Source of the DNA: Bacilli bacterium
Lineage (GTDB): Bacteria > Bacillota_I > Bacilli_A > ML615J-28 > CAG-698
DNA: 64,000 nt
Reading direction: 5' to 3'
Assembly: GCA_918272565.1 (NCBI GenBank)
Contig: CAKJYW010000003.1
Span: forward strand, 1 to 64,000
Shown here: positions 1 to 64,000 of the stretch, in pieces
Layout: the number at the start of each line of letters is the position of its first letter
How positions within the stretch are numbered: position 1 is the first letter of the stretch
Made by a program: the position numbers and the translations under genes
Notes under the pieces: generated by a model
Seen by the model: the letters and a program-made list of their open reading frames with translations, nothing else
The model's database searches: none
Told to the model about the DNA's origin: nothing

Positions 1-11
1 AAATAACAATC

Positions 12-35
12 CGCACGCATAGCGTGCGGTTTTTA
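12..35 (+). repeat. left terminator-like direct repeat flanking the IS200 element
   Basis: A GC-rich hairpin (cgcacgc-ata-gcgtgcg) followed by a T run. A 24-base copy with two mismatches lies at 676-699, on the other side of the transposase gene, in the same orientation. IS200-type elements do not make target duplications, so the pair may be the element's own ends, or a repeated terminator used as a target. Confidence 0.6.
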
Positions 36-63
36 CGCTACCCTATAAGGGCTTCTACCTTTC

Positions 64-633
64 GATGACCCTCAAGGGTCATCTTGGGCGGCTGACAACC
101 GCAAAACTCTCTCTGGCTTATCCCTTGAAGGGATCTTTGTACTCTTTGGTCGACAAGTTATCTTGCATCATATCTTCTTTCTCTTGATTCTTGATGTATT
201 CCTTTACTGTCTCTGCGTTCAATCCTACTGTCGACACAAAGTACCCTTTCGCCCAGAAATTTCTGTTTCCATATTTGTATTTCAAATTCGCATGCTTCTC
301 AAATATCATCAAACTGCTTTTCCCTTTCATGTATCCCATGAAACTGGAAACAGAAATTTTCGGTGGTATCTTTACTAGCATGTGTATATGATCTACCATT
401 GCGTGTGCTTCTATTATCTCTACTCCTTTATACTCGCACAGCTGTCTCAATATTATCCCTATATCACTTCTTAGTCTTCCATATACTGCTTTCCTTCGAT
501 ACTTTGGGATAAATACTATATGATACTTACAATTCCATCTCGTATGTGTTAAACTATTATCGTCATTTGGTTTCTTTGCCACTTGATTTCCTCCTTGATT
601 AATTTAAATTGGTTGTCAGCCCAATTTAAATTA
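64..633 (-). mobile_element. IS200-type insertion sequence (core; exact ends uncertain)
   Basis: One tnpA gene without tnpB lies between subterminal palindromes. On the transposase 3' side these are 64-83 (8-bp stem, gatgaccc/gggtcatc) and 88-102 (stem gcgg/ccgc). On its 5' side is 600-633 (13-bp stem built on aatttaaattgg). The last two hairpins carry complementary loops, because ggctgacaacc at 90-100 is the reverse complement of ggttgtcagcc at 611-621. The lack of terminal inverted repeats and of a tnpB gene fits the IS200 group. The ends cannot be fixed from one copy. Confidence 0.7.
118..582 (-). CDS. tnpA: IS200/IS605-family transposase TnpA (Y1 HUH)
   Basis: A 154-residue single-strand transposase of the HUH Y1 family, which cuts and rejoins hairpin ends as single-stranded DNA. 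The family signature WxxKYHIVFIPKYRR is near the N-terminus. The metal-binding HUH motif appears as DHIHMLV near residue 65. The likely catalytic tyrosine is in KEYIKNQ near residue 131. The start codon is GTG, with aaggagg seven bases upstream. Length is normal for the family and the frame is intact, so the element may be active. A 13-bp hairpin just upstream of the gene resembles the leader structure that limits IS200 transposase expression. Confidence 0.93.
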   Translation of the reverse strand: MAKKPNDDNSLTHTRWNCKYHIVFIPKYRRKAVYGRLRSDIGIILRQLCEYKGVEIIEAHAMVDHIHMLVKIPPKISVSSFMGYMKGKSSLMIFEKHANLKYKYGNRNFWAKGYFVSTVGLNAETVKEYIKNQEKEDMMQDNLSTKEYKDPFKG

Positions 634-675
634 TATCACGGAGGTTTTTTTATCGCACTATGCTACTTCTATTCT

Positions 676-699
676 CGCACGCACAGCGTGTGGTTTTTA
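676..699 (+). repeat. right terminator-like direct repeat flanking the IS200 element
   Basis: Second copy of the hairpin-plus-T-run unit at 12-35, with two substitutions, one of which turns a C-G pair into T. It lies about 45 bases beyond the 600-633 palindrome. Confidence 0.55.
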
Positions 700-728
700 T
701 ATTCTCTCTTCGTTCGAATATAATGAAT

Positions 729-757
729 AAAAAAAGCAGTTTATAACTGCTTTTTTA
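729..757. terminator. terminator of spx
   Basis: A 12-bp stem (aaaaaagcagtt / aactgctttttt) with a 3-base loop that overlaps the spx stop codon. A and T runs on both flanks would let it work in either direction. Confidence 0.8.
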
Positions 758-1178
758 TTATGCTTATTGCTTCATCAAAATTACAATCGATGTCACTAGC
801 ACATTCATCACACACTTCATCCCTAACACTATCAGGAACAAAGAGTGTTATATCTTCATCATTGTAACCTATTTGCATTTCCATATCTGATATAATTATT
901 GGTCTTTTTAAAACACTAGGATTTTTGATTATGAAATCAATTAGTTCACTAGTCTTCATTTTATCTATATCAATATTGTTTTCTTTAATTATCTTTGATC
1001 TTGTGGAAATGATATCATTAAAACCATTCTCACTGTAACTTAACATTTTGTAAACATCTTCTCTTGTTAGAGGGGTAGAAAAGAAATTCTTTTCACTGTA
1101 CTCAATATGGTACTTTTCAAAAAAACTCTTAACTTTCTTACAAGATGAGCAGTTTGGTGTTGTATATAACTTAAGCAT
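741..1178 (-). CDS. spx: Spx-type thiol stress regulator
   Basis: Spx-family, ArsC-like thioredoxin-fold protein that binds the C-terminal domain of the RNA polymerase alpha subunit and changes transcription under disulfide stress. The N-terminus LYTTPNCSSCKK carries the CxxC redox switch. The block FNDIISTRSK and the RPIIIS/QIGYNDEDI segment match Bacillus Spx closely. I use the ATG at 1178: AAGGA lies about ten bases upstream and the protein then starts like known Spx proteins. A GTG three codons earlier overlaps that ribosome-binding site. The C-terminus has two extra cysteines (VCDECAS), which is unusual. Monocistronic, ending in its own terminator. Confidence 0.93.
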   Translation of the reverse strand: MLKLYTTPNCSSCKKVKSFFEKYHIEYSEKNFFSTPLTREDVYKMLSYSENGFNDIISTRSKIIKENNIDIDKMKTSELIDFIIKNPSVLKRPIIISDMEMQIGYNDEDITLFVPDSVRDEVCDECASDIDCNFDEAISIIKKQL

Positions 1179-1235
1179 CTTACTCACATCCTTACATATA
1201 TTTTACCAAAAATTAAATAATTTATAAACATTTAT

Positions 1236-1264
1236 TTGCGTAAATTAATATATTATAGTATAAT
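1236..1264 (+). promoter_or_regulatory. promoter of the trpS T-box transcript
   Basis: -35 ttgcgt (1236-1241), a 17-base spacer and -10 tataat (1259-1264). Transcription would start near 1271, just before the T-box Stem I. Confidence 0.65.
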
Positions 1265-1271
1265 ACACATA

Positions 1272-1537
1272 TAACATATGAGGAATAGTAATATTATAAT
1301 TACTTTTAGAGATATTCTGGTTGGTGAAAAGAATAATGATTATAATATGAATGGACCTACTTTTGGCAGGGAGGAAATGCCCTGACGTATGATGCGCGTT
1401 AAGCAGGCAAAGAGCAAAACCCGACGACACAAAATTTCAATAGAAATTTTTTGTTTTTTGGCTTTTGAATTAAGGTGGTACCGCGGAATTATTCGTCCTT
1501 AAAACAAAAATGATATTTTGTTTTAGGGATTTTTTTA
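1272..1537 (+). promoter_or_regulatory. T-box leader upstream of trpS
   Basis: The T-box core aaggtggtaccgcgg is at 1472-1486. It is followed by a terminator hairpin pairing about 1496-1509 with 1513-1527 and a T run at 1530-1536. An upstream structured region of about 200 bases corresponds to Stem I and Stems II/III. A TGG at 1352-1354 on the 3' side of the putative Stem I is the likely Trp specifier, which matches the gene. Uncharged tRNA-Trp should stabilise the antiterminator and switch on trpS. Confidence 0.9.
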
Positions 1538-1549
1538 TAGGAGGTAATT

Positions 1550-2548
1550 ATGAACATTGTATTAAGTGGAATTAAACCAACTGGAATACCTACATTAGGT
1601 AATTATTTAGGAGCGCTAAAGAACTTTGTTAAGTTGCAAAATGAAATGACTGATTATGAGTTCTTTATGTTTGTTGCTGATATGCATGCAATAACAGTTC
1701 CTCAAGACCCAAAAGAGTTACGTCAAAACATCAAAAACCTTGCTGCTATATATCTTGCTAGTGGACTAAATAAAGAAAGATTAACCCTATTTCTACAATC
1801 TGAAGTTCATGAGCATGTAGCATTAGGCAATGTTATGCAATCAATTACTTATATGGGTGAATTAGAACGTATGACTCAATATAAAGATAAAATGGCTAAA
1901 CAAGAAACAGGAGTAACATCAGCTCTATTTACTTACCCTGCTCTAATGGCTGCTGATATCTTATTATATGATGCTAAATATGTTCCTGTTGGTGAAGATC
2001 AAACACAACATTTAGAACTAACACGTGACTTAGCAGTTCGTTTTAACAATCGTTTCGGAGAAACATTTGTTGTTCCTGAAGCATTAGTCACTAAAGTTGG
2101 TGCTCGTATCATGGACTTACAAGAACCAACAAAGAAAATGAGTAAATCAGATGACCCTGCTAATAAAGGTTGTATCTATTTACTAGACCCAATCCCTGTA
2201 ATTAAGAAAAAAATCAAATCAGCTGTCACTGATTCTGATACAAAAGTTTATTACGATAAAGAAAACAAACCTGGAATTAGTAACCTAATGACAATTTATT
2301 CTGTTATTACTGGTTTATCATTTAAAGAAATTGAAGCAAAATACGCTGGTCACGGCTATGGTGACTTTAAAGGCGATTTAGCGGAGATTGTAGCACGTGA
2401 GATTGGAGCATTACAAGAGAGATTTAATCAAATAATTAAATCTAAAGAACTAGATGAAATCTTAGACCAAGGTAGAGAAAAAGCATCATACCTTGCAAGA
2501 CGTAAACTATCAAAGGTTTACCATAAGATGGGAATCGGAAGAAACTAA
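1550..2548 (+). CDS. trpS: tryptophanyl-tRNA synthetase
   Basis: Class I aminoacyl-tRNA synthetase that charges tRNA-Trp. The HIGH-equivalent is GNYLG at residues 17-21, with the family opening SGIKPTG before it. The KMSKS loop is exact, near residue 196. The 332-residue length is typical of bacterial TrpRS. An aggagg ribosome-binding site sits seven bases before the ATG. The gene is monocistronic, regulated by the T-box leader in front and closed by a terminator immediately after its TAA stop. Confidence 0.97.
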   Translation: MNIVLSGIKPTGIPTLGNYLGALKNFVKLQNEMTDYEFFMFVADMHAITVPQDPKELRQNIKNLAAIYLASGLNKERLTLFLQSEVHEHVALGNVMQSITYMGELERMTQYKDKMAKQETGVTSALFTYPALMAADILLYDAKYVPVGEDQTQHLELTRDLAVRFNNRFGETFVVPEALVTKVGARIMDLQEPTKKMSKSDDPANKGCIYLLDPIPVIKKKIKSAVTDSDTKVYYDKENKPGISNLMTIYSVITGLSFKEIEAKYAGHGYGDFKGDLAEIVAREIGALQERFNQIIKSKELDEILDQGREKASYLARRKLSKVYHKMGIGRN

Positions 2549-2550
2549 AA

Positions 2551-2581
2551 GACGAAAGATAATTCTTTCGTCCTTTTTTTT
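2551..2581 (+). terminator. trpS terminator
   Basis: A 9-bp stem (gacgaaaga / tctttcgtc) with a 4-base loop and then eight T. It overlaps the end of the convergent antiporter gene. Confidence 0.85.
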
Positions 2582-3851
2582 AAAAGTGAATATGTTCTTC
2601 ACTAGGTCTATTAATTTCACCTGCTCTAGTTAATGCCCATTTAGTAAGTAATGGACCAACAATTTCATAAACAAATGTTGAGAAGAGCACGATTGTATAT
2701 ATTCTTATACCTAAATCACCTAATGCTTCTTTAGCAATATTAGCCATACCAATAGCTACACCTGCTTGAGGAAGTAGGGTTATACCTAAGTATTTAGATA
2801 CCGATGGTTCTGAATGAGTAATTCTAGAACCAACCATTGCACCAAAATATTTACCAGCTGTTCTTACTAAAATATATATTACTCCAATTAAACCAACTGA
2901 AGGTATAATTGATAAATCCATTCCTGCTCCACTTATTACAAAGAATAAAAGGAATATAGGTGGAGTAATCTCATCAATTCGATGCAAGAAACGTTCACTA
3001 TCTTTCTTTAGATTAGTGTATGTTGCACCAAGCATCATACAAACAAGTAAGCTTGATAAACCAAATTCGATATGTTCACCTATCTTAAAATCAATTTGTG
3101 ATAGAGCAACACAAAGAAAAGTAAAAGCAACCATCAAAATAGAATTATTATCTCTTGATTTAAATAATTTAGATACTAGTGTCATTAGTAATCCACATAC
3201 AAAACCACAAGCTATTGATAAAACAATCTCAAGTAACGGATTAATTAAAACTGCATAAATGGTAATTGCTTCTCCTGTAGCATATACTTTTGCAATAGCA
3301 AAAGAAATAGAGAACGCCATTAAACCAATCGCATCATCTAGTGCTACAACTGGAAGTAGAGTATTTACTAAAGGTCCTTTAGCATTATATTGCCTAACAA
3401 CTAGAAGTGTTGCGGCTGGAGCTGTTGCTGAAGCTATTGCACCTAATACAATGGCTATAGCCATATTCATTCCCGTTACTTTAGCATATATTATTAAAGC
3501 TATATCAACTAAAATAACCGCAAACAAACATTGAAACAAAGTAATTATAACAATCTTTTTACCGGTATGCTTCATTGCTTCAAGCTTAAATTCAACTCCA
3601 ATTGATAAAGCTATAAAACCTAGTGCTACATCAGTAATGATTGTTAGCCCTGAAACGATGTCTTTGTATTTAGCAAGTTCTTCGGTAGTAATAAAGTTAG
3701 TAACTTTATTTACTAAAAGTAACATCGCAGGTCCAATAATTAAACCACTTAGTAGATATCCTGTTACATTTGGTAAATGTAAGATTTTCATTAGTCTTGT
3801 TGATAAGAGACCTAAAAGCATAAAAGCAAATAGTACCAACAATATCTTCAT
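2580..3851 (-). CDS. Kef-type cation:proton antiporter (CPA2 family)
   Basis: A 423-residue polytopic membrane protein with about 11-13 hydrophobic segments. The N-terminal half has the CPA2 pattern LPNVTGYLLSGLIIGP, and the central VALDDAIGLM supplies the paired acidic residues (DD) typical of the ion-translocating site. It most likely exchanges Na+ or K+ for H+ across the membrane. There is no C-terminal TrkA-N or RCK domain, so it is the membrane-only form. A -10 tataat and a ttgaaa -35 lie in the 90 bases upstream, with a LacI-type palindrome (3918-3932) further up. Ion specificity cannot be read from sequence. Confidence 0.85.
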   Translation of the reverse strand: MKILLVLFAFMLLGLLSTRLMKILHLPNVTGYLLSGLIIGPAMLLLVNKVTNFITTEELAKYKDIVSGLTIITDVALGFIALSIGVEFKLEAMKHTGKKIVIITLFQCLFAVILVDIALIIYAKVTGMNMAIAIVLGAIASATAPAATLLVVRQYNAKGPLVNTLLPVVALDDAIGLMAFSISFAIAKVYATGEAITIYAVLINPLLEIVLSIACGFVCGLLMTLVSKLFKSRDNNSILMVAFTFLCVALSQIDFKIGEHIEFGLSSLLVCMMLGATYTNLKKDSERFLHRIDEITPPIFLLFFVISGAGMDLSIIPSVGLIGVIYILVRTAGKYFGAMVGSRITHSEPSVSKYLGITLLPQAGVAIGMANIAKEALGDLGIRIYTIVLFSTFVYEIVGPLLTKWALTRAGEINRPSEEHIHF

Positions 3852-3917
3852 ATATATCGCCTTCTAACAATTAAGATATTATACTCTTTTTTTTTTATTT
3901 TTCAATAATTTAAATAA

Positions 3918-3932
3918 TGTAAACGTCATACA
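3918..3932. promoter_or_regulatory. possible LacI-family operator
   Basis: The 15-base tgtaaacgtcataca shares its first nine bases and its last four with a site at 7026-7040, and has the cg-centred look of catabolite-response elements. It sits upstream of the antiporter promoter and downstream of the ABC importer operon. It departs from the 14-base cre consensus by one base of spacing, so the assignment is tentative. Confidence 0.35.
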
Positions 3933-3960
3933 AAAAAGCCTATTTATTATAAATAGGCTT
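3930..3960 (-). terminator. terminator of the ABC importer operon
   Basis: An 11-bp perfect stem (aagcctattta / taaataggctt), followed on the minus strand by a T run. Confidence 0.8.
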
Positions 3961-3970
3961 TAAATCTATA

Positions 3971-4768
3971 TTATTTATTTAGAAGAAGTGAGTCGCTAGC
4001 TTCAACAGATGAATCCTCAAATAGTTTTAGTAAATCTTTGATAGTTAGGTTTTTCTTTTCTTCACCTGCTATATCTAAGATTACATGACCATGATCAAGC
4101 ATTATTAGTCTATTACCATATTTAATTGCATCATTCATATTATGTGTAATCATTAATGTAGTAATATTCTCTTTTGTTACTATCTCATTAGTTAGAGTTA
4201 ACACTGTTTTAGCTGTTTTAGGATCTAGGGCTGCTGTATGTTCATCAAGCAAAAGTAACTTTGGAGTAATGAGCGTTGCCATTAACAAAGTAACTGCTTG
4301 ACGTTGCCCACCTGATAATAAACCTACTTTTTGACTAAGTCTAGTTTCAAGTCCTAAATCTAGTCCTTTAAGTAGTTCGACATATTTTTCTTCATCTTCC
4401 TTAGTAAATCCCCAACGAAGGCCTCTCTTTTTGCCTCGTCTTTTAGCCAGTTCAAGATTTTCTAGAATTGACATATTTCCGCATGTGCCCATATGAGGAT
4501 CTTGGAATACTCTTCCTAGGAATTTTGCTCTTTCATATTCGGGCATATGTGTCATATCTACTCCATCAATTAATATCTCACCAGCATCTAGAGGAAATAC
4601 TCCACTTATTGAGTTCATCAAAGTTGATTTACCACTTCCGTTTCCTCCAATAACAGTGATGAAATCACCATCGTTAATTGTGATAGAAACATTATCTAAG
4701 GCAACTCTACGCTCATCAGCACTCAATTCCTTATTAAATATCTTTGTAACATTCTTAATTTCTAGCAT
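3971..4768 (-). CDS. ABC transporter ATP-binding protein (TrpZ-like)
   Basis: Cytoplasmic ATPase subunit (265 residues) of the importer made with the two genes upstream. It has Walker A GGNGSGKST near residue 42, a Q-loop in RVFQDPHMG, the signature LLSGGQRQAV, Walker B LLLLDEHTAALD and the switch histidine in MITHNM. Its start overlaps the end of the permease gene by 14 bases, so translation is coupled. This ATPase/permease/binding-protein set is the type annotated TrpXYZ in streptococci. The Tyr-rich leader upstream suggests that tyrosine, or aromatic amino acids more broadly, is the substrate here; that is inference. Confidence 0.88.
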   Translation of the reverse strand: MLEIKNVTKIFNKELSADERRVALDNVSITINDGDFITVIGGNGSGKSTLMNSISGVFPLDAGEILIDGVDMTHMPEYERAKFLGRVFQDPHMGTCGNMSILENLELAKRRGKKRGLRWGFTKEDEEKYVELLKGLDLGLETRLSQKVGLLSGGQRQAVTLLMATLITPKLLLLDEHTAALDPKTAKTVLTLTNEIVTKENITTLMITHNMNDAIKYGNRLIMLDHGHVILDIAGEEKKNLTIKDLLKLFEDSSVEASDSLLLNK

Positions 4769-5738
4769 TCTTTAATCCTCCTTTCTTTGAAAGACTAGCT
4801 TTCTTGATTAGAGGGACAGCAAGAATAATTACAATTAATATTGCAGAAACTAAATCTAAGAATTCAACAACATTTAGTTCAATTGCTACTTGTCTTAATA
4901 AATAGTAAATGATTGTTCCTGTTATAATACTAATTAATTGTAATTTATATGTCTTTCTGCCAAATATTGCTTCTCCAATTATGATTGCGGCTAAACCCAC
5001 AACAATCATTCCTCTTCCACTATCGACATTAGATGTTCCACCATTTTGACTAAATAGTGCCCCAGCTAGTGCAATTAGAGCGTTACTAATCATTAAACCT
5101 AATAAAATCATTTTATTAGTGTTAATACCTTCAGCTCTAGCCATTTTATCATTGTTACCTGTTGCTCTTATAGCCATACCAACTTCTGTACCAAAGAAGT
5201 AATACATAATAAGGAATACTATACCAAGCCACAAAGCACTAACAACTAAAGTAGAGATTGTTGTAGCGGCGCTATTATCTAGTCCTAATCCAATAATTAA
5301 TTCCCTAAACTTACCAAATAAACCATTCTTAAAACCAAAAGTCATTGATTTCATAGTTATTACATTCTTATCAGATAATCCAAGTAGAGCTAGATTTATT
5401 GAATATAAACCTGTCATCGTTATGATACCTGATAGAATCATTGGAATTTTAAGTTTTGTATGAAGTAAACCAGTAACAATTCCTCCTAAGGCACCAGCAA
5501 CGCATGCAATTAATGTTGCTAAGATTGCAGGAACATTATAATAAATCAAAATACCTGCAACACATGCACCCAAAGGAAATATACCTTCAATACTTAAATC
5601 AGCCGCATCTAATATACGATAAGAGATATGCACACCTAGTGTCATGATAGCCATTATTAGGCCAATCTTGACTCCAGTAAGTGCTAAGTCAGCAATATTA
5701 ACTGCTAAGAAAATATTGATTGACTCTAAGATTTGCAT
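4755..5738 (-). CDS. ABC transporter permease (TrpY-like)
   Basis: A 327-residue polytopic permease with about eight to nine transmembrane segments, of the branched-chain amino-acid/ribose permease type. Conserved features are ADLSIEGIFPLGA near residue 45 and AIRATGNNDKMARAEG in the cytoplasmic coupling loop. Its start abuts the stop of the substrate-binding protein gene (sharing 5738), and its 3' end overlaps the ATPase gene. It forms the membrane channel of the importer. Confidence 0.87.
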   Translation of the reverse strand: MQILESINIFLAVNIADLALTGVKIGLIMAIMTLGVHISYRILDAADLSIEGIFPLGACVAGILIYYNVPAILATLIACVAGALGGIVTGLLHTKLKIPMILSGIITMTGLYSINLALLGLSDKNVITMKSMTFGFKNGLFGKFRELIIGLGLDNSAATTISTLVVSALWLGIVFLIMYYFFGTEVGMAIRATGNNDKMARAEGINTNKMILLGLMISNALIALAGALFSQNGGTSNVDSGRGMIVVGLAAIIIGEAIFGRKTYKLQLISIITGTIIYYLLRQVAIELNVVEFLDLVSAILIVIILAVPLIKKASLSKKGGLKNARN

Positions 5739-6718
5739 TATTTCTTAGCCTTTGCCTTTACAGTTTCAGGAATTGCTAAATCAAATTCTTCTACAGTTTC
5801 GAAGTTAACTTTGTAATCAGTGCTTGTGAAGTATTGAACGCTCATCTTAGAGATATCGCCACCGTTAAGAACGTCAGCACCCATCTTACCAGTCATCTTA
5901 CCTAATTCTAAGTAATTAACACTACCAACAGTGATTGTTCCACCATCATTTACTTGTCCTTCTTCACCGCAGATTGTAATAACCTTAGCTTGATTACAAA
6001 GTGATGCAAGTAATGCCATTTGACTAGCTACATCATTATCTGTTGGAACGTATAATGCATCAATACCAGCACTAATTAAGCTTTTAACTACTTGTTCTAG
6101 GTCAGTTGAATTGGTACATGCCTTATCAACGATTTCAACACCGATTGATCTAGCTGCTTCTTTTGCCATATTAAGTTGAATAATAGAGTTATTTTCACCA
6201 GCAGTATAAACGAAACCTAACTTTGTAGCTGCAGGGTTGATTTCTTTTAATAACTTAACTTGATCAGCAACAGGGTTAATATCACTTGTTCCACTAATGC
6301 ATCCACCAGGAGTTTTAGCATCTTTAATGATGTTAGAAGCAACTGGGTCAGTTACAGCAGTAAATAATACAGGAACAGTTGATCCTTGTTTATCTAATTC
6401 ATTTACTAATGCTTGAGCAACAGGAGTTGCGATTGCGAAAATCAAATCGCTCTTCTTAACAGCAGTTTCACACATTTGAGCTAAAGTGTCAGCTTTTGCT
6501 TGAGGGTTGTAAACTGTGATTTCAACATTTTCCCCATCAACAAATCCTTGAGCTTTTAATCCTTCGATAATACCGTCTTTAGCATTATCTAGGGCTGTTG
6601 CACTAACGTATTGGATAATAGAAATAACTTTCTTTTCTTTCTTTCCACATCCACCAAATACAAATACACTTACTAAAACTAAGCATCCCACTAAAATTTT
6701 TCTAAATAGGTTTTTCAT
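5738..6718 (-). CDS. ABC transporter substrate-binding lipoprotein (TrpX-like)
   Basis: Secreted lipoprotein of 326 residues, in the ABC_sub_bind family that includes the streptococcal TrpX proteins. The signal peptide ends in the lipobox FGGC, giving lipid-modified Cys24. The mature protein has the family's two-lobe pattern (ISIIQYVSATALD at the start, then AIATPVAQAL and VLFTAVTDP). It has a strong ribosome-binding site (ggagg). It is the first structural gene after the attenuator at 6760-6840 and leads a three-gene operon. Substrate is inferred from the tyrosine codons of the leader peptide and from the neighbouring tyrS; it could also take tryptophan or phenylalanine. Confidence 0.87.
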   Translation of the reverse strand: MKNLFRKILVGCLVLVSVFVFGGCGKKEKKVISIIQYVSATALDNAKDGIIEGLKAQGFVDGENVEITVYNPQAKADTLAQMCETAVKKSDLIFAIATPVAQALVNELDKQGSTVPVLFTAVTDPVASNIIKDAKTPGGCISGTSDINPVADQVKLLKEINPAATKLGFVYTAGENNSIIQLNMAKEAARSIGVEIVDKACTNSTDLEQVVKSLISAGIDALYVPTDNDVASQMALLASLCNQAKVITICGEEGQVNDGGTITVGSVNYLELGKMTGKMGADVLNGGDISKMSVQYFTSTDYKVNFETVEEFDLAIPETVKAKAKK

Positions 6719-6759
6719 TCTTCTTCCTCCTAATAAACCTTATAATTTTTTATAGAATT

Positions 6760-6838
6760 AAAAAGGGCTACCGCTTTAAGCAATAGCCCATATTCACTAG
6801 CTATTACTTAAAAACCCTATGGTGTGTAATAACTAGCG
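6760..6838 (-). promoter_or_regulatory. four-segment transcription attenuator of the ABC importer operon
   Basis: Read on the minus strand, four segments form mutually exclusive stems. Segment 1 (6838-6826) pairs with segment 2 (6807-6795) over 13 bp. Segment 2 (6811-6800) can instead pair with segment 3 (6787-6776) in a 12-bp antiterminator. Segment 3 (6789-6780) can pair with segment 4 (6774-6765) in a 10-bp terminator followed by five U. The terminator lies 42 bases before the first structural gene. This is the classical amino-acid attenuator layout. No T-box motif is present. Confidence 0.75.
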
Positions 6839-6886
6839 TTTATTATTAGTCTTTTCCAAGCAAAAAGGCCAAGATAATAATGTTAA

Positions 6887-6955
6887 TTAAAACACATTTT
6901 CCCTTGGATAATAAGCGTAGCTATAATATAAATAAGTTAAATTAATTACTAACAT
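6887..6955 (-). CDS. tyrosine-rich leader peptide of the ABC importer operon
   Basis: A 22-codon open frame whose product reads MLVINLTYLYYSYAYYPRENVF when split as MLVINLT-YLYYSYAYY-PRENVF. Six of the nine residues at positions 8-16 are tyrosine (five TAT, one TAC). A good ribosome-binding site (aaggaaaaggg) ends about eight bases before the ATG, and a promoter lies just upstream. The frame stops about 50 bases before the attenuator stems. Ribosome stalling at the tyrosine codons when charged tRNA-Tyr is low would be the sensing step. A+T-rich DNA favours TAT codons by chance, but promoter, ribosome-binding site, Tyr cluster and attenuator all line up. Confidence 0.72.
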   Translation of the reverse strand: MLVINLTYLYYSYAYYPRENVF

Positions 6956-6983
6956 ATATTATTCCCTTTTCCTTCTTACGTTT

Positions 6984-7013
6984 ATTATAACAAGGTTGTT
7001 TTTTATTAATCAA
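6984..7013 (-). promoter_or_regulatory. promoter of the Tyr leader peptide and ABC importer operon
   Basis: On the minus strand: -35 ttgatt (7013-7008), an 18-base spacer, and -10 tataat (6989-6984). Transcription would begin near 6977, about 20 bases before the leader-peptide ATG. Confidence 0.65.
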
Positions 7014-7025
7014 TAAAAATCTAAA

Positions 7026-7040
7026 TGTAAACGTTTTACA
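7026..7040. promoter_or_regulatory. possible LacI-family operator before the ABC importer promoter
   Basis: A perfect inverted repeat, tgtaaa-cgt-tttaca, 13 bases upstream of the -35 element. It resembles catabolite-response elements but has odd spacing. A LacI-type regulator is encoded two genes upstream (8501-9493). Confidence 0.4.
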
Positions 7041-7052
7041 CGTAACTTTTCT

Positions 7053-8276
7053 TTAGCACTCAACTAGATAATAATTCTTCTTACCACGACGAATTACAAT
7101 ATATTTACCTTCAATGGCGGCGTCAACACCAATCATTTCATGGATATCGTTATGAACTACACCATTGATTGTAACTCCTCCACCTTCAACAAACCTTCTA
7201 GCTTCACTCTTACTTGTAGCTGCACCAACCAAAACAAGCAAATCAACTAAATTAGTTTCGCCTTCTAGTTTAGTCTTTTCAAAATCACTAAATGCTTGTT
7301 CAATCTCTTTAGCATTAAGCTCATTTACTTTTCCACTAAACAATGCTTCACTAATTTTAACAGCTTCAAGATAAGCATCTTCTCCGTGAAGGAATTTAAT
7401 AACTTCATGAGCCAAAGCCTTATGAGCTTCTCTTAAGTGAGGTTGTTCTAGATTCTTCTTTTCTAATTCTTCAATTTCTTCTTTAGATAAGAATGTTAAG
7501 AACTTCAAATAATCGATTACTTTAGTATCTTCAGTGTTAATGAAGAATTGATACATCTCATATGGAGATGTCTTTTCACTATCTAACCAAATAGCTTTTC
7601 CATTAGTCTTACCAAACTTTGTTCCATCGCTCTTTGTAAGTAGTGGCATAGTAAATGCATAAGCTTCTTTTCCACTCTTTTTTCTAATTAGTTCAATACC
7701 AGCAGTAATATTACCCCATTGGTCTTGACCGGCAACTTGCAAAGTGACATTCTTATTCTCATTTAGCCACCAGAAGTCCATAGCTTGCATAATCATATAA
7801 CTGAATTCAGTATATGTAATACCTTGATCAAGTCTACGAGCAACGATGTCTTTGCTTAACATATAGTTAATATTAAAGAACTTTCCAAAATCACGTAAGA
7901 AATCAATGAAATTTAAATCCTTGCTCCAGTCATAATTATTAACTACTTCGCATCCAAACAAATTAGTTAATTGTTCTTTTAAACATTTAAAGTTATGTTC
8001 AACAGTTTCATACTTAACCATTGGACGTTCACTATCTGGTTTAGGATCTCCGATTAAACCTGTTGCTCCACCAACCAAAACGATTGGATTATGACCTGCA
8101 TCCTTTAATCTCTTACAAATTAAGAAACTTGAGAAGTGACCAATGTGAAGTGAATCACCAGTCGGGTCAGTTCCAATATAGAAAGTCATTCCACCTTTAT
8201 TTAACTTTTCTCGTAATACAGGATCAGATACATCTTTAATTAATCCTCTCCACTCTAATTCTTCATAAATACCCAT
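7053..8276 (-). CDS. tyrS: tyrosyl-tRNA synthetase
   Basis: Class I synthetase that charges tRNA-Tyr, 407 residues. HIGH is exact at residues 44-47, after the family segment TFYIGTDPTGDSL. The KMSKS equivalent is KFGKT near residue 231. The C-terminus carries an S4-like RNA-binding domain with SEARRFVEGGGVTING. The Tyr T-box leader lies directly upstream. Its 3' neighbour on the same strand is the tyrosine-leader ABC importer, so charging and supply of tyrosine are encoded side by side, under different sensing mechanisms. Confidence 0.97.
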   Translation of the reverse strand: MGIYEELEWRGLIKDVSDPVLREKLNKGGMTFYIGTDPTGDSLHIGHFSSFLICKRLKDAGHNPIVLVGGATGLIGDPKPDSERPMVKYETVEHNFKCLKEQLTNLFGCEVVNNYDWSKDLNFIDFLRDFGKFFNINYMLSKDIVARRLDQGITYTEFSYMIMQAMDFWWLNENKNVTLQVAGQDQWGNITAGIELIRKKSGKEAYAFTMPLLTKSDGTKFGKTNGKAIWLDSEKTSPYEMYQFFINTEDTKVIDYLKFLTFLSKEEIEELEKKNLEQPHLREAHKALAHEVIKFLHGEDAYLEAVKISEALFSGKVNELNAKEIEQAFSDFEKTKLEGETNLVDLLVLVGAATSKSEARRFVEGGGVTINGVVHNDIHEMIGVDAAIEGKYIVIRRGKKNYYLVEC

Positions 8277-8302
8277 TTATATATCCTCCATTTCTTATAA
8301 AC

Positions 8303-8499
8303 AAAAAAGTCCTTAGATATAAATCTAAGGACGAAAATTTTATTTCGCGGTACCACCTTAGTTAAAACAAAGCAATGTTTGTTTTCACTTCATTAGTAAA
8401 CAGCTCCTAAGTGTAATTCTAAAATATCATTGCTTTAGTTTCACCAACCCTAAAGTCTCTTTCATTCAATTAATATTTTATACTTCTTCTTATTCAACG
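8303..8499 (-). promoter_or_regulatory. T-box leader upstream of tyrS
   Basis: On the minus strand the T-box core aaggtggtaccgcga is at 8359-8345. It is followed by a terminator with a 10-bp stem (8332-8323 with 8318-8309) and six U. A TAC at 8415-8413 in the 3' part of Stem I is the probable tyrosine specifier. The leader begins right after the stop codon of the LacI-type gene. Confidence 0.9.
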
Positions 8500-8500
8500 C

Positions 8501-9493
8501 CTATTTAGTTGATTCTCTCCAACAAATGTCATAAGCAAGTAATATCTTATTTGCTTTTCTATGATTAGCATTTTCATCTTTCATTAATTCTGTTAAATAA
8601 CTCATAGCTTTATTACCCATTTCATAAATAGGAATTTCAGCACAAGTTAGTTTAGGATTAGAAAGTAATGCATATCTTGTGTTTTGGAATCCAATTACTT
8701 GTAACATGTCAGGAACTTTAATTCCTTTTTTATTTGCTACATTCATAAGTGAAATTGCCATAGAGTCACGAACAACTAAAGCAACTTCTGGTTTGTTATT
8801 ATCTAAATAATTAGAGAAGAACACTTCATTTTTGTCAATGTTGCCACTTGAGTAGATAACTTCAGCCTCAAGTCCAGCTTCAGCCATTGCTCGTTTATAT
8901 CCACGTTCTTTCATTTCATTTAGTGTATATTTATGTTCTGTTCCAACAAACACGATTTTCTTATTTCCACGACTAATCATTTCTTTTGTGATTGAATATG
9001 AACAATCTTCATAATCTACACATACACTACCAATAGTGTCTTTTTGACTTAATGAGTTAACAAACACAACAGGAACTGGAGTGTATTCAACTTGACGATA
9101 AGTCTCTTTAGTCATTTCATCATTCATAAATAAAATCCCATCTACGCTTGATGCAATTACTTCTCCCCACAAATCTTCTTGAAGAAGTTGATTCTTATTT
9201 ATAAATAATCTAATAGTATATCCATATTTTTTTGCGGCATCGTCGATTCCTTGAATCATTTCGGCAACACTGGCACGTGAAAGTTCAGGAATAACAACAG
9301 CAACGGTTGTAGATTTACGACTTGCAAGACCACGTGCATTAGCGTTAGGTTTATAGCCTTTATCTTTGATTATCTTTAAAACTCTATTTCTTGTAGCTTC
9401 TTTTACTTTCTCAGGATGATTAAGTACTCTAGAAACTGTAGCTAGGCTAACACCAGCTGCTCCAGCAATATCATATATCTTAGTTTGATTCAT
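8501..9493 (-). CDS. LacI-family transcriptional regulator, CcpA-like
   Basis: A 330-residue regulator with an N-terminal LacI helix-turn-helix (IYDIAGAAGVSLATVSRVLN), the hinge helix ANARGLASRKS and a periplasmic-binding-protein-like sensor domain. It resembles CcpA in the tail (CWRESTK against FRQSTK) and in the AxARGLASxK hinge, so it could be the catabolite regulator. It lies upstream of T-box tyrS on the same strand, with no clear terminator between them. The HPr-Ser-P contact residues cannot be judged with certainty, so I give no symbol. Palindromes at 7026 and 3918 could be its sites. Confidence 0.85.
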   Translation of the reverse strand: MNQTKIYDIAGAAGVSLATVSRVLNHPEKVKEATRNRVLKIIKDKGYKPNANARGLASRKSTTVAVVIPELSRASVAEMIQGIDDAAKKYGYTIRLFINKNQLLQEDLWGEVIASSVDGILFMNDEMTKETYRQVEYTPVPVVFVNSLSQKDTIGSVCVDYEDCSYSITKEMISRGNKKIVFVGTEHKYTLNEMKERGYKRAMAEAGLEAEVIYSSGNIDKNEVFFSNYLDNNKPEVALVVRDSMAISLMNVANKKGIKVPDMLQVIGFQNTRYALLSNPKLTCAEIPIYEMGNKAMSYLTELMKDENANHRKANKILLAYDICWRESTK

Positions 9494-9571
9494 ATGCTTT
9501 CCTTCCTTTCATATTATTATTCTATCACACCCTATGAAAATTTGCAACAAATTTATGAAAACAAAGCAGAA

Positions 9572-9602
9572 AATAAAAAGGGATATACATTTAAGTATAT
9601 CC
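9572..9602 (-). terminator. rplS terminator
   Basis: An 8-bp stem (ggatatac / gtatatcc) just after rplS, followed on the minus strand by a T-rich tract. Confidence 0.75.
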
Positions 9603-9619
9603 TCTTTATCGATTTTAAG

Positions 9620-9967
9620 TTATCTACGTTCTTTAATACGAGCTGCCTTAGCAGATAATCCACGAATGTAGTTAAGCTTAGCACGACGTACTTTACCTTT
9701 ACGAACAACTTCAATCTTAGCAACGATAGGTGCATGGATTGGGAATGTTCTTTCAACGCCTACACCATTAGAGTTCTTTCTAACTGTGAATGTTTCGCTG
9801 ATACCACTTCCGCGACGTTTAATAACTAAACCTTCAAAAATTTGAATACGATGAGTGTCACCTTCAATGATCTTTACGTGTACTTTAACAGTATCACCAG
9901 GACGAAATTCAGGAACATCACTCTTCATGTACTCACTTGTAATTTGGTTAAGTAATTGTTGACTCAT
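9620..9967 (-). CDS. rplS: 50S ribosomal protein L19
   Basis: L19 sits at the 30S-50S interface. The protein is 115 residues from the ATG at 9967, which has an aaggag ribosome-binding site. An in-frame extension to 10009 is possible but would run into the leader. Family blocks are [46 protein letters not shown] and the basic tail [19 protein letters not shown]. In most Bacillota it follows trmD directly. Here a three-gene cassette and a repeat array separate them, and rplS has its own promoter. Confidence 0.97.
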
Positions 9968-10056
9968 TGTTTTCACGCTCCTTCTTCCAATGCTCATTCT
10001 TACCCACATCTTTTTGGTAACAGCGGAGCAATGTGATAGGTTATTTTCATAACCTT
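9968..10056 (-). promoter_or_regulatory. rplS 5' leader, possible L19 autoregulatory element
   Basis: About 85 transcribed bases precede rplS. They include a 7-bp hairpin (aggttat / ataacct, 10035-10052) and a second pairing between cacat and atgtg that encloses gctccgctgtt. Many Bacillota carry an L19 leader RNA here. The position fits; the structural match is from memory only. Confidence 0.4.
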
Positions 10057-10060
10057 TTAT

Positions 10061-10089
10061 ATTATACTATTTTTCTTTTAAAAATGCAA
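10061..10089 (-). promoter_or_regulatory. rplS promoter
   Basis: On the minus strand: -35 ttgcat (10089-10084), a 17-base spacer, -10 tataat (10066-10061). The -35 overlaps an inverted copy (tgcaatacttt, 10085-10095) of the unit repeated at 10121-10200. Confidence 0.7.
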
Positions 10090-10120
10090 TACTTTTTTTA
10101 ACATCCAGCCCCTTAAAAAG

Positions 10121-10200
10121 TATGGCAAAGTATGGCAAAGTATAACAAAGTATTGCAAAGTATGGCAAAGTATGGCAAAGTATGGCAAAGTATTGCAAAT
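10121..10200 (+). repeat. array of eight ten-base direct repeats (tatggcaaag)
   Basis: Eight contiguous ten-base units. Five are exactly tatggcaaag, two carry tattgc in place of tatggc, and one carries tataac. The unit equals about one helical turn. The array lies upstream of the rplS promoter, between it and the hairpin at 10219-10248. An inverted copy overlaps the promoter's -35. Spacer-free ten-base units rule out CRISPR. Confidence 0.9.
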
Positions 10201-10218
10201 TTTTAAGCTTTACCATTA

Positions 10219-10248
10219 AAATAATCTCACATTTCTGTGAGATTATTT
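10219..10248. terminator. duplicate of the trmD terminator hairpin
   Basis: A 13-bp stem (aaataatctcaca / tgtgagattattt) with a tttc loop, identical to the hairpin at 13210-13239 that ends trmD. Confidence 0.75.
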
Positions 10249-10290
10249 GTTTTTCCCGTCTAATTCTTTTAATAATTTACTACTTATTTT
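10243..10290 (-). pseudogene. fragment of the trmD 3' end
   Basis: Read on the minus strand, the last 13 codons and stop give SSKLLKELDGKNK. The intact trmD at 13234 ends DSKLLKELEEENK with the same number of codons to the stop. Adjacent bases, including the terminator hairpin, also match, so this is a detached copy of the trmD end, now about 3 kb away. It marks one edge of the inserted cassette. Confidence 0.75.
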
Positions 10291-10328
10291 TAATTATATC
10301 TCTTTTTCTTATTATTATTTTTGACAGT

Positions 10329-11699
10329 TTATTCTTGTGGAATTAAAAATAAAAGGTGTTTTGTCCCATTAATATGACCACATTTTGAGCAAACTTGATT
10401 TCCTCCGCTATAAACATAAGTATGTTGCTCTAAACCAACATAATCACATTTAGAGCAATAAACAGAGTGAGATGTGTTGTTTAGAGAATTATATGACGCA
10501 CTTGTGTGTGTTATAAGTTTTCTCCCACATGGGCACATACTTCCAGAGCATTTATTTGACCCTGACCCTATTTGACAAGTGTAATTATCTGAATGAACAT
10601 GCGAAGCACTTATATCAAAATAGTGGGCTACAGCATAGTAATACGGATTTATAGCCGAATGGCAGTAGCCATTCCATCCAAAATGAGCAATAATGTCATT
10701 GTTTTCGTATCCATATACGACAACACTGTGCCCGTCTATTAATTCATCAAAATCATAAATTCCAACTATTAATGGATAGCCAGCATCTATTGCATCTTTG
10801 CAAAATTTAGTTTTATTAACGTATAAATAAGATGCAGTAGTTACGCTTACAGATATATTATATAAATCATCAAAGTAATCTTCAACGAAATTATCAATTT
10901 GGAAATAGTCTAGAACGCATTCATTATATGCTGTGTAACCAGCACCTCTTCCAAGATTTATTAAATATGAATGAAAATCATCATCTATCCCTGGTGAAAT
11001 ATCATAAGAAGACGTATCAAGTGAATAATAGTCGCTAAACACTTCACTATAACCTCTATCATAATAATCATTAATTATATTGTCATTTAGAAACGTATCA
11101 TAATAAGATAGAAGAATACCAACTGCGACATATGAACACGATTCAGCATAAGGATAACCATTTGTGCCATAAAAAGTTGTGTCATTTTCAAAATAATATG
11201 CATCAGGAACATAGTTTGTGCTTCTAGTATTAGGTTGGTTTTTTTCTACATTTTTGCTTTGCAAAAATATTTCCTTGATTTCCGTTTCTTTTTCTATCAG
11301 ACATTCTATAACTTCTTGATCTAATTCTTTATTACTAATTAAATCCTTAATAATGCCATTGGTTTTATAAAAATAGTATGTTGGTCCTAAATAAAATTTC
11401 TCTTGAAATTCCACTTGACCATATGGATGACAGTCCTCTTTTGAATATTCAGTATATTCATTTGTATACAAATCATATATCAAATAACAATTGTTCCCTT
11501 TTACAAGAACATATCTTTCATTTCCACTGAGATCTTTTAAAAATTCATAATCAAACTCTTCAATTTGTAATTTAATTGCAACAGTTTCATATCAATCGCT
11601 TGGTAAATTGTCACTTCCCTCTGCTTTTGCTACTACAAATCCATAGCAATCAAACAATAAAGCTAGTATACAAATGAAGAACAATCTTTTAATATGCAT
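10329..11699 (-). pseudogene. secreted papain-fold cysteine peptidase (C10/C39-like), interrupted by an in-frame TGA
   Basis: The full frame starts at the ATG at 11699, one base after the upstream gene's stop, with a signal peptide (FFICILALLF, then AKAEG). Codon 36 is TGA (11594-11592), followed by 420 uninterrupted codons. The body has catalytic-type motifs: Cys188 in ESCSYVAVG, His324 in GHSVVVYGY and Asn343 in HFGWNGY. The C-terminus has CxxC/His clusters (CSKCDY, CSKCGH) like those of Bacillota surface proteins. A start at 11483 would lack the signal peptide. A single TGG-to-TGA change would explain the stop. It may be a recent pseudogene, or need readthrough. Cassette partner of the sigma factor at 12627. 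Confidence 0.65.
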
Positions 11700-11700
11700 A

Positions 11701-12627
11701 TTATCCTATCCCTTTCTTTTGATTTTCGTATTCTTTTATTCCCTCTTCATCAATGTAGCAAGTCTTACTTTTTCGTACTCCAAATTCACTTTCATCACCA
11801 TAATAATATCCATATCTAAACAAACAATTAACATCAGCCTCCATTTCTTTTATATCATATTCTTCTTGAGTCCTTGCATAACCTATTTTCATATAAGAAA
11901 TATCAACTAATATAGTCCCATAATATGAACCATAAATACCATCATAATCGGTGATTATATTTTCTATTTCCATACTTGAAACATTGTTTTGTTTCATCCA
12001 ATCTTCCATATAATCCCGTATTGACTGAAGAGAGAAAGATAAATTGCTTTCAAATATAAATATTTTTTTACCTTTATATAAAATGGATGGGTCAAACCAC
12101 TTTTTTATTTTACTTACTTTCACCGCATCATAGACAGGATAGCATACAATATATACCTCATCTTTACCATTTTTGATTCCTAAAGATATACTAAATCCAA
12201 CATCATTGTATAAATCGTTTTGCTTTATTTCTTGTTCATACAATTTTAATTCTTCTTTATCTTCATCTGATATAATATCTGTTTTATATAACATATTAAT
12301 CTTTCCTAGACCTTTTTGCCTTGGCCCACAAGCAATAATAGTATCAAAATATTCGTAATACTCTATCAAGTTATTATTATATATATTGTGATTTGGTGTA
12401 TATTCACCTGTTTTATTCAAAGCTATTGAAGCACCTACAAATGATATTATTAATAACATAGTATATATTATGGCACTTAACACTATTTTCTTTTTCTTCA
12501 AATTTATGAAACCATTCGAATCATAATCATCTATACCATTTGCAATATTTGATTTGATAATTGATTTTATCTTTTCATATTCACAAATATAATAATTTTT
12601 ATCGTTAATATATTTAATAATATCCAC
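11701..12627 (-). CDS. membrane protein, probable anti-sigma factor of the sigma gene upstream
   Basis: A 308-residue protein with a cytoplasmic N-terminus of about 45 residues, one transmembrane helix (about 48-70, KKKIVLSAIIYTMLLIISFVG) and an extracellular domain of about 235 residues rich in Tyr and Asp. The GTG start overlaps the TAG stop of the sigma factor gene, so the two are translationally coupled. A single-pass protein encoded directly after an ECF-type sigma factor is usually its anti-sigma factor. I see no named anti-sigma domain, so this call rests on position and topology. Confidence 0.6.
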   Translation of the reverse strand: MDIIKYINDKNYYICEYEKIKSIIKSNIANGIDDYDSNGFINLKKKKIVLSAIIYTMLLIISFVGASIALNKTGEYTPNHNIYNNNLIEYYEYFDTIIACGPRQKGLGKINMLYKTDIISDEDKEELKLYEQEIKQNDLYNDVGFSISLGIKNGKDEVYIVCYPVYDAVKVSKIKKWFDPSILYKGKKIFIFESNLSFSLQSIRDYMEDWMKQNNVSSMEIENIITDYDGIYGSYYGTILVDISYMKIGYARTQEEYDIKEMEADVNCLFRYGYYYGDESEFGVRKSKTCYIDEEGIKEYENQKKGIG

Positions 12628-13151
12628 TATCTCACCACCCCTTGAAATTTCTTTATCGCCCTTTGATAAATCGAGCTTGTTGTTGATATAGGTAGATGAT
12701 ATTTTTCCGCAATCTCCTTAAATGAATAATCATAGACAGCATGTAGTAAAATAATATTAATTTCTTTCGAATTCAATACTCTTTCCATATCATGTATCAA
12801 ATCATAATATCCTCTATCGCTTTCTATTTGAGCGTCTTTCTTTATGTATTCATCATCGTATACTATATCAACATCACTATCCTTCTTTTTAATGAAGTTA
12901 ATAGTCTCATTTTTAGCAATCTTAACAAGATATCCTTTTATGTTAGTTATATCTTTATCAATGAAGACACTAGAAAATTTAATGAAACAGTCATCAATCA
13001 AATCTTCAACATCTTCCTTTCTTGATACATACTTACTAATAATATACCCAACAAGTCCCGAGTATTCATTGTAAATCTCATTAAAAATGCTTTCTAATTT
13101 TTCAACATTCCTCTTTTTCTTTGCATGCAAAAGTCTTTCTTCTAGGGTCAT
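12627..13151 (-). CDS. ECF-type RNA polymerase sigma factor
   Basis: Sigma-70 family protein of 174 residues from the ATG at 13151, which has a ggaggag ribosome-binding site; an ORF start nine codons upstream overlaps that site. Region 2 includes VEDLIDDCFIKF and IKGYLVKIAKNETINF. Region 4 is the C-terminal helix-turn-helix LHAVYDYSFKEIAEKYHLPISTTSSIYQRAIKK. It is the first gene of a three-gene cassette with a membrane protein and a secreted peptidase. Such sigma/anti-sigma pairs usually respond to envelope signals and activate their own operon. Confidence 0.88.
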   Translation of the reverse strand: MTLEERLLHAKKKRNVEKLESIFNEIYNEYSGLVGYIISKYVSRKEDVEDLIDDCFIKFSSVFIDKDITNIKGYLVKIAKNETINFIKKKDSDVDIVYDDEYIKKDAQIESDRGYYDLIHDMERVLNSKEINIILLHAVYDYSFKEIAEKYHLPISTTSSIYQRAIKKFQGVVR

Positions 13152-13209
13152 ATATAACTCCTCCAATAATATAGACAACTTTTTTGTATTTTTTTACGCA
13201 TTAATACTA

Positions 13210-13239
13210 AAATAATCTCACATTTCTGTGAGATTATTT
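13210..13239. terminator. trmD terminator
   Basis: A 13-bp stem with a 4-base loop that overlaps the trmD stop codon. It is identical to the copy at 10219-10248, and is followed on the minus strand by ttttag. Confidence 0.75.
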
Positions 13240-13962
13240 GTTTTCCTCTTCTAACTCTTTTAGTAATTTGCTGTCTTCTTTTGATAATTCCTTACCTATA
13301 AGTAAATCATGACGATATTTTTTAGTTAATCTTAGTGATTCTTTTCTTCTATATTTCCTTATATTTTCATGGTGCCCATTAACTAAGACACTTGGAACTT
13401 CGTGCCCTTCAAATTCTACAGGTCGAGTATATTGAGGATATTCAAGCAAATCACTAGAGAAGCTCTCGTCAACTGTTGATTCGCTGTTACCTAAAACATT
13501 AGGAATTAGCCTAATAATACTATCATAGATTGCTAGTGCCGCAATCTCTCCACCAGTTAAGATGTAATCACCAATTGATATTCCTTCATCTACATAATTC
13601 ATTATACGATAATCTATTCCTTCATAGTGGCCACATATAATAATCAAGTGATCAATTTTGCTTAATTCTACTGCTTTCTTTTGATTATAAGTCTTAGCTT
13701 GTGCTGTAGTAATAACTTTATATGCTTTCTCATATCCAGGAATTGATCTTAAACAATCAACAACAGGTTGAACTTCGATTATCATTCCTGCTCCACCACC
13801 ATAAGAATAATCATCTACTCGCTTATTTCCTTTTCTTGAAAACTCACGATAGTCATGAATATAAACTTCAAACAACTTATTTTCTAGCGCTCTTTTAGAT
13901 ATTGATGAATTAATCACTCCATCAAACATCTCAGGGAATAATGTTAATATATCTATTCTCAT
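13234..13962 (-). CDS. trmD: tRNA (guanine37-N1)-methyltransferase
   Basis: TrmD methylates G37 of tRNAs that read CNN codons, which prevents +1 frameshifting. It is 242 residues, the usual length. SPOUT-knot motifs are visible: IICGHYEGIDYR, ISIGDYILTGGE and the tail LLEYPQYTRPVEFEGHEVPSVL. Its ATG overlaps the TGA of rimM (ATGA), the usual order in Bacillota. The expected next gene, rplS, is displaced by about 3.2 kb. Confidence 0.97.
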   Translation of the reverse strand: MRIDILTLFPEMFDGVINSSISKRALENKLFEVYIHDYREFSRKGNKRVDDYSYGGGAGMIIEVQPVVDCLRSIPGYEKAYKVITTAQAKTYNQKKAVELSKIDHLIIICGHYEGIDYRIMNYVDEGISIGDYILTGGEIAALAIYDSIIRLIPNVLGNSESTVDESFSSDLLEYPQYTRPVEFEGHEVPSVLVNGHHENIRKYRRKESLRLTKKYRHDLLIGKELSKEDSKLLKELEEENK

Positions 13963-14459
13963 AATAACCCCTCGATTGGATTTATATAAATCTTTCCATT
14001 TTCTAAATCAACGCTATCAATAAATTCATCTACAAATGGAACAAGTGATTCTTTATCACCATTTTTAATTACTAATATTGCTCCTTGAGGAACTTCCATT
14101 ACGTCAATTACTTCTCCTATTAATGTTTCTTCATTATATGCAGATAGTCCAATCAAATCATCATAATAATAATTATCATCATCTAGCGCATTAAGTGCTT
14201 CTTTATCAACATATATTGTTTTATCTACATATTCTAAAACATCATTGATATTAGTTATACCATTAAAACTAATTAGTGCCATACCTTTATGCATTCTAAA
14301 AGTATCAATCTTTATTTCTTTATATTCTTTATCAAATAAGACATATAAAGTATTACCTTTTTTGAAACGTACATCAGGTAGTGATGTTGTGATCATTACT
14401 TTAACTTCACCTTTAATAGCATGAGGTGATACGATTTTACCAACTTCTAAATATTTCAT
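13959..14459 (-). CDS. rimM: 16S rRNA processing protein RimM
   Basis: Assembly factor for the head of the 30S subunit, which binds S19. It is 166 residues, with the RimM N-terminal barrel (VGKIVSPHAIKGEVKV) and a C-terminal PRC-barrel region (DLIGLSAYNEETLIGEV, then IPAVDE-like LVPFVDEFIDSVDL). Its start overlaps the TGA of the P-type ATPase gene (ATGA), so it is co-transcribed and translationally coupled to a metal pump, an unusual partner. It ends in TGA, overlapping trmD. Confidence 0.94.
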   Translation of the reverse strand: MKYLEVGKIVSPHAIKGEVKVMITTSLPDVRFKKGNTLYVLFDKEYKEIKIDTFRMHKGMALISFNGITNINDVLEYVDKTIYVDKEALNALDDDNYYYDDLIGLSAYNEETLIGEVIDVMEVPQGAILVIKNGDKESLVPFVDEFIDSVDLENGKIYINPIEGLL

Positions 14460-16864
14460 TCTTTATCCACCTTCATTGCTCTAATTGAGTTAAGTACCGC
14501 AAGTAGTGATACACCAACGTCTGCAAATATTGCTTCATACATTAGTAATTGATTAACCCAATCTACTCCTATTACTGATATTGCTAGTACTGCCACTTTT
14601 ACTGTTAGTGCTAAAACGACATTTTCAATGACAATTCGTTTAGTTTTCTTAGCAATTTTAATAGCCTTAGGAATACTAGCTAAGTCATCATTCATCAAAA
14701 CAACATCAGCAACTTCGATTGCGGCATCACTTCCAAGTGCACCCATCGCAATACCGATATCACTAGCACTTAGTACAGGAGTATCATTAACTCCATCCCC
14801 AACAAACGCTACATTGCCTTTACCATCTAATTCTTCCTTTAGATCAAGCATCTTATCAACTTTATCTAAAGGTTTCATTTCACTGTGGTATTCATCAACT
14901 GTAGTCTTATATGCTACTTCGTTAGCTATTTCTTCATTATCACCAGTTAGCATTACAACTTTATCAACGCCTACTGCTTTTAATTCTTGAATAGTCTTCT
15001 TAGCATTAGATTTAATTCTATCTCTAAATACGAAATATCCCGCATTTACTCCATCAATTGAAATTGTGAAGTTATTAAGTTTCTTAACTTCTTTATTAAT
15101 TTCAATACCTTTGTCTTCTAAATATTCTTTTCTACCTATCCAAACCTCAACTCCATCAACTTTAGCACCAATTCCACGCTCATTAGCTTCACTAATTCTT
15201 TCAATAATAGTTGGATTAATTGGCTTATTATATGCCTCTACTATTGTTTTAGCGATAGGATGAGGCGATAAGCTTTCCGCATGAGCAGCGTAATACATGA
15301 TTTTGTCTTTAGAGTAATTAGATGTACTAATTACTTTCTTTAAGATATATTTACCTTCAGTGATTGTTCCGGTTTTATCTAGTGCCACAACCTTAACATT
15401 AGTTAAAGCTTCTAAGTAGTTACTTCCTTTAATTAAAATACCTTCTTTACTAGCTCCCCCAATTCCCCCAAAGAATCCTAGAGGAACAGATAAAACTAAA
15501 GCACAAGGGCAACTAACAACTAAGAATATTAAAGCAATCCTGATTGATGCCTTATATCCTTCCCAGTTTAGTGGGTATTTAGCACTAATAAGTGGAAGAA
15601 GTCCACCAAGTAAAAGGGCAAGTATTACAACAGTAGGTGTGTAGTAACGAGCAAATTTAGAAATGAAGTTTTCGCTTTTACTCTTCTTACTACTAGCATT
15701 TTCTACCATATCCAAAATCTTTTTAACCATTGAGTCTTCGTAACACTTCTCTACTCTAACAATAATGTTACCATTAACTAAGATACTACCACTTAAAACT
15801 TTGTTTCCCTCTCTAACTACCTTTTCTAAACTCTCACCAGTTAGAGCAGACTCATCAACTTCCGCTTCACCTTGGATAATCTCACCATCAAGTGGAACCT
15901 TTTCACCAGTTTTAATGACGATCTTATCACCAACCAAAACTTCTTTAGGGTTCATTTCGATTACTTCATCATCTACTAAAACAAAAGCTACTTGAGGTTG
16001 AATATCAATTAAAGCTTTAATCGAATTTCTCGTTCTATCAACAACATAATCTTGTAAGAATTCTCCTATTTGATAAAAGACCATTACAAACATCGCTTCA
16101 TCATAATACTTTATAGCAAGCGCTACAACGGTAGCTAGGGCCATTAAGAACTGTTCATCAAATACATGACCATGTATAGCGTTTCTTAGTGCTCCACTTA
16201 AAACATTACGTGAAAGAGCAACATATGCAGGGATATATGTAGCATAGACAATTATTAGCTTTGTTGTTAAGAGGCCATTTAAAACTTCAAATCCATCATC
16301 ATATTTAATAATGTTTAAAACAGTTTTAGTAATAAAGCCTAGTAAAAAGATAATCCCCGCTACTACCAGTTCTCTCTTTCTACCTTTTGTTAAGCCTTCT
16401 TCTTCCTCTTCATCTTCTTCATCTAAATCATCTAAAACAAGCACGTTCTTATCAACATCACTAGCAATCTTCTTCACTTCCTCTTTTAATGTGAGCAAAG
16501 CTTCTTCACTAGTTGTTTCGATAACAAACTTACCAGTGTTAAAATCGACACTAATCATTTCGTTTTCAATTGTTCTTTTTGCCCTACGCTCAATTGTATT
16601 AGCACAATTAGCGCAATCTAAGTTCTTTAATATTAATACTTTTCTTCTTATTTGTTTATATTCTTTTTCTACTATATCTATATCTTCATTGATCTTTAGT
16701 ATTTCACTTTCAATATTACTAAAATCAACGTCACCATCGATTGTTAAAGTTTGTTTTTCTTTGTTTAATGAATACTTATCGTTACTAACTAACTTTTTTA
16801 ATAACGCTTCTACTCTAAAAAGTTCACCACTAGAGATATTATCTAACTTATAGAGTTTCTTCAT
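14456..16864 (-). CDS. heavy-metal P1B-type ATPase (CadA/ZntA-like)
   Basis: Metal-exporting ATPase of about 802 residues from the ATG at 16864 (an upstream start at 16900 lies deeper in the arsR gene). It has an N-terminal heavy-metal-associated domain with LDCANC, an acidic stretch (DDLDEEDEEEEEG) and about eight transmembrane helices. The membrane metal site is CPC in VSCPCALVLS, the phosphorylation site is DKTGTIT, and the hinge is VGDGVNDTPVLS. A CPC motif with this layout favours Zn, Cd or Pb over Cu. It overlaps the ArsR repressor gene by 17 bases upstream and rimM downstream. The N-terminal domain is preceded by extra residues, partly a degenerate second domain. Confidence 0.92.
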   Translation of the reverse strand: MKKLYKLDNISSGELFRVEALLKKLVSNDKYSLNKEKQTLTIDGDVDFSNIESEILKINEDIDIVEKEYKQIRRKVLILKNLDCANCANTIERRAKRTIENEMISVDFNTGKFVIETTSEEALLTLKEEVKKIASDVDKNVLVLDDLDEEDEEEEEGLTKGRKRELVVAGIIFLLGFITKTVLNIIKYDDGFEVLNGLLTTKLIIVYATYIPAYVALSRNVLSGALRNAIHGHVFDEQFLMALATVVALAIKYYDEAMFVMVFYQIGEFLQDYVVDRTRNSIKALIDIQPQVAFVLVDDEVIEMNPKEVLVGDKIVIKTGEKVPLDGEIIQGEAEVDESALTGESLEKVVREGNKVLSGSILVNGNIIVRVEKCYEDSMVKKILDMVENASSKKSKSENFISKFARYYTPTVVILALLLGGLLPLISAKYPLNWEGYKASIRIALIFLVVSCPCALVLSVPLGFFGGIGGASKEGILIKGSNYLEALTNVKVVALDKTGTITEGKYILKKVISTSNYSKDKIMYYAAHAESLSPHPIAKTIVEAYNKPINPTIIERISEANERGIGAKVDGVEVWIGRKEYLEDKGIEINKEVKKLNNFTISIDGVNAGYFVFRDRIKSNAKKTIQELKAVGVDKVVMLTGDNEEIANEVAYKTTVDEYHSEMKPLDKVDKMLDLKEELDGKGNVAFVGDGVNDTPVLSASDIGIAMGALGSDAAIEVADVVLMNDDLASIPKAIKIAKKTKRIVIENVVLALTVKVAVLAISVIGVDWVNQLLMYEAIFADVGVSLLAVLNSIRAMKVDKE

Positions 16865-17162
16865 ATGAAACATGAGAAGCGTGAGTAAGTGATTGCTCAA
16901 TAATATTCTTTACGTGATGGTCGTCGATAGAATAATACACTTCTTTTCCTTTTCTTTCCACTTTAACAATATGATATAGTTTTAATACTTGTAATTGATG
17001 ACTAACAGCAGATTGTCCCATGTTAATTTCTTCACATATAACATTGACACTCTTCTCTTTATCAAATATTGATAAAAGAATTCTTAGTCTAGTTTCATTT
17101 CCAAGCGCTTTTAACATATTTACACTTTCATTTATGTTTTTGTTATTAATAATGTTTTGCAT
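16848..17162 (-). CDS. ArsR/SmtB-family metal-responsive repressor
   Basis: Winged-helix repressor of about 104 residues from the ATG at 17162. LKALGNETRLRILLSIF and the recognition region MGQSAVSHQLQVLK are typical. The C-terminal helix contains D-x-H-x10-H-x2-H (from DDHH to HASH), the alpha-5 site that binds Zn or Co in CzrA/SmtB-type sensors. It overlaps the P-type ATPase gene, which it should derepress when metal is in excess. A candidate operator is at 17246-17267. Confidence 0.92.
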   Translation of the reverse strand: MQNIINNKNINESVNMLKALGNETRLRILLSIFDKEKSVNVICEEINMGQSAVSHQLQVLKLYHIVKVERKGKEVYYSIDDHHVKNIIEQSLTHASHVSYEETL

Positions 17163-17184
17163 AATATAAACCTCACTATGCACC

Positions 17185-17190
17185 ATTATA
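17185..17190 (-). promoter_or_regulatory. -10 element of the arsR-ATPase promoter
   Basis: tataat on the minus strand, about 23 bases before the arsR ATG. The -35 region is a T-rich tract without a clear hexamer. Confidence 0.4.
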
Positions 17191-17245
17191 CTCTTTTAAA
17201 AATTAAAAAAAATAGAATAATTTACTATTTTAGATTAAATTCTTA

Positions 17246-17267
17246 TGAATAGTTGCTCATATGTTCA
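17246..17267. promoter_or_regulatory. candidate ArsR/SmtB operator
   Basis: An imperfect inverted repeat beginning tgaatagtt and ending tgttca. By my recollection 17 of 22 positions match the SmtB operator. It lies about 85 bases upstream of the arsR start, between khpA and arsR. Confidence 0.45.
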
Positions 17268-17282
17268 TTTTTCTCAAAGTAT

Positions 17283-17308
17283 AAAAAAATACCAGTATAA
17301 ACTGGTAT
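17283..17308 (-). terminator. khpA terminator
   Basis: An 8-bp stem (ataccagt / actggtat) and a minus-strand T run right after khpA. It separates rpsP-khpA from the arsR-ATPase-rimM-trmD transcript. Confidence 0.75.
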
Positions 17309-17313
17309 ATTAA

Positions 17314-17565
17314 CTAAAATGTATCAACAGATACTTCAATCTTCTTACCAAAGCGAGAAGCACATGCATAAGCTATTGTTCTAATAGAATTAATAACACG
17401 ACCCTTTTTGCCAATTACTCGACCTAAGTCTTCGCTATTAACCATAATTTGAACATCGATGCAGTCATCTTCTTCTGAGAAAATCTTAACCATAACTTCT
17501 TCAGGATAAATAACTAAAGGCTTAACTAAATCAGCCAAGAATTGTTCATAATTGATTTCGTTCAT
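17314..17565 (-). CDS. khpA: KH-domain RNA-binding protein KhpA
   Basis: A small single-KH protein (83 residues) that in Bacillota partners with KhpB/Jag in RNA binding and cell elongation. The GxxG loop is VIGKKGRVINSIR, near residue 50. The gene lies 16 bases after rpsP, its usual place (YlqC in Bacillus). Confidence 0.93.
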   Translation of the reverse strand: MNEINYEQFLADLVKPLVIYPEEVMVKIFSEEDDCIDVQIMVNSEDLGRVIGKKGRVINSIRTIAYACASRFGKKIEVSVDTF

Positions 17566-17581
17566 TATTTACTTCACCTGA

Positions 17582-17848
17582 TTACTTATTGTTTTTAGTA
17601 AACTTTTCAATAATCCCCATCTTAGTGAATAATGATTTAACAGTATCTGTAGGTTGAGCTCCTTCAGCTAACCATTTAAGAGCCTTTGCTTCATCAATCT
17701 TTAATTGTTCAGCTTCTTTTTCAATTGGATGATATAAACCAATGATTTCAATGAAGCGACCATCACGAGGGCTTGTTGAATCAGTAGCTACAATACGATA
17801 GTATGGGCGTTTTTTAGCACCATATCTTTGTAATCTTAATTTTACCAT
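17582..17848 (-). CDS. rpsP: 30S ribosomal protein S16
   Basis: S16 binds 16S rRNA early in 30S assembly. The protein is 88 residues, with the family start [20 protein letters not shown], the block [16 protein letters not shown] and [12 protein letters not shown]. It is the first gene of the classical rpsP-khpA-rimM-trmD-rplS cluster. About 65 bases separate it from the pseudouridine synthase gene upstream. Confidence 0.97.
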
Positions 17849-17913
17849 ATATTTCCTCCTATTTAATAATCCTTTGATATTTTACCATAATCACTATACT
17901 TTGTCAAGTGTTT

Positions 17914-18609
17914 TTACTTGACAAATATCTTTTCTATATCTTTTTCTTCTAGTTCCTTAGCTTCTCCTTCTTTTAACGCACTATCTAGTTCAAGTGATCC
18001 TATTTTAATCCTCTTTAAATTTGTAACAACAAGCCCAACTTCATGACACATCTTCTTAATTTCATGAAACCTTCCTTCGCAAATTGAAATAAGAGCTTTG
18101 TTTTTGCTTGTTATTTCAAGATACGCTTTTTTAGTATGATAAATAGAGCCATCACTATCTATTAAATCAAATCCTTCTAAAAAGGCACTAACAAATTCTC
18201 TTTTAAATTCTTTATCACATTCTACTTCATATGTCTTATAAATTTCTTGCTTTGGTGAAGTTACTTTATGAATAAAGGCCCCATCATTTGTTAGAATCAT
18301 TAATCCCGTTGTATCAATGTCAAGACGCCCAGCAGCTTTTAAGTTTTTCACACCAGTAACTAGATCAACTACACAAGGATTTTTGTCATCGCGACTTGCT
18401 GAAACGTATCCTTTAGGTTTATTTATCATAAAATACCTAAATTCTTTATATACTATCTCTTCTTCATTATAATAGACTTTCCCTTTAACTTCTTCACTTC
18501 CGCTTTTTGCTACTCTATCATCAATTTTTACTTTCTTTTGTTTTATGATAGTAGTTGTCTCGCTTCTAGAAATATTAAGTGCTTCTGCTAAATATTTATC
18601 TAGCCTCAT
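17914..18609 (-). CDS. RsuA-family rRNA pseudouridine synthase
   Basis: A 231-residue enzyme that converts a uridine in rRNA to pseudouridine. The N-terminal S4-like domain (MRLDKYLAEALNISRSE) precedes the catalytic domain. The catalytic aspartate is in AAGRLDIDTTGLMILT, near residue 99, and the motif INKPKGYVSA is present. The single-domain size fits RsuA (16S U516) or a close paralog; RluB is usually longer. Its start overlaps the UPF0223 gene by 14 bases. Confidence 0.9.
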   Translation of the reverse strand: MRLDKYLAEALNISRSETTTIIKQKKVKIDDRVAKSGSEEVKGKVYYNEEEIVYKEFRYFMINKPKGYVSASRDDKNPCVVDLVTGVKNLKAAGRLDIDTTGLMILTNDGAFIHKVTSPKQEIYKTYEVECDKEFKREFVSAFLEGFDLIDSDGSIYHTKKAYLEITSKNKALISICEGRFHEIKKMCHEVGLVVTNLKRIKIGSLELDSALKEGEAKELEEKDIEKIFVK

Positions 18610-18850
18610 TTTGTACCGCCTTCATCGTTTTATAAATAGATATTCCACATTCATCTACCATCATCTTATCGTATTTCTTTTCTAAAGATTTACTTCTTAA
18701 GATGTTTTGATATTCGTGGTATTTTTCAATAAGTGTAGATACTTTTACTTTTGCTGTTTTAGTCTTTTCAATCAAATTAAAGAATTCTATAATCTTAATA
18801 ATCTCTAACGCACTAAACATATCATAATCAATCTTATATTCTTTAACCAT
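18596..18850 (-). CDS. UPF0223-family protein
   Basis: An 84-residue, mostly helical protein. The pattern of an acidic/aromatic start, LEIIKIIEFFNLIEK, a middle KYHEYQNILRSKSLEKKYDK and a tail ISIYKTMKAVQ matches the UPF0223 family (Bacillus YktA), whose function is unknown. It overlaps the pseudouridine synthase gene downstream, so they share a transcript. It is divergent from def. Confidence 0.75.
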   Translation of the reverse strand: MVKEYKIDYDMFSALEIIKIIEFFNLIEKTKTAKVKVSTLIEKYHEYQNILRSKSLEKKYDKMMVDECGISIYKTMKAVQNEAR

Positions 18851-18920
18851 TTTTTTATCCCCTTATTAACACAAAACTAATTTTATCATAATTATTAACT
18901 ATAATAAAGTCAATTTATGT

Positions 18921-18937
18921 TATAATATTAATAGAGG
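18921..18937 (+). promoter_or_regulatory. -10 element and ribosome-binding site of def
   Basis: tataat at 18921-18926, then agaggt at 18932-18937, nine bases before the ATG. The short distance means a nearly leaderless transcript, with a start inside or next to the ribosome-binding site. Confidence 0.5.
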
Positions 18938-18945
18938 TATTAATT

Positions 18946-19518
18946 ATGTTACTATATAAAGATATTGTTAAAGAAAAGGATCCTGTGTTAAGGGAAAAAG
19001 CAAAGGAAGTAAGTTTGCCTGTATCTAATGAAGATTTAGAAACATTAAGACAAATGGATGAATATCTAACTAATAGTTATGATGAAGAATTTATAAAAAA
19101 ATACAAAATTAGACCAGGTGTAGGACTTGCGGCTCCGCAAATTGGCGTTAGTAAAAGAATGTTCTGTATTCAAGCAGGAGACGAAAAAGGAGAGTTTCAT
19201 CATTACATCGTTGTAAATCCTAAAATCATCAGTGAATCAGAGCAACTAACATTCTTACCAAACGGTGAAGGATGCTTATCTGTAGATAGAGAAACAGAAG
19301 GCCTAGTAATGCGTCACAAGAAAATTAAAGCTAGATGTGTTCTATTTAACTTTGATAAAGCAGACTTTGAAGAAACAGTATTAACTCTAACTGGTTATAT
19401 TGCAATAGTATTTCAACATGAATATGATCATTTAGATGGAATTTTGTTTGTTGATAGGATTAATAAAGCAAATCCATTCTTTGTTCCTGAGAATGCTAAA
19501 GAATTAGAATTAAAGTGA
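18946..19518 (+). CDS. def: peptide deformylase
   Basis: Removes the N-formyl group from new proteins; a metal enzyme of 190 residues. Motif 1 is GVGLAAPQIG (58-67), motif 2 EGCLSV (Cys110 is a metal ligand), motif 3 QHEYDHLDG (158-162 supply the histidines and the catalytic Glu). The insertion between motifs 1 and 2 and the longer N-terminus fit the Gram-positive type 2 enzymes. Stop codon is TGA; a terminator follows. Confidence 0.96.
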   Translation: MLLYKDIVKEKDPVLREKAKEVSLPVSNEDLETLRQMDEYLTNSYDEEFIKKYKIRPGVGLAAPQIGVSKRMFCIQAGDEKGEFHHYIVVNPKIISESEQLTFLPNGEGCLSVDRETEGLVMRHKKIKARCVLFNFDKADFEETVLTLTGYIAIVFQHEYDHLDGILFVDRINKANPFFVPENAKELELK

Positions 19519-19523
19519 AATTT

Positions 19524-19553
19524 AAGCTAAATAGTAATATTTAGCTTTTTTCT
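19524..19553 (+). terminator. def terminator
   Basis: A 10-bp stem (aagctaaata / tatttagctt) and a T-rich tail. Confidence 0.8.
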
Positions 19554-19749
19554 TTTCCCTTTATAACTAGGCTGTATTTTACACTATTAATTACATTAAT
19601 AAAATATACTAAACGATTCTAGATTAAATATGATACCTATATTATTAAAATAGAGGCTTTTATATCTATTTTTATAAAAACGTTTAACACTTTCTATTTT
19701 TCGTCTATTTTGTTATAATAGTAAAAGTAAAGAAAGAGAAAGGAGTAAA
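19554..19749 (+). promoter_or_regulatory. rnjA upstream region
   Basis: A+T-rich, no gene. A tataat -10 lies near 19714-19719, followed by the ribosome-binding site aaaggag at 19739-19745. A cg-centred sequence, aaaaacgtttaaca, near 19677-19690 loosely resembles the palindromes at 3918 and 7026. Confidence 0.45.
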
Positions 19750-21444
19750 ATGAATAACAAAACAATCGAACAACCTATTATCGACCATTTCAAAGATTCT
19801 AATATCAAAATAATGGCTTTAGGTGGTTTAGGTGAAGTAGGTAAAAATATGTACCTAATCGAATGTAGCGATGAAATAGTAATCGTTGACTGTGGTATGC
19901 TTTTTCCTGATAACAATTACGGCATCGAATATATCGTTCCTGACTTCACTTATTTAAAAGAAAACGAAGATAAAATAATCGGTCTTTTTATAACTCATGG
20001 TCACGAGGACCACATTGGGGGAATCCCTGAATTAATCAAAAACGTCAAAATCAATAATATTTATGCTAGTAGGTTGGCTTTCTATCTAATAAAAGAAAAG
20101 ATAAGCGACTTAACAAACAAGTCAACTAACCTAATTGAGTACGAGGACTCATCAATCTATACCTTTAAAAATTTTGAAATATCTTTCTTTAGAACAAACC
20201 ATTCAATTCCTGATTCTTTTGGAATTGCGATTAAAACTCGTCTTGGATATATCATCCATACAGGAGACTTTAAGATTGATTTAACTCCAATAGCAAATCA
20301 TACTGATTTTGAAAAACTAGCAAGCTACGCTAAAAGTGGTGTATTATGCTTATTAAGTGACTCCACAAACGCTAACGTTCCTCGTTTCACGCAATCAGAG
20401 CGCCGTGCCGGAGATAGTATAAAGAGCATCTTTTCAACAATCACTGGACGTATCATCATTTCAACATTCGCATCTAACGTTTATAGAGTAAAACAGATTG
20501 TGGAAGCGAGCGTAGAGACTGGTAGAAAAGTTGTTGTGTTTGGTCGTTCTATGGAAAAATGCTTAGATATAGCTCAAAGACTCAATTACATCACTCCGCC
20601 TAAAGGAACTTTAATATCAATCAAAGATATGGAATTTGTTAATCCTAATAAATTAACAATTATTTCAACAGGTTCCCAAGGAGAGCCCCTTGCGGCACTA
20701 AGTAGAATGGCTGATGGCACTCACAAATATGTTAAGATTACGGAAAATGATACAATCATCTTCTCATCTAGTGCTATTCCTGGTAACCAAGATAGTATTA
20801 ATAAGACTATTAATAAATTATATCGCTCTAAAGCTACTGTTATTGTTAATAGTCCTCTAACAGAAACTCACACTTCAGGCCATGGTGGAGAAACCGAGCT
20901 TGAATTAATGGTTGCCCTAACTAAGCCAAGATATTTTGTTCCTATACATGGTGAATATGCAATGCTTAAGCGTCACAAGGAACTAGCAATTTTAGCTGGT
21001 GTAGCTGAAGAGAACTGCTTCATCTTACAAAATGGCGATGTTCTAACATTCCACCATGATATGGTATTCCAAAACTATCGAGTAAAAAGCGGTAATAGTT
21101 ACATCGACTCTAATAATGTTGAAGTAAGTGGATCAATTATCAAAGAACGTAGGCTCATGAGTGAAGATGGTGTTGTGACTCTAACTTTCTTAGTTAACAA
21201 TAAGAAAGAATTAGTTAGTACTATCAACTTCTCATCTCGAGGCTTCATCTTTATGAAAGAATCTTTTGAACTAATATCAAAAATTAAGAAAAAGGCTAAA
21301 GATATCTATGTAGACTATATCGCAAGAAACCCAGATGGCTCGCTGCAACTAGCAGAAAATATCTTAATTTATGAAGTAGGTCAATTCATTCAAACACAAA
21401 CCAACCGTAAACCTATTATCGTCCCAACAATCCTCGAGGTGTAA
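19750..21444 (+). CDS. rnjA: ribonuclease J
   Basis: Metallo-beta-lactamase/beta-CASP nuclease with endonuclease and 5'-3' exonuclease activity, central to mRNA decay and rRNA maturation in Bacillota. It is 564 residues. Zinc-binding HGHEDH is at 83-88. Later motifs are SDSTNANVP, the beta-CASP segment STFASNVYRVKQI, and SGHGG near the end of the catalytic region. One base separates it from the methyltransferase gene that follows. J1 and J2 cannot be told apart from this copy alone, so the symbol is by default. Confidence 0.93.
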   Translation: MNNKTIEQPIIDHFKDSNIKIMALGGLGEVGKNMYLIECSDEIVIVDCGMLFPDNNYGIEYIVPDFTYLKENEDKIIGLFITHGHEDHIGGIPELIKNVKINNIYASRLAFYLIKEKISDLTNKSTNLIEYEDSSIYTFKNFEISFFRTNHSIPDSFGIAIKTRLGYIIHTGDFKIDLTPIANHTDFEKLASYAKSGVLCLLSDSTNANVPRFTQSERRAGDSIKSIFSTITGRIIISTFASNVYRVKQIVEASVETGRKVVVFGRSMEKCLDIAQRLNYITPPKGTLISIKDMEFVNPNKLTIISTGSQGEPLAALSRMADGTHKYVKITENDTIIFSSSAIPGNQDSINKTINKLYRSKATVIVNSPLTETHTSGHGGETELELMVALTKPRYFVPIHGEYAMLKRHKELAILAGVAEENCFILQNGDVLTFHHDMVFQNYRVKSGNSYIDSNNVEVSGSIIKERRLMSEDGVVTLTFLVNNKKELVSTINFSSRGFIFMKESFELISKIKKKAKDIYVDYIARNPDGSLQLAENILIYEVGQFIQTQTNRKPIIVPTILEV

Positions 21445-21445
21445 G

Positions 21446-22201
21446 ATGTTAATATGTCCAATATGTAAAAGTAGAATCGTAAAAGTAGAATCAAGTTACA
21501 AATGTGAAAACAACCATTCATTTGACATCTCTAAAAAGGGATATACTAACTTACTTATCAACCATCCTAATGCTGGAGATAATAAAGAAATGGTTCTGGC
21601 ACGTTACAACTTCTTAGAAAAAGGTTATTATCAAGAATTAAAAGATGAAATAAAAAAGATAATAAACAAATATGACATTAAAACCATTGCAGATTTAGGA
21701 TGCGGAACAGGATATTATTCAAGCAACCTAGATATCGAAGTATATGGCTTTGATATATCTAAAGAAGCAATAAATAAAGCGTCTAGTAACAGAAGTAATC
21801 ATTATTATGTAGCATCAAGTCAAAGCGTGCCACTATCAAGTGAAGCGCTAGACGCTACATTAATAGTATTTGCTCCACTATTTATAGATGAAATCTATAG
21901 AATATTAAAACCTAATGGATATTTAATCCTAGTAACTCCTTCTATTTATCATCTATATGAGTTAAAGACTAAGCTTTATGATAATCCATATTTAAATGAA
22001 GAAAAGAAACAGTCAATAGATTGTTTAAAAGAGGTTGAAGCTAAAAACCTAAAATATCAAAAATTAATAAATAAAGATGATTTATTAAATTTAATCAAAA
22101 TGACACCTTATTTTTACAAAACTGATTCCTTAAGTTTTGATAAAATTAAAAAAGATGAATTAATAACTTTAGATTTCAATATTCAAGTATATAAAAAATA
22201 G
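21446..22201 (+). CDS. RlmA-like rRNA guanine methyltransferase
   Basis: A 251-residue SAM-dependent methyltransferase. The N-terminal zinc ribbon CPICKS...YKCENNHSFDISKKGYTNLL and the SAM motif IADLGCGTGYYSS (near residue 80) match RlmA(I)/RlmA(II), which methylate N1 of G745/G748 in 23S rRNA. Translationally coupled to rnjA. Which guanine is modified cannot be told. Confidence 0.87.
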   Translation: MLICPICKSRIVKVESSYKCENNHSFDISKKGYTNLLINHPNAGDNKEMVLARYNFLEKGYYQELKDEIKKIINKYDIKTIADLGCGTGYYSSNLDIEVYGFDISKEAINKASSNRSNHYYVASSQSVPLSSEALDATLIVFAPLFIDEIYRILKPNGYLILVTPSIYHLYELKTKLYDNPYLNEEKKQSIDCLKEVEAKNLKYQKLINKDDLLNLIKMTPYFYKTDSLSFDKIKKDELITLDFNIQVYKK

Positions 22202-22224
22202 TGCACAATTTGTGCACTATTTTT
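22200..22224. terminator. bidirectional terminator between convergent genes
   Basis: A 7-bp stem (agtgcac / gtgcact) overlapping both stop codons, with T and A runs on the two sides. Confidence 0.7.
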
Positions 22225-23077
22225 CATTGTTATGATCAGTTTTTTCTTTGAATAAGTGATAGATTTCTCTAGTAACCATGGCATCTTCTAAAGCATCGTG
22301 AGCTTGAGGCTCTAGGACTTTCCCTGTCATTTCTTCATATGTTTGGAATAGTCCCATCTCATCTTTGTAATTATAATAATTCTTAATTAATTGCATAATG
22401 TTAATATATCTTTTCTTTAAAGGTATGTTTTTAACATTATTTACTTTAAATGATGCTTCTAGTGTTGCTAAGTCGCTTCTGCCCCAAGCGATAATTTTAG
22501 GGTTATATTTATTGATTAATTCTTTAAATGAATTATAGAAATCCATATAATTAATAGCACTGTCAAATTCTTCACGTTCTCTTGATAAGAATTTTAATGT
22601 TCTATTATTTAATGTTATTCTTCTTTTTGGCTTAACTAACGAACTTTCTTTGTGAATAATCTCTCCATTTGCATCTTCAATAACTATTCCATATTGCACA
22701 ATTTCAGCTACATGTGGAATAGATTGATAATAAGCAGGTAGTGAGAACTCTAAATCAAGAAACATCTTGTTTTCTAGATTATCAAGAAGTTTTAAAGTAT
22801 CTACCCTAACTTCATCGATATCATAATACATTACCTTACCTTTAGATGTTGCTTCAAAGATCTTTTCAAAATAATTGACATCATAAACACAATACTCGCC
22901 ATTCATGCGTCTATCTTCTTTCACATCAACAAAGATATAAGGATGTTTCTTGAAATAAATTGAGAAGTCTTTGTATACTTTTCTACTCATATATAAGTAT
23001 ACTAAGCTACCACTACAATCAATTCTTATTATTCTTTCATCACTTATTGTTTCTATCACTTTTCCATATAATCTCAT
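22217..23077 (-). CDS. DnaQ-like 3'-5' exonuclease domain protein
   Basis: A 286-residue protein with an N-terminal region of about 100 residues of beta-rich sequence, followed by an RNase T/DnaQ exonuclease domain. Acidic catalytic residues are in FLDLEFS (motif I), IAWGRSDLATLE (motif II) and AHDALEDAMVT (motif III, HDAxxD). It resembles the sporulation inhibitor KapD/ERI-1-like nucleases. Substrate (RNA or DNA) is unknown. Eleven bases after uvrC, so probably co-transcribed. Confidence 0.82.
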   Translation of the reverse strand: MRLYGKVIETISDERIIRIDCSGSLVYLYMSRKVYKDFSIYFKKHPYIFVDVKEDRRMNGEYCVYDVNYFEKIFEATSKGKVMYYDIDEVRVDTLKLLDNLENKMFLDLEFSLPAYYQSIPHVAEIVQYGIVIEDANGEIIHKESSLVKPKRRITLNNRTLKFLSREREEFDSAINYMDFYNSFKELINKYNPKIIAWGRSDLATLEASFKVNNVKNIPLKKRYINIMQLIKNYYNYKDEMGLFQTYEEMTGKVLEPQAHDALEDAMVTREIYHLFKEKTDHNNEK

Positions 23078-23088
23078 AACTTCACCGT

Positions 23089-24825
23089 TTATATATTATA
23101 TATCTTTAATATTTCTTCTTTTTGTTCTTTACTTAATTTAAGTTTATCTAGTTGACTTACAAAATCATCTTTACCAATAATCTCTAATATTTGCATCTTT
23201 TTTACTTTACCGATTCCTTTAATAGAATCTAGGGCACTAGCAATTGCACTTTTACCGTGCAATGTTCTAAAGAAAGTTATTGCATAGCGATGCACTTCAT
23301 CTTGAATACCTTCTAGAAAGTAAAATAGATTACTTCTTTTATCGATTTTTATCTCTTCGCCGTTAAATAAGAGATGATCAGTTCTATGATTATCATCTTT
23401 TACTAAACCCAAAATCTTAATATCTACTTCAACTTCATCTAGCGCTTTTTTCGCAAAGTTTATTTGGTTAATAGCTCCATCCATGATGATTAAATCAGGC
23501 ATCTTCTCGTTTTCTTTCTTTAACCTAGAATACCTTCTTTTAACAATCTCATACATTGTTCTAGCGTCATCTGCGCCTTCAACCGTTTTAACCTTAAATT
23601 TTCTGTAACCTTTTTTGTTTTTCTCTCCATCAACATAACTAACCATAGCGCTAACACTATCGTAGCCCATGATGTTACTATTATCGAAAGCTTCTATTGT
23701 GTGAATATCTAATCCAAGTAGGTTTGATAACTCTTTATTAGCACCAACTGTTCTATTATAGTTTTTCTTTTCTTTTTCTAATAAGATATCAACCTTTTCT
23801 AAAGCATTTGTTTCTACCAAATTAACAAATTCCTTTTTCTTTCCTTTTTTAGGAATTGATATTAAACTTGTTAGCCTATCATCTAGATATGATATATCAA
23901 CATTTGGAAGTAGTATCTCTTTAGGTAGAGGATTATTATAAACAAAATAGAACTCACCAACAAATTCGATAAACATTTCAGCGCTATCATTCATCAGGTC
24001 AAACAAGAATCCACTTCTTTCAACCATCTTTTTGTTTCTAATGTGAAAGATTTGAATGCTTATGTGATTATCTTTAACAACATAACCAAAGATATCAGTA
24101 TCAACCATATCAACTTCCATCTTTTGTTTTTCCTCTAGTACCTTAATCTCATCGATTATGTCTTTATATTCCTTAGCTTTCTCGTAATTTAATCTCTCAG
24201 ATTCTTCATACATTAAATTCTTTAGTCTTGCTACTTCACTTGATGTATTACCTTTTAGAAAGTGATTAATCTTATTAGTAATATCTAAATATGCCTCACT
24301 ACTTACTTCATTAATACAAGGGGCTAAACACTGCCCCAAGTGATAATAAAGACATTCTCTTTTAGGAATCACATTACATTTTCTTAAAGGATATATCTTA
24401 TTAAGCATCATAACAATATCCTTAGCTGCTTTGCCATTAGGATATGGACCATAATATTTAGCTTTCTTATTTAGGTCTCTAGTATAAAAGATCTTTGGAT
24501 GCTTTTCATTTGATACACAAATATAAGGATATCTCTTATCATCCATAAGCATAATATTATATTTAGGATGATATTTCTTAATTAGATTCATCTCAAGGAT
24601 GAAAGCTTCAGTTTCACTACCAGTGATGATATATTCAAAATCATCAATCAAGCTCACCATCTTAGTTGTTTTAGCGTCGTGACTTCCAACAAAGTAGCTC
24701 TTTACTCTATTAGCTAGCACTTTTGCTTTACCAACATAGATGATTTTCCCACTTGCATCTTTCATCTGGTAGCAACCAGGTTTATTTGGTAAGGTCTTAA
24801 GTTTTTCTTTTACTTTGTCAGTCAC
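23089..24825 (-). CDS. uvrC: excinuclease ABC subunit C
   Basis: Makes the 3' and 5' incisions of nucleotide excision repair with UvrAB. The GIY-YIG domain is at the N-terminus (PGCYQMKD...IIYVGKAKVLANRV). A UvrB-binding UVR motif is near residue 205. The RNase H-like domain has AFDNSNIMGYDSVSAMV and PDLIIMDGAINQI, and helix-hairpin-helix repeats end the protein (IKGIGKVKKMQILEIIG). At 578 residues it is at the short end of the family. GTG start with aggag six bases before. Confidence 0.96.
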   Translation of the reverse strand: MTDKVKEKLKTLPNKPGCYQMKDASGKIIYVGKAKVLANRVKSYFVGSHDAKTTKMVSLIDDFEYIITGSETEAFILEMNLIKKYHPKYNIMLMDDKRYPYICVSNEKHPKIFYTRDLNKKAKYYGPYPNGKAAKDIVMMLNKIYPLRKCNVIPKRECLYYHLGQCLAPCINEVSSEAYLDITNKINHFLKGNTSSEVARLKNLMYEESERLNYEKAKEYKDIIDEIKVLEEKQKMEVDMVDTDIFGYVVKDNHISIQIFHIRNKKMVERSGFLFDLMNDSAEMFIEFVGEFYFVYNNPLPKEILLPNVDISYLDDRLTSLISIPKKGKKKEFVNLVETNALEKVDILLEKEKKNYNRTVGANKELSNLLGLDIHTIEAFDNSNIMGYDSVSAMVSYVDGEKNKKGYRKFKVKTVEGADDARTMYEIVKRRYSRLKKENEKMPDLIIMDGAINQINFAKKALDEVEVDIKILGLVKDDNHRTDHLLFNGEEIKIDKRSNLFYFLEGIQDEVHRYAITFFRTLHGKSAIASALDSIKGIGKVKKMQILEIIGKDDFVSQLDKLKLSKEQKEEILKIYNI

Positions 24826-24833
24826 TTAGCGCT

Positions 24834-24863
24834 CCTTTAATTAAAGAGCCAAATATTGGCTCT
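24834..24863 (-). terminator. weak terminator after rbfA
   Basis: A 7-bp stem (agagcca / tggctct) overlapping the rbfA stop, with a short T-rich tail on the minus strand. Partial readthrough into uvrC is likely. Confidence 0.45.
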
Positions 24864-25200
24864 ATAAATTTAAATTCTTTAAAATACTTTCGATTTTATC
24901 TCCATATTCCATTGATTCATCATACTTAAACTTTAAATCAGGAATCTTCTTAACTTGTAACGCTTTTCCTAAATGGCTTCTTAACATTCCTTTAGCATCA
25001 GCTAAAACTTCACCAGTTGATACTTTTTGCTCTTCAGTTCCATAAACTGTATAAAATACTGTAGCTATTGATAAATCACCAGTTAAACGGCAATTAGTAA
25101 TAGTAACGTATTTTAATCTTTCATCTTTTGCTTCCATTAGAAGAAATGTTGAAAGTTCACGAACAATAATCTTTTCTAATCTTTCTTGTTTAAATGCCAT
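24862..25200 (-). CDS. rbfA: ribosome-binding factor A
   Basis: Cold-shock 30S maturation factor with a type II KH fold, 112 residues. It has ERLEKIIVRELSTFL, LKYVTITNCRLTGDLSIATVFYTV and a PDLKFKYDESMEYGDKIESIL tail, which is diagnostic. It is one base from infB, the standard order. Confidence 0.95.
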   Translation of the reverse strand: MAFKQERLEKIIVRELSTFLLMEAKDERLKYVTITNCRLTGDLSIATVFYTVYGTEEQKVSTGEVLADAKGMLRSHLGKALQVKKIPDLKFKYDESMEYGDKIESILKNLNL

Positions 25201-25201
25201 A

Positions 25202-27466
25202 TTAGTTCACTTGCTCCATAACAAAGGCTTCAATTCTATCGCCTTCTTTAATATCATTGTAGTTTTCAATAGTTAAACCACATTCAAATCCAACTTTAAC
25301 TTCCTTAACATCATCTTTAAAACGTTTAAGTGAAGATAGTTTTCCTTTGTAGATTTCAATATTATCTCTAATTAATCTAACACCACACCCACGACTGATT
25401 AATCCATCAGTAACGTAGCAACCAGCGATTGTACCAATCTTACTAGCTTTAAAGATACTTCTAACCTCAGCTTCTCCGATGTTCTTTTCTTCATAAACTG
25501 GGTCAAGCATTCCCTTCATTGCTGCTTCGATATCTTCTAGAACCTTATAGATAATATTATATAATCTAATTTCAACAAATTTATCTTTAGCAAATTTCAT
25601 GATTGCTGCATTAGGTCTAACATTAAATCCAATGATTACAGCTCCTTCTGCTTCAGCTAAGATAATATCAGTTTCTGTTACACTACCAACACTAGCACGA
25701 AGAATATGGATTTCAACACCTTCTACATTAATCTTTTCGATAGAATTACGCAATGCTTCAGCTGAACCTTGAACGTCACATTTAATGATTAAGTTAAGTT
25801 CTTTATCAGTATTTGCTAGAGTTGTTTGACGACGGAATTTACTCATTTCCATTTCAAATGCTCTCTTAGCACGTTCTTCAGCAATTAGTCTAGCTGTCTT
25901 TTCATCTTCAAATACCATGAACTTATCACCAGCTTGAGGAACATCAACTAAACCAGTTACTTCTATTGCTTTACTAGGTAGAGCAGTTTTGATGTTTGTT
26001 GAAGATTCATCACTCATAGCACGAATCTTACCAAATGTATTACCAACTACAACTGGGTCACCAACTTTAATTGTTCCGTTTTTAACAAGTAGGGTAGCTA
26101 CAGGTCCTCTTCCTTTATCAAGTTTTGCTTCAATTACAACACCCATACCAAGTCTATTAGGGTTAGCACGGTAGTTTTCCATTTCAGCAGTTAACAAAAT
26201 CATATCTAATAATTCATCTACACCCATTCCAGTTAAAGCTGAAATATTAACGAATATTGTGTCTCCACCCCACTCTTCAGCAACTAAATTTAGTTGAGCA
26301 AGTTCGGTTTTAACTCTATCAGGATTTGCTTGAGGCTTATCCATCTTATTAACCGCTACAATAATTGGAACTTTTGCAGCTTGGGCATGGTCGATTGCTT
26401 CTTTTGTTTGAGGCATTACACCATCATCAGCAGCTACAACCAATACAACGATATCGGTTACTTCAGCACCTCTTGCTCTCATTTCAGTGAATGCGGCATG
26501 TCCTGGTGTATCAATAAAAGTAATAAGTTGATCTTTCTTCTTTACTTGATAAGCACCGATATGTTGAGTGATACCACCAGCTTCACCAGCTACAACTCTA
26601 CTATTACGAATTGTATCAAGCAAAGTTGTTTTACCATGGTCAACATGGCCCATGATAGTAACAACAGGAGGACGAGGAAGAAGGTTTTCTTCATCATCTT
26701 CAATTACTAATTCTTCAAACTTAGTAATATCTTCTTCAATCTTATCTTTTAAAGCAAAACCAAACTCATCAGCAAGTATCTCAACAACATCTCTGTCTAG
26801 TGGTTCTGTTGCAGAAACCATATAACCAAGTTCAATAAGCTTTTTAACAACTTCACCATAGCTAATATTTAGAGCACTAGCAAGAATTGCTGGTGACATA
26901 TTAGGCATGTAATATACAACGTTCTCATCTTGTGGCTTTTTCTTATCTTTGATATTACCTTGACGCTTTTCATTCTTTTGAGCACCTTTCTTACGTCTAG
27001 CACTCTTAATTCTAGTATATTCCTTATCTTGACTAACATACTCGTTATAAGCATCATCGTATACTCTAGATAATTCAACTTCTTTGATTTCGTCTTTCTT
27101 TTCTTCTTTTTTAGCTTCTGACTTTACTTCTTCTTTAGGCTTAACTTCAACCTTTGGTTCTTCTTTCTTTGTCTCTACCTTAGGTTCTTCTTTAGGTTTT
27201 TCTTCAACCTTTACTTCTTCCTTAGGTTTAACTTCAACTTTTGGTTCTTCTTTCTTTACTTCAACCTTTGGAGCTTCTTTCTTAGGTTCAGCTTTCTTCT
27301 TAACAGGTTTAATTTCCATCTTGTATTTCTTACTTAATTTCTTTAAGACATCATCTTTAATGTCAGTTTCAAGATCAGCAGTAATACCGATGTTCTTTAG
27401 TAGCTTAAGAAGAACTTCTTCAGTTTCTTTTCCCTTTAAGACTTCTAATATATCTTTTACTTTCAT
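25202..27466 (-). CDS. infB: translation initiation factor IF-2
   Basis: GTPase that brings initiator tRNA to the 30S subunit, 754 residues. The N-terminal third holds an IF2_N-like segment and a low-complexity Lys/Glu/Pro region (about 55-130) with repeats of KEEPKVEVK. The G domain has [27 protein letters not shown] and NKMDKP, followed by domain II and the C-terminal tRNA-binding domain. The TGA of ylxQ ends inside the ribosome-binding site of infB. The repeat length probably varies between strains. Confidence 0.97.
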
Positions 27467-27476
27467 CTAGTTCACC

Positions 27477-27782
27477 TCATCTTAAATTTTCTTTAAACGC
27501 ATTACTAAATCCCTCATCTAAAAGTGCTACTACTTTTACTAAGCCTTTCCCTAAAGCTTTACTTATTTCTTCAGTAGTAAACTCTAGATTAAGTTCTGTT
27601 CCATAAAAGAAACATTTCTTTTGGAATTTGTCGATGGTTCTATTTGATGCATCACTCGCCACAATCACCATCTTGCATTTACCTTTTTGTAGATTATCTG
27701 TTACAACCTCATCGCCGTTTATGAGTTTTCTAGCACGATATGCTAGACCTAGTAAGTTTAATGCCTTTTCTCTTTTTTCCAC
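27477..27782 (-). CDS. L7Ae-family ribosomal protein YlxQ
   Basis: A 101-residue kink-turn RNA-binding protein, with ALNLLGLAYRARKLINGDEVV and the L7Ae core KMVIVASDASNRTIDKF. The gene sits between ylxR and infB in nearly all Bacillota. GTG start, TGA stop. Confidence 0.9.
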   Translation of the reverse strand: MEKREKALNLLGLAYRARKLINGDEVVTDNLQKGKCKMVIVASDASNRTIDKFQKKCFFYGTELNLEFTTEEISKALGKGLVKVVALLDEGFSNAFKENLR

Positions 27783-27783
27783 A

Positions 27784-28050
27784 TTAAGCCTCTAATAATT
27801 TAATTAATTCATCATAAACTTCATCTTTTACTTCGGCTTCTAGATATCTATCTAAAATCTTTTTCTTTCTAGACAACTCTATTGCTTCCATACTTTTACT
27901 TAAATAAGCACCATGCCCATTAAGTTTACCAGTCAAATCGATTTTAACTTCTCCTTCAGGTGTACGAACAATCCTAAACATCTCCTTTTTAGGAAATTGA
28001 GCGTTTGTTGCTACACACTTACGAAGGGGAACTTTCTTAGTCTTGTTCAT
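27784..28050 (-). CDS. ylxR: YlxR/RnpM-family RNA-binding protein
   Basis: An 88-residue DUF448 protein. KVPLRKCVATNAQFPKKEMFRIVRTPEG and GRGAYL-like NGHGAYLSKS are conserved. The Bacillus homologue has been reported as an RNase P modulator (RnpM). It lies between nusA and ylxQ, as expected. Confidence 0.9.
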   Translation of the reverse strand: MNKTKKVPLRKCVATNAQFPKKEMFRIVRTPEGEVKIDLTGKLNGHGAYLSKSMEAIELSRKKKILDRYLEAEVKDEVYDELIKLLEA

Positions 28051-28063
28051 TTTCTCACCTCAC

Positions 28064-29143
28064 TTACCTCAAATCTACGTTATAAGAAAATTTAATTCCC
28101 TCACTTGTTGCATCAGATAGCTTCTTGATGTCAATCTTCCAATCAATCGCATAAGCTGCAAGTCTTGCATTTTGACCGCTCTTACCAATCGCTAGAGAAT
28201 ATTGTTCATCTTGAACAATAACTAATGCCTTTCTTGTCTTTTCATCAGCGATAACACTAACACACTTTGCAGGTAGTAGTGCTTCAGCTATTAACTCTAC
28301 AGGATCATCTTTCCATGTAAAGATATCAATCTTTTCATTATTTAATGCTTCATTAATTTCTTTAATTCTTAATCCACCATGACCAACGCATGCACCCTTA
28401 GCATCAACATTAGGTTTTGTTGAAAGAACTCCAATCTTAGTTCTACTTCCTGGGTCACGGCTAATACCCATAATTTCAATACTTCCATCAGCAATTTCAG
28501 GAATATTGATTTCAAACAACTTTTTAACGATTTCTCTACTAGTTCTACTTAAGAATACTTTAGGTCCCTTAGTAGTCTTATCTACTTTAACAATATAAAC
28601 CTTCTTAGTATCACCAATATTAAACTCTTCGTTAGGTAATCCTTCAGTTAGAGGCATTGTAGCTTCACAGTTAGATCCAATCAAGAATGTAACAAATGTG
28701 TCAGTCTTGGCCACAACCTTAGCATTAACTATTTCTCCAACTCTTTCACTAAAGAAATTATAAGCTTCTTCTCTTTCTAATTCTTTTAGTCCACTTAGTA
28801 GTGCTTGTTTAAACTTACCAGCATTCTTTCTACCAAATGTATCAAGCTTAATCTCACGATTAATTTCGCTACCAACTTTTACTCTAGTCTTAATTTTAAG
28901 AGCATCTTCAAGTAATATTTGTCCTTTTTTATCTTCAGTAATTTCACTAACAACTTCATAGTGATCAATAAACTTAATTGTCTTTTCTTCAAAATCAACC
29001 TTAGCTTGAACTTCACCTTTGTATTCAGTATCCTTACAAGCAACAGCTACAGCTGCTTTAACCTTCTCTAATACAAGATTAATATCCAAACCTCTTTCAT
29101 AAGCAATACTTTCTAATGATTCAAAAAAACTCTTACTTTTCAT
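28064..29143 (-). CDS. nusA: transcription termination/antitermination factor NusA
   Basis: Binds RNA polymerase and RNA at pauses and terminators. It is 359 residues, the short form without the acidic C-terminal repeats of proteobacteria. It has an N-terminal RNAP-binding domain, an S1 domain, and two KH domains with IGVLSTKPNVDAKGACVGHGG and SLAIGKSGQNARLAA. It follows rimP by 9 bases in the standard operon. Confidence 0.96.
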   Translation of the reverse strand: MKSKSFFESLESIAYERGLDINLVLEKVKAAVAVACKDTEYKGEVQAKVDFEEKTIKFIDHYEVVSEITEDKKGQILLEDALKIKTRVKVGSEINREIKLDTFGRKNAGKFKQALLSGLKELEREEAYNFFSERVGEIVNAKVVAKTDTFVTFLIGSNCEATMPLTEGLPNEEFNIGDTKKVYIVKVDKTTKGPKVFLSRTSREIVKKLFEINIPEIADGSIEIMGISRDPGSRTKIGVLSTKPNVDAKGACVGHGGLRIKEINEALNNEKIDIFTWKDDPVELIAEALLPAKCVSVIADEKTRKALVIVQDEQYSLAIGKSGQNARLAAYAIDWKIDIKKLSDATSEGIKFSYNVDLR

Positions 29144-29152
29144 AATATCCTC

Positions 29153-29620
29153 CTAAAACTTAACAGCTAGTCTAACTTTCTCTATAATTTCTTTATTAAT
29201 TTCTATTTCTTTCATTCTTCCTTTTAAATTAACCTTTAACTTAAAAGTTCCATCACTATAATCAAGTAAATCTCCATACACCTCATTCTTATTTAATACC
29301 TTTTCTTTTGTATAAATACAAATATAAGAACCGATATACTTAATATAGTCTGCATCAGTCTTTAGTTCGCGCTCTAGTCCGGGACTAGAAACCTCTAAAC
29401 TATATTCTCCATCGATAAAGTCTTCTTTATCGAGCACCTCGCCAATTGCTTCATTTAGTGCTGTTGCTTGATTAATATCAAGTCCACCTTCACTATCAGC
29501 AATCACTCTTAACACCATGCTACCAAACTCTTTAACATACTCAACTTCGATAATTTCTAGATTAAGCTCCTTAGCACAGTTATTTGCAATCTCTAAACTT
29601 CTTTTTTCAATTTCCTTCAT
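29153..29620 (-). CDS. rimP: ribosome maturation factor RimP
   Basis: 30S maturation factor, 155 residues. LEIIEVEYVKEFGSMVLRVIADSEGGLDI and YSLEVSSPGLERELKT are family signatures. It heads the rimP-nusA-ylxR-ylxQ-infB-rbfA operon. No strong ribosome-binding site precedes the ATG: aaggag occurs only inside the hairpin at 29631-29656, about 30 bases upstream, so initiation may be unusual or controlled. Confidence 0.94.
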   Translation of the reverse strand: MKEIEKRSLEIANNCAKELNLEIIEVEYVKEFGSMVLRVIADSEGGLDINQATALNEAIGEVLDKEDFIDGEYSLEVSSPGLERELKTDADYIKYIGSYICIYTKEKVLNKNEVYGDLLDYSDGTFKLKVNLKGRMKEIEINKEIIEKVRLAVKF

Positions 29621-29630
29621 ATTTCATTTT

Positions 29631-29656
29631 TAAAGGAGTGAGATTAACTCACTCCT
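29631..29656 (-). promoter_or_regulatory. hairpin in the rimP operon leader
   Basis: A perfect 10-bp stem (aaggagtgag / ctcactcctt) with a 5-base loop, inside the short transcribed leader. No T run follows, so it is not an obvious terminator. One arm contains the only aaggag near the start codon. Confidence 0.55.
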
Positions 29657-29675
29657 TGATACACTTTCTATATGT

Positions 29676-29681
29676 ATTATA
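29676..29681 (-). promoter_or_regulatory. -10 element of the rimP operon
   Basis: tataat on the minus strand, preceded by a ttgtgt-like -35. It would start transcription near 29668. Confidence 0.5.
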
Positions 29682-29704
29682 TCACAACACAACCTATAAG
29701 TCAA

Positions 29705-29737
29705 ATAAAGAAAAGCACTACTTATAAAAGTAGTGCA
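29705..29737 (-). terminator. terminator overlapping the end of the SpoU methyltransferase gene
   Basis: An inverted repeat (gcactact / agtagtgc) spanning the stop codon, followed on the minus strand by tttt and a T-rich tract. Confidence 0.65.
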
Positions 29738-30446
29738 TAATAATACCTGATGCAACACTTACGTTTAGTGATTCTAATCTTTCATCAATTTCAATATAAA
29801 TGTTCTTATCAGTTATTTCTAATAATTCTTTTCTTACTCCATTACCTTCATTCCCTAATATTAAAGCATAATTGTTTACTTTCTCTATTTTTTCTAGCGG
29901 AGTCCCATTTTGAAGTGATGTACCAAACACTTTAACGCCATTTGCTTTAATTTTATTAATTGCATCAACCAAATCTTCTTCAATTACCTTAACTTTAAAT
30001 AAAGCCCCTTGAGTTGATCTAATTAGCTTATCATTATAAATATCACAGCTTCCTTTTGATAACACAACTAAATCAACATTAAAACCTAAGCTTGATCTAA
30101 TGATAGTACCAATATTCCCTGGATCTTGTAAATTATCAAGTAGTATCATCTTCCCACAATACCTAACGTCTTCATCACTAAAATATCTACATACTCCAAT
30201 AATGTTTTGAGGAGTGATTGTTGAAGAAAGTTTTTTAATAACATCCTCTGTTACTAAGATATTTTCTACACCTTTAACTTCATCTTTTTCATCTACTATT
30301 AAAACTAATTTTAAGAACTTCATCGCTTCTTCTACTAGATGATAGCCTTCAACTAAGAATTCTTTTCTTTCATCTCGATATTTCTTTTGTTTAAGCTTAG
30401 ATAGTTCTTTAATTAATTCATTATTAACTGATGTTATTTTCTTCAT
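29718..30446 (-). CDS. TrmH/SpoU-family RNA 2'-O-methyltransferase
   Basis: A 242-residue SPOUT methyltransferase that methylates ribose 2'-OH in rRNA or tRNA. The N-terminal substrate-binding part has YRDERKEFLVEGYHLVEEAMK. The three motifs are LLDNLQDPGNIGTIIRSS, ALILGNEGNGV and LNVSVASGIIMHYF. Closest in type to YsgA/RlmB; the exact target is not determinable. Two bases downstream of the membrane protein gene. Confidence 0.9.
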   Translation of the reverse strand: MKKITSVNNELIKELSKLKQKKYRDERKEFLVEGYHLVEEAMKFLKLVLIVDEKDEVKGVENILVTEDVIKKLSSTITPQNIIGVCRYFSDEDVRYCGKMILLDNLQDPGNIGTIIRSSLGFNVDLVVLSKGSCDIYNDKLIRSTQGALFKVKVIEEDLVDAINKIKANGVKVFGTSLQNGTPLEKIEKVNNYALILGNEGNGVRKELLEITDKNIYIEIDERLESLNVSVASGIIMHYFYK

Positions 30447-30448
30447 TA

Positions 30449-31123
30449 TTAGAAAAATACCTCAATAATTTGTAATACTGAAATAAGTGATGCTACAACA
30501 TGAACTAAAATAACAACCGCCATTGTTATTTTATTAACTTTGTTCTTTTTGATAAAACTAAAGAATACTAAATCAATAACAATAAACAAAACATAATAAA
30601 GTAGATACAAACTAAAGTTCATTATGTCAAATGCTTTATCACTTAATTCTAATGTTTCGTTAATTGATGATGCTAGTTTATATGAAAGATTAGCATAATA
30701 CGCACTAATCATTGTTCCTGTAGGATACATTACTAGAATTAGTGCGATAAACGCATAAATTATATAGTAGATATTAATCTTATCCCAAATAGAATTAGAT
30801 TCTTCTTTCTTCTTTTTATTAATCTCTTTTAATCTTTCTTTTAGTTTCTTAACCTCAGCCTTTAATGACGCATATTCTTGCTCTTCATCGATTGTTATAT
30901 CTTCAGATGCAATATCTTCTAATTGTTCTAGCCTTAAATCAAGTTCATGGAGCTTAGCATAGATTTCATCTTCTTCAGTTGTTTCTACATTTTCTTCTGC
31001 TTCGCCTTGATTTTCAGCTTGTTTCTCAACTGCATCAGTTTCTTCAACAGGTGTAGCTTCTTCTAAGCTTTCCTTTTCTTCACTTTCTCCTAATTCTTCT
31101 TTCTTTAAATCTTCTTCTAACAT
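30449..31123 (-). CDS. uncharacterised acidic membrane protein
   Basis: A 224-residue protein of unknown family. The first 60 residues are highly acidic (runs of E with V/T), residues about 60-110 form a probable coiled coil (LRLEQLED, then LKAEVKKLKERLKEINKKKKEE), and the rest has three transmembrane helices (about 117-138, 165-190, 198-223). The coiled coil suggests self-association or a scaffold. It sits between thiI and the SpoU methyltransferase gene on the same strand. No function can be assigned. Confidence 0.7.
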   Translation of the reverse strand: MLEEDLKKEELGESEEKESLEEATPVEETDAVEKQAENQGEAEENVETTEEDEIYAKLHELDLRLEQLEDIASEDITIDEEQEYASLKAEVKKLKERLKEINKKKKEESNSIWDKINIYYIIYAFIALILVMYPTGTMISAYYANLSYKLASSINETLELSDKAFDIMNFSLYLLYYVLFIVIDLVFFSFIKKNKVNKITMAVVILVHVVASLISVLQIIEVFF

Positions 31124-31132
31124 ATTCTCTCC

Positions 31133-32353
31133 TTAGATATCAAATTCATCATCTTTTTCAAACACGTTATATTTCTTTGTATCATTTAAAGTAATAATTT
31201 CTTTGTTTTCTATTGCTTCCATAATTAAATCATCTAAATTGCATTTAGCTTCTTCAGCTAAAACTAAATCTAGTTTAGGTTTAATTATAGGATGTTCAGG
31301 AACAAACACTGTACAACAGTCTTCATATGGTCTAATAGAAATATCAAAAGTCTTAATACGTCTAGCTATATCTACTATTTCTTCTTTATCAAAAGTAGCA
31401 AGTGGTCTAATAATAGGAATATTAGTTACTTCGTTAACAACCTTCATACTTTCTAGTGTTTGACTAGCTACTTGTCCAATTGATTCTCCATTTATTATTA
31501 CATCAATATTTTCTTTTTTACATATTTCACTAGCTATCTTATACATTGCTCTTCTCATTAAAGTAACCATATAGATATTTGATGCATTTTCGTGTATTGA
31601 ATCTTGTATCTTAGTGAAAGGTATAACTATTAAATCAATTTTACTGTTTGATGAATAATTTGTTAGTACTTCAGTTAAGTCTACAACCTTTTGTAAAGCT
31701 AGATCACTAGTATAAGGAGGAGAAGCAAAATGAATTGCTTTTAGGTTTATACCTTTCTTTAAAGATAAAAACCCTGCAACCGGTGAATCAATTCCACCAC
31801 TCATCATAAGTAGACCGCACCCTGCAGTTCCACTAGGATATCCTCCTAAACCTTTAATTGTTTCAACATAAAGGTAAGTTCCTTCACTTCTTAAATCGAT
31901 ATTTAGAGTGATTTCTGGATTATGTACATCTACATATAAACCTTCTACCTTTGGTAAAACCCTACGAGCGACTTCTTGACTAATTTCAATTGATGTGGCT
32001 GGGTAGTTTTTATCCCCTCTATTAGTTTCTACTTTAAATGAAGCCCTAGCCCCTTTTTTATATTCACTAACAAGTTTAACACCAAGTTCACCCATCGCTT
32101 CATAAGTATTAGCGCACTCGCTACAAAGGCTATAACTAGCAAGCCCTGAAACCGTATTAAGTTTATCGATAACTAATTTATAATCTTCTCCATTAAGATA
32201 AATATAGAAGCGGTAATCAGTATTAAAATATTTAATTTTCTTAAACTCTTTTAGTTTTCTTTTGATATTATCATTAATCATTTGAAGAAATTGACGATAG
32301 TTTTTCTTCTTTAATGTCATTTCTCCATATCTTACTAATATTAAACTAATCAT
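31133..32353 (-). CDS. thiI: tRNA 4-thiouridine synthetase
   Basis: Adds sulfur to U8 of tRNA, and can also feed thiamine synthesis. It is 406 residues: a ferredoxin-like/THUMP N-terminal half (about 1-165) and a PP-loop ATPase with MMSGGIDSPVAGF near residue 185, plus DCCTVFVPEHP with cysteines near 345. It has no C-terminal rhodanese domain, as in Bacillus ThiI, which relies on a dedicated desulfurase. Its ATG overlaps the TGA of the desulfurase gene. Confidence 0.96.
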   Translation of the reverse strand: MISLILVRYGEMTLKKKNYRQFLQMINDNIKRKLKEFKKIKYFNTDYRFYIYLNGEDYKLVIDKLNTVSGLASYSLCSECANTYEAMGELGVKLVSEYKKGARASFKVETNRGDKNYPATSIEISQEVARRVLPKVEGLYVDVHNPEITLNIDLRSEGTYLYVETIKGLGGYPSGTAGCGLLMMSGGIDSPVAGFLSLKKGINLKAIHFASPPYTSDLALQKVVDLTEVLTNYSSNSKIDLIVIPFTKIQDSIHENASNIYMVTLMRRAMYKIASEICKKENIDVIINGESIGQVASQTLESMKVVNEVTNIPIIRPLATFDKEEIVDIARRIKTFDISIRPYEDCCTVFVPEHPIIKPKLDLVLAEEAKCNLDDLIMEAIENKEIITLNDTKKYNVFEKDDEFDI

Positions 32354-33465
32354 TTTATATTCTCCAAAGCACTAACTAATTCCTCTATTTCACTTTCTTT
32401 AGTTAAGTGAGATAGACTTATTCTAATAGATGATAAAGCAAGACCCTCATCATTAGTTAAAGCAAGTATTGTCTTTTCAGGTTTCTTTAATTTAGATGCA
32501 CAACTTGACCCCGTTGATACATATATCTCTTTTTCTTCTAATTTATGCACTAAAGTCTCTCCATTAACTCCTGGTATAGATACACTAGTTATATAAGGAC
32601 TTTCTCCAACAAGATTAATTACTATATTCTTATTGTTTTTTAAACGTTCTATTAGCTTTTCTTGTAATCCTTTAACATAATTATAGTGCTCTAAAGTTAG
32701 AGGATAGTATTTCTTTATCGCTTTACATGTACAAGCAACAAGTCCCACATCCATAGTTCCTGGCTTTAACCCATTTTGATTATTAGAGCCATACATGATT
32801 TTACCAATTTCAAGATTCTTTTTATAGATTAACCCTCCAACTCCTTTAGGTCCATAGATCTTATGAGTTGAAAATGTTAATAAATCTATTTTATTAAAAT
32901 CAAATGTTGGCTTAACCTTACATAAACCTTGAACCGCATCAACATGTAATTTACATTTAGGATAGTCTTTAACAATATCAATAACTTCACTAATTGGCTC
33001 AACTGCACCAACAATATTATTCACCCACATAACCGATACTAAAAGTGTATCTTTATTTATACATCTTTTTAGTTCATCTAAATCGATTTTTCCATCTTTA
33101 TTAATATCTAAATAGATAACATCGAACCCTTTTGTTTCTAGATATTTAAATACTTCTATAACTGAAGGATGTTCGATTTTTGTTGTGATGAGAGTGCCTT
33201 TAGTGTAATTCTTTAAATATCCTAAAATAGCAATGTTATTAGCTTCTGTAGCATTAGATGTAAAAACGATATCGTGACTATTTATTCCTAAAGTCTCTAA
33301 TATCTCGTTCTTACATTTATTAATCATATATTCGCTTCTTTGCCCAAGCTTATTAAGGCTTGTTGAATTGGCAAAAAACTCTTTTTGCATTCTAGAATAT
33401 AATTCTATAATCTCCTCATCCATTGGAGTTGTGGCTGTGTAATCTAAATAAATCATATCATTCAC
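32350..33465 (-). CDS. cysteine desulfurase (ThiI partner, NifZ-like)
   Basis: PLP enzyme that takes sulfur from cysteine, 371 residues. The PLP lysine is in FSTHKIYGPKGVGGL, near residue 204, and the active cysteine in VSTGSSCASKLKKPE, near 322. ATGA overlap with thiI makes it the probable sulfur donor for tRNA thiolation, like Bacillus NifZ. No IscU or SufU gene is nearby. Confidence 0.93.
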   Translation of the reverse strand: MNDMIYLDYTATTPMDEEIIELYSRMQKEFFANSTSLNKLGQRSEYMINKCKNEILETLGINSHDIVFTSNATEANNIAILGYLKNYTKGTLITTKIEHPSVIEVFKYLETKGFDVIYLDINKDGKIDLDELKRCINKDTLLVSVMWVNNIVGAVEPISEVIDIVKDYPKCKLHVDAVQGLCKVKPTFDFNKIDLLTFSTHKIYGPKGVGGLIYKKNLEIGKIMYGSNNQNGLKPGTMDVGLVACTCKAIKKYYPLTLEHYNYVKGLQEKLIERLKNNKNIVINLVGESPYITSVSIPGVNGETLVHKLEEKEIYVSTGSSCASKLKKPEKTILALTNDEGLALSSIRISLSHLTKESEIEELVSALENIK

Positions 33466-33567
33466 CGTTATCTATAATATTATATACTTTTTTTCAATCT
33501 TTTTAAAGACCCATATTTTTAGATAACTCAATTCTTTTAAGCAATCTATTTGCTTTTTTTTAATCTT

Positions 33568-33573
33568 TATAAT
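33568..33573 (+). promoter_or_regulatory. -10 element of the TSCPD gene
   Basis: tataat, 27 bases before the ATG, with an aaagga ribosome-binding site in between. Confidence 0.5.
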
Positions 33574-33599
33574 ACAATTAAGCAAAGAAAGGACAAATT

Positions 33600-33851
33600 A
33601 TGAAACATTATACTTATAAAACATCTGGCGTTTGTAGCCAAAAAATCGACTTTGATGTGACTGATGATAAGAAAATCACAAACATCGTATTTCTAGGAGG
33701 ATGTAACGGAAACCTAAAAGCCATCGCAAAACTTTGTGAAGGAAAAGATGCAGAAGAAATAGCCACTATCCTAGAAGGAAACACTTGTGGGTACAAAGGA
33801 ACAAGTTGTGCTGATCAATTATCAAAAGCAATCAAAGAAGCATTAAAATAG
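33600..33851 (+). CDS. TSCPD-domain protein
   Basis: An 83-residue protein consisting of one TSCPD domain (TIGR03905 type). Four cysteines sit in GVCSQ, GGCNGN, NTCGY and the signature GTSCADQL. The domain also occurs at the end of some class II ribonucleotide reductases, where the cysteines probably bind metal. The stand-alone role is unknown. Divergent from the desulfurase gene and monocistronic. Confidence 0.85.
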   Translation: MKHYTYKTSGVCSQKIDFDVTDDKKITNIVFLGGCNGNLKAIAKLCEGKDAEEIATILEGNTCGYKGTSCADQLSKAIKEALK

Positions 33852-33892
33852 AACCAATTATATATTATTTTATTATTAATATCTTAAATTAT

Positions 33893-33930
33893 AAAACGCC
33901 TAAAAGCATATTATTGCCTTAGGCGTTTTT
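33893..33930 (+). terminator. terminator of the TSCPD gene
   Basis: An 11-bp stem (aaaacgcctaa / ttaggcgtttt) with a T run. Confidence 0.85.
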
Positions 33931-34080
33931 GATTCTATTTTGTCAAATATTCTTCTTTCTTTAAATACGGAAGAAATAAATAATAAAAAACATATGAATA
34001 AAAAATTAAAACTTTTAATATGATTTCATAAATTCCACCTAACAATTCTAATAATAAATTGTTATCTGCTTTTTAATTAA

Positions 34081-34671
34081 TTAATTAATTATTATTTCAT
34101 CATTTTCAATTTTGTAATATAAACGTGTAACAATTCCTCTACTTTCATCACTAACAATATCATCATATACACCATAGATATCGATATGAATATAAAAATA
34201 TCCCATTGACTCAGTAAATTTATATGAAGGAATTATTATTTCTTCATATTTTGAGTTTTCATCTATTCCATAATAAATACTTGGATAATCACTAAGACAA
34301 AAATCCTCAATAGTTTTGTAGATATATTCACTTATTTTTGTATGTATTGAAGTTTTCTTTTTCTTAGAACAAGAAGAATTATAATCTGTTATATAATACT
34401 CTTCATATTTACCATATTCTATTTTTATTTCTGCTGTGTATCTATCTGCAGGCACACCTTCTTTACTACGAAGTTTGAATCCCGATTGTACTCCAAAATA
34501 TAATTTAATCAACACATCTTCGCCTTTTTTTATTCTGTTATTTTCTAAAATTGCTTTTGTAGACATTACTTTTTCTGCATTATCATATGAATCATCTATT
34601 ATTTTCTTACATCCAAAAAAAGGAACTAGCAAAATTAAAATTACCAAAACTAGTATTTTTCTTTCTTTCAT
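34081..34671 (-). CDS. lipoprotein, member A of a local paralogous family
   Basis: Secreted lipoprotein of 196 residues from the ATG at 34671 (aaggg seven bases before; 34674 is an alternative). The lipobox is PFFGC. The mature part shares a pattern with the genes at 34805 and 35533: IKKGEDVLIKLYFG, ADRYTAEIKIEYGKY, a YPS segment, SKYEEIIIPSYKFTESMGY and IYGVY. It is beta-rich and probably Ig-like. Function unknown. The flanks hold fragments of sibling genes, so the region grew by duplication. Confidence 0.78.
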   Translation of the reverse strand: MKERKILVLVILILLVPFFGCKKIIDDSYDNAEKVMSTKAILENNRIKKGEDVLIKLYFGVQSGFKLRSKEGVPADRYTAEIKIEYGKYEEYYITDYNSSCSKKKKTSIHTKISEYIYKTIEDFCLSDYPSIYYGIDENSKYEEIIIPSYKFTESMGYFYIHIDIYGVYDDIVSDESRGIVTRLYYKIENDEIIIN

Positions 34672-34716
34672 CATTTTTCCCTTTCTTTTTTTATCATTAT
34701 AATTCCTCTCATACAT

Positions 34717-34803
34717 TTATCCAACAAATTCAATTTTACTAAATTCAACAATATTCATTTTAAAGACTATCCATTTTGTATCAGGATTAGAAGCATTAGT
34801 TGA
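34717..34803 (-). pseudogene. 3' fragment of a copy of the 36218 lipoprotein gene
   Basis: Translated on the minus strand it ends NPDTKWIVFKMNIVEF then SKIEFVG and a stop, the same as the last 22 residues of the protein at 36218-36748 apart from the first few. The spacer after the stop also matches. It is a truncated duplicate. Confidence 0.85.
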
Positions 34804-34804
34804 A

Positions 34805-35488
34805 TTATTGATTTATTACTATACTATCGCCATTTAGTTCGTAAGAAATAAAGCACGTCACACCTCTAGGAGCAATTTCATCTATGTCGTCACCATAAAT
34901 ACCATATATGAATATTCCAAGACGAACATATCCTTTTTCTTCAGTAAAAATATAGGAAGGAAGAGTTATTTCTTCAAATTTAGAAGTATCATCGATTTTT
35001 GGATAAAAACTTGGATAATTATAAGAACAAAAATCATCAATTGTTTTATAACAATAATCGTTTGTTTTTAGAAATTCCGTTTCATACCTATCACTTCCAT
35101 CAGTATAAAAATTTGGTTGAATCAAAATTCTATTATATTTACCATATTCAATTTCTAATTTAACTAAATAATCATCGGCATATACACCATCCCTTGTATA
35201 TTTCATTTTATTAATGTTTTGCAAAGTTGTTCCTATATACAATTTAAAAACTAAATCTTCTCCTACTTTTATTGTGTCCTTTTCAAAAACAGGCTGAAAA
35301 GAAATAAGTTCTGGGCCAGAAACATCAGAAGAACTTGATGGAATGACAAAAACATCATTAGCATCAGTCACTGCACTAGAATTAATTTTTTCATTATCTG
35401 TTTCAACTGTTGGGTTACCATTAGCGTTACATCCAAAACCAAATAAAGCAACTATTAGTATAAAACAAAAAAATACTGATTTCTTCAT
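34805..35488 (-). CDS. lipoprotein, member B of a local paralogous family
   Basis: A 227-residue lipoprotein. The signal peptide ends ALFGFGC, followed by a Ser/Thr/Asn linker of about 45 residues. The family domain is IKVGEDLVFKLYIG, ADDYLVKLEIEYGKY, DDFCSYNYPSFYPKI, SKFEEITLPSYIFTEEKGY and IFIYGIYGDD. Clearly homologous to the gene at 34081, more distantly to 35533. Function unknown; a cell-surface role is likely. Confidence 0.78.
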   Translation of the reverse strand: MKKSVFFCFILIVALFGFGCNANGNPTVETDNEKINSSAVTDANDVFVIPSSSSDVSGPELISFQPVFEKDTIKVGEDLVFKLYIGTTLQNINKMKYTRDGVYADDYLVKLEIEYGKYNRILIQPNFYTDGSDRYETEFLKTNDYCYKTIDDFCSYNYPSFYPKIDDTSKFEEITLPSYIFTEEKGYVRLGIFIYGIYGDDIDEIAPRGVTCFISYELNGDSIVINQ

Positions 35489-35532
35489 TTACTCCACCTA
35501 TATATTATTATTTTTTTAATCATCACTTTACC

Positions 35533-36198
35533 TCACGCATTATATAATTTATTTAATACTTCGTTTTCTCTTCTATCATATATTATCACTTCACCATCAT
35601 TTATTTTATACCATATTTTAGATGAAACCGAATAGGTCTGCGATAATACAAATTGCTCTTCACCATCAATATTTCTTTTTTCATATACACACATTTTAAA
35701 TTCGATAAAACCTATTTTTTCCTTAAACCAAGTTGAAGGAATTATGAAATCTTCACTCTCATATTTATTAATAGGATAATCATCTTGTTCTGCAACAACT
35801 AATTCTTCATATTCTTTATGATAATATTCTTCTTTTGTATCATATCTACAATAATACTCTCTTTCATATTTGTTTTTTCCACACGATTTCAGTTTTATAT
35901 CAGAATAGCCTATTTTAACACTACCACAGTATATTTTTATATCTACTTTGTGATTGTCAAAAAATTCTCCACCTTTTGCAAAATAGCTTTCTGGGTCTTC
36001 TATTTGGTTTCGATAAGCGTTATATTTCATGCTAATTTCCAAATCTTCGCCTACTTTGATTTTATTAGTTTTAGTAAGCACTTCAAAATTTATCAATGGA
36101 GATGGGGTTGGAGAAGTGGCCTCTAACTTCATTGAAAAGCTGTTGAAGCACATTATAAAAAAGAAAATAAATAATATTGCAATTCTTTTTTTTATCAT
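35533..36198 (-). CDS. secreted protein, member C of a local paralogous family
   Basis: A 221-residue protein from the ATG at 36198, preceded by aggag. An N-terminal extension to 36252 would overlap the next gene. The signal peptide IAILFIFFFIMCFNSFS has no clear lipobox cysteine, unlike its siblings, so it may be released or membrane-anchored by its leader. It keeps IKVGEDLEISMKY, the SEDFIIPSTWFKEKIGF element and a final WYKINDGEVII. Confidence 0.72.
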   Translation of the reverse strand: MIKKRIAILFIFFFIMCFNSFSMKLEATSPTPSPLINFEVLTKTNKIKVGEDLEISMKYNAYRNQIEDPESYFAKGGEFFDNHKVDIKIYCGSVKIGYSDIKLKSCGKNKYEREYYCRYDTKEEYYHKEYEELVVAEQDDYPINKYESEDFIIPSTWFKEKIGFIEFKMCVYEKRNIDGEEQFVLSQTYSVSSKIWYKINDGEVIIYDRRENEVLNKLYNA

Positions 36199-36217
36199 TA
36201 TTTTTCTCCTCATACAT

Positions 36218-36748
36218 TTATCCAACAAATTCAATTTTACTGAATTCAACAATATTCATTTTAAAGACTATCCATTTTGTGTCGGGAATAGAAGCATCAG
36301 GTACATATAAGTCTCTAGAGTTTTTATATTTCTTTCTGATCTCACACGTTATTTTCAATGAATCGTCAACCAATCTTGCTTCAGTTATTATGTAGTATTT
36401 TTCTCCTAATTTTTCTGGATGCGCAGCTGTTGTAAAGCCATATAATACAACCATTTCGCTATTAAAATCGACATCAATAAAATCATCAAATGCTTTATTT
36501 AATTCTTCTTCACTTCTTATTTTTATTATTAATTCTTTTGGAAAACTATCATCATAAATATAATACGTATACTCATTTATTACGTCTATTGCACCACATG
36601 TTTTATTGTTTGCTAGAAAATCTTTATTAAATGTGTAATCAGTATTTTTTAATATTTTTACATTATATTCGTTAGTGACATTTTCTTTACACGAACATCC
36701 AAATAATAGAGCAATGCAAGCTATTATATAAATTAGTACTTTTTTCAT
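36218..36748 (-). CDS. lipoprotein of unknown function
   Basis: A 176-residue lipoprotein with a signal peptide ending LLFGC. The mature domain has KELIIKIRSEEELNKAFDDF, VVLYGFTTAAHP and the tail DTKWIVFKMNIVEFSKIEFVG. It is not obviously related to members A-C. A fragment of another copy lies at 34717-34803, so it was duplicated along with them. Function unknown. Confidence 0.72.
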   Translation of the reverse strand: MKKVLIYIIACIALLFGCSCKENVTNEYNVKILKNTDYTFNKDFLANNKTCGAIDVINEYTYYIYDDSFPKELIIKIRSEEELNKAFDDFIDVDFNSEMVVLYGFTTAAHPEKLGEKYYIITEARLVDDSLKITCEIRKKYKNSRDLYVPDASIPDTKWIVFKMNIVEFSKIEFVG

Positions 36749-36779
36749 TTATCCTCCTCATATTTAGAACATCTTCAAA

Positions 36780-36902
36780 CTTATTTTATTTTTACTAAAT
36801 AATCATCGGCATTTACACCATCACCTGTATATTTAATTATATTAATTTTTAGTTATTTTATTTCAACATACAATTTGGTAAATAAGTCTTCTTTATAAAT
36901 GA
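36780..36902 (-). pseudogene. decayed fragment of a member-B-like lipoprotein gene
   Basis: Minus-strand translation gives EDLFTKLYVEIK, a stop, then IKYTGDGVNADDYLVKIK and a stop. This matches member B (EDLVFKLYIG and KYTRDGVYADDYLVKLE). No start, signal peptide or end remains. Confidence 0.75.
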
Positions 36903-37096
36903 TATATTCTAATCTAATTATAATATATCTTTTTTCCTTTGTAAACGAAAATAAATATTTTTAATCTATTAGTTTTGCCTTATTGATTGTATATTATTGA
37001 TTAAACAACAAATATTGAGTAAGAATTAGACTATAATTGAGCAACAAATACACATAAATTTATAAAACCATATGTATATGTTTTAAAACAAGTCAT
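36903..37096. other. A+T-rich gene-free spacer
   Basis: Between the lipoprotein relic and the rpsD terminator. I see no further coding remnant, hairpin or repeat here. Confidence 0.6.
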
Positions 37097-37122
37097 AAAA
37101 AAAATGGACCTTGCGGTCCACT
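37097..37122 (-). terminator. rpsD terminator
   Basis: A 6-bp GC-rich stem (tggacc / ggtcca) with an extended A/T flank and T runs. Confidence 0.75.
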
Positions 37123-37126
37123 TTTT

Positions 37127-37726
37127 TTATCTGTTGTAGAATTCAACGATAAGATTTTCTTTAATTTCACTTAAGAACTCATCGCGTTCTGGATAACGAA
37201 CAAATGTTCCTTCCATAGCACCTTCATCAAAGAATACATATTCTTTTCTTGAAACCATTGATTCTAAAGCTTCTTGGATAACCTTTAAGCTTCTTGAAGA
37301 TTCCTTAACAGCAATCTTTTGTCCTGGTTTAACTAGATATGAAGGGATATCTACTTTCTTACCATCAACTAAAATGTGTCCATGATTAACTAATTGACGA
37401 GCTTGAGGACGAGTTGATGCTAAGCCTAAACGATAAACTAAGTTATCTAATCTAGATTCTAATAATTTTAAGAAGTTGTCGCCATGTTTGCCTGGCATCT
37501 TTTCTGCAAGTGCAAAAACCTTCTTGAATTGTTTTTCGCTCATTCCATATGTGAAACGAACTTTTTGTTTTTCATGTAATTGTGTACCATATTCAGTTAA
37601 TTTTCCACGGCGTTGACCATGTTGTCCTGGTGCATAACTACGCTTTTGTAATTCTTTTCCAGTTTCGCTGATTGAATAACCTAATCTTCTTGAAACTTTC
37701 CAAGATGAACCTGTGTAACGTGACAT
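37127..37726 (-). CDS. rpsD: 30S ribosomal protein S4
   Basis: Primary 16S rRNA-binding protein, 199 residues, of the zinc-free type (no N-terminal CxxC). The start is [25 protein letters not shown]-like; the S4 RNA-binding domain has [37 protein letters not shown]. It stands alone, away from the rpsM-rpsK-rpoA operon, as in Bacillus. Confidence 0.97.
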
Positions 37727-37740
37727 AATTTTTCCTCCTA

Positions 37741-37920
37741 TATAATATTTTGGACTTGAACATAAGATAAAGTTTAGACGATTTCTAACTTTCGCGCATG
37801 CAGCTATGCTACTTGTTCCTCTTAAAGGTTACTCTAATGATTCTATCTTTTTTCAAGTGCTGCTTTACTTTATGGGTACCCCATAAAAGTTACACCTTAA
37901 TTATTATACACTAAAATCCT
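37741..37920 (-). promoter_or_regulatory. rpsD leader, possible S4 autoregulatory element
   Basis: A long leader of about 170 bases. On the minus strand a -10 tataat precedes a hairpin around ggggtaccc (tttatggg / cccataaa), and a distant pair acttgaa / ttcaagt encloses the rest. Bacillus rpsD is autoregulated by S4 binding to its leader. The position and structure fit, but I cannot confirm homology. Confidence 0.45.
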
Positions 37921-37933
37921 AAAAAGTCAAGAA

Positions 37934-38821
37934 TTAATTACTAATTCTACTGATGTATTCTCTAATATCTCTAACTATACTACTTCTATTATGAATACTA
38001 CTAGTAATCATAGCTACATACCTAACAGGTATCTCTTCTTCCAACTCTATTAAATATGCTCTTTTATTTTCTACACTTTCTTTAGCCATCTCACTAGGAA
38101 TAAAAGCTAGTCCATAGTTTTTCTCAACCATTGGAAGTAAGACACTAGAACTATCTGCTTCAAATTCAGGGATGATCTCAACATTATGTTTAATTAAAAA
38201 ATCATCAATATGGGCTCTAAATTGCATCTCTTCTGATAATAATATAAATGGGTATTTAGTAAGTTCAGAGATACTTCTTTTTTTGTTTGCTAAATCTTTG
38301 TATTTTTCCCCACACAATAACACATTATCAATCGTATAAACGTTTGTTATCCTTAAATCATTATATTTTTGAAATGGTGTAGTAACAAAAGCCATGTCAA
38401 TCTTACCATTTCTAACCATATCAAGTATTGAATGAGATGATCCAGTATATATCCTATAATGAACATTAGGAAACTTCTTTTTAAATTCATTCATTGCATC
38501 AAACAAAAAGCAGTTTAGGGCAGTAACGGTTGCTCCCAAATAAACTACCTCATCAAACATTTTAGACTTGTCAGGCATTTCTTTATCGAGTCTAGAAAGT
38601 TCATTAAATGGATATTCTATTCTTTTATATAAGGCTTCACCTTCTTTTGTTAGTGTTACTCCTTCTTTACTTCTAAAGAAGAGTTCCACTTTTAGTTCTT
38701 TTTCGATTGTTGAAATGATTCGACTAATAGCTGGCTGAGAAGTATAGAGAGCTTCAGCTGCCTTTGAAATATTCTTATACTGACACACAGTATAAAAGAT
38801 TTTTAGATGTTCATAATTCAT
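37934..38821 (-). CDS. LysR-family transcriptional regulator
   Basis: A 295-residue regulator. The N-terminal helix-turn-helix is FYTVCQYKNISKAAEALYTSQPAISRIISTIEKEL-like, and the effector domain follows from about residue 90. It is divergent from the lipoprotein/hydrolase/malic enzyme operon starting at 38959, the standard LysR layout, so that operon is its likely target and an organic acid or breakdown product its likely effector. LysR regulators next to malolactic or malic enzyme genes are known (MleR type). A palindrome at 38834-38850 is a candidate site. Confidence 0.9.
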   Translation of the reverse strand: MNYEHLKIFYTVCQYKNISKAAEALYTSQPAISRIISTIEKELKVELFFRSKEGVTLTKEGEALYKRIEYPFNELSRLDKEMPDKSKMFDEVVYLGATVTALNCFLFDAMNEFKKKFPNVHYRIYTGSSHSILDMVRNGKIDMAFVTTPFQKYNDLRITNVYTIDNVLLCGEKYKDLANKKRSISELTKYPFILLSEEMQFRAHIDDFLIKHNVEIIPEFEADSSSVLLPMVEKNYGLAFIPSEMAKESVENKRAYLIELEEEIPVRYVAMITSSIHNRSSIVRDIREYISRISN

Positions 38822-38833
38822 AATAATCTCCTA

Positions 38834-38850
38834 TATAACAAAATGTTATA
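38834..38850. promoter_or_regulatory. candidate LysR binding palindrome
   Basis: A perfect inverted repeat, tataac-aaaat-gttata, just upstream of the LysR gene. A gttata half-site recurs at 38892-38897, overlapping the forward -10 (tataat, 38894-38899). Confidence 0.5.
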
Positions 38851-38958
38851 ATAACATAATAATTTATTTGTTTTTATTATACTATAAAAATGTTATAATG
38901 TATATATAGATAGATAAAATCAATATATTTATCTTATTAAATGAGGTGATTAAATCAA

Positions 38959-40623
38959 ATGAAGAAGCTCCGAATCATTTTGATGATTATTCCTCTTATT
39001 CTTCTCTCTATCTTTTTAACATCTTGTTCAAATAATGAAGAGAAAGTAAGTTACAATAATCGCACTTATGATTTGTCTACTGATGGAAGTGCATCAGTAA
39101 TTGCTAGAAGTGTTAAAGAAGGATCTAAATATACTTTAACAATTTCTGGAAGTGGAGAAGCAGTTGATTTTGACAGAAAAGAAAGTGTTCCATGGAACCC
39201 TATCATTAAAAGTATCGATAAGATCATCATCGAAGATGGTGTTACTAAGATTGGCAGTTATTATTTCTATTCATCAACAGTTGGTGAATTTTATTTACCA
39301 CAATCCTTGAAAACGATTTCAGCTAATGCCTTTAATGAGAACGCCATAATCTACTCTTATAGTCAAGATATAACTACTTCTATAACTAATAAGATTTACT
39401 ATTATAGTGAAAAGGCGCCAAGTGAATTTGGCAAGTATTTCCATATTGTTGAAGGGAAAGCAACAGTTTGGAATAAGTACAAAGTGTTATTTGTAGGTAA
39501 TAGCTTTACTTATTACACTTTAAGTGCTGAAGACCCAATGGTACCAAAGTATTTTAAAGAACTGGCAGATAGCTTAGGTGAAGCTGTTGAAATTGATTTT
39601 GTAATAAAAGGATCTCACACTCTAACAAAGTTTAGTAATCCAGAAGATGAGATGGGTAAAATCTTATATGATAAATTAAGTAAATCTAATGATTATACTC
39701 ATGTAATATTACAAGAACAATCAACTGCTCCAATTAATAGTTACAATAGCTTTAAAGAAGCAGTTGGTAAAATTAAAGCGCTAGTTGATAAAACTCAAAC
39801 AAATTGTGAAGTAGTCTTATACGAAACATGGGGTTCTCCAACAGCTATAAAGTCTACTGGTCATAAGACAATTGGTGCTATGGAAGAAGTTTTAAGAAAT
39901 GCATATGAAGCTTGTGCTAAAGAATATGGATTAAAAGTTGATTATGTTGGTAAAGCTTTTACTTATACTTATGAAGTATTAGGTATAAACATCTTCTATG
40001 AAGACGAGCGACACCAAAACGAAGCCGGTGCATACCTATCAGCCGCAACTCACCTAGCATCGATTTTAAAAATTGATGTTAGAGAATCTAGCTTTAAAGG
40101 TAACCTAGATAGTGAACTTGCGTCAATTTTACGTAGTGTTGCTCATAAAGTTGCTTTTAATTTACCACTTGATGGTGCAACTTCAAATAATCAAGAAAGT
40201 GAAGTAGATAACGAAAATCACTTAATAGTTATTGCTTGGTATAAGAAGACAGCTACATCAGGTTTAACTGATGAAATAATGAATAGTTTTTTAATTAAGT
40301 TAAAATCTTATTTAAAAACATTAAATTATAGCGATGAAGAAATTAATTCTATATTAATAAAAGGATACGAAGGAAACGTTGCTCCATCTTGTGAAGCAAT
40401 TAAACAAGATGGGAATGTTGATATTATGATTGGTTGGAAATCAAACGTTGATACAACAGGTAATTTATCATTTATTGAGTCTTACCCCTCAAGTGCTGAT
40501 GGTATTGGCATTAAAATGGGAGAAGTTGATGGTAGATGGATTCATCGTTTGACTGAAACTGATATAGCTAAAGTGATATTTAACTGGATTATTGAAGAGA
40601 AAGATAACAATCTTTTTCAATAA
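38959..40623 (+). CDS. SGNH-hydrolase lipoprotein with a C-terminal VDIMIG-type domain
   Basis: A 554-residue surface lipoprotein with lipobox LTSC (Cys23). Residues about 32-135 look like a leucine-rich BspA-type segment (KIIIEDGVTKIGSYYF, FYLPQSLKTISANAF). Residues about 172-375 are an SGNH/GDSL hydrolase: Ser182 in VLFVGNSFTYY and Asp349/His352 in DERHQNEAG, typical of carbohydrate or lipid esterases. Residues about 421-546 form the domain shared with the next two lipoproteins (LIVIAWY, VDIMIGW, TTG, WIHRLT). First gene of the operon. Substrate unknown; ester cleavage at the cell surface is the inference. Confidence 0.83.
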   Translation: MKKLRIILMIIPLILLSIFLTSCSNNEEKVSYNNRTYDLSTDGSASVIARSVKEGSKYTLTISGSGEAVDFDRKESVPWNPIIKSIDKIIIEDGVTKIGSYYFYSSTVGEFYLPQSLKTISANAFNENAIIYSYSQDITTSITNKIYYYSEKAPSEFGKYFHIVEGKATVWNKYKVLFVGNSFTYYTLSAEDPMVPKYFKELADSLGEAVEIDFVIKGSHTLTKFSNPEDEMGKILYDKLSKSNDYTHVILQEQSTAPINSYNSFKEAVGKIKALVDKTQTNCEVVLYETWGSPTAIKSTGHKTIGAMEEVLRNAYEACAKEYGLKVDYVGKAFTYTYEVLGINIFYEDERHQNEAGAYLSAATHLASILKIDVRESSFKGNLDSELASILRSVAHKVAFNLPLDGATSNNQESEVDNENHLIVIAWYKKTATSGLTDEIMNSFLIKLKSYLKTLNYSDEEINSILIKGYEGNVAPSCEAIKQDGNVDIMIGWKSNVDTTGNLSFIESYPSSADGIGIKMGEVDGRWIHRLTETDIAKVIFNWIIEEKDNNLFQ

Positions 40624-40676
40624 TATAAATTTGATTTAAAAAGTAAAATAATTTTCATTTTTTTAAGGAGGATAAC

Positions 40677-42563
40677 ATGAAAATCAAAAAACTTTTATTA
40701 TTATTTTTAGTAGCCTTTTTGTTCTTAGGCTTCGTAGGTTGTGGAAAGGGTAATAAAGACGAAAAAGAGCCTGACAAACCAGACGATCCTAGTCAAGGAG
40801 AAGTAATCGAAAAGGAAACTTTCACAGTTATATTTGAAAGCGAAGGAACTCGTCATGCAACTGTTAAAGTTAAAGATGGAGAAAAGATTACTGCTGAAGT
40901 AAATAACCCTTCAAAAGATGGTTATTCTTTTGTTGGATGGTTCAAAGGTGAAGAAAAAGTTGATCTAGCTACATTTGTAGTAACAGAGAATGTTACACTT
41001 GTTGCTAAATTTGAAAGTGATGCAATTGATAACACACTTGATGTAAATGCTAAGAAAGAAGCTGGAAAGACTTACACATTAGTAATCGGTTGGTGGGAAG
41101 TTAAAAACCCTGATGACCCAGACAAGAAGACAAGTTATTTAACTGAAGAATTAGTTAAGAAATTCTATACTAACGTAAATCTTTACTTAAAAGTTAAAGG
41201 CTTAAGCGATGCTGAAATAGCTAATGTTCAATTCCGTAACTACTCAACTGCAACAGTTGCTGATATGGGTGCATTAGTTAATGAAGATGGTGATGTAGAT
41301 ATTATGATTGGTGTTGGTAACAACATTAATTCAACTGCTGGTGTTGCTCTATTTGAAGGAAGTAACGATAACAAGTTTGCAACTCTAATGGGTTCTACTC
41401 CAACTTCTCGTTATGTAGCTTTAACATCAGTTGCTACAACTTTAGGTGTTAATGTATATGACTGGTTAACTACAGAAACTGGTAAAAAAGCATTTAATGA
41501 AATGTTAAAAGAATCTGACATCCAAATCGCTCCTGCAAGAACATCAGAAGCTAATGTTGATGTAACAGTTCATACTGGTGTAGAAGATGAAAAATTACAT
41601 TTTGCTTCTAAAGACGATGAATTCCAATTACCAGAAGTAGCAGTTCCAGAAGGATATGTATTTGATGGATTTGCATTAAGCGATGGTGGCGAATTAGTAT
41701 TATCAAAAGCAAATGGCGATGTATTAAAATATGCTGATATTAAAGGTTTACTTGGAGAAGCAACTTCTATTGAATTATTCCCAGTATATAGCGTATTAGT
41801 TGTTTCTGAAGAAGATTTGAATGTTTATATCCAATTAAATAATGGATTAAAAGAAGGCGAAGCTGAATTACTTGTTGCAAGATTCAGACAAACAGTTGAT
41901 AGCTCTTTAACTATTGCCTTCACATTCATTGAAGGAAATGCTGACACATTCACTGCTGAACTTAATAATGCTTCAAGTCAAGTAGATGTTATCATCGGTG
42001 GAAATAACCCACTTAAGAATTATCCTGCTCATGAAGATGGTAAGTTAGCTAACGCTGGTGCTAAACACTTTGCTGATGGAAGCCGTAAAGTATTAATTCA
42101 TGCTAATACTCAACACTTAGAACTTGCTAAGAAATTATATGACTTTGTTGTAGCTGATGCTCCAGCATATGAATTACATATCACATTCTGGCTAAATGAA
42201 AACAAGTGGATCACAGTTGATGAACTTGCCGCATTAAAGAGCGGACTTGAAACATTCATTAATACAAGATTCGCTTTAGCTGATGGCGCTAATTTATATG
42301 ATCTATATAACTTCAAAGTAACTACTTACGATGCTACAAACACTAAAGTTGCTGAACTTGGTGAAGAAACAAGAGCTCAAAGAGACGGTAAAGGAACAGA
42401 TTTAATTGTTGGCTGTGGCGCTAATGTAACAACAACAGGTGGATTTGAAGATGCATTTGTTAAAGACATTAACACAACAATGGTTGCTGCTGGAAGAAAA
42501 GTTGCTTTAATCAACTCTAACCCACTTACTATGGCAATATACTTTAATTTCTTTACTGAATAA
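40677..42563 (+). CDS. lipoprotein with an InlB-type repeat and three VDIMIG-type domains
   Basis: A 628-residue lipoprotein (Cys22, lipobox FVGC). A charged linker is followed by a Listeria-Bacteroides (InlB B) repeat at about 48-112 (DGYSFVGWFKGEE, VTLVAKFE). Three related domains then follow at about 132-278 (DVDIMIG, SRYVALTS), 381-492 (QVDVIIGG, SRKVLIH) and 498-628 (GTDLIVGCGANVTTTGG, GRKVALINS), with a second InlB-like segment near 307-372. Each domain has a hydrophobic strand, a long helix, the VDIMIG strand, and a closing helix, resembling a lobe of a periplasmic binding protein. Family unknown to me. No catalytic motif seen, so binding is more likely than catalysis. Confidence 0.75.
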   Translation: MKIKKLLLLFLVAFLFLGFVGCGKGNKDEKEPDKPDDPSQGEVIEKETFTVIFESEGTRHATVKVKDGEKITAEVNNPSKDGYSFVGWFKGEEKVDLATFVVTENVTLVAKFESDAIDNTLDVNAKKEAGKTYTLVIGWWEVKNPDDPDKKTSYLTEELVKKFYTNVNLYLKVKGLSDAEIANVQFRNYSTATVADMGALVNEDGDVDIMIGVGNNINSTAGVALFEGSNDNKFATLMGSTPTSRYVALTSVATTLGVNVYDWLTTETGKKAFNEMLKESDIQIAPARTSEANVDVTVHTGVEDEKLHFASKDDEFQLPEVAVPEGYVFDGFALSDGGELVLSKANGDVLKYADIKGLLGEATSIELFPVYSVLVVSEEDLNVYIQLNNGLKEGEAELLVARFRQTVDSSLTIAFTFIEGNADTFTAELNNASSQVDVIIGGNNPLKNYPAHEDGKLANAGAKHFADGSRKVLIHANTQHLELAKKLYDFVVADAPAYELHITFWLNENKWITVDELAALKSGLETFINTRFALADGANLYDLYNFKVTTYDATNTKVAELGEETRAQRDGKGTDLIVGCGANVTTTGGFEDAFVKDINTTMVAAGRKVALINSNPLTMAIYFNFFTE

Positions 42564-42575
42564 AAAGGATGACTA

Positions 42576-43373
42576 ATGATTAAAATAAAAAAGATTATAT
42601 TATTACTACTTGCTTTCTCTAGTGCTTTTATTCTAGCAAGCTGTGCTGCTAAAGGCTTAGAAAAAGAAATCAATGTAGTTTTCGAGGTCGATGGAGAATA
42701 TATATCTTGTGGTAAAGTAACTCAATTTGATAGTATCTTTACTCCAGAACTAGACGAGGCTTATATCCCACTAGGATATAAGTTCCTCGGATGGACTCCA
42801 TACGAATTAAATGAAGTAAAACCAACTGATCCAAATCTAAAAGATAAGTATGTACCTGCTGGAAAGATGGTTCATTATTCAGAAGTTTGTGATAAAGCAT
42901 TAAATTCAACAGTAGTTTTAAAAGCATTAATGTTTGATAAGGCTGATATTCCTGTTGAATATCATTATGTAGTTATCGCTTGGTACGATAAAGAAACAAC
43001 AAGTGGTATTACAGCTGCCAAGATGGATGAACTTCTTACAGCACTAACAAATCACTTACGCTCAACTGGCGTTAGTGAAGACGATATTAAATCAATCGTT
43101 ATTAGAGGTTACGACGGAAACGTTGGTGCATCTACTGGTAAAATCGTAGATGACGATGATGTTGACATCATGTTTGGATGGGGCTCTGCTGAAAATGTAA
43201 CAACTACAGGTGTTTTAAAACCTGAGATGTTAAAGGAAACTGAAGCAAACTACACAATCATGTATAATGGAGCCGCAAAATCAAGAACAATCCACCGCTT
43301 AACTGATAAACCAACTGCTATTCTAGTAATGGAATGGTTAAAATCAGATGAGTGTCGTGCATTGTTTAATTAG
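42576..43373 (+). CDS. lipoprotein with an InlB-like segment and one VDIMIG-type domain
   Basis: A 265-residue lipoprotein (Cys23, lipobox ILASC). An InlB-like segment at about 33-85 (INVVFEVDGEY, LGYKFLGWTPYE) precedes one copy of the shared domain at about 127-265 (YVVIAWYDKETTSGI, VRGYDGNVG-like IRGYDGNVGAS, DVDIMFGW, NVTTTG, RTIHRLTD, VMEWLKS). This copy is closest to the C-terminus of the SGNH lipoprotein (IAWYxKxTTSG, GYxGNVxxS). Twelve bases after the previous gene, so same transcript. Function unknown. Confidence 0.75.
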   Translation: MIKIKKIILLLLAFSSAFILASCAAKGLEKEINVVFEVDGEYISCGKVTQFDSIFTPELDEAYIPLGYKFLGWTPYELNEVKPTDPNLKDKYVPAGKMVHYSEVCDKALNSTVVLKALMFDKADIPVEYHYVVIAWYDKETTSGITAAKMDELLTALTNHLRSTGVSEDDIKSIVIRGYDGNVGASTGKIVDDDDVDIMFGWGSAENVTTTGVLKPEMLKETEANYTIMYNGAAKSRTIHRLTDKPTAILVMEWLKSDECRALFN

Positions 43374-43384
43374 GGAGGCGTGTT

Positions 43385-45790
43385 ATGAAGAAAAAACTTT
43401 TAACTACTGCCCAAGTATTTGAATATATTTTTACTTTCTTACACATGTTTGCTTCAGCACTATTCTTCTCAGTAAGAAATAACTTATACATTATGTTTTT
43501 AGTGTTTGCTGTAGTAAGCATTGTACTTGGTTTATATACTGAAACAATTAAATTTCACTTAAATGAAAAAGATTATAAGATTCACTTAATCGTAATAACT
43601 ATTTTATCTATAGTTAGCTTTCCTGCTTGTTTATTTAATTTACTTGCAATATTAGCAAACAAAGATAGTAAAGTTATTAAAGTAGCTAATTTAGAATATA
43701 AAGAAAAAGAATGTTGTAAAGAAAGAAAAGTTAAACCTGCATTAATAGTTTTAATCGTTTCTCTTGTTTTAATCATTGTATCTAGCATTATAGGTAATGT
43801 ATTTGAAACAAGTGGAGGAACTGTTAAAGTTGTTGATGGTGTTATAACAAGTGAAGACTGTGCTTTATACAACAAGGGTGAAGATAATGCCTTAAATGGT
43901 GTTAATTATGTAATTGAAGACCCTCATGTACAAGTTGCATACACTATGTATAAACCAAAAGCAGCTTCAGCTACAAACCCTTATCCAGTTGTATTTGTTA
44001 CTCCAGGCTTTACAAGAACTAAAGCTACAATGACACAATATGCAATTGAACTATCACGTAGAGGTGCTGTAGTATTTGTTATTGACCCAGGAAGTCAAGG
44101 AGACACTACATTTGGTGGATACCAAGTTGATGAAAATGGTGAATATGTTCTTGATGAAAATGGTGATAAGATTCAAAACTCATACAGTGTTGCTCGTAGT
44201 GGTATGGGTTACTTAATGCAATATGTATATAATGATGTAGATGATTTTGATTTTATCGATAGAGATAGAATCGGTCTAGTTGGTCATAGCGCTGGTGGAG
44301 GCGATGCAGCAAAACTTGCTTCAGACTTTGCTGGTAGTAATTATAACGAATCAATTGTTAAAGCATTATATATTTCTGGTTACATCAAAGCTTCAGCAAT
44401 CAAAGTATTTGCTAAACTTCATTGTAACGCAGCAATAAGCTATGCAAAATATGATGAAGGTGCTTTTAGATATCAAACTAAAGATGAATCATATGAAGCA
44501 GCAGCCTTAGAATTTATTGATAAAGTAAATCCTGATTCAGGACATTTCATTCAAGATTATGATTATGGTTCAATAGATAACGGAACATACCGTATCATTC
44601 ATCACGAAGAAATCAATCATTGCTTCGAAATGTATGATCCACTATCAATTAGTAACACTACATCATTCTTCCGTGAAACTTTAAACATTGATACTACTAT
44701 AGAAGATACTAGTCAAGTGTGGTTTATTAGAGAATGTGCTAATGGAATTAGCCTTGTAGCTGCATTTATGCTTGTAATTAGTCTTGCTAGTCTAATTATT
44801 GCTTATGTTCCATTTATGAAATCATTATCTAAAGCTGCTAGTGAAAGACGCGAAGATGAAAAAGCAATCAGAGCCGCCTACACTCTTAACCTTTATGAAA
44901 GAGCAATGGCAGGAAGCGATGCAGAAGAAAGAACTTTCACAAAAAGATTATTATTCTGGCTACCAACTATTCTAACCGCAATCATTGCATGCTTAGATTA
45001 CATTCCACTTGCTAGACTATCTATGGACTTATTCCCAGATGCAGCTGGTAATGTTTATACATTCTACTTCCCAGCAAGAATGATGAACGCAGTATTTTTG
45101 TGGGCTGTAGTAAACGGCTTTATCGGACTAGTTGTCTGGGCACTAACAACTGTTTGTGAAAATTTAGTATACACAATCATTAGTAAGGTTAAAAACGTTG
45201 AAAACAAATCTGATTGGAGTAAATTCAAAGGTCTAAAAGTTAAACCTCTTGATTTATTAAAATCAGTTGGTCTAGCAGTATTACTATTCTTGGTATTCTT
45301 TGGTGTATTACAAGTTGTTTACTGGACAACTCACCAAGACTTTAGATTTATGCTAATATCAGCATCTCCATTAAATAAGAGATTTGTTATGACATGGTTA
45401 ATTTACCTATGTGGATTCTTAGTATTCTATCTATCTAACTCAATTAGAGTTAATCTAACTATCGCAAGAGAAGGCTTTAAAGAATGGCAAGTTATGATTA
45501 TTGGTGGTCTTGCTAACTCTTTAGGTTTACTATTCATCCTAATCATTAACTACTGGCCATACTTCACAAATGGTACAGTATTCTATGGATACTATAGTGC
45601 AACTGACTCAAGCGAAATGTGGTTATATATTAATATGGTATTTGGATTAGTCGTTATGATGTTTATCCTACCTATATTTAATAGAATTATTTATAAGAAG
45701 ACAGGTAATGTTTATTGTGGCGCATTATTATGGTGTATGATATTTATCATGATGAGCTTATCAGCATCAATTTCATTTATTCCAATGTAA
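43385..45790 (+). CDS. polytopic membrane protein with an extracytoplasmic alpha/beta-hydrolase domain
   Basis: An 801-residue protein. Three or four transmembrane helices (within about 8-140) are followed by an alpha/beta-hydrolase domain (about 165-435) with PYPVVFVTPGFTRTKATM, the nucleophile elbow VGHSAGGG (Ser302) and a late HCFEMYD that may hold the catalytic histidine. A further block of eight or so helices (about 455-795) resembles a permease. It lies in the same operon as surface lipoproteins and malic enzyme. The hydrolase is predicted between two membrane blocks, so it could cleave an ester near the site of transport. That is inference. Confidence 0.75.
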   Translation: MKKKLLTTAQVFEYIFTFLHMFASALFFSVRNNLYIMFLVFAVVSIVLGLYTETIKFHLNEKDYKIHLIVITILSIVSFPACLFNLLAILANKDSKVIKVANLEYKEKECCKERKVKPALIVLIVSLVLIIVSSIIGNVFETSGGTVKVVDGVITSEDCALYNKGEDNALNGVNYVIEDPHVQVAYTMYKPKAASATNPYPVVFVTPGFTRTKATMTQYAIELSRRGAVVFVIDPGSQGDTTFGGYQVDENGEYVLDENGDKIQNSYSVARSGMGYLMQYVYNDVDDFDFIDRDRIGLVGHSAGGGDAAKLASDFAGSNYNESIVKALYISGYIKASAIKVFAKLHCNAAISYAKYDEGAFRYQTKDESYEAAALEFIDKVNPDSGHFIQDYDYGSIDNGTYRIIHHEEINHCFEMYDPLSISNTTSFFRETLNIDTTIEDTSQVWFIRECANGISLVAAFMLVISLASLIIAYVPFMKSLSKAASERREDEKAIRAAYTLNLYERAMAGSDAEERTFTKRLLFWLPTILTAIIACLDYIPLARLSMDLFPDAAGNVYTFYFPARMMNAVFLWAVVNGFIGLVVWALTTVCENLVYTIISKVKNVENKSDWSKFKGLKVKPLDLLKSVGLAVLLFLVFFGVLQVVYWTTHQDFRFMLISASPLNKRFVMTWLIYLCGFLVFYLSNSIRVNLTIAREGFKEWQVMIIGGLANSLGLLFILIINYWPYFTNGTVFYGYYSATDSSEMWLYINMVFGLVVMMFILPIFNRIIYKKTGNVYCGALLWCMIFIMMSLSASISFIPM

Positions 45791-45803
45791 GAGGTGATTA
45801 CTT

Positions 45804-46976
45804 ATGAACATTAAAGAAGAATCATTAAAGTGTCATTATAATTGGCGCGGAAAAATTGAAATTAAACCAAGAGTAGAAGTAGATACTTGTGAAAAGTTAT
45901 CTTTAGCTTATACTCCTGGAGTAGCTGAGGCATGTATGGAGATACACAATCACCCAGAAAAGAGTTTTGAACTTACAAGACGTTGGAATACAGTACCAGT
46001 TATAACCGATGGAACTGCAGTGCTTGGTCTTGGAGATATTGGACCTGAAGCTGGTATGCCAGTTATGGAAGGTAAAGCTGCACTATTTAAGACATTTGGT
46101 GATGTAGATGCTTACCCTTTATGTATTAGAAGTAAAGACACAGAAGAAATTATTAAAACAATTAAGCTACTTGCTGGTTCTTGGGGTGGAATTAACCTAG
46201 AAGATATCTCAGCTCCTCGTTGTTTTGAAATTGAAACAAGACTTAAAGAAGAACTTGATATTCCAGTATTCCACGATGATCAACACGGAACTGCAATTGT
46301 CACTGCAGCTGCTTTAATTAATGCTTTAAAGATAGTTAATAAAGAAATGAGTGAAATCAAAGTAGTTATTAACGGAGCAGGAGCAGCAGGTATTTCAATC
46401 TGTCGTTTCTTAATTAAGTTTGGTGTTACAAATGCTTTAATTTGTGATAGGCAAGGAATTATCTACCGAGGTGCCCCTTGGCTTAACCCATCACAAGCAA
46501 AGATTGCTGAAATAACTAATAAAGACAATATTGAAGGATCTTTAAGTGAAGCTATGAAAGGTGCTGATGTATTTATTGGTGTATCTGGACCAAACTGTGT
46601 TACTCAAGATATGGTTAGATCAATGGCAGATAAATCAATCCTATTTACTTTAGCAAATCCAATCCCAGAAATTGATCCAAAACTAGCTAAAGAAGCAGGA
46701 GCTTACATTATTGGTACAGGTTCAAGTCAATATCCAAACCAAATCAATAACGTATTAGTATTCCCTGGTTTATTTAGAGGAGCAATAGATGCTAAAGCAA
46801 CAACCATTAACGATGAGATGATGAAAGCAGCATCAATTGGAATTGCTAGCTGTGTAAGTAGCGAAGAATTAAGACGTGAATACATCCTACCATTTGCATA
46901 TGACAAGAAAGCTCACAAATGTGTTAGTGAAAAAGTAAAAGAAGCTGCAATCCAAACTGGAGTTATTAAAAAATAA
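45804..46976 (+). CDS. malic enzyme (oxidative decarboxylating)
   Basis: A 390-residue NAD(P)-linked malic enzyme converting malate to pyruvate and CO2. It has [31 protein letters not shown], the Rossmann motif [15 protein letters not shown] and ANPIPEIDP. This is the short bacterial form without the phosphotransacetylase domain of MaeB. Fourteen bases after the membrane hydrolase gene (gaggtgatt ribosome-binding site), it is probably the last gene of the LysR-linked operon, giving that operon a link to organic acid use. Confidence 0.93.
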
Positions 46977-46985
46977 TAAAAAATA

Positions 46986-47018
46986 AGGAGTAAATCAAAT
47001 GATTTACTCCTCTTTTTT
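46986..47018 (+). terminator. terminator of the malic enzyme operon
   Basis: An 11-bp stem (aggagtaaatc / gatttactcct) followed by a T run. Confidence 0.85.
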
Positions 47019-47024
47019 GTTTTA

Positions 47025-47780
47025 TTATTTAACTGCTGCGTTAACTAATGTAACAAAGTCATCAGCTTTTAGACTTGCACCACCAATTAAAGCACCATCA
47101 ATGTTTGGTTTGCTCATTAATTCATCAATGTTAGATGTCTTAACACTTCCACCATATTGAATTCTAATTGCTTCAGCAGTTTCTTTATCATATAGCTTTT
47201 CAACCATCTTACGAATGAATCCACAAGTTTCATCAGCAACATCAGCTGTTGCAGTTTTACCTGTTCCAATTGCCCAAATTGGTTCATAAGCTATAACTAA
47301 TTCTTTTACTTGTTCTTTTGTTAAACCAGCTAAATCTAATGTTACTTGGTTTTCTAACCATTCTTCAACTTTATTAGCTTCTCTAGTTTCAAGTGCTTCA
47401 CCAACACAAAGGATTGGAGTTAAGCCAACTTCAAATGCTTTATGAAGTTTTTTATTGATTGTTTCATCAGTTTCATTGAACATTGCTCTTCTTTCACTAT
47501 GTCCAATAATAACATATTCAACTTCGATTGACTTAAGCATTAAGCCACTTACTTCGCCAGTGAATGCACCACTGTCTTCAAAGTGCATATTTTGTGCACC
47601 AATTCTTAAGTTTTCGCCTTGACGCTGAACTAAGCATCTTAAAACTGTGAATTGAGAGCAAATAACACTGTCAACATAAGCTTTGCTTGGTAATTTATTA
47701 GCGACTGCAAGGATGAATTGTAATGCTTCATCACGAGTCTTAAACATTTTCCAGTTTCCGGCAATAATAGGTTTTCTCAT
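47025..47780 (-). CDS. tpiA: triosephosphate isomerase
   Basis: Glycolytic isomerase, 251 residues from the ATG at 47780, preceded by aaggag; an upstream extension to 47825 would run into pgk. It has the N-terminal [11 protein letters not shown] (Lys), the catalytic His in IIGHSERR, the catalytic Glu in [15 protein letters not shown] and the phosphate loop IQYGGSVK. Thirteen bases after pgk, so co-transcribed. Confidence 0.97.
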
Positions 47781-47793
47781 TTTTGTCTCCTTA

Positions 47794-49005
47794 TTAGTGG
47801 CAATGTCCACAATGACATTCGTCATCGATACAATCGATTCCTGGTAAAACTTTACCTTCTAAATATTCTAATGAAGCTCCTCCACCAGTTGAGATGTGAG
47901 TGAATTTGTCTTCATAACCTAATTTGATTGCTGCAGCAGCACTATCACCACCACCGATGATTGTTACAGCGTCCTTAAGTTCTGCTAATAATTTACAAAT
48001 TCCATTTGTTCCTTCAGCAAACTTATCAAATTCGAATACGCCAGCAGGACCGTTCCAAACAACAGTCTTAGCACCAGCTAATTCTTTTTTGAATAATTCT
48101 AATGTCTTAGGTCCAATGTCTAATCCCATCTTATCAGCAGGAATCTTACTTGATTCAACAACTTCGCTTTCAGCGTCTTCAGCAAATTCTTTAGCTACAA
48201 CTGTGTCAAGTGGAAGAATAATCTTACCATTTGCTTTTTCTAATAATCCTTTAGCAAATTCAACGAAGTCATCTTCACATTTACTAGTTCCAACTTCATA
48301 ACCTAATGATTTATAGAATGTGTAAGCCATAGCTCCACAAATTAATACTTTATCAGCTTTAGTAATTAAGCTTTCGATAACAGAAATCTTATCACTAACT
48401 TTAGCTCCACCAAGGATAGCTACAAATGGATGAACAGGATTATCTACAGCGCCACCGATAAACTTAATTTCTTTTTCCATTAAGAAACCAGCAACAGTAG
48501 TCTTGATGTTACTTGCAATACCAACATTACTTGCAGCTGCTCTATGAGCTGTACCGAATGCATCATTTACAAATACTTCACCAAGTGATGCCCAATATTT
48601 ACCAAGTTCAGGATCATTCTTTGATTCTTTCTTACCATCTAAGTCTTCATAACGAGTGTTTTCCAACATAACAACTTCTTTAGGTTGTAAAGCTTTAACA
48701 GCTTCTTCAACTAAAGCGCCTCTTGTTGCAGGGACAAACTTAACTTCTTGACCTAATAATTCAGCTAACTTCTTAGCAACAGGTGCTAAAGTGTTTTTCT
48801 TAAGGTCAGCTTCTTCTTTAACTCTTCCTAAGTGAGAAAGTAAAACAACTTTAGCTTCATGCTCTAAAGCATACTTAATTGTTGGAAGAGCTTGGATGAT
48901 ACGATTACTATCAGTAATAACACCATCTTTCATAGGAACATTGAAGTCAACACGCATTAAAACGACTTTGTTCTTTAATTCAACATCTTTAATAGTTTTT
49001 TTCAT
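47794..49005 (-). CDS. pgk: phosphoglycerate kinase with a Cys/His-rich tail
   Basis: Glycolytic kinase, 403 residues. The motifs [39 protein letters not shown] and [10 protein letters not shown] are standard. The usual ending KVLPGI is followed by an unusual tail, [13 protein letters not shown], with four Cys and two His in the last twelve residues, which could bind zinc or another metal. The kinase body is intact. Heads the pgk-tpiA transcript. Confidence 0.96.
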
Positions 49006-49079
49006 AATTATCTCCTTCTAAATTAATCAACTATTGTAATGATTATTTTATTTTTACCTTTGATATTATATCACATTTA

Positions 49080-49472
49080 TTAAAAAATGTATAGACCTTT
49101 ATTTTTGTGATCTAATATTTTATGACAAACTCTCACTCTATTTACAATTACCCTTTTACTAACATCTAATTCTAATATTTCTAAATTATTGAAAATAATT
49201 ATTGATATATCATTTTTAATATCAATGTCCTTTATATTGAAATAATTAATCCAATAAGTTTTAAAACTCACAACCTTAAACAGCAAAATCTTTTCATTAA
49301 CATATATAGGAACATTATATTTAAGCTTTAAAAGTTTTCTTACTGCTTCAACCCTTCCATTCAATGTTGAAAAGCTTTTAATACATAAACTATTTACATA
49401 CTTTTTAAAAGTTGTATCCATCTCTTTACCATCAACATTTATTTTTACTATTTCATCTATTATATAATTCAT
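49080..49472 (-). CDS. ComK-like competence regulator
   Basis: A 130-residue protein that resembles the ComK family along most of its length: CIKSFSTLNGRVEAVRKLLKLKYNVPIYVNE corresponds to ComK's GSSYAGRKAGT...KPPIMV region, and FKTYWINYFNI to its FP...WI segment. It is shorter than Bacillus ComK (192), lacking part of the N- and C-terminus. ComK activates DNA-uptake genes. No other competence genes are in the window. Could also be a divergent paralog. Confidence 0.55.
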   Translation of the reverse strand: MNYIIDEIVKINVDGKEMDTTFKKYVNSLCIKSFSTLNGRVEAVRKLLKLKYNVPIYVNEKILLFKVVSFKTYWINYFNIKDIDIKNDISIIIFNNLEILELDVSKRVIVNRVRVCHKILDHKNKGLYIF

Positions 49473-49517
49473 TCTATCACCAAATAGATTATAGCATAGA
49501 TTTTTACTTTCGTTTTT

Positions 49518-49553
49518 GAAAAAAATAAAAACTCAAATTGGTTTCAATTTGAG
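49518..49553 (-). terminator. terminator of the YwaF-like gene
   Basis: A 9-bp stem (ctcaaattg / caatttgag) with a T-rich minus-strand tail. Confidence 0.75.
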
Positions 49554-49564
49554 CTTTTGGTTTC

Positions 49565-50314
49565 TTATTCTTCTACTAATTTATTCTTTTTTACTTTTCC
49601 TTTAATCCATTTAATAATTGGAACAATATAAACTAACGTATCACAAAGTAGTGCTAAAGCGAAATATCTTAAAATATAGACAAACCATCCTTGATTTAGG
49701 TTAAGGTATGGAAGACCTTCTTGAGGAGGTCCACTAACATACATGAAGTTTACACTATTATCTCCATCTCTAATCCAACTATTTAGATATATTGCTACAA
49801 AGAAACAAGCAAAGAGCATTACTAAGCTATGAATATAATCTTTTACAGTAAACTCTACTTCGTTAGTTCTTAGTAAAAATATTGCAAAGCAAACAATCAT
49901 TGTATGGAATCCAAAATACTGAATAGTGATAATTGGAAAGTTTCTAGAACTATATGTAGCAATTAAAAGTGCCGCAAATCCTCCAATTAGGCATGTTGGA
50001 AGCATAAAAGACATAAGTAGTTTCTTTAGATTTTCATTTTTAGAAAAATAAAGAATAATAATTAATATTATTTGTATTGAACAAAGGTGAAAAGGAAGAT
50101 CTCCTTTTGGTAAATATCCCCATCCATCAAATTTATCGATGTTATGAATAACGTAAAAGAACACTTTAATTGTTTCTGATATTATTCCACCAATTAGTAA
50201 TATTTTAATAACTGTTGCTAATTTGATTTTCTTTGATATAAATATTGATAATATTATTATCGGCAAGCAAATAGATAAAGAAATCAAATGAACAGTTCCA
50301 AATAAATCATGCAT
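49565..50314 (-). CDS. YwaF/TIGR02206-family membrane protein
   Basis: A 249-residue protein with about seven transmembrane helices. The central DLPFHLCSIQIIL is the family signature, and FGFHTMIVCF and a YLNSW segment also fit. Family of unknown function, related to eukaryotic TMEM164. Its neighbours give no operon context. Confidence 0.75.
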   Translation of the reverse strand: MHDLFGTVHLISLSICLPIIILSIFISKKIKLATVIKILLIGGIISETIKVFFYVIHNIDKFDGWGYLPKGDLPFHLCSIQIILIIILYFSKNENLKKLLMSFMLPTCLIGGFAALLIATYSSRNFPIITIQYFGFHTMIVCFAIFLLRTNEVEFTVKDYIHSLVMLFACFFVAIYLNSWIRDGDNSVNFMYVSGPPQEGLPYLNLNQGWFVYILRYFALALLCDTLVYIVPIIKWIKGKVKKNKLVEE

Positions 50315-50325
50315 ATAAATACTCC

Positions 50326-50356
50326 TAAAAAATAAGTGGATGAATAATCATCCACT
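50326..50356 (-). terminator. terminator of the sugar ABC ATPase gene
   Basis: A 9-bp stem (agtggatga / tcatccact) with a minus-strand T run. Confidence 0.75.
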
Positions 50357-50380
50357 AAATAATTATTATTTATTAATTTA

Positions 50381-51502
50381 TTATAATCTCTTAATTCTCA
50401 TTTCTGTTTCAGGATCAAAGAAGTGAGCTTTTTCCATATTGAATGCAAGTTCAATATCATCACCCATATGAAGGTCAACTCTTGCACCAACCTTAGCTAC
50501 AAGGTTTTGTCCATTCATAATAGCATAGATATTAGTTTCAGCACCTAGTAATTCACTAACGTCAACTTTTAGTTTAACAACTGCGCCTGCATATTTTTCA
50601 AATAGTTCAGGTTCATCGTGTAAATCTTCTGGTCTAATACCCATAATGATTGGTTTTTCAATGAAGTGGTTTTCTTTAAGAATGTTCATGCTCTTTTCAC
50701 TAATCTTAATCTTAGAAACACCAACTTTATGATCACCAACAACGAAGTAGCCATCATCATCAACCATACCTTCAAGGAAGTTCATAGGAGGAGTTCCAAT
50801 GAATCCACCAACGAAGATGTTGTTAGGGTTGTCATAAATATCTTTTGGAGTACCAACTTGTTGGATCAAACCATCTTTCATAACAACGATTCTTGATGCC
50901 ATTGTCATGGCTTCAATTTGGTCATGTGTTACGTAGATTGTTGTGATACCTAATCTTTCAGTAATCTTAATGATTTCAGATCTCATTTGTACACGTAGCT
51001 TAGCATCCAAGTTTGATAGAGGTTCGTCCATCAAGAATACCTTAGCATCACGTACGATAGCTCTACCTAAGGCAACACGTTGTCTTTGACCACCTGACAA
51101 AGCTTTAGGACGACGATCTAAGTAAGGTTTAAGTCCTAAAATTTCAGCAGCTTCATTAACTCTTCTTTCGATTTCATCTTTACTGAATTTACGAAGTTTT
51201 AGACCAAATGCCATGTTATCATAAACTGTCATATGAGGATACAAAGCGTAGCTTTGGAAAACCATCGCGATATTACGATCTTTAGGTGCAACATCATTAA
51301 CGATTTCATCATCAATTCTTAATTCACCTGATGTAATTTCTTCAAGACCAGCAACCATTCTTAGTGTAGTAGTTTTTCCACATCCAGAAGGTCCAACAAA
51401 TACGATAAATTCCTTATCTTTAATCTTTAAGTTAAAGTCAACAACGGCATGAACATTGCCATCATAAACCTTATTAATGTTAGTAAGTGTTACAGTTGCC
51501 AT
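50381..51502 (-). CDS. ABC transporter ATP-binding protein of the MsmK/UgpC (carbohydrate) type
   Basis: A 373-residue ATPase. Walker A is GPSGCGKTT near residue 40, the signature ALSGGQRQRVALGRA, Walker B VFLMDEPLSNLD, then a C-terminal TOBE/OB regulatory domain with IMGIRPEDLHDEP. Such ATPases serve several sugar permeases at once. No permease or binding-protein gene is next to it, so it is probably a shared energiser for importers elsewhere. Confidence 0.93.
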   Translation of the reverse strand: MATVTLTNINKVYDGNVHAVVDFNLKIKDKEFIVFVGPSGCGKTTTLRMVAGLEEITSGELRIDDEIVNDVAPKDRNIAMVFQSYALYPHMTVYDNMAFGLKLRKFSKDEIERRVNEAAEILGLKPYLDRRPKALSGGQRQRVALGRAIVRDAKVFLMDEPLSNLDAKLRVQMRSEIIKITERLGITTIYVTHDQIEAMTMASRIVVMKDGLIQQVGTPKDIYDNPNNIFVGGFIGTPPMNFLEGMVDDDGYFVVGDHKVGVSKIKISEKSMNILKENHFIEKPIIMGIRPEDLHDEPELFEKYAGAVVKLKVDVSELLGAETNIYAIMNGQNLVAKVGARVDLHMGDDIELAFNMEKAHFFDPETEMRIKRL

Positions 51503-51553
51503 TAAAATACCTCCACGCTATAACTTATTACACTAATAGTATACTTTTTACCT

Positions 51554-51584
51554 AAAATAAAAACAATGTGCAAACTGCACATTA
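51554..51584 (-). terminator. terminator of the PucR-type regulator gene
   Basis: A 7-bp stem (aatgtgc / gcacatt) overlapping the stop codon, with a minus-strand T-rich tail. Confidence 0.65.
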
Positions 51585-52205
51585 TTTTAAGTTAATAAGA
51601 AAATATAGCACCACCGCATCTTTAAACTTTAAAATGTTTAATGATGTTTCTTTCTTTATTAGATTAATCTTGTTATTAATTGTATTACGATGCATATAAA
51701 TGCTTTTTGATGTTTTTAAAACATTCAAATCATTCTCAAAAATACCATTAATTACTAAAGCATTAATTGAATCTTTTAATAAATTACCAAGTAGTAACTC
51801 TTTTAAAGATCTAGCATCAGCCAAATCTTTATTAATTGCTTCTTCTATTAATTCACTAGTATAGAAGAATCTACTTCTATTAGGCAAATATTTATTATAC
51901 AAGTTATATAAAGGCAAAAACTTATGTTCATTAACATAAAGCTTAGGCATTTTAAATGATGTAATACTTATACCAAAGTCATCACTAATTGATAATATTA
52001 CATCTTCAATCGCAAAATCCAAATCCTCAAAATAGCAAACAATAGTGTTATCTCTATCTACTACTATTTCAACATGCCCTAAAAGTTCATTCATAATATC
52101 ACTAAAATCAATTTTCTCTTTTGATTTAATGACAAACGAATTGAACCATTTATGTTTAAAAGGATATTCTTTATTTAAAAACAAATAATCATATAACTTG
52201 TTCAT
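51582..52205 (-). CDS. PucR/CdaR-type regulator with a C-terminal helix-turn-helix
   Basis: A 207-residue protein from the ATG at 52205 (aggtga ribosome-binding site). The last 70 residues fit the PucR C-terminal helix-turn-helix: LNVLKTSKSIYMHRNTINNKINLIKKETSLNIL. The N-terminal 130 residues are not recognisable and may sense a ligand. Monocistronic. Located upstream of the sugar ABC ATPase gene on the same strand, which could be a target. Confidence 0.72.
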   Translation of the reverse strand: MNKLYDYLFLNKEYPFKHKWFNSFVIKSKEKIDFSDIMNELLGHVEIVVDRDNTIVCYFEDLDFAIEDVILSISDDFGISITSFKMPKLYVNEHKFLPLYNLYNKYLPNRSRFFYTSELIEEAINKDLADARSLKELLLGNLLKDSINALVINGIFENDLNVLKTSKSIYMHRNTINNKINLIKKETSLNILKFKDAVVLYFLINLK

Positions 52206-52249
52206 TCTATTCACCTTAGTATTATTATACATTAAAATGCATCTAAAAT

Positions 52250-52284
52250 CAAAAAAAGAGCCTATACTTTTTTGTCTAGGCTCT
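52250..52284 (-). terminator. terminator of the M16C peptidase gene
   Basis: A stem of agagccta with taggctct around a T-rich loop, and a minus-strand T run. Confidence 0.7.
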
Positions 52285-52289
52285 ATTCA

Positions 52290-55178
52290 TTATTTAATTA
52301 AGTTTTCTAAATTAGTAAACAACTCTTTACTATCGGTAATCTTTTGACTATTACCAACTGTACAAATATTGTTTTCTTTTAACACTTTTTCAAAATAAGG
52401 CTTTAATGCTTTGATGTCTTCTAAAGTACAATCGACGATTTCTCTCTTTTCTCTAGCTAAATCTTCGTTAGTTACACCTTGCAAGTAAGAAGCAAATGAT
52501 CTAATTCCTCTCACTTTAGGTGTTACAGGATAATCGAAGTTACCAACAGCACCAATTATGCACTTAGTCATCTCTTCACTATCTGCATTAAAGTTATCAA
52601 TGTAATCTAGAACTTTCTTATAAACATCGTAAGTTTCTTTCACTTTAGGATCACGATAAGAAACAAATGTAATTGCTTCTCTATCAAAACTAGACATGCA
52701 TCCATATGCTCCACCTAGAACTCTAACATTTTTCCATAAGAAGTCAGTTGATAAGGCATTCATTAATACTTGGCTACTGCCTTTGTATTTCATATCATCG
52801 CTCGCATATCTACCAGTTAGAGCACAGTAGTTAACATCATATGGAGCCATGAACCCTTCATTCTTCTTTTCTAATTTAATTATCATTTCTTCTTTCTTAC
52901 TTGTTTCTTTTAAGTTATTAGTTAAAAGTCCAAATGATTTTTTAAATTCTTCTAGGCCTTCAGATGATGAAGTTGAAGAAACTAAGATGTTATCTAGAAC
53001 AAATATTCTAGAAATCAAGTCTTTTAATGTATTAATAACATCATCGTACTTTTCATCAAAGTTATCTGATAAGTCTTTAACAAAATTATAGCCAGCTATT
53101 CCGCTAGTAGCATCGCTAATATATGCGCTCTTGTTCCAATAACTAGCGCTCCTAGTTAAAGCAACAGAATGACCAGCACCCGCAAACCTATTAGTGTAAT
53201 TAGTAATTAGTTGAGATAAAACTTCTTTTACTCTTGCTTTATCAAATACTGAATTATTAATTACTTCATTAATTAATTCAATAGCTTTATTAGTATTAGC
53301 ATATAGTGCACTAAATGAAACAATTAAATAAGGAAGTGCTTCGCCATCTTTTGAATAAACAATATGATTAAAGCCAATTCCACCAGTATAGATGTTTTGT
53401 TCTTGTTCTAATTCTAAATAAGAATATTTCTTAGTATTAACCTTACCAAGCAAGAAAGAAAGTAGTCCGATATATGGTAAGTATTTAACATCGAAGTCTT
53501 TTGTACTAAACAAGATCCAAGTGTAATTAATACCATTAGTATCATAAGCATGATGGATAACCTTGGCTCCATTAACTTTATATTCTTCATTCTTATATGG
53601 AACATAGTTGTAATTTAAGTCTTCCTTCTTTAGTAGAGGAATCTTATCAACATCTTCTTTTTTATCTTCACTTGCTTGATATTCTTTTAATTCCTTAGTC
53701 TCTTTAATAATTTCTTCTATTTCTTTATCATTTAAACTACTCTTATAATCAGCTAACTCTTTCTTAACTTTAGCTTCTTTTTCGTCTTGTAATGTCTTAG
53801 ATGGTGCCACAACAACAACTGATTTATGATTATTATTAATTAAATACTTTTCAATTAATTTCTCATAGTAATCTGTAGCTATCTTTTCTCTTAAGAAATT
53901 ATAGATTTCACTATATTCAAATGGACTAAATGGATCATTATCATCATATAGCCATGTGCTTAAAGCAGTGATTGCATAGATTACACCTTTAGATAAACCA
54001 CCATAGTCTGCTTCTCTAGTCTTAAATTCGTTAATATTAAGGGCAGCTTCAAGTGCTTTCTTGCTTAATCCTTCTTTAACAAAGTCTTTTAATTTGTTTT
54101 CAATAACTTCAAAGAATTTATCTTTATCTTCTGCTTCTGCATTTCTTGCTTTAACACTAAACACACCTTGTAATGCTTCATTATCAAATGAACCAGTTAT
54201 AACTTCACCAATTCCCGCTTCAATCAAAGCTCTTTCAATAGGTGAACCATTTGCCCCAACAATAACTTTACTTACTATATCCATACCAACCATTTCTTTT
54301 TGGCTTAATCCTTTAGGTAGGGCTACATTATAAGTAAGGTAAGTCTTCTTCTTAATGTCTTGATCTTTACTAACTGGGTATTCTAAATTTTTTGTAAGCG
54401 GAGCATCAAATGGTTTTTGTTCATTAATCTTGCTATCAACTTCAATTTTATCAAATTTAGATAAATATTCTTTATCTAAATAATCAAGCTTTTCTTCTCT
54501 ATCAAAGTTACCATATAAAATAATATAACTATTAGATGGATGATAATAGCTTTGGTAGAACTTTTTAAAGTTTTCGTAAGTTAGTGTAGGGATAGCCTTA
54601 GGATCTCCACCAGATTCAACTCCATATGTAGTATCAGGGAATAGTGAGCCGCTAGATTCTCTACCAACGATAGAATCAGGATTAGAAAATACTCCCTTCA
54701 TTTCATTATAAACAACACCATTATAGATTAATTCATCATCTTTACTTGCTAGTTCATAGTGCCAGCCTTCTTGCATGAATATCTTTTTATTAGTTAAGAT
54801 ATTAGGGAAGAATACCGCATCAAGATAAACATCCATTAGATTTTGAAAATCTTTGTCGTTACAACTAGCAACAGGGTAGATTGTCTTATCAGAGAATGTC
54901 ATCGCATTTAAGAATGTATTTAAAGAACTCTTCATTAGATTAACAAAAGGTTCTTTAACAGGATATTTCTTACTTCCACACAAAACTGAGTGTTCAATAA
55001 TATGAGGTACACCCGTATCATCTTTAGGTGGAGTTCTAAATCCGATACAAAAAGTCTTATTTTCATCATCATTTTCAATTAATAAAACCTTAGCATTAGT
55101 TTTATTATGAACAAGTAGTGTTGCATTAGATGCAATATCAACTAATTTCTTTTCTTTTATTATTTTATAATTATTCAT
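52290..55178 (-). CDS. M16C metallopeptidase (presequence protease-like)
   Basis: A 962-residue zinc peptidase of the insulinase/PreP type. The inverted zinc motif HxxEH is at 59-63 in VPHIIEHSVLCGSKKYP, with the distal Glu in NEMKGVFSNP. Two M16 halves are joined by a long charged helical linker (about 480-540). There is no signal peptide, so it acts in the cytoplasm on short unfolded peptides. It overlaps the DUF951 gene by 8 bases, so it is in the parA operon. Confidence 0.93.
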   Translation of the reverse strand: MNNYKIIKEKKLVDIASNATLLVHNKTNAKVLLIENDDENKTFCIGFRTPPKDDTGVPHIIEHSVLCGSKKYPVKEPFVNLMKSSLNTFLNAMTFSDKTIYPVASCNDKDFQNLMDVYLDAVFFPNILTNKKIFMQEGWHYELASKDDELIYNGVVYNEMKGVFSNPDSIVGRESSGSLFPDTTYGVESGGDPKAIPTLTYENFKKFYQSYYHPSNSYIILYGNFDREEKLDYLDKEYLSKFDKIEVDSKINEQKPFDAPLTKNLEYPVSKDQDIKKKTYLTYNVALPKGLSQKEMVGMDIVSKVIVGANGSPIERALIEAGIGEVITGSFDNEALQGVFSVKARNAEAEDKDKFFEVIENKLKDFVKEGLSKKALEAALNINEFKTREADYGGLSKGVIYAITALSTWLYDDNDPFSPFEYSEIYNFLREKIATDYYEKLIEKYLINNNHKSVVVVAPSKTLQDEKEAKVKKELADYKSSLNDKEIEEIIKETKELKEYQASEDKKEDVDKIPLLKKEDLNYNYVPYKNEEYKVNGAKVIHHAYDTNGINYTWILFSTKDFDVKYLPYIGLLSFLLGKVNTKKYSYLELEQEQNIYTGGIGFNHIVYSKDGEALPYLIVSFSALYANTNKAIELINEVINNSVFDKARVKEVLSQLITNYTNRFAGAGHSVALTRSASYWNKSAYISDATSGIAGYNFVKDLSDNFDEKYDDVINTLKDLISRIFVLDNILVSSTSSSEGLEEFKKSFGLLTNNLKETSKKEEMIIKLEKKNEGFMAPYDVNYCALTGRYASDDMKYKGSSQVLMNALSTDFLWKNVRVLGGAYGCMSSFDREAITFVSYRDPKVKETYDVYKKVLDYIDNFNADSEEMTKCIIGAVGNFDYPVTPKVRGIRSFASYLQGVTNEDLAREKREIVDCTLEDIKALKPYFEKVLKENNICTVGNSQKITDSKELFTNLENLIK

Positions 55179-55374
55179 TGTTTTCCTCTCTTATAATCTT
55201 TTTAACTTTCTTATTTAATTCAACACGAGCGATGATGATAATTCTACCACACCCCATGCACTCTAGCTTCATATCAACTCCCGGTTTAATAACTTTCCAC
55301 CTACTTGATCCACAAGGGTGGTTCTTCTTAAATTCGAGGATGTCCCCTTCTTTATAATCAGTATATATTTTCAT
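55171..55374 (-). CDS. DUF951 protein (YyzM-like)
   Basis: A 67-residue protein with GDILEFKKNHPCGSSRWKVIKPGVDMKLECMGCGRIIIIARVE. The cysteines in HPCG and CMGCGR may bind metal. Function unknown. In Bacillus the homologue also lies near soj/spo0J by the origin. One base overlap with the parA stop and eight with the peptidase gene. Confidence 0.88.
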   Translation of the reverse strand: MKIYTDYKEGDILEFKKNHPCGSSRWKVIKPGVDMKLECMGCGRIIIIARVELNKKVKKIIREENNE

Positions 55375-56147
55375 TATTCACCACTTCTTTCAAGTAACTC
55401 TTTAGCAAGTTCTCGGTATTCCTTACTTCCTCTAGAGTTATAAGCAAAGTCTAGGACACTTTTACCATACATTGGTGCTTCTTGAATATGACTAGATCTA
55501 CTAATGATTGTTTTAAATATCTTATTAGGGAATAGCTCTTTAACTTTTTCAATCATCTTATACCCAAACAAGTTACGATTATCATGTTTTGTTAGGAGTA
55601 CTCCTTCAATAGTAAGTTTCCTTCCTAAAGGATTCTTTTCTTTTTGAATTTGATTAATCTTTTGAATCATTTGAGTTAAAGCATCATATGCAAAATAATC
55701 ACACTCAACAGGAATAATAACTGAATCACTAGCAAAGAGCGCATTATCAATAGTTACTGAAAGTGATGGAGGACAGTCAAGTAAGATAAAGTCATAATTA
55801 TCTTTAACACTATTAAGTTTTTTCTCTAATAATCTTTCTTTTTCATCAAGCCCAATCAACTTTTCAACAATATTAGCTAGTTTACTTGATGAAGGTATAA
55901 TACTTAACTTCTCATCAATCTGTAAAATAGTGTCTTCTATTTTTATATCACTAGTTAATAAATCATAAGAACTCACCTTAACAAACTCTCTCCCAATACC
56001 AAGACCGATTGTGGCGTTAGCTTGCTCATCTAAATCGATGATTAAAGTGTTTAAGTTCTCTCTAGCTAAAGCGCTAGCTAGGTTGATTGTTGTGGTTGTC
56101 TTACCAACTCCACCTTTTTGATTGGCAATTGCAATTATTTTACCCAT
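55374..56147 (-). CDS. ParA/Soj-family chromosome partitioning ATPase
   Basis: A 257-residue deviant Walker A ATPase from the ATG at 56147 (ggag six bases before; the longer ORF starts inside rsmG). It has KIIAIANQKGGVGKTTTTINLA, LIIDLDEQANAT and FILLDCPPSLSVTIDNAL. No parB/spo0J or noc gene follows; DUF951 takes that place. It may act in chromosome segregation or initiation control. Confidence 0.92.
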   Translation of the reverse strand: MGKIIAIANQKGGVGKTTTTINLASALARENLNTLIIDLDEQANATIGLGIGREFVKVSSYDLLTSDIKIEDTILQIDEKLSIIPSSSKLANIVEKLIGLDEKERLLEKKLNSVKDNYDFILLDCPPSLSVTIDNALFASDSVIIPVECDYFAYDALTQMIQKINQIQKEKNPLGRKLTIEGVLLTKHDNRNLFGYKMIEKVKELFPNKIFKTIISRSSHIQEAPMYGKSVLDFAYNSRGSKEYRELAKELLERSGE

Positions 56148-56158
56148 AACATACTCCA

Positions 56159-56842
56159 TTACAATGGTTTTTTCTTTATCTTAGCATAGTCACGTGGAAA
56201 AATCAAATCGTTTGCTTTCTCCTTTTTGACTTCAATTAGTGACCTTTCTCCTAAATTATTAAGTAATTTATAGTTATAAATATTAACTACTTTTGAATTA
56301 AGCTTTTTTAAAGCATTCTTTGCTTCTTCTAGTTCTTGATTCACATCTAATCCCTTATAAGCAATAAAGCTTCCCCCTACCTTAAGGTATGGAATTGTAA
56401 GTTCAAGGAGAATTCTTAAATTACTTACTGCTCTAGCAGTAACAAAGTCGAAGCTTTCTCTTAAATCCTTAATCGCATTTTCTGCTCTATCATTAATAAT
56501 AGTAACATCTCTTAGTTCTAATTTATTACAAAGTTCTTTTAAAAAGTCTGCACGTTTTTTTGTTGGTTCTATTAAAGTTAATTTGATGTCATTATTAATA
56601 ATCTTAAGTACTACCCCTGGAAAACCAGCTCCACTACCGATATCAGCTAAACTTTTATCACTTAAATCAAAACAATTTAAAGCATAAGATGAGTCATAAA
56701 AATGTTTAATATATACTTCATCTAGGTCAGTTATGCTAGTTAAGTTATATTTTTCATTTTCCTCTTTTAAAAAGTCATAATAGGCCTTAAATTTCGCTTG
56801 TGCTTCTTTTGATAAATTAAGACTACTTATTACTTGTTCCAT
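56159..56842 (-). CDS. rsmG: 16S rRNA (guanine527-N7)-methyltransferase
   Basis: RsmG (GidB), 227 residues. It has YNLTSITDLDEVYIKHFYDS, the SAM site LADIGSGAGFPGVVLKI and VTARAVSNLRILLELTIPYL. Overlaps mnmG by 20 bases, the conserved pair next to bacterial origins. Loss of this methylation gives low-level streptomycin resistance in other species. Confidence 0.96.
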   Translation of the reverse strand: MEQVISSLNLSKEAQAKFKAYYDFLKEENEKYNLTSITDLDEVYIKHFYDSSYALNCFDLSDKSLADIGSGAGFPGVVLKIINNDIKLTLIEPTKKRADFLKELCNKLELRDVTIINDRAENAIKDLRESFDFVTARAVSNLRILLELTIPYLKVGGSFIAYKGLDVNQELEEAKNALKKLNSKVVNIYNYKLLNNLGERSLIEVKKEKANDLIFPRDYAKIKKKPL

Positions 56843-58721
56843 TTTTATGCTCCAAATAAACTAATATCATAGTGATGTCACTAGGGTTAACTCCGCTAAT
56901 TCTAGAGGCTTGAGCGATTGTTTCAGGCATTACCTTCTTTAATTTCTCCCTAGCTTCTAATGCTAGGTTACTTACCTTATCATAATCGATATCAGCAGGA
57001 ATCTTTCTAGATTCCATCTTTTCTAACTTATTTGCTTCTTTATATGCTTTTTGAATATAACCTGAATACTTAATTTCAATTAACGCTTGCTCTTTAATCT
57101 CGTCTTCATATTCTAGTTTATCATCTATTATCTTTTCTAATACGCTAAATGTAGCATCAGGTCTTTTTAAAAACTCGTTAGCACTAACTTTTTCATTAAT
57201 AGGTGCTAGTCCTTCACTAGTTAATGTATCATTAATCTCTTTTTTAGGATTAATCTTTATGCCTAAAGTCTTTTCTATTAAGGTATCTATTTGTTTGCGC
57301 TTTTCTAAATACCTATTAAATCTATCGCTACTAACAAGTCCTACTTCATATCCATGCTTAATTAACCTATCATAAGCATTATCATGTCTTAATAATAATC
57401 TAAATTCAGCACGTGATGTAAGAAGTCTATACGGATCTTTTACACCTTTAGTAATTAAGTCATCAATTAATACACCAATATATGCTTCATCTCTTCTTAA
57501 AACAAGAGGTTCTTTCTCCTTTAGTTTTAATGAAGCGTTAATACCTGCCATTAACCCTTGACAAGCAGCTTCTTCATAACCACTTGTTCCATTAACTTGA
57601 CCAGCAAAGAATAAACCACTAACCTTTTTTGTTTCTAAGTTAGCTTTTAATTCTAATGGATTAATTGCATCATATTCAATAGCGTATGCGTATTTAGCAA
57701 TTACCGCATTTTCTAGTCCTGGAAGAGAGTGAACCATTTGCTCTTGGATATCGCGAGGCATAGATGTTGAAAAGCCTTGAACATAAGTCTCATCAATTTC
57801 TTCACTTTCGGGTTCTAAGAATATTTGATGACGCTCTTTATCACTAAAACGAACAACCTTATCTTCTATTGATGGGCAATACCTTGGTCCTACCCCCTCA
57901 ACAATCCCACCATACATACTAGATTTGCCTAGATTGGCTTTAATTATCTCATGAGTTAAAGGTGTAGTATATGTTAAATAACACAAAGCTTGTTTTTCAA
58001 ATGGTCTAATCACTTCATATGGAGTATCATCACTAAATCTAAGCTTAGTGTTATCGCCATATTGAGGAGTAGTTTTACCAAAATCAATTGATGCAGTCTT
58101 AATTCTTGGTGGAGTACCAGTTTTAAGCCTAATTAGGTCAAATCCTATTTCCTTTAAACACTCAGAAAGTTTTGTTGTGGTAGGTTCGTTATCTGGTCCA
58201 CCAGGATGAAACTCATGACCACATAAAATTCTACTAGCTAAATATGTTCCACTAGCTATAATTACGGCTTTTGCTTCAATCCATCTTCCATCTTCTAATG
58301 TAACACCATTAATTTTATTATCTTCTAAAGTGACATTTATAACATATGCTTCTAAAATATCTAAGTTTTCTTGATTAAAACATATTTCTCTCATTCGTCT
58401 TGGATATTTAACTTTATCTGATTGTGCCCTTAGCGCTCTAACGGCAGGGCCTTTAGATAGATTTAACATCTTTATTTGAAGAAGTGTCTCATCAGCAACC
58501 TTGGCCATTTGTCCACCCAAGGCATCGATTTCACGTACAATGATACCTTTAGCGGGACCTCCAATTGATGGATTACATGGCATATTAGATATTCTATTGA
58601 TGCTTCCAACAATCATTAGTGTTGCCTCACCCAATCGACTTGAAGCAAGTGCTGCCTCAGCTCCCGCATGGCCACCACCAATAACTATAACATCATATTT
58701 ATTTTTTATCTTACCGTTCAT
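56823..58721 (-). CDS. mnmG: tRNA uridine-5-carboxymethylaminomethyl modification enzyme, FAD subunit
   Basis: MnmG (GidA), which with MnmE modifies U34 of tRNAs. It is 632 residues from the ATG at 58721 with ttggtgat upstream (a TTG four codons earlier is less likely). FAD-binding VIVIGGGHAGAEAALA, CNPSIGGPAKG, the catalytic-cysteine region ILCGHEFHPGGP and GYEEAACQGLMAGINA are present. First gene of the mnmG-rsmG-parA-DUF951-M16 run. mnmE is not in the window. Confidence 0.96.
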   Translation of the reverse strand: MNGKIKNKYDVIVIGGGHAGAEAALASSRLGEATLMIVGSINRISNMPCNPSIGGPAKGIIVREIDALGGQMAKVADETLLQIKMLNLSKGPAVRALRAQSDKVKYPRRMREICFNQENLDILEAYVINVTLEDNKINGVTLEDGRWIEAKAVIIASGTYLASRILCGHEFHPGGPDNEPTTTKLSECLKEIGFDLIRLKTGTPPRIKTASIDFGKTTPQYGDNTKLRFSDDTPYEVIRPFEKQALCYLTYTTPLTHEIIKANLGKSSMYGGIVEGVGPRYCPSIEDKVVRFSDKERHQIFLEPESEEIDETYVQGFSTSMPRDIQEQMVHSLPGLENAVIAKYAYAIEYDAINPLELKANLETKKVSGLFFAGQVNGTSGYEEAACQGLMAGINASLKLKEKEPLVLRRDEAYIGVLIDDLITKGVKDPYRLLTSRAEFRLLLRHDNAYDRLIKHGYEVGLVSSDRFNRYLEKRKQIDTLIEKTLGIKINPKKEINDTLTSEGLAPINEKVSANEFLKRPDATFSVLEKIIDDKLEYEDEIKEQALIEIKYSGYIQKAYKEANKLEKMESRKIPADIDYDKVSNLALEAREKLKKVMPETIAQASRISGVNPSDITMILVYLEHKNGTSNK

Positions 58722-58744
58722 TATTATCACCAACTTCTTAATGA

Positions 58745-58789
58745 TATTTTAATAAAGGGATGTTAAGACCAAATACTCTAACATCCCTT
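58745..58789 (-). terminator. possible terminator of the Big2 lipoprotein gene
   Basis: An 11-bp stem (aagggatgtta / taacatccctt) with only a short T-rich tail. Confidence 0.55.
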
Positions 58790-58817
58790 GCAAAGCTATT
58801 TAGTTTTTAACCCAGAA

Positions 58818-60191
58818 CTATTCTTCAAGTGGAATAATATGGATTGTAATTACTTTTGTAACTGTAGGATCAATTGTTGAAGTGATTGTGATTGTCATAT
58901 CACCAATTTCTAATCCTGTTACCTTTAGACCACGATTATTCTTTTCAACTTCAGCAATTGTTTCACTTGAAACAGTGAATTCATAATCTTGTTTAGCATC
59001 AGCTGGGCTAATAGTTACATTAATTGTTTCATCACATTCTACTTCAATTGTCACTTCAGTTACTTCTTTGTTACCAAGTTTAGTAACGATTGTTTCTGGA
59101 TCTGGACGACCAGTAACTGTAACTGACATTTCACCTTTAGTAGTTCCATCAGCTGCTAGTGCAGTAATTATTACTGTACCTTTCTTAATACCAGTTACAA
59201 CACCTTTAGCGTCAACTGTTGCGATTTCTTCATCGCTACTACTCCATGTAACTGTTTGATTAGCGTTTGTTGGAGTAACAGCTGCTTTTAATGTGATAGT
59301 CTTTTCTTCAAATACTTCAACAACTTCTAATGTAGAAGTGATTGTGACAGCTTCAGCAGGAGCATAAACAACTTTAATTTCGACTTTTTGTTCTTTGCCA
59401 TCAACTGATTTAGCAGTAATAGTAACAGTCTTTCCTTCAGGAGTTACCTTAACAGGAGTGATGACACCATTTTTAACTGTTGCATATTGAGCATCAGATG
59501 AAGTCCATGTTACATTTGGATTTGCAAATTCAGGATATACTTTTGCTTCTAGTGTTGAAGTTGTAGCTAGAACTACATTTTCATCTCCACTAACAAAACT
59601 TAATTCAATACTTGATGTAGCTTGATATAATACTTCAACTGCTTTTCTTGCAGAAATTGTTTCATCGTATACTGATTTAGCTGTAATAACAACATTACCA
59701 GGTTTGATAGCTTTAACCACACCACTTGCATCTACTATTGCGATTGCTTCATCACTACTACTCCAAACAACATCATTTGTAATATCACTAGGATTTGTTT
59801 CAGTAGTAAATGTCTTAGTATCGCCAATATTCATTTGATCAATACCATTAATCTTTAAACCTGATAACTTTTCACCAGAAACTGTTATTTCAACAGTTGC
59901 TTTTGTTGTTGGGATTCTCTTAACTTGAGCAGTTACTTTAACAACACCTTCGCCAACTGCTTTAGCAACATTGCCAGTTAATTCAATGATTCCTTCTTCA
60001 CTTACGAAATAAACTATTTCTTCTTTCTCGCTTACAGAACCATAAATCAACTTAAGTTCAATTTGCTCTCCAGTTCTCATGTCTAATTGATGTGCTTCAA
60101 ATCTAAAAACATCAGTTTCTTTAGTTCTTGCGCACCCAACAAACACTAAAGCTAAAATCATCACAAAGAATAGAACAAGTCTTTTTTTCAT
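58818..60191 (-). CDS. lipoprotein with tandem Big2 Ig-like domains
   Basis: A 457-residue lipoprotein (lipobox FVGC, Cys20). After an N-terminal domain there are three to four bacterial Ig-like (Big2) repeats, each with a WSSSDEEIA/TVDxxGVV/GxVxITAxA pattern, for example VVWSSSDEAIAIVDASGVV and VTWSSSDEEIATVDAKGVV. Big2 domains serve in surface adhesion or as spacers. A less similar C-terminal domain follows. Divergent from the thioredoxin-like gene. Confidence 0.9.
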   Translation of the reverse strand: MKKRLVLFFVMILALVFVGCARTKETDVFRFEAHQLDMRTGEQIELKLIYGSVSEKEEIVYFVSEEGIIELTGNVAKAVGEGVVKVTAQVKRIPTTKATVEITVSGEKLSGLKINGIDQMNIGDTKTFTTETNPSDITNDVVWSSSDEAIAIVDASGVVKAIKPGNVVITAKSVYDETISARKAVEVLYQATSSIELSFVSGDENVVLATTSTLEAKVYPEFANPNVTWTSSDAQYATVKNGVITPVKVTPEGKTVTITAKSVDGKEQKVEIKVVYAPAEAVTITSTLEVVEVFEEKTITLKAAVTPTNANQTVTWSSSDEEIATVDAKGVVTGIKKGTVIITALAADGTTKGEMSVTVTGRPDPETIVTKLGNKEVTEVTIEVECDETINVTISPADAKQDYEFTVSSETIAEVEKNNRGLKVTGLEIGDMTITITSTIDPTVTKVITIHIIPLEE

Positions 60192-60358
60192 ATTTTATAC
60201 CCTTTCAATATTCATACTCGTTTACTAACGTATTATATCATACTTTTCTTTGTTTGTTAACAATTTTTATATTTTTGTTATTCGTCCTCATTTTAAACAA
60301 TTTACTTTTTTTTGAAAATGTGGTATATTTATTTTGTTATATATGTGGAGGACCCCTT

Positions 60359-61687
60359 ATGAAAAAATTTATTTTAATACTACTGATGCTGATTGTTTTT
60401 ACCCTCACAGCCTGTGAAAGTAAAACCGAAACATCATTTGATAGAAATAATCCTTCTCCAATAATTGTAACAATTGAGGGTGACTTGAAAGAAATCACAG
60501 TTGTTGGCGTTAACGTTAACGATAAAGTTACTGAGTTTGAAGACATAATTAAAAATGGTAATGTTGTTTTAGGTTCCCTTTTCTTCTCTAAATATGAAAA
60601 CGGAAAATACGAAATTACTGTTAAAGCTGATAATAAAGTAGTGTTAACTGTTAACCTTGAGGGAAATGATTACAATTACACATACACTAAAAAAGTTGAT
60701 GTCTTTAAGAAGAACGAAAAAAGATATTATGTTTTGTTCTCAAGAAGCGGTTGTAGCGGATGTGCACAGCTTAGTCCAGACTTAATTGTATTCAATAATT
60801 TCCTACAAGAATACCCTAAGGGAATGGTATCAAGTTTGTATGTAGTAGACTATGATGACCCTGAATTTGAGGCTTCAAAAGGTGAAGGAACAAACTATAC
60901 AGGAATCTCTACTTACGATGAATTAATAAACAATGTTTCAATTTCCACTCCAACTCTTATGGTTATAGAAAATGGAGCTGTTCAAGATTATTATATTGGA
61001 GCATCAAACATTTCTTCTTATTTCTATATAGAAATGGATAATATTAAAAACAATTGCATCATCCATAATGTCGATGACGCAAAGACAATTAAGATTGCCT
61101 TAGACTTTACACCAACTCACTTTAGATTATATGAAGAAGATAACACAAGTTATAATTATAAAGTATCTGAATACACCGAAGGTAACACTGGATTTGATGG
61201 AAGCGATATGATCTTTGGTCAATATTACTTTAACTCTTTCTTACCAGGTAACTATAGATTAGAGTTCTATAATTCAGAAGGTAATTCTAAAGAAGTTCAA
61301 TTAATTATTAAGTCAACATTTAGATATATCACTGTTGACACAATGTTTGATCAAGAGGAAGAAGCATATTATGTATTCTTCTTAAGAGATGGCTGTAGCG
61401 GATGTAACGCTGTTAAACCAACACTATTAAAATATTCTAATTACTATGATATCTATGATAATGGTGAGAACTATCCAATCTATGCTGTTCATAGATCAAT
61501 GAACAATAGATTTAAATATTTTGGTGATCCTGAATTCTTTGTTGGGGCAAAGAGTTACGAAGAAATAAAATTAGGTTACTACCCTAGAGTAGTTCTAGTT
61601 AAAAACCACGAGATTGTAGAAGTATATAAAAATGAAGGAAATCAAATACTAACTCATTTTAAAGAATTAATGAGTAAAATAAAATAG
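60359..61687 (+). CDS. lipoprotein with two thioredoxin-like CSGC domains
   Basis: A 442-residue lipoprotein from the ATG at 60359 (gtggagga ribosome-binding site); the longer ORF from 60128 overlaps the divergent gene. Lipobox LTAC. Two thioredoxin-like segments each have a CxxC: RSGCSGCAQL (Cys132/135) and RDGCSGCNAV (Cys346/349), each preceded by a YYVLF/YYVFF strand and followed by a helix. The first segment ends in a cis-Pro-like STPTLMV, the second in YYPRVVLV. Probably an extracellular thiol oxidoreductase. The convergent gene at 61699 has the same CSGC motif. Confidence 0.8.
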   Translation: MKKFILILLMLIVFTLTACESKTETSFDRNNPSPIIVTIEGDLKEITVVGVNVNDKVTEFEDIIKNGNVVLGSLFFSKYENGKYEITVKADNKVVLTVNLEGNDYNYTYTKKVDVFKKNEKRYYVLFSRSGCSGCAQLSPDLIVFNNFLQEYPKGMVSSLYVVDYDDPEFEASKGEGTNYTGISTYDELINNVSISTPTLMVIENGAVQDYYIGASNISSYFYIEMDNIKNNCIIHNVDDAKTIKIALDFTPTHFRLYEEDNTSYNYKVSEYTEGNTGFDGSDMIFGQYYFNSFLPGNYRLEFYNSEGNSKEVQLIIKSTFRYITVDTMFDQEEEAYYVFFLRDGCSGCNAVKPTLLKYSNYYDIYDNGENYPIYAVHRSMNNRFKYFGDPEFFVGAKSYEEIKLGYYPRVVLVKNHEIVEVYKNEGNQILTHFKELMSKIK

Positions 61688-61708
61688 GTCTTTAAGACCT
61701 ATTTTTTA
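61681..61708. terminator. bidirectional terminator between the CSGC genes
   Basis: An 11-bp stem (aaaataggtct / agacctatttt) overlapping the 60359 stop. Confidence 0.8.
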
Positions 61709-62193
61709 TATGTCACAAGTTGTGTATTCAATATTTCAACAATCTTATCTTTTCCTTGTCCAGCATACTGAGTAGTTTTAACACCATCTTTTAAATATAC
61801 AGTAATTAGAGAAGGAGTAGACCCAATCTTAAGTTCACTCCAATTAGTGACGCCATCAACCCAGAATCTACCATCGGTTCCTTGTCCACCAGCTTCTTTA
61901 TTAGAAACATACATTGTGTAATTTTTCTCATCTGACAAGTTTACTCCATAAATTTGCCTTGCTCCATCATAGTCTCCACTCTTTAGGGCTTTGATATAAG
62001 CTAAGATATATGGCTTAGTATCCTCACAGCCGCTACATCCTTCACGATAAAAGAAAATATAATATTTATCTTCCTTTTGTTCGTAGATTTGTTGTTGAGT
62101 TAAGTTCTTGATTCCTTTCATGTCACTGCTTCCACAGCCAACAAGGAATGAACTAATAATTATAGACAATATTAATAAAACAACTTTTTTCAT
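61699..62193 (-). CDS. small thioredoxin-like CSGC lipoprotein
   Basis: A 164-residue lipoprotein (lipobox LVGC, Cys20). The thioredoxin-like core has YYIFFYREGCSGCEDTKPY (Cys53/56) and the cis-Pro segment KIGSTPSLITVYL. It is a single-domain relative of the two-domain protein at 60359. Adjacent to a small membrane protein gene, one base downstream of it. Likely thiol-disulfide exchange at the cell surface; partners unknown. Confidence 0.82.
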   Translation of the reverse strand: MKKVVLLILSIIISSFLVGCGSSDMKGIKNLTQQQIYEQKEDKYYIFFYREGCSGCEDTKPYILAYIKALKSGDYDGARQIYGVNLSDEKNYTMYVSNKEAGGQGTDGRFWVDGVTNWSELKIGSTPSLITVYLKDGVKTTQYAGQGKDKIVEILNTQLVTYKK

Positions 62194-62631
62194 TTAATTA
62201 CCTCTGATAAAATCTAGGATTTTGTTGTGCTCTTCGTTTGTTATCATATTATATCTATTCCCTCTTGCAGTACTAGATACATAACATTTGTCTTTTCTTA
62301 TTATTCTAATCATTTTATATAAACTAAAGAACAAGAATAATGAAGCAATAAATATAAAGAACACAAAAACGTTAATATGTAGATAGTCCTTAAATAGCAC
62401 CAATAGTAAACAAATAATACTAACTAAAGCTCCAAAGAAGGTTGCTGGTAAAACCATATATAGAGCGGTGTTTCTTTTAATGTTAGATAAATAGATATCT
62501 TCTATTTGCTCTTTTGTTAGCTCATTATCAAATTGAGGTAGAGTATAAGTATCATTCACTTTAATGAAATTACAAACTCTATTCTCGAATTCTGTTTCTT
62601 TATATGTTTTTCCTCTATATTCAACCTTCAT
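62194..62631 (-). CDS. small membrane protein of unknown function
   Basis: A 145-residue protein with two transmembrane helices (about 60-80 and 86-108) and hydrophilic ends. The C-terminus has YVSSTARGNRYNMI and EEHNKILDFI. No family recognised. Abuts the CSGC lipoprotein gene, so co-transcribed, and may be its membrane partner. Confidence 0.6.
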   Translation of the reverse strand: MKVEYRGKTYKETEFENRVCNFIKVNDTYTLPQFDNELTKEQIEDIYLSNIKRNTALYMVLPATFFGALVSIICLLLVLFKDYLHINVFVFFIFIASLFLFFSLYKMIRIIRKDKCYVSSTARGNRYNMITNEEHNKILDFIRGN

Positions 62632-62652
62632 ACTACCACCATTATACTCTAA

Positions 62653-63468
62653 TTAGTCATTAAATACAATTTCACTTGCAACTTCAACTGCAGGTCCTTC
62701 CATATAAATGTCATCATCTATTGATGATATTTTTAATTTGCCTTTCTCTAGGTTGATAGTTATCTCATTATTAATTAGACCTTTTTTCTTCAATATAACG
62801 TAGGCACTACTTGCTCCTGTTCCACAAGCTAGAGTCCATCCCGCACCTCGTTCGTATGTCTTCATTGTTACATTATCTCTATCAATCACTTGAACTAGGT
62901 TTACATTAATACCTTTAGTAAATACTTTATTCTTTTGAATCTCTTGAGCCATTCCGCTGTTAATTGCTTCTTCTAAATCATCTACAATCACAACCAAGTG
63001 GTGTGTAGTCATATAAATAGCACTTACTTCAATTTCTTTTCCGCTAGATAACTTAATCTTTTGATCTAAAAAAGTATCTAGTTTTGTATCTAAGTCAAGT
63101 TTCTTGCTACTAAAGTCAGCTTTTCCTAAGCACACTTTACACATAAATGGATTATCGTTTGTCACTTCAACGTGCATAATTCCACTTAATGTATCTACAT
63201 CAAAGTTCTTTCCACTTACAACTCCTTCTAAAATCAAGTAATAAGAGAAGCATCTAATCCCATTACCACACATAGGAGCTAAGCTTCCATCACTATTATA
63301 GAAGACCATATAAGGTAAATTACCTTTCATTTTCATAAGCAAAAGCCCGTCAGCACCAATTCCTGTGTGTCTATCACAAATCTTTTTACTTAAATCTTCG
63401 TAATTAACACCCTCAACGTATCTACCAATTATAAAGTCATTACCTACACCATGTAATTTTCTAAACAT
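62653..63468 (-). CDS. dapF: diaminopimelate epimerase
   Basis: Converts LL- to meso-diaminopimelate for peptidoglycan and lysine. It is 271 residues from the ATG at 63468 (aggtga five bases before; a GTG three codons upstream is possible). The two catalytic cysteines are in MCGNGIRCF and ACGTGASSAY. The N-terminal KLHGVGNDFI is standard. Its start overlaps the end of mfd. Confidence 0.95.
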   Translation of the reverse strand: MFRKLHGVGNDFIIGRYVEGVNYEDLSKKICDRHTGIGADGLLLMKMKGNLPYMVFYNSDGSLAPMCGNGIRCFSYYLILEGVVSGKNFDVDTLSGIMHVEVTNDNPFMCKVCLGKADFSSKKLDLDTKLDTFLDQKIKLSSGKEIEVSAIYMTTHHLVVIVDDLEEAINSGMAQEIQKNKVFTKGINVNLVQVIDRDNVTMKTYERGAGWTLACGTGASSAYVILKKKGLINNEITINLEKGKLKISSIDDDIYMEGPAVEVASEIVFND

Positions 63469-64000
63469 CTTTTTCACCTACACTACTTAACAATTTAGTA
63501 AATTTATAAATCCAGTCTTTACTATTAGCTTCTTTTGTTAGTTTTACAACTAATTGATTATTCTTATAATCAAAAGAAAACTCTTTTGAAATGTTTGTTG
63601 AAGCTAAAAACAAATCTTTTGGACTATAAATCTTAAGTGCTTCATCAGGAATAATCACTGATACCATATACTTATTCTCTAGTATACTCTTAATCTTAAA
63701 CTTTTTAAATAGAGATTCCATATATTTTTCTTCAATGTAAGTTAAAATGGTTTCACTTAACTTGCCAAACCTATCAGTAAATGATTCGATTAGTTCTTTT
63801 TTCTTGGTTTCAGAATCAATTCTACTTATTTCTTTATGAATCTCAATTCTAATTGTATCATCACTGACATAGTCTTTGCTTACGTGCTTTGATATATCAA
63901 CAACATAAGTTGGTTCAACTTCTTTAATCTTGCCTTTTCTTTCGCTAATTGCTTCATCAAGTAACTTCATATACATATCAAGTCCGATTGTATCGATATA
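63461..64000 (-). CDS. mfd: transcription-repair coupling factor Mfd, C-terminal part (cut by the window end)
   Basis: The frame is open to the window edge, upstream to Tyr, Ile, Asp, Thr, Ile, Gly, Leu, Asp and on. The segment IGLDMYMKLLDEAISERKGK matches the VGFDLYxxLLEEAV signature that starts Mfd's C-terminal TRCF domain, which blocks UvrA binding until the protein is activated. About 180 codons are visible of a protein of about 1150. Adjacent to dapF. Confidence 0.85.
   Translation of the reverse strand, partial: YIDTIGLDMYMKLLDEAISERKGKIKEVEPTYVVDISKHVSKDYVSDDTIRIEIHKEISRIDSETKKKELIESFTDRFGKLSETILTYIEEKYMESLFKKFKIKSILENKYMVSVIIPDEALKIYSPKDLFLASTNISKEFSFDYKNNQLVVKLTKEANSKDWIYKFTKLLSSVGEKDV

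Follow-up and report, generated by a model that had tools for sequence, protein, structure and literature searches.

Most descriptions of leader-peptide attenuation concern proteobacteria, with classical attenuators of the trp, his, leu, phe, and ilv type, and low-GC Gram-positive bacteria and their relatives are expected to sense tRNA charging through T-boxes instead. Precedents do exist in Bacillota: a review (PMC6123439, with reference PMC5794164) cites experimental evidence for ilv-leu leader-peptide attenuation in Staphylococcus aureus and Listeria monocytogenes, and His leaders have been predicted in Bacillus (PMC2965389). Farther afield, Cys-rich leader peptides precede cys operons in Actinobacteria (PMC1262725). 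Here we analyze a leader region on the minus strand (7013-6760) between tyrS and an ABC importer operon in the window, a 64,000-nucleotide stretch of DNA from a member of the Bacilli. An earlier note, made by reading the sequence alone, had described this region as a classical four-segment attenuator with a Tyr-rich leader peptide, unusual for Bacillota. We rate the leader as working like a ribosome-mediated attenuator, yet not one of the classical four-segment form, and as less exceptional in Bacillota than the earlier note implied, since the ilv-leu and His leaders precede it. The region is very probably a transcription attenuator in which a ribosome senses charged tRNA-Tyr to control a tyrosine ABC importer; the stalling, direction, kinetics, and in vivo termination are what we infer.

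The promoter-like element, Shine-Dalgarno-like sequence, 22-codon Tyr frame, alternating segments, and five-U terminator that the earlier note had listed are all present on the minus strand where it had put them. The features of the locus are as follows.

7027..7039, minus strand: palindrome GTAAAACGTTTAC resembling a LacI/CcpA-type operator, 5' of the promoter (from sequence)
6984..7013, minus strand: promoter-like TTGATT-18-TATAAT with a TG extension (consensus only)
6962..6971, minus strand: Shine-Dalgarno-like GAAAAGGGAA of the leader peptide
6887..6955, minus strand: leader peptide open reading frame (ORF) MLVINLTYLYYSYAYYPRENVF, then a stop codon, with 6 Tyr in 9 codons and the Tyr run ending beside segment A
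6903..6907, minus strand: segment A, CCAAG, pairing with A' (from alignment)
6874..6902, minus strand: segment B, comprising the last leader codons, the stop codon, and sequence downstream; pairs with C
6869..6873, minus strand: segment A', CTTGG (invariant in alignments A1-A3)
6849..6869, minus strand: hairpin H, whose 3' arm has an alternative partner in the last part of the Tyr run
6821..6837, minus strand: segment C (segment 1 of the earlier note), GCTAGTTATTACACACC, pairing with B or D
6797..6807, minus strand: segment D (its segment 2), GTAATAGCTAG, pairing with C or E
6780..6789, minus strand: segment E (its segment 3), GGGCTATTGC, antiterminator with D and terminator with F
6760..6774, minus strand: segment F, GCGGTAGCCC (F arm 6774-6765), and U tract; intrinsic terminator with E
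7053..8276, minus strand: tyrS (context)
8324..8506, minus strand: T-box of tyrS, RF00230 (context, outside the attenuator)
5738..6718, minus strand: substrate-binding lipoprotein (SBP), ABC_sub_bind PF04392, TrpX/CD0873 family, with tyrosine-type binding residues
4755..5738, minus strand: ABC permease, BPD_transp_2 PF02653 (domain match)
3971..4768, minus strand: ABC ATPase, PF00005 (domain match)

C:D, D:E, and E:F are three mutually exclusive helices, with five U after E:F. The resulting intrinsic terminator stands before the first gene, as in an attenuator, and shuffled sequence would yield 0.2 such terminators where the leader has 1. Promoter-like elements alone are not above chance (2 found versus 2.5 expected in shuffles). 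In many relatives a site similar to the CcpA-like palindrome at 7027-7039 occurs around -80 to -90 relative to the start of the leader (mean best score 10.1 of 14, versus 8.7 in shuffles). In the window, the gene immediately upstream of tyrS (8501-9493) was recognized by eye as that of a LacI-type regulator. Both neighbors reported in the earlier note were recovered: the SBP, permease, and ATPase of an ABC importer lie downstream, and the adjacent tyrS (TIGR00234 above cut-off) has an RF00230 T-box just upstream with the specifier UAC, read by eye. The window also contains a T-box before trpS (1267-1503; specifier UGG) and an ORF that by eye resembles an IS200/IS605-type transposase (118-582).

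We searched for SBP homologues in 100 related genomes and read the DNA upstream of each in gene orientation, which revealed, in the equivalent position, a short ORF containing a run of Tyr codons. In the alignment built first, of 21 leaders, CTTGG is invariant, and blocks resembling GTTATTAC and GTAATAAC, along with the terminator, are strongly conserved. With R1, a covariance model built on the OFF fold, we found the leader in 24 of the 43 genomes of the order and in 27 of the 395 of a class sample that includes those of the order. Counting a tandem second copy in one genome (G011), the total is 28 leaders in 16 genera of Bacilli: 25 precede the importer operon, two precede aroB-aroC, and one precedes cysK. 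The window leader is thus confirmed to be beyond chance, with 27 other homologous leaders in its relatives. Genomes of the order that lack the leader mostly lack the SBP homologue too, the exceptions being G015, where a T-box stands before the SBP, G007, and G020. In the latter two, the SBP leaders (L020 and L019, respectively) keep segments resembling C, D, E, and F with no Tyr ORF, and both genomes carry a Tyr leader before aroB. Four further SBP genes without the Tyr leader (L021, L025, L029, and L030) have AGAATGGTAG-like repeats and a terminator upstream. A codon-agnostic model, R2, found no further convincing copies; the weak R2 matches that we inspected fell within coding sequences, at their ends, or at plain terminators, except for the altered SBP leader of G020. 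Among the matches listed by a DNA pattern scan of genome contigs, most were chance hits.

We considered whether the leader belongs to the Rfam trpB motif or is an unrecognized variant of the T-box. Paralogous SBP genes do use T-boxes, as judged by eye: at L031 (G015), L035 (G024), and L036 (G000:C31), a T-box and then a second short ORF precede the gene. The trpB motif, for its part, often stands before ABC transporters (PMC11109978). Neither the RF00230 nor the RF04312 covariance model matches the leader, however, and the leader has no Rfam match at the gathering threshold or at E-values up to 1 in a search that detected both T-boxes of the window; nor could we see any T-box sequence in it. 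We regard this identity as hardly credible, and attenuation by a translating ribosome remains the preferred reading. In the genomes of the order, RF04312 itself gave only sub-cut-off matches. Some of these fall at short Tyr/Phe-rich ORFs before SBP or carrier genes: L184 (G049; MKNINITSSNRSYFFSYFR), L185 (G086; MNSTLTNLYDYSYYC), L186 (G064; MNSNLTTRFYYSYYC), and L027 (G069; ...NNFYFSYFRCCL). Because the weak matches sit at such ORFs, they hint that the trpB motif, regarded as a candidate riboswitch, could itself act by leader-peptide attenuation. The aromatic leader L027, upstream of an SBP gene, is also a near-threshold match to the Rfam family Enterococcus sRNA_2410 (59.3 versus 61 bits).

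An ATG is present in each of the 28 leaders, preceded in most by a clear Shine-Dalgarno sequence, so that the ORF appears translatable. Their Tyr-rich stretch mostly ends in YYYY(F)PR and is followed by a fixed chain of alternating segments ending in the terminator. Across 25 non-redundant leaders, the ten codons before CCAAG contain a mean of 4.96 Tyr in frame, versus 0.28 and 0.12 in the other frames. Both Tyr codons are used (TAT 71 times and TAC 35 times in the 22 non-redundant leaders with CCAAG in frame). In four leaders (L022, L026, L028, and L062) CCAAG lies in another reading frame and the Tyr codons are kept, which argues that the codons and the RNA element are separate constraints and that Tyr is not a by-product of the latter. 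The amino acid encoded by the run thus corresponds to the genes under control, and the run is conserved by codon. A Cys version, MININKSFNFYCAYCICFPRKLVS, with three Cys codons, precedes cysK (TIGR01139 above cut-off) in G015 and is a single case.

The genes downstream point to tyrosine as well. The solved chain closest to the window SBP is 6HNI, which is Clostridioides difficile CD0873 with bound tyrosine (PMC6816091). Selectivity in CD0873 involves Glu-263, which contacts the tyrosine hydroxyl, and Tyr-279; Glu-263 is replaced by Ala in Phe- and Trp-binding relatives, and Tyr-279 by Gln in the Trp-binding one (PMC6816091). Glu and Tyr occupy the equivalent positions in all 25 leader-bearing SBPs, a pattern consistent with, although not proof of, tyrosine import. 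These tyrosine-type residues are not exclusive to the leader, because six SBPs without it (L020, L021, L023, L025, L029, and L030) share Glu and Tyr, as does the T-box paralogue L036; in the T-box paralogues the first selectivity site is V, V, and E. In G007 the genes that follow the leader are aroB, aroC, an aroE/aroK fusion, a DAHP synthase gene, aroA, and a prephenate dehydrogenase gene (tyrA). There, aroB, aroC, aroA, and DAHP synthase are above the NCBIfam cut-offs, and the fusion and prephenate dehydrogenase are below them with strong E-values. In G020 the leader precedes confirmed aroB and aroC genes, after which the contig breaks off within an aroE-like frame.

We next compared the RNA pairings across species with an alignment-free test, which sets the energy of each segment's duplex with its native partner against its energies with the partners of other leaders (21 non-redundant leaders; 10,000 permutations). 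Segment swaps gave z-scores of -9.1 for B:C, -8.4 for C:D, -4.9 for D:E, and -7.3 for E:F, each with 0/10,000 permutations reaching the observed value. The control pairs B:H, B:D, B:E, B:post, T:F, and T:mid showed no co-evolution in the same test (z -0.3 to +1.5). B:mid and E:post are not flat, and both contain part of a true partner; modest values were also obtained for some pairs intended as controls, namely T:H (-3.8) and Tup:Ddn and H:D (-2.4). On alignment A3, two-sided changes occur in 6 of the 10 C:D pairs and 6 of the 9 E:F pairs, with a covariation score reached by 0/500 shuffles. The D:E and C:D results together support a mutually exclusive antiterminator across species. Columns of the A:A' helix are 77% paired on A3, where A is partly misaligned, and support for this helix is less secure, in part for that reason.

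B:C was not among the pairings in the earlier note, which had suggested a relay between the ribosome and segment 1 (C). That relay is supported in part. The conserved partner of C lies at the 3' end of the leader gene (B, 6902-6874), with which a duplex of -10 kcal/mol or better is possible in all 24 leaders printed; it is not the taataataa at 6848-6839, since the sequence just 5' of segment 1, where this element sits, shows no co-evolution with it (Cup:C z +0.6). The classical four-segment form is likewise set aside: segment 1 starts about 50 nucleotides beyond the stop codon, with the added B:C as the link to it. For the proposed pairing between the H region and the last Tyr codons, relatives give moderate support: in a follow-up to T:H, the 3' arm of H against the Tyr-run end gave z -2.5 (70/10,000 permutations), and the arms of hairpin H gave z -4.1. 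The central claim of the earlier note, that attenuation senses Tyr codons, has strong support: the Tyr codons and the alternative stems, whose lack of conservation that note had named as a refutation, are both conserved in relatives.

These pairings also bear on a second alternative, in which a riboswitch-like RNA or protein-binding leader senses tyrosine directly and the Tyr run is incidental, its UUAUUAC pairing with GUAAUAA elements. A UUAUUAC-like sequence does recur in C and E, and in the first set of leaders the Tyr run seemed able to pair with D (T:D z -5.2). With a shorter T in a larger set, though, T:D fell to z -1.7, and we dropped that pairing. The coding evidence also weighs against direct sensing: in-frame Tyr codons and an ATG occur in every leader and a Shine-Dalgarno sequence in most, while out-of-frame starts with a Shine-Dalgarno sequence occur in one leader only; the Tyr codons stay when the frame relative to CCAAG changes; and Cys codons replace them before cysK. 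We therefore consider direct sensing very unlikely, and read the Tyr run as the sensor of a ribosome-mediated attenuator.

In the attenuator that we propose, a ribosome would translate the Tyr-rich peptide as RNA polymerase makes the leader. With Tyr-tRNA in short supply, the ribosome would stall in the Tyr run just before CCAAG, covering A and leaving B free. Free B would pair with C once C is made, leaving D to form D:E, so that the E:F terminator would not form and the importer, or in two species the operon for aromatic amino acid biosynthesis, would be transcribed (ON). With Tyr-tRNA plentiful, the ribosome would reach the stop codon inside B and cover B; C:D and then E:F would form, and transcription would end at the U tract (OFF). 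B:C would thus be one segment added before the usual alternation.

We modeled this switch with an assumed ribosome footprint of -18 to +12 relative to the A-site codon. A ribosome at the last Tyr codon masks on average 7% of B and covers most of A, and a ribosome at the stop codon masks 88% of B. When the transcript was folded before D is made, a test picked after equilibrium folding had given a mixed result, the mean number of B:C pairs was 13.1 with the ribosome stalled versus 0.4 with it at the stop codon, and was higher in the stalled state in 22 of 23 leaders. For the window leader the corresponding values were 10.1 and 0.0. In the mixed equilibrium folding, with D and E present, mean D:E was 0.53 at the last Tyr codon and 0.18 at the stop codon. 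The window leader at equilibrium stays in C:D whatever the ribosome position, with no switch, and its switch would for that reason have to be kinetic.

Folding with no ribosome gave B:C in many leaders (mean 11.4 pairs), so an untranslated leader may be ON rather than OFF. This prediction is what might be expected if the same architecture had another input, namely translation in general or the absence of a ribosome (transcription-translation coupling), rather than Tyr specifically. Codon identity, however, tracks the genes, with Tyr codons before tyrosine-type importers and before aro and tyrA genes and Cys codons before cysK. A general translation input is accordingly improbable, if somewhat less so than direct sensing, and we favor a ribosome that reads charged tRNA-Tyr.

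The Tyr leader resembles the classical proteobacterial attenuators in having a leader ORF with codons for the regulated amino acid, alternating hairpins, an intrinsic terminator, and a stop codon positioned to let the ribosome cover a switching segment. It differs from them in that B:C is added before C:D, D:E, and E:F, in that the terminating ribosome would mask B, and in being Tyr specific. To our knowledge there is no sequence relation between the two. With the ilv-leu and His leaders of Bacillota it shares the replacement of a T-box by leader-peptide attenuation in low-GC Gram-positive bacteria, but its amino acid, genes, and RNA architecture are different, and it occurs in Acholeplasmatales-related Bacilli, in the 16 genera counted above. 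T-boxes (RF00230; those of tyrS and trpS here and of trpX in Streptococcus suis, PMC9382623) respond to charging of the same amino acid's tRNA or precede a related SBP gene; a T-box, however, reads the tRNA directly, without translation, and the Tyr leader does not match its model. The trpB motif (RF04312, PMC11109978) is likewise a terminator-linked RNA before amino-acid ABC transporters, and its weak matches also have Tyr/Phe-rich short ORFs. Actinobacterial Cys leaders (PMC1262725) similarly place Cys codons before cysteine genes, but they lack conserved terminator hairpins, whereas the Cys version found here shares the RNA architecture of the Tyr leader.

In a search of open papers, we found no description of the Tyr leader and none that joins tyrosine codons with a leader peptide. 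A single genome reads tRNA-Tyr in two ways: at tyrS by a T-box and, at the adjacent tyrosine importer, apparently by a ribosome. From the Cys version it seems that a change of codons re-targets such sensors while the RNA stays. Taken together, the leaders probably represent an undescribed, re-targetable class of attenuator in Acholeplasmatales-related Bacilli, with a shared RNA chassis and relay segment and with specificity set only by the codon run; if this is true, a codon swap alone would change specificity.
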